Source of the DNA: Deltaproteobacteria bacterium | GTDB lineage: Bacteria; Myxococcota_A; UBA9160; SZUA-336 | Reading direction: 5' to 3' | Length of the DNA: 34,050 nucleotides | Assembly: GCA_019311115.1 (NCBI GenBank) | Contig: JAFDDB010000022.1 | Span: 1 to 34,050 of the forward strand | Part shown: piece after piece, positions 1 through 34,050 of the stretch | How positions within the stretch are numbered: the first letter of the stretch is position 1 | How the letters are laid out: the number at the start of each line of letters is the position of its first letter | Program-made: the position numbers and the translations under genes | Notes under the pieces: generated by a model | What the model was told of the DNA's origin: nothing | Databases searched by the model: none | The model's input: only the letters and a program-made list of their open reading frames with translations

Positions 1-3000
1 GGGTCGGCGTGGACCGCGAGCGCCGCGGCGCCGGCCTGTGCCGCCTCGTCGCGCGTACTCTCGGCGTCGGACCGCGGGTGGTCCAGCAGTAGCTCGGCGA
101 GGCGCAGCCAGCGGTCGTCCGAGTGCCGGGCGTTCGGGTGCATCTCGAGCAGCGCGCGCAGCGACTCGATCTCGCGCGGGGCATCCGCGATCTGCTCGCA
201 GAGCTCGCGGCGCAGCTCGTGCGCCTCGGCCAGGTTGTCGCGTCCGGCGAGGGCCGCGTCCAGATCCTGCAGCGCCGCCTCGGAGTCGCGCAGCACCTGC
301 CAGCGGACGCGCGCCGCCTCGAGCCAGACCTCTCCCGCGTCGAGTGCGCCGGCCGCCGCGTACAGCTCCAATGCGTCGGCGCGTTCGGACTCGTGACCGG
401 GTGCGTCCAGCAGTTCGGCCAGTGCGGCGAGCGCCTCGAGGTCGTCGGGGTCGCGCTCCAGGATGTGCCGCCAGCGTTCGGCGGCGGCCAGCGGGGAGCG
501 CAGCTCCTGCCCCAGGCGCCGCGCGATCTCGCGTTCGAGCTTCTCGGCCTCGCCGGCCTCGAGCGAGGGCAGCAGCGACTCGGCCAGCTCGCACCACGCC
601 AACGGCCACTGGAGCCCGTCGTACAGCGCGAGCAGTTGCGTGCGGCGGCTCGTGCTCTTGTTCGTGTCGGAGTCGAGGTCGAGCAGGGCGCGCAGCTCGG
701 CGGCGGCCTGCTCGCGCTGCTGCGGGTGGGCGGCCAGCAAGGCGACGTTCGCTTCCTGGTGGCGCACGCGTTCGCGCGGCGACAGCCCGGGGTGTTGAGA
801 CAGCTCGCGGAGCAGGCCGGCGCGCTCGACCGTGCGTCCCTGCGCGTCGAGGATGCCGTCCAGCGCCTCGAGCCACGCGACCGGCGGATCGTCGACGTCC
901 GCGATGGCCTGCTCGTACTGCGCCCGCGCCAGGTCGAGCTGGCCGAAGGTGAGCCGCGTGTCGGCTTCTGCGGCCAGCAGCGCCGCTTGCTCGGGCCCGT
1001 TCGGCGCTTGCTCGCGCAGCTCCGTCAGCGCCTGGAGTACGCCCGCGTCGTCGCCCTCGCTGCGCTCCAGCTCGAGCCAGCGCTGACACGCGGCGGGCTT
1101 CAGGGTCTCGAGGGCGTGGCGGCGGCGCAGCCAGCGCAGCTCACCGTGCGCGTCGCCCAGCTCCGCGCTCAGCTTCTCGCCCTCACGTGCGATCTCGATG
1201 CGGCGGTCGGCGTCCTCGAGCTGGAAGTGCGTCGCGAGCAGCTTCAACACGCCCTCGGCGTCGTTGCGTTGGCGGAGGATCGACTCGAGCGCCGCCAGGA
1301 CCTGGCGGTCGCGCGGGTGCGTCTCGAGCGCGCGTTGGAGCAGCGGCTCGGCGTCCCCAGGGCAGCGGCGCGCGACGTGCGCCAGCGCGAGCTGACGGAT
1401 CTCCGCGGGACGCGCCTCGTCCTGCATCGCCGCGACGCGCGGGGCGAGCAGGGCGGCCTCCCGGTCCGGGTCGCCTAGCTTCGCGGCCAGCTGCGCGCCG
1501 GGGACTGCGAGCTCGGGATCGTCGGTCACCTCGCGCTCGATCAGGGCGAGCGCACGCGCGGGGTCGCCGAGCTCTCCATCGCAGGCGCGCAGCAGCTCGC
1601 GGACCAGTCCGCGGCGGCGCCCGGTGGAGAGCGTCGCGTCGGCCGCGAGCAGATCCTCGATCGCAGTGGCCAGGTCGGCCGAGCGGTCGAGAGCGCGCAG
1701 CAGCGAGACGCGCAGGATGCGCAGGCTCGGGCTCACGCCCTCGGTGTGGAGCAGCTGCTCGACCACCGCGAGACGCGGCTCAGCGCCGGCGCCCTGGCTC
1801 TCGAGCGCGTCGAGCCAGCGCTCGAGCCAGCGCGCGCGATCGGCCCCGGTCGTCTCGGAGGCCATCTCTTCGCAGAGCCCGCAGCGCCGCGCGCCGTCTC
1901 CGGCGCACTCGAGCGCGTGCAGCAGCGCCGCGTCGAGCGCGGGCGACGCCGCCTCTTCTGCGCGCGCCAGCTTGCGGCCGTTCTCGAGTACCTCGACGGC
2001 TTCGCCGGGCTCGTCGAGGTCCTGGAGCAGGCGCGAGAGCTGCAGCGACAGCGAGGTCCGCTCCGGACCCGGAACCTCGTCACCGGCCAGCCGGAGGCGG
2101 ATCAGGTCGGCCCGTTCCCGCCCCTTTCCGGCCCGCTCGTAGAGCGTGCCGAGACGGTCGAAGAGCCGCGGGTCGTCCGGGTAGCGTTCGAGCAGGTCGC
2201 GCAGGCAGGTCTCGGCGCGCGCCTCGTCGCGAAGCTCGTCCGGCCCGTCCGCGAGCAACTCCGTCAGCTCGAGCCAGACCTGCAGCTGCTCTTCGAGGTC
2301 CGGCACGGCCTCGGCCAGGGCCTCGAGCGTGGCGACGCGCCGCTCGGGCGCGTTGGCGCGAGCGTAGAGGCCAGCCAGCAAGCGGAGCTCGGTCGCGGCC
2401 AGCGTCCCGACGTCGAGCTGGGCGAGGTCGCCGAGAGCCTGCTCCGGCTGGTCGAGCGCGTCGATCTGGATCCGCGCCTGCTCGATCCGGACGGCCGCCT
2501 GCGTGGACGGATCCTCGGAGTCGTCGAGCAGGCGGGAGAGCAGGCGGAGCTGCTCCTCGGGGTCACCCTGCTCGCGCACCAGCGTCAGCAGCGAGCGGTG
2601 CACGACCTCGAGCTCTCCGGCTTTCGCGAGCCGTTCCGCCCGGCGCAGCGAGTCGATCGCCTGATCGAGCTGGCCGCTCTCCTGCTGCAGCTTCGCAAGG
2701 CAGAGCAGCAGGTCGAGCCGCACCGACTCGTCCACGTATGGCTCGCGCGTGGACAGCCAGGTCTGGCGCTCGGCGCGCACCGCGCCGCCCGCCGCTTCGA
2801 GCGCTCGTTCGAAGAGCTGCTCCAAGCCGTCGTGGCGGCTCGGATCGGCGAGCTCGTGGAGAGTGGAGACGGCGTCGGCGGGACGAGCCAGTCCGTCCAG
2901 CAGGAGCCCCGCGCACCGGTGCGCCAGCTCGCGCCGCTGTCCCGGGTCGCGCTCGCACTCGAGCCGGCGGCCCAGTACGTCGGTCAGGTCCTCGATGCGG

Positions 3001-5249
3001 TCCTGCTCCGAGAGCAGGCTCTCGAGCAGGTCGGCGATGCCGCGGTTCTCGGGCGCGCGGTCGAACGCCGGACGCAGCGCGTCGGTCGCTCCCGCGAAGT
3101 CGCCGAGCTTCGCGAGCACGCGTGTCAGCTCGACCTGCATCGCGCCGAGCGCCTCGGGCTCGGGACCGTCCGCGATCGCGACGCGCAGATGCTCGGCGAG
3201 CTCGGGGAGGCGGCCGGTGTGCCGGCACAGCGCGATCAGCTTGCCGCGTGCGGGCGACGCGGACTGCGCGGCGACGGCTTCCTGCCACCAGCGCACCGCC
3301 CGGTCCTGACCCGCCGTGTCCTCGCTGGCGATCGCCAGGTCGCCGAGCCGATCCAGGCAGCCGGCGCGGGTCTCGGGCTGGTCGTGCAGCAGCGCCTCGA
3401 GCGACTCCAGCGCCGCGGTCTCGGCCTGTGTGTCGCCACGCTCGCGCGCCAGCTCGACCAGGGCGCCGAACGCCTCCGGGCTCGCCTCGAGCGACGCCCA
3501 TCGCTCGGCCACGCTCTGCGCGCGCGCCGGATCGTCCTCGAGGCGGGCCGCGGCGAAGAGGTCGCGCAGCAGCTGGCCTCGCCGCTCGTCGCTCGGGTTC
3601 GCAGCCAGCTCGCGCTCGCAGGCCTCGAACAGCGCCTCGGAGCCGCCGCCGCGCTCGGCCACCGTGCGCAGCCCCGCCAGCGCCGTGCTGCAGGCGGGGT
3701 CGGTCTCGAGGGCTCGCGAGAACAGCTCGTGTGCGCCCGCCAGCTCACCGAGCGTCCCGAGGGTGAACTCCGCCAGCTCGCAGAGGCGCAGCGCGCGCTC
3801 GGGTCCCGCCGTGGCCGCGTCCGCCGCCTGCTGCATGAGGCTCGCGACCTCGTCGAACCGTTCGCCCTTGCGCAGCAGCTCGACCAGGCGCTCCGCGGCG
3901 TCGGCCATGCCGGGGTGGCAGGTCAGGGCGTGCCGGTAGGCCGCCTCGGCCTCGGCCGGAGCGTCGAGCCGGTCCAGCTGCAGGTCCCCGAGCTCCTTCC
4001 AGAGGGCGGCACAGTCCTCTCCCTCGGCGGACGAGGCGAGACGCCGCTCCAGGACCTCGACGCGCGAGGCGGGATCGCCCGTTCGCTCGAGGCAGCGGTC
4101 CAGGGCCTCGAGCGCCTCGGGCTCCTCGGGACTGCGCGCCACCAGCTCGCGCAGATGCCGCACGGCCTCCTGGGGCCGGTCGGCGCTCTCGTGGAGCACG
4201 GCGATCTCGAGCTTGCGCATCGTGTCCGGTTCCTCGAGCTCGTCGAGGCGTTCGAGCGTCTGGATCAGGGCGTCGGGTTCCTTGCGCCGGCGGCACAGCC
4301 GCGCGCGAAGCTGCAGCAGGTCGACGTCGTCCGGCGCGATCGCCAGCCCCCGCTGGAGCCAGCGCCAGGCGCCGTCGAGGTCCGCATCGCCTTCGAGCAG
4401 CTGGCTCGCCGTCCCGATCGCGAGAGCGCGGCGCTCGCCGTCGTCCTTCGAAACCGCCCAGATCGAGTCGCTCAGCTCCTCGACCCGCTCGGCGTTGTCG
4501 GCCTTCCGCTCGAGCTCGAGGAGGCTCCGCATCGCGCTGAGCCGGCCCGGGTCGGCGAAGACCACGTCGCGCAGCAACGACCGCGCGCGATCCGCGTCGG
4601 AGTCGGGCAGCAGCCCCGCCAGTTCCTCCATGGCGTTGCTGCGCGCGGTCCCGCGCAATCCCTGCAGCCGCTGCTCGTGGAGCGCGATCGCGGTAGCGGT
4701 GTCGCCCGAGTCGGTTGCCAGGCCCGCCAGCCCCGCCAGCGCCTGGTCGCAGTCCGGCGTCAGCTGGATGGCCTCGTCGAAGTGGCGACGCGCTTCGCCG
4801 GCGTCACCGAGCAGGCGCCAGAGTTCACCGATCTCCGCGAGGATCGGCCCCTTGCGCGCGCGCGGAAGCTCGAGCTGCTCCTCGAGTTCCGCGATCTGGA
4901 GCGCGCCGGTCAGGTTCCCGAGCTCCACGTGGACCCGCCGCAGGCCGGCCAGGGCCCCGGGGCCCGACGGGTCGGCCTGGAGCAGCCGCTCGTAGTACGG
5001 GCGCGCCTTCGCGGGCTTGCCGAGCCGCTCGCGCAGCATGTCGGCCAGGCGCAGGGTGAGGTCGGGACGGCGGTCGTCGTCGTCGGGCAGGCCCTCGAGC
5101 CGGCACTCGTAGACGATCGCGAGCTGGCTCCAGTTGCCGCCGACGAAGAGTTCCTCCTCGAGCGTTCGGAAGGCCGGCGTGTCGGTCGGGTCGGCTTCCA
5201 GGGTCTCGAGCAGCGACTGTAGACGCGGGTGGATCGGGTTCTGGCTCAC
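1..5249 (-). CDS. Giant tetratricopeptide-repeat protein, 3' end beyond the window
   Basis: Reading the minus strand from GTG at 5249, I followed one frame to the left edge without meeting a stop, giving at least 1749 residues. It starts MSQNPIHPRLQSLLETLEAD. Throughout it is a succession of amphipathic helix pairs with TPR features (A at turn positions, P near repeat ends, for example YYERLLQADPSGPGALAGL), rich in Leu, Glu, Ala and Arg. No signal peptide or membrane segment is visible in the part present, so it is probably a cytoplasmic scaffold or solenoid; partners are unknown. One CxxC (CGLC) occurs mid-protein. An in-frame TAG lies three codons upstream of the GTG, which fixes the start region; the Shine-Dalgarno is weak (GGGCGGG). 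The long plus-strand ORFs here (123..1478 and 1746..5222) share its codon boundaries and are antisense shadows. Very large TPR proteins of this style are familiar from myxobacteria, but I recognise no named family. Certain as coding, uncertain in role. Confidence 0.9.
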   Translation of the reverse strand, partial: MSQNPIHPRLQSLLETLEADPTDTPAFRTLEEELFVGGNWSQLAIVYECRLEGLPDDDDRRPDLTLRLADMLRERLGKPAKARPYYERLLQADPSGPGALAGLRRVHVELGNLTGALQIAELEEQLELPRARKGPILAEIGELWRLLGDAGEARRHFDEAIQLTPDCDQALAGLAGLATDSGDTATAIALHEQRLQGLRGTARSNAMEELAGLLPDSDADRARSLLRDVVFADPGRLSAMRSLLELERKADNAERVEELSDSIWAVSKDDGERRALAIGTASQLLEGDADLDGAWRWLQRGLAIAPDDVDLLQLRARLCRRRKEPDALIQTLERLDELEEPDTMRKLEIAVLHESADRPQEAVRHLRELVARSPEEPEALEALDRCLERTGDPASRVEVLERRLASSAEGEDCAALWKELGDLQLDRLDAPAEAEAAYRHALTCHPGMADAAERLVELLRKGERFDEVASLMQQAADAATAGPERALRLCELAEFTLGTLGELAGAHELFSRALETDPACSTALAGLRTVAERGGGSEALFEACERELAANPSDERRGQLLRDLFAAARLEDDPARAQSVAERWASLEASPEAFGALVELARERGDTQAETAALESLEALLHDQPETRAGCLDRLGDLAIASEDTAGQDRAVRWWQEAVAAQSASPARGKLIALCRHTGRLPELAEHLRVAIADGPEPEALGAMQVELTRVLAKLGDFAGATDALRPAFDRAPENRGIADLLESLLSEQDRIEDLTDVLGRRLECERDPGQRRELAHRCAGLLLDGLARPADAVSTLHELADPSRHDGLEQLFERALEAAGGAVRAERQTWLSTREPYVDESVRLDLLLCLAKLQQESGQLDQAIDSLRRAERLAKAGELEVVHRSLLTLVREQGDPEEQLRLLSRLLDDSEDPSTQAAVRIEQARIQIDALDQPEQALGDLAQLDVGTLAATELRLLAGLYARANAPERRVATLEALAEAVPDLEEQLQVWLELTELLADGPDELRDEARAETCLRDLLERYPDDPRLFDRLGTLYERAGKGRERADLIRLRLAGDEVPGPERTSLSLQLSRLLQDLDEPGEAVEVLENGRKLARAEEAASPALDAALLHALECAGDGARRCGLCEEMASETTGADRARWLERWLDALESQGAGAEPRLAVVEQLLHTEGVSPSLRILRVSLLRALDRSADLATAIEDLLAADATLSTGRRRGLVRELLRACDGELGDPARALALIEREVTDDPELAVPGAQLAAKLGDPDREAALLAPRVAAMQDEARPAEIRQLALAHVARRCPGDAEPLLQRALETHPRDRQVLAALESILRQRNDAEGVLKLLATHFQLEDADRRIEIAREGEKLSAELGDAHGELRWLRRRHALETLKPAACQRWLELERSEGDDAGVLQALTELREQAPNGPEQAALLAAEADTRLTFGQLDLARAQYEQAIADVDDPPVAWLEALDGILDAQGRTVERAGLLRELSQHPGLSPRERVRHQEANVALLAAHPQQREQAAAELRALLDLDSDTNKSTSRRTQLLALYDGLQWPLAWCELAESLLPSLEAGEAEKLEREIARRLGQELRSPLAAAERWRHILERDPDDLEALAALAELLDAPGHESERADALELYAAAGALDAGEVWLEAARVRWQVLRDSEAALQDLDAALAGRDNLAEAHELRRELCEQIADAPREIESLRALLEMHPNARHSDDRWLRLAELLLDHPRSDAESTRDEAAQAGAAALAVHAD

Positions 5250-5390
5250 CCCGCCCTATTCGGACGCGCCAAGGCCTACCTTGACTCTCTCGCTGCGCTG
5301 AAATGCCAGTTTTTCCGGCCGCTTGCAGGATCGACCCGCGTGGGCGTGCGGTTGAAACCCCGCTCCGGCGTGCAGTACCGTTCCCGACGC
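5250..5390. promoter_or_regulatory. Divergent intergenic region between TPR gene and ntrY
   Basis: A 141-bp gap with divergently transcribed genes must hold both promoters. It is visibly less GC-rich than the flanking genes around 5281-5316 (TTGACTCTCT, GAAATGCCAGTTTTT). TTGAAA (5352-5357) with TACCGT (5376-5381) at 18-bp spacing is a weak candidate for the kinase gene. I see no convincing -10 box on either strand and no clear sigma-54 site. Confidence 0.3.
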
Positions 5391-7646
5391 GTGAAGTCCG
5401 ACACCGAGGCCGGGAAACAGGCCGAACCGCAGTCGAACGCCGGGACGGGATCGGGCCGCCCGGTGCTGCCGCCTGCCGAGCAGCGCCGGCGGCGCCGCGA
5501 GTGGAGCATCGTCGCGCTGGTGGGGCTGCTGCTCGGGGCGCTGTTCGCGTTCGAGCCGCTGGTGCTGGCGCAGTCGCGCTCGCTCCCGATCGGGAGCGGG
5601 GCGGTATTCCTGGCGCTGGTGCACGTCAACGTCATCGGCATCGGGCTGCTCGCCTTCCTGCTGGCGAGGAACGTCGTCAAGCTCATCACCGACCGGCGCC
5701 GCGGGCTGATCGGGGCGCGGCTCAACACCAAGTTCGTGGTCTCGTTCGTGTTCACGGCGGTGGTGTCGTCCACGGCGCTCTTCGTGCTGGCGGCCTTCCT
5801 CGTCCTGCACACCGTGCAGACCTGGTTCGAGCTGCAGCTCTCGGACGGCCTCGAGCAGTCGATCGAGGTGGCGGAGATGTACTACGCGGAGTCCGAGAAC
5901 CGCACGCTCGGCTTCGCTCGCCGCATGGCGAAACAGGTGGCGGAGCAGCGTCTGATGAACGAGGACTCGCTCGACGCGCTGCGCGCCTTCGTCGCCCTCA
6001 AGCAGTCCGAGTACGGCCTGGCGGTGGTCGAGGTCTTCAGCTCGCAGCAGGAGGAGCTGGCCAGCGCGACCGACCCCGACGCCGCGGTCGTCGCCCTGGA
6101 AGCTCCGGACTCGCACCTGATCCGCTCGGGCCTCGAAGGCATGGAACGCACCTCGATCGACGAGGCCGGACCAGGTGAGCTCGTCCGCGGCGTCGTGCCG
6201 ATCCGGTCGACCTTCAACCCGAACGACATCGTCGGCGTCGTGGTCGTGAACCAGTTCATGCCCCACGACATGGGCGAGCGCATCGACGGCGTGCGCGCGG
6301 CTCTCGACGAGTACCGCCGGCTGCAGCCGGGCACGGGCACCTTCGAGACCAGCATGCTGATGCTGCTGCTGATGATCACGCTCGTCAGCGTCCTCTTCTC
6401 GTCGTGGATGGGCTTCCGCCTCGCCAAGCAGATCACGGACCCGATCCAGCGCCTGGCCGACGCCACCGAGGAGGTCGCCTCGGGCAACCTGGACGTTCGC
6501 CTCGAGCAGCGCGGCGAGGACGAGCTGGGGCAGCTGGTCGGTGCCTTCAACCGCATGGCCAGCGACCTGAAGGCGAACCGGGAGGACCTGGAACGCCGCC
6601 GCGCGCTGATCGAGATCATCCTGGGCGGAGTGGGCGCGGGCGTGATCTCGCTCGACGCCGACGGTGCCGTCACCACGATCAACCCGTCCGCCCTGCGGCT
6701 GCTGGGCGTGCCGCGCGGGCATTGGATCGGCAAGAAGCTCGGCGAGATCCTGTCCGGTGACGCCCTGGCCGCGGTCGAGGGCCTGCTTCGGCGGCTCTCG
6801 AGCGGCGGGCACGGGGCGCTGCGCCGCCAGGTCGCGGTCTCGATCGGCGGCGAGCTGCGCACGCTAAACTGGACGGTGTCGGGCCTGGCCGAGGTGGACG
6901 ACGAGGCCTCGGGCTTCGTGGTCGTGATCGACGACGTCACGCGCATCATCCGGGCGCAGCGCATGGCCGCCTGGCGCGACGTGGCACGGCGCATCGCACA
7001 CGAGATCAAGAACCCGCTCACGCCGATCCAGCTGTCGGCGCAGCGGCTGCGGCGCAAGCTCTCGGGCACACTCACCGATCCCGATTCCCAGAAGCTGCTC
7101 GAGCAGTGCACCGACGCGATCACGGGGCAGGTAGACGCGATGAAGCTGCTGCTGAGCGAGTTCTCGAGCTTCGCCGAGCTGCCGGCCACCGATCCCGTGC
7201 CCACCGACCTGAACGCGCTGGTCGCGGATACGGTGAGCATGTACGAGGGACGCCAGTCGATCTCGTTCGAGATCGAGCTCGACCCGCAGCTGCCCGAGCT
7301 CGACGTGGACCGCGAGCAGATCAAGCGCGTCATCCTCAACCTGGTCGACAACGCGATCGGCGCGATCGACGCGACCGACGACGGGCCGCGCAACATCCGC
7401 GTCTCGACGCGGCTCGACGCCGAGGTGGGCATCGTGCACCTCGAGATCGCGGACAGCGGCGTCGGCATTCGCGCCGAGGATCGGGGGCGCCTCTTCGAGC
7501 CGGGCTTCTCGACCAAGGCCGAGGGCTCCGGCATCGGGCTCGCGATCGTGAGCCGCATCGTGTCGGACCACTCGGGCTACATCCGAGTCCGGTCGAACGA
7601 GCCCCGCGGAACGGCGTTCGCGATCGAGCTGCCGGTGAGGACCTGA
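5391..7646 (+). CDS. ntrY: NtrY-like membrane sensor histidine kinase
   Basis: A 751-residue sensor kinase. A basic N-terminus (RRRRRREW) is followed by three hydrophobic segments at about 38-60, 68-95 and 113-140, an extracytoplasmic sensor region to about 320, a fourth membrane segment, a HAMP linker (ITDPIQRLADATEEVASGN), a PAS domain (GVISLDADGAVTTINPSAL), and the transmitter. The H-box RIAHEIKNPLTP places the phosphorylated His near residue 537. The ATPase boxes are NLVDNAIGAID, DSGVGI and GSGIGLAI. It should autophosphorylate and pass phosphate to the NtrX-like regulator encoded 7 bp downstream. The track ORF starts at 5229 inside the TPR gene; I prefer GTG 5391, the last start before the basic stretch, although no strong ribosome-binding site is present. 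NtrY is named from architecture and its NtrX partner; the signal sensed (nitrogen, redox or envelope state) cannot be read from sequence. Confidence 0.93.
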   Translation: MKSDTEAGKQAEPQSNAGTGSGRPVLPPAEQRRRRREWSIVALVGLLLGALFAFEPLVLAQSRSLPIGSGAVFLALVHVNVIGIGLLAFLLARNVVKLITDRRRGLIGARLNTKFVVSFVFTAVVSSTALFVLAAFLVLHTVQTWFELQLSDGLEQSIEVAEMYYAESENRTLGFARRMAKQVAEQRLMNEDSLDALRAFVALKQSEYGLAVVEVFSSQQEELASATDPDAAVVALEAPDSHLIRSGLEGMERTSIDEAGPGELVRGVVPIRSTFNPNDIVGVVVVNQFMPHDMGERIDGVRAALDEYRRLQPGTGTFETSMLMLLLMITLVSVLFSSWMGFRLAKQITDPIQRLADATEEVASGNLDVRLEQRGEDELGQLVGAFNRMASDLKANREDLERRRALIEIILGGVGAGVISLDADGAVTTINPSALRLLGVPRGHWIGKKLGEILSGDALAAVEGLLRRLSSGGHGALRRQVAVSIGGELRTLNWTVSGLAEVDDEASGFVVVIDDVTRIIRAQRMAAWRDVARRIAHEIKNPLTPIQLSAQRLRRKLSGTLTDPDSQKLLEQCTDAITGQVDAMKLLLSEFSSFAELPATDPVPTDLNALVADTVSMYEGRQSISFEIELDPQLPELDVDREQIKRVILNLVDNAIGAIDATDDGPRNIRVSTRLDAEVGIVHLEIADSGVGIRAEDRGRLFEPGFSTKAEGSGIGLAIVSRIVSDHSGYIRVRSNEPRGTAFAIELPVRT

Positions 7647-7653
7647 GAGGCGC

Positions 7654-9027
<1,374 letters not shown>

Positions 9028-9042
9028 CCGGGGAGCGCGCGC

Positions 9043-9792
9043 TTGATCCGCGCGATCGCGAGCGTGCTGCGCGCGGACGCCCACGGCGTGACGCTCGACG
9101 TTCCGGAGTGGCCCGCGCACCGCCCGGGCCAGTTCGCCATGCTCTCGCTCGACCCGCACGGGCTCCACCTGGACCCGCTGCTGCCGCGCCCGATGGCGGT
9201 GTTCCGCGCCGATGGCGGACGCGTCGAGTTCCGCTTCCACGTGGTCGGGCGCGGTACGGCGCTGCTCGCCGCGCTCTCGCCGGGCGACGACCTCGGCGTG
9301 CTCGGCCCGCTCGGCAACGGTTTCACCGCGCCCGCGGGTTCGGGGGGACGGGCGATCCTGGTCGGCGGGGGGACGGGAACCGCGTCGCTGTACGAGTTCG
9401 CCGCGCAGCTGGGCTCGCGCGCGCGGGTGCTGCTCGGCGGCCGCACGCGCGGGGCGATCCTGGGCCTGGCCGACTTCGAGGCCCTGCCGGTGGACCTCCA
9501 GTTCGCGACCGAGGACGGATCCTCGGGCCACCGGGGCCTCGTCACCGAGTTGATGGCGCCGGAGCCCGGAGACGAGGTCTTCGCCTGCGGGCCCACCGCG
9601 ATGATGGACGCGGCCTGGAGGCTCGCGCAGGCGGCCGGCGTTCCCTGCCACGTCTCGCTCGAGAGCCGGATGGCCTGCGGCATCGGAATCTGCCTGGGCT
9701 GCGTCGTGCCGACGGACCAGGGCTTCCGCTACGTGTGCACGGATGGGCCGGTCTTCGACGCGGAGCGGCTCGACTGGAAGGGCTTGCCGTGA
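9043..9792 (+). CDS. pyrK: Dihydroorotate dehydrogenase B, electron-transfer subunit
   Basis: A 249-residue FAD and [2Fe-2S] protein of the ferredoxin-reductase fold that carries electrons from PyrD to NAD+ in class 1B dihydroorotate dehydrogenase (pyrimidine synthesis). The flavin-binding part contains LLPRPMAVF, and the nucleotide-binding part ILVGGGTGTASLYEF and FACGPTAMM. Iron-sulfur ligands are seen in CGIGICLGC followed by a fourth Cys in YVCTDGP, the usual C-x4-C-x2-C-x(n)-C arrangement. The start is TTG at 9043, supported by GGGGAG at 9030-9035. The 15-bp gap from ntrX suggests shared transcription. It overlaps pyrD by four bases (GTGA). Confidence 0.94.
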   Translation: MIRAIASVLRADAHGVTLDVPEWPAHRPGQFAMLSLDPHGLHLDPLLPRPMAVFRADGGRVEFRFHVVGRGTALLAALSPGDDLGVLGPLGNGFTAPAGSGGRAILVGGGTGTASLYEFAAQLGSRARVLLGGRTRGAILGLADFEALPVDLQFATEDGSSGHRGLVTELMAPEPGDEVFACGPTAMMDAAWRLAQAAGVPCHVSLESRMACGIGICLGCVVPTDQGFRYVCTDGPVFDAERLDWKGLP

Positions 9793-10736
9793 CGGCCGGC
9801 GGAGCGGGCGCGTCCGACCGTCCCGAGCCTCCCGATCTGTCGGCCGACCTGTGCGGCGTCGCGCTGCGCAACCCGGTGCTGCTCGCGAGCGGCACCTGCG
9901 GCTACGGCACCGAGCTGGCGGGCCTGCTCGACCTGCGCGAGATCGGCGGCTTCGTCGCCAAGTCGCTGACGCTCGAGCCGCGCGCGGGAAACCCGCCGCC
10001 GCGGATCACCGAGACCCCCGCGGGGATGCTCAATGCCATCAGCCTCGAGAACGTGGGCGTAGAGGCGTTCATCGACGAGAAGCTCCCCGCGCTGCCCGAG
10101 GGCGTGGCTGTCGTCGCGAGCGTCTTCGAAACCGAGATCGAGCGCTACGGCGAGGTGTGCAGGCGGCTCGAGGGGGCGCCGGGCGTCGTCGCGCTGGAGA
10201 TCAATGCGAGCTGTCCCCACGTGAAGTCCGGCGGGATCGAGTTCGGGCAGGACCCGGCCGTGCTGGCCTCGCTGGTGCGCGCCTGCCGGGCGAGCACGGG
10301 CATGAAGCTGCTGGTCAAGCTCTCGCCCAACGTCACCTCGATCGCCGAGATGGCGCGCGTGGCCGAGGGGGAGGGCGCCGACGGGCTGTCGCTGATCAAC
10401 GCGATGCAGGGCCTGGCCGTGGACGTCGAGCGGCGCCGCCCGGCGCTGAGCAACGTGCTGGGCGGGCTCTCCGGACCGGCGATCCGGCCGGTGGCGCTGC
10501 GTATGGTCTACCAGGCGGCGCAGGCGGTGAAGATTCCCATCTGTGGAATCGGCGGGATCACCTCGGGCGAGGACGCCGTCGCGTTCCTGCTGGTCGGGGC
10601 CAGCACCGTACAGGTCGGCACCGCCAGTTACGCCAACCCGGGGGCCGCGCTCGAGGTCCGGGACGGCCTGCAGGCCTACCTGGAACGCCACGGGATCGCG
10701 CGGGTGCGGGACCTGGTGGGCGGGCTTCTCTCCTGA
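9789..10736 (+). CDS. pyrD: Dihydroorotate dehydrogenase B, catalytic subunit
   Basis: A 315-residue FMN TIM-barrel enzyme oxidising dihydroorotate to orotate. NPVLLASGTCGYG opens the barrel. The loop NASCPHVKSGG carries the catalytic Cys typical of class 1 enzymes, VKLSPN provides a phosphate or substrate contact, and the C-terminal FMN-phosphate site is GIGGITSGEDAVAFLLVGAS. The track ORF begins at 9108, but the family N-terminus and the GTGA overlap with pyrK identify GTG 9789 as the start. Pairing with pyrK makes it class 1B (NAD-linked), not the membrane quinone-linked class 2 of gammaproteobacteria. Confidence 0.96.
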   Translation: MTAGGAGASDRPEPPDLSADLCGVALRNPVLLASGTCGYGTELAGLLDLREIGGFVAKSLTLEPRAGNPPPRITETPAGMLNAISLENVGVEAFIDEKLPALPEGVAVVASVFETEIERYGEVCRRLEGAPGVVALEINASCPHVKSGGIEFGQDPAVLASLVRACRASTGMKLLVKLSPNVTSIAEMARVAEGEGADGLSLINAMQGLAVDVERRRPALSNVLGGLSGPAIRPVALRMVYQAAQAVKIPICGIGGITSGEDAVAFLLVGASTVQVGTASYANPGAALEVRDGLQAYLERHGIARVRDLVGGLLS

Positions 10737-10742
10737 AGGGAC

Positions 10743-10758
10743 GGCCCATCGGCGGGCC
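10743..10758 (+). terminator. GC hairpin after pyrD
   Basis: GGCCC-ATCGGC-GGGCC forms a 5-bp hairpin seven bases after the pyrD stop. There is no U-tract, so intrinsic termination is doubtful. A second small hairpin (GCGG/CCGC, 10799-10811) precedes the TTTTT run at 10821-10825 and may contribute. Confidence 0.25.
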
Positions 10759-10804
10759 CTCGTCGTGTGACCGTCGTGTGGGGCCGGAGCGGGGGCTGGC
10801 GGAG

Positions 10805-10831
10805 TTGCCGCTGGGGGAGATTTTTGATAAA
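10805..10831 (+). promoter_or_regulatory. Candidate promoter of the rimP-nusA-infB operon
   Basis: TTGCCG (10805-10810) and GATAAA (10826-10831) lie in the only AT-rich patch of the pyrD-rimP gap (GATTTTTGATAAATGA). The 15-bp spacing is short and each hexamer matches consensus at four of six positions, so the call rests mainly on composition and position. Initiation near 10838 would give a leader of about 180 nt. Confidence 0.35.
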
Positions 10832-10844
10832 TGACACGCACTTA

Positions 10845-10961
10845 GCAGCTACAGAGCTGTCTCTTCGGGGGTCCTCACGCGATGCCCCGGGGGGTGGCTC
10901 GATCGGTTCGAGTCTGGCTTGTCTGGTTCGGAGTGGGCATCGCGTCCGCTCCGTTTCTGTC
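10845..10961 (+). promoter_or_regulatory. Structured leader RNA before rimP, attenuator-like
   Basis: Three nested elements are seen directly. A small hairpin CAGCT-ACAG-AGCTG sits at 10846-10859. An 11-bp perfect inverted repeat ACGCGATGCCC/GGGCATCGCGT (10877-10887 with 10935-10945) encloses a 7-bp hairpin GGCTCGA/TCGAGTC (10896-10914). An alternative 8-bp hairpin CGGAGTGG/CCGCTCCG (10929-10936 with 10946-10953, one G-U pair) is followed by TTTCTGTCT. The long stem and the terminator-like hairpin use overlapping bases and largely exclude each other, as in attenuators. Cis-regulatory leaders ahead of rimP are known in enterobacteria, but I cannot say this belongs to that family. Function is inferred. 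Confidence 0.45.
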
Positions 10962-11016
10962 TGGGCGGCCGAAAAAAGCAGAGAAGAGAAGCCTAAAGGA
11001 CCAGTCGAAGACATAG

Positions 11017-11517
11017 ATGTACCGGGATATCTCTCCAGCACTTCTTCACGTCATCGAGCCCGTCGCCAGCTCGCACGGGCTCGAGATCGTGGACGCCAGC
11101 GTCAACCAGGGACGCGGGCGCACCCACGTGCAGGTGGTGCTGGACACGCCGCAGGGCGATGGACGCGTCACGCTCGGCGCCTGCGCCGGGGTTTCGCGCG
11201 AGATCGGTACCGGCCTCGACGCCGATGACCTGTTCAATGGAGCCTACACGCTCGAAGTCTGCTCTCCCGGCGTGGACCGCGCGCTCGGCCGCGAGGTCGA
11301 CTTCGAACGCGCGGTCGGCCAGCAGGTCCAGCTCGAGACGCGCGAGCGCATCGGCGGGAGTCGCCGCTTCAAGGGTCGGCTGGCCGCATTCGAGGCCGGA
11401 GAGGCGCGCGTCGAGATCGAAGCCGACAGCGTCTGCATTCCCTTCTCGGGTATTTCGAAGGCGAACGCATTCTACCCGTTCGACTCCCAATCCGACGCAC
11501 AGGAGGCGGAGCACTAG
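11017..11517 (+). CDS. rimP: Ribosome maturation factor RimP
   Basis: A 166-residue protein that assists assembly of the 30S subunit. The N-terminal domain includes HVIEPVASSHGLEIVDA and VQVVLDTPQGDGRVTL, and the family signature YTLEVCSPGVDRAL begins the transition to the C-terminal SH3-like domain, which ends SGISKANAFYPFD. Length matches the family. ATG 11017 is used; AAAGGA at 10995-11000 is rather distant (16 nt), so translation may depend on leader structure. It lies two bases upstream of nusA, the conserved first-gene position of this operon. Confidence 0.95.
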   Translation: MYRDISPALLHVIEPVASSHGLEIVDASVNQGRGRTHVQVVLDTPQGDGRVTLGACAGVSREIGTGLDADDLFNGAYTLEVCSPGVDRALGREVDFERAVGQQVQLETRERIGGSRRFKGRLAAFEAGEARVEIEADSVCIPFSGISKANAFYPFDSQSDAQEAEH

Positions 11518-11519
11518 CC

Positions 11520-12914
11520 ATGGACCTCGACCTCAACCGCATCATCGAGCAGATGGGAAAGGACAAGGGCATCAGCCGCGACGTCCTGATCGAGACCCTC
11601 GAGAAGGCACTGGTCACCGCCGCCCGGCGCAAGTACGGGATGGAGCGGGAGATCGAAGCCCAGTTCAACACGGAGTCCGGTGAACTCGAGCTCTTCGAGT
11701 TCAAGACGGTCGTCGAGAGTCCGACCGACGATACGCACATCGGTGTCGACGAGGCAAAGGAGCACGACCCCGACGTCGAGATCGACGACCAGATCGGCCT
11801 CAAGCTCGACACCGCGGGCTTCGGCCGCATCGCTGCGCAGACGGCGAAGCAGGTGATCATCCAGGAAGTCCGCGGCGCCGAGCGCCAGATGATCTACGAC
11901 GAGTACAAGGACCGGAAGGGCGAGATCGTCCACGGCGTGGTGCGTCGTATCGAGAAGGGCAGCCTGATCGTCGACCTGGGCCGCGCCGAGGGCATCGTCT
12001 ACCGCAAGGAGCAGGTGCCACGCGAGATGTACCGCGTGAACGAGCGCATCCGCGCCTACGTGCTCGACGTGCTCAAGGAAGCTCGCGGGCCGCAGATCAT
12101 CCTGTCGCGTGGCTGCACCGAGTTCCTGACCAAGCTCTTCGAGCAGGAGGTGCCCGAGATCTACGAGGGCATCGTGCGCATCGAGGCCGCGGCCCGCGAG
12201 CCCGGCGCTCGCGCCAAGATCGCGGTCGCCTCGCGCGACTCCGACGTGGATCCGGTCGGCGCCTGTGTCGGCATGCGCGGCAGCCGGGTGCAGGCGGTCG
12301 TACAGGAGCTTCGCGGCGAGAAGATCGACATCGTGCCCTGGGCCTCGGACCCGGTGCGCTACGTGGTGTCGGCGCTCGCGCCGGCGCAGGTCGTGCGCAT
12401 CATGGTCGACGACCACAACCAGTCCATGGACGTGATCGTGCCCGACGACCAGCTCTCGCTCGCGATCGGCAAGAAGGGACAGAACGTGCGTCTGGCGGTC
12501 CAGCTGACGCGCTGGCAGATCGACATCAAGAGCGAGTCGTTGATGCTCGAGGTGCAGGACGAGCTGGCCGAGGCGCTCGGCGTCGTCGAGGGACTGGGCG
12601 AGCACGAGGCCAAGATCCTGCTCGACCACGGAGTCGCGAGTCTCGACGAGCTGTCTTCCGCCGAGGACGAGCTGCTGACGACCCTGCCGGGAGTCAGCGA
12701 AGAGAGTGCGACGGGGATCCGCCAGAAGGCGAGCGCCCTGTACACGGAAAAGCTGCGCCGCGAGCGCGAAGAGGCGGAGCGCGTCGCCGCCGAGGCGGCG
12801 GCCGCCGCGGCTGCGCCCCCTGCGGCTGCGCCCGCGGACGCTCCGGCAACCGCCCCCGCCCCCGCGGCCACTCCGGTCGAGGGCGGCAAAGAGGAGCCGG
12901 GCGCGGGCTCCTGA
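11520..12914 (+). CDS. nusA: Transcription termination/antitermination factor NusA
   Basis: A 464-residue RNA polymerase-associated factor acting in pausing, termination and antitermination. The N-terminal polymerase-binding domain spans 1-125. An S1 domain follows ([21 protein letters not shown]), then KH1 (after the signature [18 protein letters not shown]) and KH2 with the GxxG loop [12 protein letters not shown] helix-hairpin-helix region ([21 protein letters not shown]) and a low-complexity Ala/Pro tail (residues about 415-464) end the protein. There is no second acidic repeat of the E. coli type. ATG is two bases after the rimP stop. Only 36 bp separate it from infB, so the ylxR/L7Ae genes often found here are missing. 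Confidence 0.97.
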
Positions 12915-12950
12915 CCGGAGCCGTGCGACCAGGACGGGACAGGAACGGAA

Positions 12951-15377
12951 ATGGCGAAGCTCAGGGCATACAAGCTGGCCGAGGAACTCAGGCTCGAACC
13001 CGACGAGTTCCTGAAGAAGGCCAAGACGATCGGGATCGAGCTGCGCAGCAAGATGGCGTCGCTCGACGACGACCAGGTGGACGAGATCCGCCGCCGGCTC
13101 GGCGTGGGCCTCCCGGAGCAGCGCGTCGAGAAGCGCGTCGGCAGGAGCGTCATCCGCCGCCGCAAGCGGGTCGACCCGGTTCCGGCCGCGGAACCCGAGG
13201 CCGCCGCCGACGCGACGCCGCAGCTCGAGTCCGAGCCAGGCGCCGAGCCAGTCGCAGCCCAGGAAGCCCCCGCCGTCGCCGTCGAGGAGGCCGCCGCGGC
13301 GGACGAGGCCGAAGCCGTCGAGTCCACCCAGCCCGAGCCGGAGATCCGGCCCCAGCCGGCGCCGGTGCCGGCGCCGGCTTCCGCGAGTGCAGCCGCGGCG
13401 GCCGCGGCGCAGCGCCCCGTGGGCAAGCGCCCGGCACGCCGCGAGGCGAACCTGGCCGCGAACCTGAAGGAGCAGGACACGCTGGCGCGGACCATGCTCG
13501 GCAACGTGCAGCACCGCCTGGAGCAGCGCCGCTCGATCGTCGAGCAGCAGTCGCGCATCAACCCGCGCAAGCGCCGCGCTGCGGCAGGCCGCAAGACCGT
13601 GCGCCCGTCCGAGCCCTCGAAGAAGATCGTGCGGCTCACGGGCGAGATCAGCCTGCCGGAGTTCTCGCGGCAGTCCGGTGTGAAGCTCCGCGACGTGCAC
13701 CGCCGCGTGCGGCAGCTGGGTACCGAGGTCGAGCGCGACGGCATTCTCGACGTCGAGACCGCGCAGCTCTTGAGCGAGGACCTGGGCGTCGAGCTCGAGC
13801 TGGCGGTGAAGGACGTCGAAGGCGATCTGACCGCCGCCGCCCGTGACGACAGCACCGGTATCGAGCCGCGGCCCCCGGTCGTGACCGTCATGGGACACGT
13901 CGACCACGGCAAGACGTCACTGCTCGACACGCTCCGCGACGCGAACGTGGTGGCGGGCGAGGCCGGAGGCATCACGCAGCACATCGGCGCGTACCAGGTC
14001 GAGGCCGGCGGCCGGAAGATCACCTTCATCGACACGCCCGGTCACGCGGCCTTCACGTCCATGCGAGCGCGCGGCGCACAGGTCACCGACATCGTCGTGC
14101 TGGTCGTGTCCGCGGACGACGGCGTCATGCCGCAGACCGTCGAGGCGATCAGCCACGCCCGTGCATCGGGCGCGCCCCTGGTGGTCGCGATCAACAAGAT
14201 CGACCTGCCGAACGCCAACCCGCAGCGCGCCAAGCAGGCGCTCCTCGAGCACGAGGTCGTGCTCGAGGAGTTCGGCGGCGACGTGCAGCACGCGGAGATC
14301 TCGGCGACGCTGGGAACGAACATCGACGGGTTGCTGGAGCAGCTGAACCTGCAGGCCGAGATCCTGGACCTGAGGGCGCGCGCCACGGGTCCCGGACTCG
14401 CCACGGTGATCGAGGCGCAGCTCGACAAGGGCCGCGGGCCGCTCGCGACGGTGCTGATCCGCGAGGGGAAGCTCGCGAAGGGCGACGTGGTCGTCGCCGG
14501 CAAGGTCTTCGGACGCGTGCGCTCGATGCTCGACGAGCACGGCGACGAGATCAAGCAGGCCGGCCCCGCTACGCCGGTGCAGATCGTCGGCCTGGGCGCG
14601 GTTCCCGAAGCCGGCGACGAGCTGGTCGCGGTCAAGAACGAGCGCGAGGCCAAGTCCCTGATCGAGCATCGCCAGGTCGAGAGCCTCCGCGCGGGCGCGG
14701 CCGTCGAAGAGAGCGAGCTGATATCGGCCGAAGACCTCTTCGCCACGCTCGGAGACAGCGACGAGAAGGAGCTGCGCGTCCTGATCAAGGCCGACGTGCG
14801 CGGCACCTCCGAGGCCGTCCGCGATGCCCTCGAGAAGCTCTCGACCGAGAAGGTGAAGGTCAACGTGCTCGGTACGCTCGTCGGAGCCATCACCGAGAGC
14901 GACGTGATCTTGGCCTCGGCCTCCGACGCCGTCATCCTGGGCTTCCACGCGCGGCCCGATTCGGCGGCGCGCAAGCTTGCAGAAGCCGAGCGGGTGGAGG
15001 TCCGGCTCTACGAGCTGATCCACGAGCTGCTCGACGACGTGACCGCGCTCATGTCGGGTCTGCTCCCGCCCAAGGTCGAGGAGAAGATCTCCGGCACGGC
15101 CGAGGTGCGGCAGCTCTTCGTGATCCCGCGCGTCGGCACGGTCGCCGGTTCCGCGGTGGTCGACGGCTCCATGCTTCGCTCGAACCTGGTCCGCGTGGTC
15201 CGCGACGGCGTCTCGGTCTACTCGGGCAAGGTCGCGTCCCTCAAGCACTTCAAGGACGACGTCCGCGAGGTCCAGTCTCCCCGCGAGTGCGGTCTCCGGA
15301 TCGAGAACTTCAACGACCTCAAGATCGGGGACACGCTCGAGTCGTACCTGCTGGAAGAGACGCCCGACACCATCTAG
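12951..15377 (+). CDS. infB: Translation initiation factor IF-2
   Basis: An 808-residue GTPase that delivers fMet-tRNA to the 30S subunit and promotes subunit joining. An IF2_N motif opens the protein ([20 protein letters not shown]). A long Ala/Glu/Pro and then basic linker runs from about 65 to 225, followed by a second IF2_N-like module ([18 protein letters not shown]). The G domain has G1 GHVDHGKT (near residue 314), G3 DTPGHAAF and G4 NKIDLPN; domains II, III and the C-terminal tRNA-binding part follow ([20 protein letters not shown]). AGGAACGGAA upstream of ATG 12951 supports the start. The linker repeats are GC-driven and give strong antisense shadows. Confidence 0.98.
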
Positions 15378-15391
15378 CGGGGCATCCCGGT

Positions 15392-15715
15392 ATGTTGATC
15401 GCCGCCGCGCTGATCGAGCTCACCCTGGCGGACTCCGAGTCGCTCAAGGCGAAGCGGCGCGTCGTGCGGGCCGTCAAGGACCGCGTCTCGAGCCGCTTTC
15501 GCGTGTCGGTGGCCGAGATCGCCGACCACGACGACCGCCACGCGATCTGCATCGGCTGCGCCAAGGTGGGAGTCGATCCGAGGAAGCTGCGCAGCGAGAT
15601 GGAGAAGGTGATCCGCTTCGTGGACGACTTGGGACTGGCCGAGCTCACCAGCGACGACGTCGTGGTCGCACAGATCGACGAGTTCGAGACCGTCGACGTG
15701 GAGGAGGACGCATGA
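15392..15715 (+). CDS. DUF503 (YlxP-like) protein
   Basis: A 107-residue protein of the DUF503 family, which often sits between infB and rbfA. It starts MLIAAALIELTLADSESLKA and contains KRRVVRAVKDRVSSRFRVSVAEI, the conserved core; an acidic tail (DEFETVDVEEDA) ends it. The biochemical role of the family is unknown; the operon context suggests a link to translation or ribosome assembly. The track ORF starts at 15287 inside infB; ATG 15392 matches the family N-terminus. It overlaps rbfA by ATGA. Confidence 0.9.
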   Translation: MLIAAALIELTLADSESLKAKRRVVRAVKDRVSSRFRVSVAEIADHDDRHAICIGCAKVGVDPRKLRSEMEKVIRFVDDLGLAELTSDDVVVAQIDEFETVDVEEDA

Positions 15716-16080
15716 GCCACCGCAAGGCTCGCGCGGCCAGCGACATCCGGACGAAGCTCGCTTCGGTGATCGCCGAGCGGGTGCGGGACCCGCGCCTTTC
15801 GGGCGTCTCGATCCTCGAGGTGCGTCCCTCGCCGGACTTCTCGTATGCGCGCGTGTTCTTTCGCACGCTCGGCGACCGGGCAGAGGCCGAGGCCGCGCTC
15901 GACCACGCCAAGCCCTTTCTGCGCCGCTGCCTGGCCGAGGGATCGCGCAGCCGGCGTGTGCCCGAGCTCGATTTCCGCTACGACGAATCCCCGGAACGCG
16001 CCGCGCACGTCGAGCAGATCCTGGAAGAGCTCGACCTGGGTCCCGCCGACGCGGACGCCGAGCTGGAGACGAGCGAGTGA
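15712..16080 (+). CDS. rbfA: 30S ribosome-binding factor RbfA
   Basis: A 122-residue KH-fold protein that binds immature 30S subunits and helps 16S rRNA 5'-end maturation. Family features are the N-terminal helix (RKARAASDIRTKLASVIAER), the VRDPRLSGVSILEVRPSPDFSYARVFF strand region (seen as separate short motifs) and the C-terminal PELDFRYDES followed by a helix with an acidic tail. The start overlaps the DUF503 stop (ATGA) and its stop overlaps truB (GTGA), so all three are coupled. Confidence 0.96.
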   Translation: MSHRKARAASDIRTKLASVIAERVRDPRLSGVSILEVRPSPDFSYARVFFRTLGDRAEAEAALDHAKPFLRRCLAEGSRSRRVPELDFRYDESPERAAHVEQILEELDLGPADADAELETSE

Positions 16081-16970
16081 TCGACGGACTGCTGGTGATC
16101 GACAAGCCCCCGGGGATGACCTCGCACGACGTGGTGCAGCGCGTGCGGCGCTGGGCCAAGCAGCGCCGCGTCGGGCACCTGGGCACGCTGGATCCGCTGG
16201 CCACGGGCGTGCTGCCGCTGGCGCTCGGCGAGGCCACGAAGCTCTCGCAGCTGCTCACGCTGGGCCGCAAGGTGTACCGGGGCGAGATCACGCTGGGCAT
16301 CGAGACGACCACCTACGACCGCGAGGGCGAGGTCACGGCCGAGATGCCGGGCCCCTGGCCCGCGCGCGATCTGGTCGACAAGGCGCTCGAGCCCTTCCGG
16401 GGCGAGATCGACCAGGTCCCGCCGCCGTACTCGGCGTTGAAGCGCGGCGGCGAGCCCGCCTACAAGCGCGCCCGCCGCGGAGAAGAGGTGATCCTGGAGC
16501 CGCGTCCCGTCACGATCTACCGGCTCGAGGTGACGGCCTACGAGGCGCCCCGCGTCGCCGTCGAGGTCGAGTGCAGCGCGGGAACCTACCTGCGCTCGCT
16601 GGCGCACGACCTGGGAGCGAGCCTGGGCACGGGCGGGCACCTGAGCGACCTCTGCCGCACGCGCAGTGGCCCGTTCCTGCTGGACCAGGCGGTCACGCTC
16701 GACGACCTGGAGGGGCTGGATCCGCAGGCTTCCGGCGTCATCCGGCCGATGGCCGCCGCGACCAGCCTGCCGAGCTTCGACGTGGACGCCCGCACGGCGC
16801 GCCGCGTGGGGCAGGGGGTCCAGCTGGGGCGGCACGAAGTGAGGGGAGCACCCCCCGAGGGATTGCTGCAACTGGTGCGCGGAGAGCGCCTCGTCGCGCT
16901 GGTCGAGGCCATCCCCGGCGTGGCCGAGCTCCGCACCAGTCGGGTTTTTCTAGAAGGCACCAAGAGTTAG
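16077..16970 (+). CDS. truB: tRNA pseudouridine(55) synthase TruB
   Basis: A 297-residue enzyme that makes pseudouridine 55 in the T-loop of tRNAs. The opening LLVIDKPPGMTSHDVV and the catalytic motif GHLGTLDPLATGVLP are clear; the nucleophile is Asp39. Later motifs are QVPPPYSALKRGG and CSAGTYLRSLAHDLG. The C-terminal third (from about 240) resembles a small PUA-like domain ending VFLEGTKS. Start GTG 16077 overlaps the rbfA stop. Confidence 0.97.
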   Translation: MIDGLLVIDKPPGMTSHDVVQRVRRWAKQRRVGHLGTLDPLATGVLPLALGEATKLSQLLTLGRKVYRGEITLGIETTTYDREGEVTAEMPGPWPARDLVDKALEPFRGEIDQVPPPYSALKRGGEPAYKRARRGEEVILEPRPVTIYRLEVTAYEAPRVAVEVECSAGTYLRSLAHDLGASLGTGGHLSDLCRTRSGPFLLDQAVTLDDLEGLDPQASGVIRPMAAATSLPSFDVDARTARRVGQGVQLGRHEVRGAPPEGLLQLVRGERLVALVEAIPGVAELRTSRVFLEGTKS

Positions 16971-16983
16971 GCGAGAACGGCGA

Positions 16984-17012
16984 TTGCAGGGGCAGGGACC
17001 CTCTGCTATAGG
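16984..17012 (+). promoter_or_regulatory. Promoter for rpsO-pnp
   Basis: TTGCAG (16984-16989), a 17-bp spacer and TATAGG (17007-17012) preceded by TG at the extended -10 position (CTGCTATAGG) form a plausible sigma-70 promoter 24 bp before the rpsO start. It fits the common arrangement in which rpsO has its own promoter inside the larger operon. Confidence 0.5.
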
Positions 17013-17036
17013 TTGCCCGCGTCTGAAGGGGGTCCG

Positions 17037-17303
17037 TTGCTCGAAACGGCACGCAAGCAGGAAATCATCTCCGAGTTCGGCAGCAAGCCGGGCGACACGG
17101 GGTTGTCCGAGGTCCAGGTCGCTCTGCTGAGCGAGAGGATCACGGGGCTCACCGCGCACATGCAGGTCCACAAGAAGGACCACCATTCGCGCCGCGGCCT
17201 GCTCCTGCTGGTGAGTCAGCGTCGAGCGTTGTTGGACTACCTGAAGGGCAAGAACGAGGATCGCTACCGCGCGCTGATCGAGCGGCTCGGAATTCGCCGC
17301 TAG
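17037..17303 (+). CDS. rpsO: 30S ribosomal protein S15
   Basis: An 88-residue primary 16S rRNA-binding protein. The hallmark [12 protein letters not shown] is present, followed by [12 protein letters not shown] and the C-terminal LIERLGIRR; length matches the 88-89 residue family. The track lists a start at 17013, but TTG 17037 yields the typical N-terminus ([15 protein letters not shown]) and is preceded by GAAGGGGG (17025-17032). A TTG start on a ribosomal protein gene is uncommon and may keep translation low or regulatable. S15 represses its own translation in E. coli; no equivalent operator was identified here. Confidence 0.97.
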
Positions 17304-17334
17304 CAAGCGGGCGCGATCATCCAGGGGGGCTGGG

Positions 17335-17353
17335 GCCGGACATCCCGTCCGGC
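17335..17353 (+). terminator. Hairpin after rpsO
   Basis: GCCGGAC-ATCCC-GTCCGGC is a perfect 7-bp hairpin with a five-base loop, 32 bp after the rpsO stop. It lacks a U-tract, so it may be a weak terminator, an mRNA 3'-end stabiliser or the first element of the pnp leader. Confidence 0.4.
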
Positions 17354-17373
17354 AGGATCAACAGTGGATGCGA

Positions 17374-17433
17374 GGTGTGGGATGAGCGATGGGCAGAGCC
17401 CTCGCCGGCACTGCCCATCGCTCATTCCGCATC
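17374..17433 (+). promoter_or_regulatory. Long double-stranded hairpin in the pnp leader, probable RNase III site
   Basis: ATGAGCGATGGGCAG (17382-17396) pairs perfectly with CTGCCCATCGCTCAT (17411-17425), and pairing continues outward to 17374/17433, giving 23 uninterrupted base pairs with three G-U pairs. The 14-base loop can form three further pairs (GCC/GGC). In E. coli the pnp leader carries a long hairpin that RNase III cuts and PNPase then destabilises (established autoregulation). The same position, length and gene context suggest equivalent control here, which is an inference. Confidence 0.6.
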
Positions 17434-17474
17434 CCCCTTCCCAGCCCGATCCCCACATCTCGTACCGAAGCAGT

Positions 17475-17500
17475 TGGGCGCGGCAAAAGGCCGCAGCCCA
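17475..17500 (+). promoter_or_regulatory. Hairpin directly before the pnp ribosome-binding site
   Basis: TGGGCGCGGC-AAAAG-GCCGCAGCCCA folds into ten base pairs with one bulged A. It ends two bases before the GGAGAGAG Shine-Dalgarno (17502-17509), and so could modulate ribosome access or protect the processed 5' end of pnp mRNA. Confidence 0.5.
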
Positions 17501-17514
17501 TGGAGAGAGATGTC

Positions 17515-19683
17515 ATGGAGAAGGTAGAACTGGATCTCAACGGCAAGCCGTTCGGGATCGAAACAGGCCGGCTGGCCAAGCAGTCGAACGGGTCCGTCGT
17601 CGTCACGTATGGAGCGTCGGCCGTGCTGGTCACGGTCAACCGCGCGAAGCCGCGCGAGGGAATCGACTTCTTCCCGCTCACCGTCGACTACGTCGAGAAG
17701 GTCTACGCGGCGGGGCGCATCCCCGGCGGGTTCTTCAAGCGTGAAGGCCGGCTGACGGAGAAGGAGATCCTGACGTCGCGGTTCATCGACCGCGCGCTGC
17801 GCCCGCTCTTCCCGAGCGGCTACCGCGACGAGACGCAGGTCACGGCCACGGTGCTGGCCTGCGAAGATGGCTGGGACACGGACATGCTGGCGTTCGTCGG
17901 CGCGTCCGCGGCCGTCATGACCTCGGACCTTCCGTTCCCGGGTCCGATCGGTGCGGTGCGCGTCTGCCGCGCGGACGGCAAGTTCGTCGCGAATCCCGAC
18001 GTGGAGACCGCGGCGGGCGCCGACATCAACATGATCGTCGCGGGCAGCCGCGACGCGCTGGTGATGGTCGAGGGCGGCGCGGACCAGGCGGCCGAGGCCG
18101 ACATGATCGCGGCGCTGCGGTTCGCACACGACGCGATCCAGCCGATTCTCGACGCGCAGGACGACTTGGTCCGGCGCGCCGGCAAGACCAAGATCGAGGT
18201 CTCGGCTCCCGAGACCGACCCGGACCTGCGGGCGAAGATCGAGGGACTGGCGCTCTCGCGCATCCAGGAGGCCAGCCGTATCGTCGACAAGAAGAAGCGC
18301 TATGGCGCGTTCGACGCGCTCGAGGCCGAGGTCAAGTCGCAGCTGTCGGCCGAGTTCAAGTCGGCGCCGCGCAGCTTCGGCACGCTGGCCGACGTCGAGA
18401 AGGCGCAGGCCGCAGCCAAGAAGTACGGCAAGCAGGTCGGCGAGACCCTGCACGACGTGCGTGCCGAGGTCATGCGAGCTCGCATCCTGGACGACAGCAC
18501 GCGCATCGACGGTCGCGGCCTGACGGACATCCGGTCGATCGAGTGCACGGTGCCGGCGTACCCGAGGCTTCACGGCTCGGCGGTCTTCCAGCGCGGCGAG
18601 ACGCAGGCGCTCTGCGCGGCCACCCTCGGTGGCGGACGCGACGAGCAACTGATCGAGGGCTTGCAGGAGACGTACTACAAGAACTTCTACCTGCACTACA
18701 ACTTCCCGCCGTTCAGCGTCGGTGAGGTCCGGCCCCTTCGCGGTCCGAACCGCCGCGAGATCGGCCACGGTGCGCTCGCAGACCGGGCCATCCGCGCGGT
18801 CCTGCCGGACGACGAGGACAACCTCTTCACCATCCGGCTCGTCAGCGAGGTGCTCGAGTCCAACGGATCGTCGTCGATGGCGACGGTCTGCGGCGGCATC
18901 CTGGCGCTGATGGACGCGGGCATCGCGATCAAGGCTCCGGTGGCGGGCATCGCCATGGGCCTGATCCAGGAGGGCGATCGCAACGCGATCCTGTCCGACA
19001 TCCTGGGCGACGAGGACCACCTGGGCGACATGGACTTCAAGGTCGCGGGTACACGAGAGGGCATCACGGCGATCCAGATGGACCTGAAGATCGAGGGTCT
19101 GGACTGGAACGTGATGGAGCGGGCGCTGGCCCAGGCTCGGGACGGCCGGCTGCACATCCTGGACTGCATGGAGCGGGACACCCGCGAAGAGCTGCCGGGC
19201 TTCGCCGCACGGACCGAGCTGTCGCGCTACGCGCCGCGCACGGTCACGCTGTGGATCAAGCCCGACCGCATCCGCGACCTGATCGGCCCCGGCGGCAAGG
19301 TGATTCGCTCGATCCAGGAGGTGTCCGGCGCCAAGATCGACGTCGACGACTCGGGCAGGATCAACATCTTCGCCCCGAACGGCGACGCGCTCGACCGCTG
19401 CCAGAGCATGGTCGAAGACATCACGCAGGAGGCCGAGGTCGGCAAGCTCTACGTCGGCAAGGTCAAGCGCGTGACGGACTTCGGCGCCTTCGTCGAGATC
19501 TTCCCCGGCACCGACGGCCTGCTGCACATCTCGGAGCTGACCGAGGGGCGGGTCGACCGGGTCGAGGACGTCTGCGTCGAGGGTGACGAGGTCATGGTCA
19601 AGTGCCTCGACGTCGACCCGAGCGGGAAGATCCGGCTGTCGCGCCGGGCGGCGATCGCGGAAGGCGCCGCAGCCACGAGCTAG
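17515..19683 (+). CDS. pnp: Polyribonucleotide nucleotidyltransferase (PNPase)
   Basis: A 722-residue phosphorolytic 3'-5' exoribonuclease, a trimer and usual degradosome component. Order: first RNase PH domain (KPFGIETGRLAKQSNGSV), alpha-helical linker, second RNase PH domain (RIDGRGLTDIRSIECTV, FQRGETQALCAATLGG, and the metal-site region GDEDHLGDMDFKVAGT), KH domain (DLIGPGGKVIRSIQEVSG) and S1 domain (DFGAFVEIFPGTDGLLHISEL). The track starts at 17389 inside the leader hairpin; ATG 17515 gives the family N-terminus and has GGAGAGAG six bases upstream. ATG 17500 is possible but lies in the hairpin stem. The leader structures suggest post-transcriptional autoregulation. Confidence 0.97.
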   Translation: MEKVELDLNGKPFGIETGRLAKQSNGSVVVTYGASAVLVTVNRAKPREGIDFFPLTVDYVEKVYAAGRIPGGFFKREGRLTEKEILTSRFIDRALRPLFPSGYRDETQVTATVLACEDGWDTDMLAFVGASAAVMTSDLPFPGPIGAVRVCRADGKFVANPDVETAAGADINMIVAGSRDALVMVEGGADQAAEADMIAALRFAHDAIQPILDAQDDLVRRAGKTKIEVSAPETDPDLRAKIEGLALSRIQEASRIVDKKKRYGAFDALEAEVKSQLSAEFKSAPRSFGTLADVEKAQAAAKKYGKQVGETLHDVRAEVMRARILDDSTRIDGRGLTDIRSIECTVPAYPRLHGSAVFQRGETQALCAATLGGGRDEQLIEGLQETYYKNFYLHYNFPPFSVGEVRPLRGPNRREIGHGALADRAIRAVLPDDEDNLFTIRLVSEVLESNGSSSMATVCGGILALMDAGIAIKAPVAGIAMGLIQEGDRNAILSDILGDEDHLGDMDFKVAGTREGITAIQMDLKIEGLDWNVMERALAQARDGRLHILDCMERDTREELPGFAARTELSRYAPRTVTLWIKPDRIRDLIGPGGKVIRSIQEVSGAKIDVDDSGRINIFAPNGDALDRCQSMVEDITQEAEVGKLYVGKVKRVTDFGAFVEIFPGTDGLLHISELTEGRVDRVEDVCVEGDEVMVKCLDVDPSGKIRLSRRAAIAEGAAATS

Positions 19684-19697
19684 GCGAAGGAGGGCTC

Positions 19698-20990
19698 TTG
19701 GCAGCGCGTCGCGGAGCGCGTCGCACCGACCTCGAGTCGGGCGTCACCGTCGTGAGCGAAGTACGCCCGGGCGTGGAAAGCACATGCCTCGGGTTGTACT
19801 TCCCCACGGGGTCTCGCCACGAGACGCCGCAGATCAACGGCATCTCGCACCTGATCGAGCACCTGGTCTTCAAGGGAACGCACAAGCGCAGCGCCGAGCA
19901 GATCAATCGCGAGATCGACCTGCTCGGCGGCGCGTCCAACGCGTACACCAGCAAGGAGACCCTCTGCTTGCACGGACGCGTGCTGTCGCGCCACCTGGGG
20001 CGGATCTTCGACCTGTTCGCGGACATGGCGGTGGACGCGCTGCCCGCCGGGCTCGAGCGTGAAGTCGAGCTTGAACGCGAGGTGATCCTGTCCGAGATCG
20101 CCGCGGTCGAGGACTCGCCCGAGGACCTGGTCGGCGACCTCTGCGACGAGATCTATTTTGGCGACCACCCGCTGGCGCTGCCCGTCGCGGGCTCGGCGAC
20201 CGCGGTGGCGCGGCTCGACCTGGGCCGGATTCGCGACCACTTCCGCAGCCACATCGTGGCGCGCGACATGGTGGTGGCGGCCGCGGGAAAGCTGGAGCAC
20301 GACGAATTGGTGGCGCTGGCCGAGGAGCGGCTCGAAACGCTGCCGAGCGGCGACGCGCGCGCCCGCGGCGACGCTCCGGCTCTTCTCTCGGGGACGCGCG
20401 TTCTCGAGCGCGACTTGGAGCAGGTGCAGGTCTGCCTGTCGGCGCGCGGGCTATCGCGCAGCGACCCGCGCCGGATGGCTGCGGAGGTCTTCTCCGGTGT
20501 GCTCGGCGACGGCGTGTCGTCGCGCCTCTTCCGCGAGGTGCGCGACCGCCGCGGGCTGGCGTACTCGGTCGGCTCGTCGCTGTCGAGCTACGTCGACACC
20601 GGCAGCCTCAATATCCACTTCGGCGTCTCGCCCGACAAGCTCGACGAGACGCTGCAGGTGGTCGGCGAAGTGCTGCGCCAGCTCCGCGCCGACGGTGCGC
20701 AGGACTCCGAGCTGGAGGCCGCCAAGATCCACCTGCACGACGGGTCGGTGCTGAGCTACGAGATGCCGGGCGCGCGCATGAGCTACCTGGCGGACAACGT
20801 GATGCTGGGCCTCGACTACCTGGACGTGGAGCACGAGCTGGCGATGATCGAGGCGGTCGAGCTCCGCGACGTGAACGCGCTGGCCGCCGAGCTGCTCGAG
20901 CCGCCGCTGGCGCTCGCTGTCGTGGGACCGGTCGACGCCGGGCGGCTGCCTGCCGACGGGTTCGAGATCCCTTCGGGAAGGATCGCATGA
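19698..20990 (+). CDS. M16 family zinc peptidase
   Basis: A 430-residue processing-peptidase-like metalloprotease. The inverted zinc motif HxxEH is present ([11 protein letters not shown], His51, Glu54, His55) with the third-ligand region in [15 protein letters not shown]. The C-terminal half has the substrate-chamber signature region [20 protein letters not shown]. One-chain M16B members are commonly found directly downstream of pnp; their physiological substrates are poorly known. The track start at 19602 lies within pnp; TTG 19698 is preceded by GAAGGAGGG (19686-19694) and gives a sensible N-terminus, [15 protein letters not shown]. No signal peptide is seen, so it is probably cytoplasmic. 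Confidence 0.93.
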
Positions 20991-21003
20991 GGGGAGCCAG
21001 CGA

Positions 21004-21468
21004 GTGAGCGCCGTGGTCGTACAGGTCGCGCGGGTGCGCGGAGAGCGCGATGCCGACATCCCGCTGCCCAGCCCGGCCACGCCCGGCAGCGCCGGATCGG
21101 ACCTGCGGGCCGCCATCGAGAAGGAGCTCGTGATCGCTCCGGACGAGCGCGTCGCCGTGCCCACCGGAATCGCGATCGCGCTTCCGCCGGGCTACGAGGG
21201 CCAGGTGCGCTCGCGGAGCGGCCTGGCGCTGCGCCACGGCATCACCCTGCCGAACGCGCCGGGGACCATCGACGCGGACTACCGGGGCGAGGTGCACGTC
21301 ATCCTCCAGAACCTGGGTGATGCGCCCTTCACCGTGCAGAGGGGCGACCGAATCGCACAGCTCGTGGTCGCGCCCGTCGCGCGCGTCGAGTGGACCGAGG
21401 TCGAAGACGGCAAGGCCCTGGGAGCCACCGAGCGCGGCGACGGTGGCTTCGGCCACTCGGGCCGTTGA
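21004..21468 (+). CDS. dut: dUTP diphosphatase
   Basis: A 154-residue trimeric dUTPase that hydrolyses dUTP to dUMP, keeping uracil out of DNA and feeding dTMP synthesis. All five family motifs are visible: [39 protein letters not shown] and the C-terminal [10 protein letters not shown] that closes over the active site. GTG 21004 follows AGGGGAG (20990-20996). It lies 13 bp after the M16 peptidase gene, a frequent neighbour pair. Confidence 0.97.
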
Positions 21469-21508
21469 GCGGCTCGACCCCCGGAGCTAGGGTGGTGGAG
21501 GAGCAGTG

Positions 21509-22579
21509 ATGGAGTCGACCCCCGAAGACACCCTCGACCCTACCGGGCCTGCCGCGGAAGCCGGGGCGGATGCCGGGGCGGAAGCCGGCACGGATACCGC
21601 GGCGGAGCCCGTGCAGGCAGACGGACAGGTCCACCCGAGGAGCCCGACGCCGGTCGAGCCCAAGCCGCCAAGGCGGTCCTGGGCGCCCAGCAACCTGACG
21701 CTGCGGCTGCTCACGGCGGCCGTGCTGATTCCACCGGTCATCTGGGTCTGCTACGAGGGCGGGCTGACGTTCGTGGCGGTGATCATCGCGATCAACTGCG
21801 TGGCCGTGAACGAGTTCTACAACTTCATCAGCGAGAAGGGCGCCAACCCGCAGCGCCTGCTCGGCACGCTCGGCGTTGCCGTCATCCCGCTCATCATCTA
21901 CCTGGGCGACGCGTTCCTGGCCACGAGCTTCCTGACCGCCGTCCTGCTCACCACGATGGTCCTGCAGCTCACCAAGCGCGAGATGCGCGAGGCCATCTCG
22001 AGCGTGTCGGCCACCTTCTTCGGCGTGTTCTACGTGGGCTGGCTGCTGTCGCACGCGGTCTCGATCCGCTTCATCTACGACTTCCTGGTGCGCCGCTATC
22101 CGGGCCAGGCCGAGTCGCTGATCGCGCCCGAGGTCGGCTTCTTCTTCATGATCCTCTGCCTGGTGTCGGCGCTGGGCTGCGACGTGGCGGCCTACTTCGT
22201 GGGGCGCGCCTTCGGACGCCACCGCCTGGCTCCCGTGATCAGCCCGAGCAAGAGCGTCGAGGGCGCGATCGGGGGCGTCGTGATCGCCGGCGGGTTCGGC
22301 GTGGTGACCAAGCTCGTCTTCGACAACTTCGTGCCGGGCCACCTGTCGGCCCACTTCGGCATCGGCGCGGCGGCTGCGTTCGGCGTGGCGCTGGCGGCGG
22401 TGGGGATCCTGGGCGACCTGGTCGAGTCCGCGCTCAAGCGCGACGCACAGCTCAAGGACGCGGGCCGGCTGCTGCCCGGCGTCGGGGGCGTGCTCGATCG
22501 CATTGACTCCGCGCTGCTGGCATTCCCGGTCATGTACTACCTGCTGCTCGCCTACTACTACTTCCGCTTCTCGACGTGA
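21509..22579 (+). CDS. cdsA: Phosphatidate cytidylyltransferase CdsA
   Basis: A 356-residue inner-membrane enzyme converting phosphatidic acid and CTP to CDP-diacylglycerol, the precursor of all phospholipids. After an acidic Ala/Pro/Glu-rich extension of about 55 residues, multiple hydrophobic helices follow (LLTAAVLIPPVIWVC, VAVIIAINCVAV and others). The C-terminal family signature SPSKSVEGAIGG...GDLVESALKRDAQLKDAG...LDRIDSALLAFP is well preserved. ATG 21509 is five bases after GGAGGAG (21497-21503); GTG 21506 in the same frame is too close to it. The disordered N-terminal extension is longer than usual. Its product class feeds PgsA, encoded at the other end of the window. Confidence 0.95.
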   Translation: MESTPEDTLDPTGPAAEAGADAGAEAGTDTAAEPVQADGQVHPRSPTPVEPKPPRRSWAPSNLTLRLLTAAVLIPPVIWVCYEGGLTFVAVIIAINCVAVNEFYNFISEKGANPQRLLGTLGVAVIPLIIYLGDAFLATSFLTAVLLTTMVLQLTKREMREAISSVSATFFGVFYVGWLLSHAVSIRFIYDFLVRRYPGQAESLIAPEVGFFFMILCLVSALGCDVAAYFVGRAFGRHRLAPVISPSKSVEGAIGGVVIAGGFGVVTKLVFDNFVPGHLSAHFGIGAAAAFGVALAAVGILGDLVESALKRDAQLKDAGRLLPGVGGVLDRIDSALLAFPVMYYLLLAYYYFRFST

Positions 22580-22589
22580 GGGCACCGGC

Positions 22590-23894
22590 TTGATCCCCCG
22601 TTACACGCGGCCCGAGATGGCCGAGATCTGGACCGACGAGAACCGTTACGCGCTGTGGACGCGCGTCGAGATCGCCGTCTGCCGCGCGCTGGCGGCTCGC
22701 GGCGAGATCCCGCGCGAGGCCTTCGAGACCATCGAGTCGCGGGCCCGGGTCGACGCGGCGCGCGTGCTCGAGATCGAGGCGGTCGTCCACCACGACGTGA
22801 ACGCGTACCTGGACGCGCTGGCCGAAGAGGTCGGTCCCGCGTCGCGCTACGTCCACCTGGGGCTCACGTCGTCCGACGTGCTCGACACCGCCCTGGCCAT
22901 GCAGCTTCGCGACGCGTCCGGGCTCATCTTGGCCGAGCTCGATCGCGTGCTCGACGTGCTGCGCCGTCGCGCGCTCGAGCACCGCGACACCGTCTGCGTG
23001 GGACGGACGCACGGTATCTTCGCCGAGCCGACGACCTTCGGCTTGAAGCTGCTCTACGCCTGGGACGAGATGTCGCGCAACCGGGAGCGGCTGACGCGCG
23101 CCCGCGACGCGGTGGCCGTGGGCAAGGCCTCTGGGGCGGTCGGCACGTTCGCGCACCTGTCGCCCGACATCGAGGAAGAGGCCATGGCCGAGCTCGGCCT
23201 GGCCGCCGCGCGCGTGTCGACGCAGATCGTTCCGCGCGACCGGCACGCCGAGTTCTTCTCCGCCATGGCGCAGACGGCGTCGTCGATCGAGCGCCTCGCC
23301 ATCGAGATGCGCCACCTGGCGCGCAGCGAGGTCGGCGAGGTGCAGGAGTACTTTGGCGCGGGCCAGAAGGGCAGCTCGGCCATGCCGCACAAGCGCAACC
23401 CCTGGCGCTTCGAGACGCTCACCGGGCTCGCGCGCGTGATGCGTGGCTACGCGCAGTCCGCCATGGAGAACCAGGGCCTCTGGCACGAGCGCGACATCTC
23501 GAACAGCTCGGTCGAGCGCGTGATCTGTCCCGACGCCTGTGCGGTGCTGCACTTCATGCTGCACCGCCTGGCCGGCCTCGTCGAAGGCCTCGAGGTCTTC
23601 CCGGAGCGCATGCGCCAGAACCTGGACTCGTCGCGCGGCCTGGTCTTCTCGGGCTCGGTGCTGCTGGCGCTGGCGCGGCACGGGCTGACGCGCCAGCAGG
23701 CCTACACGCTGGTCCAGCGCCACGCGCTCGCGACCTGGGACGAGGGCGGGCACCTCTACGACCGCATCAGCGCGGACGAGGAGATCACCAAGGTCCTCTC
23801 CGCCGACGAGCTGACCTCCTGCTTCGACCTGGGGCGGCAGCTCGGCAACGTGGGACGGATCTTCGAACGCGTTCTCGTGGAGGAAGGGTCATGA
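22590..23894 (+). CDS. purB: Adenylosuccinate lyase
   Basis: A 434-residue member of the fumarase/aspartase superfamily that removes fumarate from SAICAR and adenylosuccinate in purine synthesis. Signature features: HLGLTSSDVLDTALA, GRTHGIFAEPTTFG with the catalytic His, and the flexible loop GSSAMPHKRNP with the catalytic Ser. The track start (22503) lies in cdsA; TTG 22590 gives MIPRYTRPEMAEIWT, the classic N-terminus, with a GAGGG upstream. It is ten bases after cdsA and overlaps purS by ATGA. Confidence 0.96.
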   Translation: MIPRYTRPEMAEIWTDENRYALWTRVEIAVCRALAARGEIPREAFETIESRARVDAARVLEIEAVVHHDVNAYLDALAEEVGPASRYVHLGLTSSDVLDTALAMQLRDASGLILAELDRVLDVLRRRALEHRDTVCVGRTHGIFAEPTTFGLKLLYAWDEMSRNRERLTRARDAVAVGKASGAVGTFAHLSPDIEEEAMAELGLAAARVSTQIVPRDRHAEFFSAMAQTASSIERLAIEMRHLARSEVGEVQEYFGAGQKGSSAMPHKRNPWRFETLTGLARVMRGYAQSAMENQGLWHERDISNSSVERVICPDACAVLHFMLHRLAGLVEGLEVFPERMRQNLDSSRGLVFSGSVLLALARHGLTRQQAYTLVQRHALATWDEGGHLYDRISADEEITKVLSADELTSCFDLGRQLGNVGRIFERVLVEEGS

Positions 23895-24139
23895 GGGTCC
23901 GGGTACTGGTGACGCCGAAGCAGGGGGTGCTCGACCCGAGTGGCCGCGCGACGCAGCGTGCGCTGCGGGAGCTGGGCTACGACGCGGTGAGCGACGTGCG
24001 CACCGGCCAAGTGATCCAGCTGGAGATCGCCACGTCCGACGCCGACGAGGCTCGCCGCCTGGCGGGCGAGATGTGCGAGAAGCTGCTCGCCAACCCGGTG
24101 ATCGAGAGCTACGAGATCGAGCTCGCCTCCGACGACTGA
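23891..24139 (+). CDS. purS: FGAM synthase subunit PurS
   Basis: An 82-residue subunit that bridges PurL and PurQ in the three-part phosphoribosylformylglycinamidine synthase. VRVLVTPKQGVLDPSGRATQ and the C-terminal NPVIESYEIEL are typical; length matches. ATG 23891 overlaps the purB stop and follows GGAGGAAGGG. The track hides it at the end of a shadow ORF (22655..24139). purC, often between purB and purS, is not here, and purQL lie beyond an antisense gene. Confidence 0.95.
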   Translation: MRVRVLVTPKQGVLDPSGRATQRALRELGYDAVSDVRTGQVIQLEIATSDADEARRLAGEMCEKLLANPVIESYEIELASDD

Positions 24140-24140
24140 G

Positions 24141-24155
24141 CCGGCCCGCGGCCGG
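24141..24155. terminator. Hairpin between convergent purS and UXS genes
   Basis: CCGGCC-CGC-GGCCGG is a six-pair palindrome in the 30-bp gap between converging genes, where a bidirectional stop would be useful. It has no U-tract on either strand and the three-base loop is tight. Confidence 0.35.
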
Positions 24156-24169
24156 CCCGCGCGTCAGTC

Positions 24170-25105
<936 letters not shown>

Positions 25106-25189
25106 AGACCCGCTCCTGTGCAGGGGGCGAGCCCGAACCCTAGCAAACCCCGGGCGCGCGGCTGGCCGCGCCGTCGGAGGCCTCGCGCG

Positions 25190-25219
25190 TTGACACCGGG
25201 CGTACCGAATCGGCACACT
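25190..25219 (+). promoter_or_regulatory. Candidate promoter of purQ-purL-purF
   Basis: A perfect -35 TTGACA (25190-25195) is followed after 18 bp by CACACT (25214-25219), a weak -10. It is placed well for a transcript starting near 25226, shortly before purQ. The divergent UXS promoter must lie in the same 140-bp gap. Confidence 0.4.
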
Positions 25220-25248
25220 CCGCGCGCCAGCGATGGTCAGGGGTGCAT

Positions 25249-25959
25249 TTGGTTCCTCCCTCGGAAGCAGCGGACCGTTCTCCGGCTCGCATCGGCGTCG
25301 TCGTGTTCCCGGGGTCGAATGACGACCGGGACCTGGCGCACGCCTTCACGCTGCTCGGGGCCTGCGTCGAGATGGTCTGGCACAAGGACGCCCGCCTGCC
25401 CGAGGGGCTCTGCGGCCTGGGCGTTCCCGGCGGCTTCTCGTACGGTGACTACCTGCGGGCGGGCGCCATGGCGCGGTTCTCGCCCGTGATGGCGGCGGCC
25501 GAGGGCTTCGCCCGCTCGGGCGGCCCCGTGATCGGCATCTGCAACGGGTTCCAGGTGCTGTGCGAGATGCACCTGCTTCCCGGGGCGCTGGTGCGCAACC
25601 GGGACCTGCGTTTCGTGTGCAAGGACGTCGACGTCGAGGCCGCCGACACGGGGCTTTTCGCGGATGGCCTGGAGCCCGGCCGGAAGCTGCGGCTGCCCAT
25701 CAAGCACGGCGAGGGCGCCTACGTGCCCGACCCGGCCCGCCCGCCGCGCGTGGCCTTCCGCTACGCCGGCGAGAACCCGAACGGCAGCGTGGACGGCATC
25801 GCGGGCGTCGTGAACGAGGCGGGCAACGTGATGGGCCTGATGCCCCACCCTGAGCACGCCGTGGACGCGGCCCTCGGGGGGACCGAGGGCGCCGTGGTGC
25901 TGCGGACCTTCCTGGCGGCCTGCCAGCGCTTCAGGTCTGGCCACGGGCAGGACGCGTGA
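25249..25959 (+). CDS. purQ: FGAM synthase glutaminase subunit PurQ
   Basis: About 236 residues; a class I glutamine amidotransferase supplying ammonia to Pur[15 protein letters not shown] opens the domain, the nucleophile elbow is [11 protein letters not shown], and the His/Glu of the triad are in MPHPEHAVD. The family usually starts right at IGVVVFPGS; here 15 or so extra residues ([14 protein letters not shown]) precede it. AGGGG at 25239-25243 is correctly spaced for TTG 25249; the track's GTG 25243 overlaps that site but cannot be excluded. It overlaps purL by GTGA. Confidence 0.95.
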
Positions 25960-28169
25960 GCGATCCAGTCGTCGATCGCGCGCTGGCCCACGAGCACGGG
26001 CTCAGCGACGAGGAGTGGGAGCGGATCCTCGACATCCTGGGCCGCGCGCCGACCTACCCCGAGCTCGGCGTCTTCTCGGTGATGTGGTCCGAGCACTGCT
26101 CCTACAAGTCCAGCAAGACGCTGCTCCAGACGCTGCCCACCGAGGCGCCGTGGGTGGTCGAGGGGCCCGGCGAGAACGCCGGCGCGGTCGACGTGGGAGA
26201 CGGCCTGGCGGCGGTCTTCAAGATCGAGAGTCACAACCACCCGTCCTACGTGGAACCGCACGCGGGCGCCGCGACCGGGGTCGGCGGCATCCTGCGCGAC
26301 ATCTTCACCATGGGCGCGCGGCCGCTCGCCAGCCTGAACTCGCTCCGCTTCGGGCCGCTCGACGATCCCCACCAGCGCTTCCTGGTGCGGGGGGTCGTGG
26401 CAGGCATCGCCGACTATGGCAACTGCTTCGGCTGCGCCACCGTCGGCGGCGAGGTGACCTTCCACCCGCGCTACCGCGCGAACATCCTGGTGAACGCGAT
26501 GAACGTGGGGATCGCCCAGATCGACGGCATCTTCCGCGCCAAGGCGACCGGGCTCGGCAACCCCGTGATCTACGTCGGCTCGCGCACCGGCCGCGACGGC
26601 ATCCACGGCGCCAGCCTGCTGGCGTCGAGCGAGTTCGACGAGCACACCGAGGAGATGCGGCCCACCGTGCAGGTCGGTGATCCCTTCACCGAGAAGCTGC
26701 TGCTCGAGGCCTGTCTCGAGGCCTTCCAGACCGGTGCGATCGTCGGCATCCAGGACATGGGCGCCGCGGGGCTCACCTGCTCGAGCTTCGAGATGGCGGC
26801 GGCGGCCGGCACCGGCATCGAGATGCACCTGGACCGCGTCCCGCAGCGCGAAGAGGGCCTGACGCCCTACGAGTTGCTGCTCTCCGAGTCCCAGGAGCGC
26901 ATGCTGCTCGTCGCCGAGAAGGGCCGCGAGGCCGAGCTCGCGCGGATCTTCGACAAGTGGGACGTGGACTTCGCCGTGGTCGGCGAGGTGACGAACGACG
27001 GCTGCATGACGGTCTACTGGAAGGGCGAGCCCGTCGTCGCGATCCCGATCGATCCGGTCTCGAAGAACTCGCCGGTCTACGAGCGGCCACGGCACGCGCC
27101 GGCCGACCTGGCCGAGCGCCAGAAGCTCGACCTGACCGAGCTCGACCCGCCCGCCGACCTGTCCGCCGTGCTGCTCGACATGCTGGCGTCGCCCAACCTG
27201 TGCTCGCGCCGCTGGGTCTACGAGCAGTACGACCAGCTGGTCCAGTCCGCGACGGTGATCCGGCCGGGCGGCGACGCCGCCGTCGTGCGCATTCCGGGTA
27301 CGCGGCGCGCGCTCGCGCTGTCGACCGACTGCAACCCGCGCTACTGCTCGCTCGACCCGTACCTGGGCGCCATGCACGCCGTGGCCGAGGCGGCCCGAAA
27401 CGTTGCCGTGACCGGTGCGCGGCCGCTGGCGGTCACCAACTGCCTGAACTTCGGCAGCCCCGAGCGCCCGGAGTCGATGTGGGAGTTCGCCGAGTCCGTG
27501 CGCGGCATGGCCGACGCCTGCCGCCTGCTCGAGACGCCGGTCGTGTCGGGCAACGTCAGCTTCTACAACGAGACGTCGGGGGAGGGCGCCATCCTGCCGA
27601 CTCCGACCATCGGCATGCTCGGCCTGGTCGACGACCTCGACCACGTCCTGCGCGCGGAGTTCCAGGGCCCCGGCGACGCGATCGTGCTGCTCGGCGAGAC
27701 CTTCGACGAGATCGGCGGCAGTGAGTACCTGTCGGTGCACTACGGGCTGGAGCGCGGGTCGCCTCCTCGCCTCGACCTGCCGGCGGAGCGGCAACTCCAC
27801 ACCTTGCTTCGGACCGCCGCCGGCGAAAGCCTGCTTCGATCCGCCCACGACCTGTCCGACGGGGGGCTGGCGACGGCCGTAGCGGAGTGTGCGATCGTGT
27901 CGGGCACGGGCTGTGACCTGGGGCCGATCCCCGCGGGCCGCCGGCCGGACCTGTGGCTCTTCAGCGAGTCGGCGACGCGCGCTCTCGTGACCTGCGCAGA
28001 GGCCGACCTGGAGGCGCTGCTGGCGCTGGCGTCCCGGCTGGGCGTCCCTGCCGAGCGCGCAGGGCGCACGGGCGGTGACCGGATCCGCATCGGGGACGCG
28101 ATCGACGTGGCACTGGGCGAGGCCGAGGCTGCCTGGGCCGATACGTTGCCGGAGAGCATGGACGCATGA
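25956..28169 (+). CDS. purL: FGAM synthase large subunit PurL
   Basis: A 737-residue small-type PurL, the ATP-dependent synthetase subunit converting FGAR to FGAM with PurS and Pur[14 protein letters not shown], the glycine-rich [28 protein letters not shown] and [18 protein letters not shown] identify the catalytic half; the second half repeats the fold ([30 protein letters not shown]). Start GTG overlaps the purQ stop and its stop overlaps the purF ATG, so the three genes form a tightly coupled unit. Confidence 0.97.
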
Positions 28170-29629
28170 ACAATCACTGGCTCCAGGACCCGGACGACCG
28201 CTTCCACGAGGAGTGCGGGGTCGTCGGCATCGCGGGCCACGCCGAGGCGTCGAACCTGGCCTACCTGGCGCTCTACGCGCTGCAGCACCGCGGCAAGGAG
28301 TCGTGCGGCATCGCCACGCGCGACGGCAAGCGGGTTCACGTGCACAAAGGCATGGGGCTGGTCGCGGACTGCTTCGAGCAGGCGACGCTCGAGAGCCTGC
28401 CCGGCCGGCACGCCATCGGCCACGTGCGCTACTCGACGGCGGGGTCGAGCGCGCTGCGCGACGCGCAGCCCTTCCTGGCCAGCAGCGGCAGCATCGACAT
28501 CGCCGTGGCGCACAACGGCAACCTGACCAACGCCCTGGCCATTCGCGGCGAGCTCGAGGGCTACGGCTCGATCTTCCAGTCCATGGGAGACTCCGAGGTC
28601 TTCGTCCACCTGTACGCGCGAGCGCGGGGCAGCGTCGAGGACCGCGTCAGCGACGTGCTGTCGAGGGTGCGCGGGGCCTACTCGCTGGTGATGATGGTGG
28701 ACGACGTGCTGGTCGCCGCGCGCGATCCGCACGGCTTCCGGCCGCTGTCGCTCGGCCGCCTGGACGGGGCCTGGGTGGTGGCCAGCGAGAGCTGCGCCTT
28801 CGACCTGATCGGCGCCGAGTTCGAGCGCGACGTGGAGCCCGGCGAGGTGGTCACGATCCGACGCGGGCGCCTGAAGACGATGCAGCCGCTGCCGAAGACG
28901 TCCGAGCGCTTCTGCGTCTTCGAGCACATCTACTTTTCGCGGCCCGACTCGGTCGTCTACGGCGCGGGCGTCTACCACGTGCGCAAGCAGTTGGGCCGCG
29001 CTCTCGCCGCCGAGCATCCGGTCGAGGCCGACCTGGTGGTGCCGGTGCTCGACTCGGGTGCGGTCGCGGCGCTCGGTTACGCCGACGCCTCGGGCATTCC
29101 TTACGAGCCCGCGCTCATGCGCAACCACTACGTGGGGCGGACCTTCATCGAGCCCGAGCAGTCCATCCGGCTCTTCGGCGCCAAGGTCAAGCACAACCCG
29201 ATCCGCTCGGTCGTGCAGGGCAAGCGGCTGGTCGTGGTCGATGACTCGATCGTCCGGGGCACCACGCTCGACAAGCTCACGACGCTGTTCCGTTCCGCGG
29301 GCGCGCGCGAGGTGCACGTCCGGGTGAGCGCGCCGCCGAGCACGGGCCCCTGCTACTACGGCGTCGACACGCCGAGCTACGCGGAGCTGATCGCCGCGAA
29401 CCACACCGTCGAGGAGATGCGCGAGATGATGGGGCCGGACAGCCTGGCGTTCCTGTCGCTCGACGCGCTCCGCGAGGTCGAGGCCTCGATGAAGCATGGC
29501 TTCTGCGACGCGTGCTTCTCGGGCGACTACCCTGTGCCCGTCGCCGCGGAGGACACCGATCGCGCCCAGCTTCCGCTCTTCCGCTCCGACGCGTCGGGTG
29601 GCTCTCCGGGCGCGTCGGACGACGAATAG
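28166..29629 (+). CDS. purF: Amidophosphoribosyltransferase, Fe-S type
   Basis: A 487-residue enzyme making phosphoribosylamine from PRPP and glutamine, the first committed step of purine synthesis. A 16-residue propeptide ([16 protein letters not shown]) precedes the catalytic Cys17 of the Ntn glutaminase (CGVVGI), with [11 protein letters not shown] and HNGNLTNA. The PRPP loop is [12 protein letters not shown]. Cysteines in [17 protein letters not shown] and [11 protein letters not shown] match the four [4Fe-4S] ligands of the Bacillus-type enzyme, so it is probably oxygen-sensitive. The start overlaps purL by ATGA. Confidence 0.97.
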
Positions 29630-29638
29630 GGCGCTCTG

Positions 29639-30199
29639 GTGAAGGTCGAGCCGACGCGCCTGCCCGGAGTCCTGCTGATCGAGCCCGAGGTGTTCGGCGA
29701 CGCGCGCGGCTTCTTCATGGAGACCTTCCGGCAGTCGCGCTACCGCGAGGCGGGCATCTCCGCCACGTTCGTCCAGGACAACCTGTCGTTCTCGCAGCAC
29801 GGCGTGCTGCGGGGCTTGCACCTGCAGTCCCCTTCGCTGCAGGCCAAGCTGGTGCAGGTCCTCCAGGGATCGGTCTTCGACGTGGCGGTCGACGTTCGGC
29901 GCGGCTCGCCGTGCTTCGGCCGCTGGTTCGGCACCGAACTCTCGGCCGACAACAAGCGCCAGCTCTTCATCCCCGAGGGCTTCGCCCACGGCTTCTGCGT
30001 GACCAGCGACGCCGCGCTCTTCGCCTACAAGTGCTCGGGAGACTACGCCCCAGACGAGCAGGTCTCGGTGCTCTGGAACGATCCGGCCATCGACGTCGAC
30101 TGGCCGGTCGAGGACCCCGTGCTCGCCGACAAAGACCGCGTCGCGCCGCTGCTCGCAGAGGTCGAGCCGTCGCGCCTTCCGGAGTACGACGGTGACTGA
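29639..30199 (+). CDS. rfbC: dTDP-4-dehydrorhamnose 3,5-epimerase
   Basis: A 186-residue cupin of the RmlC/RfbC family, acting in dTDP-L-rhamnose synthesis. Characteristic are [21 protein letters not shown] with the catalytic His, [15 protein letters not shown], and [13 protein letters not shown] 29639 follows AGGG at 29628-29631. It begins nine bases after purF. The partner genes rmlA, rmlB and rmlD are not in the window, so it either works with enzymes encoded elsewhere or epimerises a related dTDP-sugar. Confidence 0.92.
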
Positions 30200-30893
30200 A
30201 CGCGCGCCCGAGCTGACCGTCGTCATCCCGGTCTTCAACGAGGTGTCGACGGTCGAGGCCCTGATCGAAGAGGTCGAGGCCGCGGCGCCTTCGGCCGAGA
30301 TCGTGGTGGTCGACGACGGCTCGACCGACGGCACGGCGGCCACGCTCGAGAAGTTGGCCGAGGACGGCCGGATCCGCCTGCACGCGCACGTCAGCAACCG
30401 TGGCAAGGGGGCAGCGCTGCGCACCGGCTTCGCCGAGGCGACGGGGGACTTCGTGATCGTGCAGGACGCCGACCTGGAGTACGACCCGCGCGAGTACCCG
30501 AAGCTGCTGGCTCCCCTCGAGGCGGGCAAGGCCGACGTGGTCTACGGATCCCGCTTCGTCGGCGGTGACTCGCACCGGGTCCTGTACTTCTGGCACTACG
30601 TCGCGAACCGAAGCATCACGCTGCTCTCGAACATGCTGACGGACCTGAACCTGTCCGACATCGAGACCTGCTACAAGGCGTTCCGCCGTGAAGTGATCCA
30701 GGCGATTCCGATCGAAGAGGACCGCTTCGGCGTCGAGCCCGAGATCACCGCAAAGGTCGCGCGCATGGGCTGCCGCGTCTACGAGGTCGGCATCAGCTAC
30801 AGCGGCCGCACCTACGAAGAGGGCAAGAAGATCGGCTGGCGCGACGGCATTCGCGCCATCTGGTGCATCCTCAAGTACAACCTGCGCCGCTAG
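30192..30893 (+). CDS. Family 2 glycosyltransferase, dolichyl/polyprenyl-phosphate sugar transferase-like
   Basis: A 233-residue GT-A glycosyltransferase. TVVIPVFNE starts the nucleotide-binding strand, [11 protein letters not shown] gives the first Asp pair, [10 protein letters not shown] follows, and the metal-binding DAD lies in [10 protein letters not shown]. The C-terminal motif [15 protein letters not shown] resembles DPM1-like enzymes that load a sugar onto a lipid phosphate. No C-terminal membrane helices, so it is probably peripheral. GTG 30192 overlaps the rfbC end by eight bases, implying coupling; the sugar donor is unknown. Confidence 0.88.
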
Positions 30894-30904
30894 TCTCCCG
30901 GCCG

Positions 30905-32506
30905 TCAGCCCCCGGGCGGGGCGTCGCGGACCAGGTCGGTGTCGACGGCTTCTGCCGTCATCTCGGCGTGGTCGGGCGTGTAGTGGAGGCCGCGGCTCTC
31001 GCGGCGCGCGCTGGCGCTGCGCACGATCAGTTCGGCCACCGTGGCCAGGTTGCGCAGTTCCACCAGGTCGGGCGTCAGCTTGAAGTCCCAGTAGTAGGTC
31101 CCGATCTCGCGCTGCAGCATCTCGATGCGCCGCGTGGCGCGTGCCAGCCGCTTGTCGGTGCGCACGATGCCGACGTAGTTCCACATGAGCCGGCGGATCT
31201 CGTCCCAGTTGGCGTTCACGAGCACGGCCTCGGTCGGGTCGGCGGCGCCGGCGGGATCCCAGTCGGGGATCGCCGGGGAGGGCTCGATCCCCTCGGCAAA
31301 GCGCTGCGCTGCGCGCTCCGCCGCCGCTTCGGCGAAGACCACGCCCTCGAGCAGTGAGTTCGAGGCCAGCCGGTTCGCGCCGTGCAGTCCCGTGCAGGTG
31401 ACCTCGCCGGCGGCAAAGAGGTTGGCGATGCTCGTCTCGCCGGCCTTGTCGGTGCGCACTCCGCCGCAGGAGTAGTGTGCGGCGGGCACGACCGGCACGG
31501 GCTGCTTCGCCATGTCGATGCCGAAGGACGCGCAGGTGGCCGAGATGTTCGGGAAGCGCCCGCGGATGAAGCCCGGGTCCATGGCCGTGCAGTCCAGGTA
31601 GACGCAGTCGTCGCCCGAGCGCTTGAGCTCGAAGTCGATCGCGCGCGCGACCACGTCGCGGGGCGCCAGGTCGGCGCGCTCGTCGTGCTCGCGCATGAAC
31701 GCCACGCCGTCGGCGCGCCGCAGCACGGCGCCCTCGCCGCGAACCGCCTCGCTGATCAGGAACGACCGCGCGTCGGGGTGGTAGAGGCAGGTCGGGTGGA
31801 ACTGGATGAACTCCATGTTCGAGATGGTGGCGCCGGCGCGGTACGCCATGGCGATGCCGTCGCCCGAGGCGATCTCGGGGTTGCTCGTGTACAGGTAGAC
31901 CTTGCCGCAGCCGCCGGTGGCGAGCAGCACGACGGGAGCCTCGAAGGTCGACACCTCGCCGCTCTCGGCGTCCAGCACGTAGGCGCCGGCGATGCGGGGC
32001 GGGCCGGGCAGTCCGAGCCGTTCGGTCGTGACCAGGTCCACGCCGAGCCAGTTGGGGAGCACGCGGATCGAAGGGTGGCGCTCGACGCGCTCGAGCAGCA
32101 CCTGCTCGATCTCCTTGCCCGTGAAGTCCGCCGCGTGCAGCACGCGCCGCTGCGAGTGTCCGCCCTCGCGTCCCAGGTCGTAGCCTCCGGGCCGCTCGGC
32201 GCGGTCGAAGCGCACGCCCAGGTCGACCAGCCTGCGCACGGCCGCCGGGCCGCGCTCGATCACGAAGCGCACGACGTCCTCGTGACAGAGTCCCGCGCCG
32301 GCCACGAGCGTGTCGCGGACGTGGTCCTCGAACGAGTCCTCGGGCGAGGTCACGGCCGCGATCCCGCCCTGCGCGTAGTTGGTGGCGGACTCGGCGCTGC
32401 CCTTCTTGGTCACGACGACGACCGGGCCGGACTCCGCCGCGCGGAGCGCGAAGCTCAATCCGGCGATGCCGCTGCCGAGCACGAGGAAGTCGCTGCGGGC
32501 GCGCAT
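30905..32506 (-). CDS. nadB: L-aspartate oxidase
   Basis: A 533-residue flavoprotein oxidising aspartate to iminoaspartate, the first step of de novo NAD synthesis. FAD binding is seen in VLGSGIAGLSFALRAAE; TNYAQGGIAAV, HSQRRVLHAADFTG, NMEFIQFHPTCLY and AAHYSCGGVRTD are family motifs, with the FAD-contact GLHGANRLASNSLLEG. A C-terminal helical domain completes it. Succinate dehydrogenase flavoprotein is excluded by these motifs and by the absence of sdhB/C. The track start is 32629; ATG 32506 gives MRARSDFLVLGSG. There is no Shine-Dalgarno, and a -10-like TAGAAT ends eight bases before this ATG. nadA and nadC are not nearby. Confidence 0.96.
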   Translation of the reverse strand: MRARSDFLVLGSGIAGLSFALRAAESGPVVVVTKKGSAESATNYAQGGIAAVTSPEDSFEDHVRDTLVAGAGLCHEDVVRFVIERGPAAVRRLVDLGVRFDRAERPGGYDLGREGGHSQRRVLHAADFTGKEIEQVLLERVERHPSIRVLPNWLGVDLVTTERLGLPGPPRIAGAYVLDAESGEVSTFEAPVVLLATGGCGKVYLYTSNPEIASGDGIAMAYRAGATISNMEFIQFHPTCLYHPDARSFLISEAVRGEGAVLRRADGVAFMREHDERADLAPRDVVARAIDFELKRSGDDCVYLDCTAMDPGFIRGRFPNISATCASFGIDMAKQPVPVVPAAHYSCGGVRTDKAGETSIANLFAAGEVTCTGLHGANRLASNSLLEGVVFAEAAAERAAQRFAEGIEPSPAIPDWDPAGAADPTEAVLVNANWDEIRRLMWNYVGIVRTDKRLARATRRIEMLQREIGTYYWDFKLTPDLVELRNLATVAELIVRSASARRESRGLHYTPDHAEMTAEAVDTDLVRDAPPGG

Positions 32507-32514
32507 TTGGCTGC

Positions 32515-32543
32515 ATTCTATCTGCCGACCCCGGGGCAGGCCA
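32515..32543 (-). promoter_or_regulatory. Promoter of nadB, possibly leaderless
   Basis: On the minus strand TAGAAT (32515-32520; five of six to consensus) lies 17 bp downstream of TGGCCT (32538-32543; weak). The -10 ends eight bases before the nadB ATG, so transcription would begin at or next to the start codon. Confidence 0.45.
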
Positions 32544-32666
32544 GCACGGGAGCGCAGGTCACAGGCAGGCGGGCTTCTGCGGTGCGCAACTCGCTGCGGA
32601 ACCCGCCGCCGCGTCCTGTGGTGACTCAACCGCTAGAGAGCGACTTCCGATGAGTGGAAGAGGCCC

Positions 32667-33272
32667 ATGTCCCCCCGAATCCCCCCGTTGCTGGCTCTAC
32701 TGCTGCTGCTGTTGCACCCGCTCGGCGAGCGTGCGACCGCGGACGTGTGGGTCTACGAGGACGAGCACGGCAACGTGCACTTCTCGGACCGACGCCAGCA
32801 CGAGGGCTACGAGCGCAAGAGCCTGACGCGGCGACGCGCCGCCCGCGGCCACAAGACCGTGCGCTTCGACGGCCCCACCAATCGCTGGGACGGCGTGATC
32901 GCCCACGCCAGTCGCGACTACCGGATGGACCCCGCGCTGATCAAGGCGGTGATCCACGCCGAGTCGCTGTTCGACGCGTACGCGGTGTCGCGCGCGGGGG
33001 CGCGCGGCCTGATGCAGCTCATGCCGGCGACCGCCCGCTCGATCGGCGTCGACAACGCCTTCGACCCCTGGCAGAACATCCGGGGGGGGACCCGCTACCT
33101 GCGCTACCTGATGCGGCGCTTCGAGGGCAACCTCGAGCTCTCGCTAGCCGCGTATAACGCCGGAGCAGACACGGTGCTACGCTACGGGGGTATTCCGCCG
33201 TACCGGGAAACCAGGCGCTACGTCAAGCGCGTGCTCCATTTTTACAGGCGTTATGATGCAGACTTCCAGTGA
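32667..33272 (+). CDS. Secreted lytic transglycosylase (SLT domain)
   Basis: A 201-residue protein with an N-terminal signal peptide (PPLLALLLLLLHPLGERATA), a short DUF4124-like segment (VWVYEDEHGNVHFSDRR) and an SLT domain. The catalytic Glu is in AVIHAESLFDAYAVS; ARGLMQLMPATARSIGV, NIRGGTRYLRYLM and LAAYNAGADTV are the standard supporting motifs. It should cleave peptidoglycan in the periplasm to give 1,6-anhydro ends. GGAAGAGG lies just before ATG 32667. The 3' end overlaps pgsA by 20 bases. Confidence 0.93.
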   Translation: MSPRIPPLLALLLLLLHPLGERATADVWVYEDEHGNVHFSDRRQHEGYERKSLTRRRAARGHKTVRFDGPTNRWDGVIAHASRDYRMDPALIKAVIHAESLFDAYAVSRAGARGLMQLMPATARSIGVDNAFDPWQNIRGGTRYLRYLMRRFEGNLELSLAAYNAGADTVLRYGGIPPYRETRRYVKRVLHFYRRYDADFQ

Positions 33273-33888
33273 GCCGACGCCCGGGCATCCCTCGCACCCG
33301 GCACGCATGGCCGCGCGCAAGCGCGAGAACTTCTGGAACGCCCCGAACGCCATCACGCTGGCGCGCATCGCTTCGGCACCCCTGCTGCTCCTGCTGCCGT
33401 TCTACGACGGCCCGACCGGGAGCGCCGTCATCGGGGCCGGATTCCTGGCCGTCTCGCTGACCGACCTGCTCGACGGCTGGCTCGCTCGGACCTACGGCTC
33501 GGTCACGCAGATCGGCAAGCTGCTCGACCCCCTGGCCGACAAGCTCCTCGCCATGACCGCCCTGGTGCTGCTCGTGGCCATGCCCGACCGCATTCCCCTC
33601 TGGGGAGTGCCGCTCGTGATCCTGATCCTGGCTCGTGAGCTGGCCGTGACGGCGCTGCGGGCCATGGCCTCGGCCGAGGGCGTGGTCATCTCGGCCTCGA
33701 GCCTGGGCAAGTGGAAGACCGGCTTCCAGATCGCGGCGCTGACCGGCCTGCTGATCCACCACCCCTGGTTCGGCCTGCCCATCCACGCGCTGGGCATGGT
33801 CCTGCTGATCGTCGCCACCGGGTTCACCGTCTGGTCCGGCATCGACTACTTCACGGCCTACCTGGGCGGCCGCATCGAGGACGCCTGA
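33253..33888 (+). CDS. pgsA: CDP-diacylglycerol-glycerol-3-phosphate 3-phosphatidyltransferase
   Basis: A 211-residue membrane enzyme making phosphatidylglycerol phosphate from CDP-diacylglycerol. The CDP-alcohol phosphotransferase motif is intact: DLLDGWLART, G eight residues on, then DPLADK. Four or more hydrophobic helices are evident (IASAPLLLLLPFY, MTALVLLVAM, VPLVILILA, GMVLLIVATGFTVW). The ORF starts ATGATG at 33253; this produces a 20-base overlap with the transglycosylase and an extra hydrophilic stretch. ATG 33307 (MAARKRENFWNAPNA) is closer to the usual family start, so the true start is uncertain. Confidence 0.94.
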   Translation: MMQTSSEPTPGHPSHPARMAARKRENFWNAPNAITLARIASAPLLLLLPFYDGPTGSAVIGAGFLAVSLTDLLDGWLARTYGSVTQIGKLLDPLADKLLAMTALVLLVAMPDRIPLWGVPLVILILARELAVTALRAMASAEGVVISASSLGKWKTGFQIAALTGLLIHHPWFGLPIHALGMVLLIVATGFTVWSGIDYFTAYLGGRIEDA

Positions 33889-33901
33889 AACGCCCCTCCC
33901 G

Positions 33902-33927
33902 GGGCCGGCCCTGGCGCGGCCCGGCCC
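33902..33927 (+). terminator. GC-rich hairpin after pgsA
   Basis: GGGCCGG (33902-33908) pairs with CCGGCCC (33921-33927) across a 12-base loop, 13 bp after the pgsA stop. No U-tract follows, so it may slow polymerase or stabilise the 3' end rather than terminate alone. Confidence 0.35.
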
Positions 33928-33931
33928 GGAC

Positions 33932-33962
33932 TTGACGGCAGGCCCCGGAGGCCGCATCCATA
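33932..33962 (+). promoter_or_regulatory. Possible tRNA-Gly promoter
   Basis: TTGACG (33932-33937) and TCCATA (33957-33962) at 19-bp spacing lie just before the tRNA. The -35 is good, the -10 poor. Confidence 0.3.
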
Positions 33963-33970
33963 GGGTTCGA

Positions 33971-34045
33971 GCGCGAGTAGCTCAGTGGTAGAGCTCCACG
34001 TTGCCAACGTGGTTGTCGCCGGTTCAAATCCGGTCTCGCGCTCCA
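33971..34045 (+). tRNA. tRNA-Gly (anticodon GCC)
   Basis: A full cloverleaf can be drawn. The acceptor stem GCGCGAG pairs with CTCGCGC (34035-34041). The D stem GCTC/GAGC, anticodon stem CCACG/CGTGG with loop TTGCCAA, and T stem GCCGG/CCGGT with loop TTCAAAT all pair. The anticodon GCC at 34003-34005 reads GGC/GGU glycine codons. The discriminator is T and CCA is encoded (34043-34045). Confidence 0.97.
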
Positions 34046-34050
34046 CGCAT

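Follow-up and report, generated by a model that had tools for sequence, protein, structure and literature searches.

A conserved stem in the rpsO-pnp leader of an uncultured, deltaproteobacteria-like class as a candidate autoregulatory RNA element

Autoregulation of polynucleotide phosphorylase (PNPase) through a leader cut by RNase III has been studied in few lineages. The rpsO-pnp gap of the window, by which the whole analysed stretch of 34,050 nucleotides is meant, raises the question of whether such a leader occurs in a further, distant lineage. The gene order on the plus strand of the window was nusA-infB-rbfA-truB-rpsO-pnp, and all features described here lie on this strand. The upstream gene, rpsO, encodes ribosomal protein S15 (17037–17303, proposed TTG start; Pfam Ribosomal_S15, E 1.2e-35), and pnp (17515–19683, ATG start at 17515) encodes a PNPase with two RNase PH domains, KH, and S1. 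The gap from the rpsO stop (17303) to the pnp start codon is 211 nt long and contains the Shine-Dalgarno-like sequence GGAGAGAG at 17502–17509, and a search of the gap for intrinsic-terminator-like or sigma-70-like sites found none. The genome of the window encodes RNase III (TIGR02191, 220 bits, E 4.6e-65). The PNPase tree placed the window among Myxococcota and Thermodesulfobacteriota, in a position without support, and the class carrying the stem is described only as deltaproteobacteria-like and uncultured.

Folding of 17335–17500 yielded exactly the three hairpins that the first-pass annotation had proposed, of 7 bp, 23 bp (26 pairs with the loop extension), and 10 bp. The minimum free energy of this region was −94.5 kcal/mol versus −61.1 ± 4.5 kcal/mol for dinucleotide shuffles (z = −7.35; 0/200 as good). 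The long hairpin H2 (17374–17433), which is the proposed RNase III target, consists of 23 contiguous pairs between the arms 17374–17396 and 17411–17433, a 1 × 1 mismatch, three further pairs (17398–17400 with 17407–17409), and a 6-nt loop (17401–17406), giving 26 pairs in total. Among the 23 contiguous pairs, 20 are Watson-Crick and three are G-U, and the duplex has the length of two helical turns or more that is expected of an RNase III-processed pnp leader. The palindrome occurs at one place in the 4.17 Mb genome, with its own reverse complement as the sole other match. The 10-bp hairpin H3 (17475–17500; one bulge, z −2.39) lies 5' of the Shine-Dalgarno region and ends two bases before GGAGAGAG; it recurs in part of the window's family, a recurrence that does not establish its conservation. 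The 7-bp hairpin H1 (17335–17353, GCCGGAC-AUCCC-GUCCGGC) is located 3' of the rpsO stop and has no U-run. A GC-rich hairpin within the first 60 nt after the rpsO stop was common to many relatives, with differing sequence; across 40 leaders its mean z was −1.54, and 19 leaders were below −1.5. Hairpins of the H1 type may indicate where a separate rpsO mRNA ends.

PNPase could be located in 53 of 60 related genomes, and the upstream DNA was taken for 40 of them and later for 2 more. Of the 40 leaders, 39 had an rpsO match upstream of pnp in the same orientation, and the gap between the two genes measured about 180 to 440 nt. Most of the relatives' leaders contained a stem with the common foot UGYGGGA ... 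UCCNGCAU. The 3' foot of the stem was typically 100–110 nt upstream of the pnp start (range about 83–167), so that the distance of the H2-type stem to pnp is kept while the rpsO-pnp gap varies. Alignment of 27 of these stems, all from families other than that of the window (A1), gave a consensus of 23 pairs with a bulged base after 11 bp and internal mismatches. A covariance model, R1, was built from these 27 sequences only, with the window's family left out. R1 matched the window at 17368–17440 with 32.8 bits (E 2.5e-7). Seven further leaders of the same family were available, and R1 recovered six of them, missing only the divergent L087.

Whole-genome searches with R1 matched 43 of the 60 relatives, and coordinate comparison placed each match beside pnp, directly upstream of it. 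Within the class, 67 of 91 genomes were matched, a lower bound as the large scans used strict filters and missed four same-family stems from a smaller search. Two of the 67 matching genomes showed two places, and both are assemblies with 6–8% estimated contamination. In a phylum-wide sample, R1 matched 30 genomes, all of this class, and 0 of the 149 sampled genomes of the other classes of the phylum. A pattern scan for the stem in 80 named genomes recognised no copy, and R1 found none on 21 loci of those genomes; many leaders among the 80 contained other long inverted repeats of unrelated sequence. The H2 of the window belongs to an RNA element whose conservation extends over one class.

The first-pass annotation had suggested a search for covarying stems in relatives, and such stems were found. 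Double changes, with at least one change on both sides, were evident at 12 of the 23 pairs of A1. Standard pairs were formed by 94.8% of the A1 cells, and the observed values were reached by 0/500 shuffles and by no slid version of the alignment. Among the modelled pairs, G-U cells numbered 72 versus 8 A-C cells, and forward matches of R1 scored well above reverse matches. Therefore, selection acts on the RNA of the pnp strand rather than on DNA or on an antisense RNA, and the stem structure is selected in the pnp-sense RNA.

Several stem positions were invariant or nearly so in the class, including the foot UGCGGGA and UCAUACGCGAAG. In families other than the window's, much of the stem sequence was conserved beyond the needs of pairing, together with the bulge and the mismatches. 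In the window's family, the consensus bulge and mismatches were absent and the stem pairs ran uninterrupted, and its stem is read from the alignments as a derived sub-type. The element was absent from families f5 and f6 and from the single members L087 and L109. The element is not indispensable, because some members of the class do without it. In f5 (L127, L128) and f6 (L096), the stem is lost or replaced, and the rpsO-pnp gap of f5 is short; these two families provide a natural contrast for the role of the element. In the leader L104 (G022), tandem copies of a GC-rich unit (GGCGAAGCCGGGCGGCCATCAGGCCGTCTTCC) have lengthened the loop of the stem to considerably more than 100 nt, while the feet are kept.

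In this class, the H2 element is most likely the equivalent of the pnp leader through which PNPase is autoregulated with RNase III in E. coli and Streptomyces. Its position, its single copy, its conservation across the class, the compensatory changes, the selection on the sense strand, and the presence of an RNase III gene were all observed. The proposal in the first-pass annotation, that a distant lineage may possess an independent or conserved counterpart of the E. coli leader, is supported by a single-copy, covarying stem in the pnp leader of most class genomes and by the RNase III gene. Cleavage by RNase III, feedback by PNPase, and the sign of the regulation are carried over by analogy from E. 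coli and Streptomyces. In E. coli, the 5' UTR of pnp is cut by RNase III, which leads to decay of the pnp mRNA (PMC9032294). RNase III of S. coelicolor cuts the hairpin between the two genes, and PNPase activity is raised 2–4-fold in an rnc null mutant (PMC10126417); repression of PNPase by RNase III has been reported in B. burgdorferi, S. pyogenes, and C. jejuni (PMC8708148). By this analogy, the rpsO-pnp mRNA would carry a cis-acting structured pnp leader, the long H2 stem of which would most likely be cut by RNase III. The cut would split rpsO from pnp and turn the pnp mRNA into a target of PNPase. The upstream strand would stay paired to the new 5' end, and by degrading it PNPase would lower its own synthesis.

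Three other explanations of the stem could be considered. It could be a sequence-specific operator, at which a bound protein (PNPase via KH/S1, S15, or a further RNA-binding protein) blocks translation and RNase III is unneeded. The invariant and nearly invariant positions, UGCGGGA and UCAUACGCGAAG, speak for this, since a generic RNase III substrate should require fewer of them. However, the window's family has a perfect duplex in which much of the sequence was replaced while length and place were kept, and a duplex substrate fits this better, which leaves the operator an unlikely explanation. Conservation beyond pairing, together with the bulge and mismatches of the other families, may nevertheless mean that a specific protein binds the stem, instead of or besides RNase III.

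The main task of the hairpins could also be to create the 3' end of the rpsO mRNA or to shield it, as a terminator, an attenuator, or an exonuclease block. The close position of H1 behind the rpsO stop and its recurrence in many relatives agree with such a role, but the missing U-run and the lack of any terminator-like site in the gap do not, and H2 stays at a steady distance from pnp while the gap length varies more than twofold in the leaders measured. This explanation, improbable for the leader as a whole, may hold for H1 and does not hold well for H2. Lastly, the near-perfect inverted repeat could point to a dispersed repeat or a DNA-level element, such as a REP-like sequence or a protein-binding DNA palindrome. 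Such an origin has next to no probability, since the palindrome occupies one place in its own genome and a single location, next to pnp, in almost every class genome that matched, and the bias of G-U over A-C cells indicates selection on the RNA of one strand. A dispersed palindrome missing from the pnp leaders of relatives, which the first-pass annotation had named as the case against its proposal, was not what the genomes contained; as a single-copy, pnp-linked sequence, the stem is contradicted by the data as a dispersed repeat or REP element, and this candidate was rejected.

The RNase III/PNPase leader, as the preferred explanation, may take a special form in the window's family. The 5' foot CGAGGUGUGGG (17371–17381) can pair either within H2 or with a distal strand, CCCACAUCUCG (17452–17462), which is its 11-bp complement with one G-U (duplex z −4.4, 0/500 shuffles). 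Conservation of this strand is confined to the window's family. Six of the seven family members showed a foot-distal pairing that hardly any shuffle equalled (p 0 to 0.004). L088 has changes on both strands and keeps most of the pairing (p 0.054); the comparison of foot and distal strand for covariation covers seven sequences, one of them changed on both strands. No clear case of this pairing was found in 29 leaders of other families. The distal strand could also pair with the Shine-Dalgarno region GGAGAGAGAUGU (17502–17513), in which GAGAUGU (17507–17513) is complementary to ACAUCUC (17455–17461) of the distal strand, as the inverted repeat I9. With the foot held in the hairpin form, the predicted probability of this pairing was 0.72 in the window, 0.64, 0.77, and 0.81 in three relatives, and 0.03–0.41 in the remaining three. 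The genome's own Shine-Dalgarno window ranked in the top three of 41 for the distal strand in four of seven genomes and outside it in the other three, a ranking weakened by the purine-rich Shine-Dalgarno sequences, which favour any CUC strand. A role of the distal strand as an anti-Shine-Dalgarno is, on these predictions, unproven.

These pairings suggest a strand-exchange switch, put forward here as a tentative and rather doubtful model. The foot would leave H2 for the distal strand, which would otherwise pair with the pnp ribosome-binding site. A cut by RNase III would free the 5' strand, so that the distal strand would be captured and pnp translated; degradation of the 5' strand by PNPase would leave the distal strand free to occlude the ribosome-binding site. 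According to the predicted energies, the intact leader favours the hairpin form over the foot-distal pairing; therefore, any relevance of the distal pairing would be limited to the folding process or to the cleaved leader. If the model is true, PNPase would sense itself by eating an anti-antisense strand, and the second pairing partner offers a concrete, testable variant of an enzyme sensing its own activity.

Comparison with Rfam 15 revealed only sub-threshold matches in the window, nearly all to microRNA-precursor hairpins, and a known Rfam family was ruled out as the identity of the element on these sub-threshold matches. No paper describing the element was found among the open-access papers searched. 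The kind of element, a structured pnp leader, is known, while the class-specific stem modelled by R1 matches no family of Rfam 15 and supplies an RNA family absent from it. Alphaproteobacterial pnp leaders (L023, L024, L026, L033, L039, L040, L042, L047–L049, L051, L054, L056, L063, and L069) have in common another long stem, the foot of which, GCAGGATYGC ... TCTTGC, resembles that of the class. Eight loci of this group were searched and gave no Rfam 15 match, and this stem may be another undescribed lineage-specific pnp leader.

Actino-pnp (RF01688) is a structured pnp-leader RNA restricted to Actinomycetales, which was found by comparative genomics and described as cis-regulatory and not as a switch (Weinberg 2010, PMC2864571). 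The resemblance to the present element lies in the restriction of a structured pnp leader to one clade. The window remained unmatched by its model up to E 5, and a scan of 30 genomes gave no matches, with the positive controls likewise unmatched. In S. coelicolor, the rpsO-pnp hairpin is located between an rpsO-proximal terminator hairpin and pnp, and its cutting by RNase III lowers PNPase (PMC10126417, PMC5872136). The window likewise has an intergenic hairpin between an rpsO-proximal hairpin and pnp. However, the S. coelicolor hairpin is cut at a 4/4 internal loop, whereas the 23 bp of the window stem have no internal loop, and the first hairpin of S. coelicolor is a true terminator, whereas H1 has no U-run.

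The closest comparison is with E. coli, the leader of which is autoregulated by RNase III and PNPase (Regnier and Portier 1986 and Jarrige 2001, as cited in PMC5872136 and PMC3997798). The gene order, the place of the leader, and the presence of an RNase III gene are shared, and folding of the 246-nt rpsO-pnp gap of E. coli predicts a similarly long stem, with about 26 pairs. In contrast, the two leaders have no recognisable sequence similarity, and R1 does not reach even the other classes of the phylum. The Rfam family SraG (RF00082) matched E. coli at 164 bits and gave no match in the window or in four class relatives, and the S15-leader family of the E. coli locus gave no match here. While cleavage has been shown in E. 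coli, it is expected by analogy for the window stem. The element is best regarded, from its sequence and its place, as a positional counterpart of the E. coli leader rather than a demonstrable homologue, because its sequence and sub-structure are class-specific and it matches neither the Rfam families of the E. coli locus nor Actino-pnp. A covarying, class-specific element at the same place suggests that the control logic has been kept while the RNA has been rebuilt lineage by lineage.
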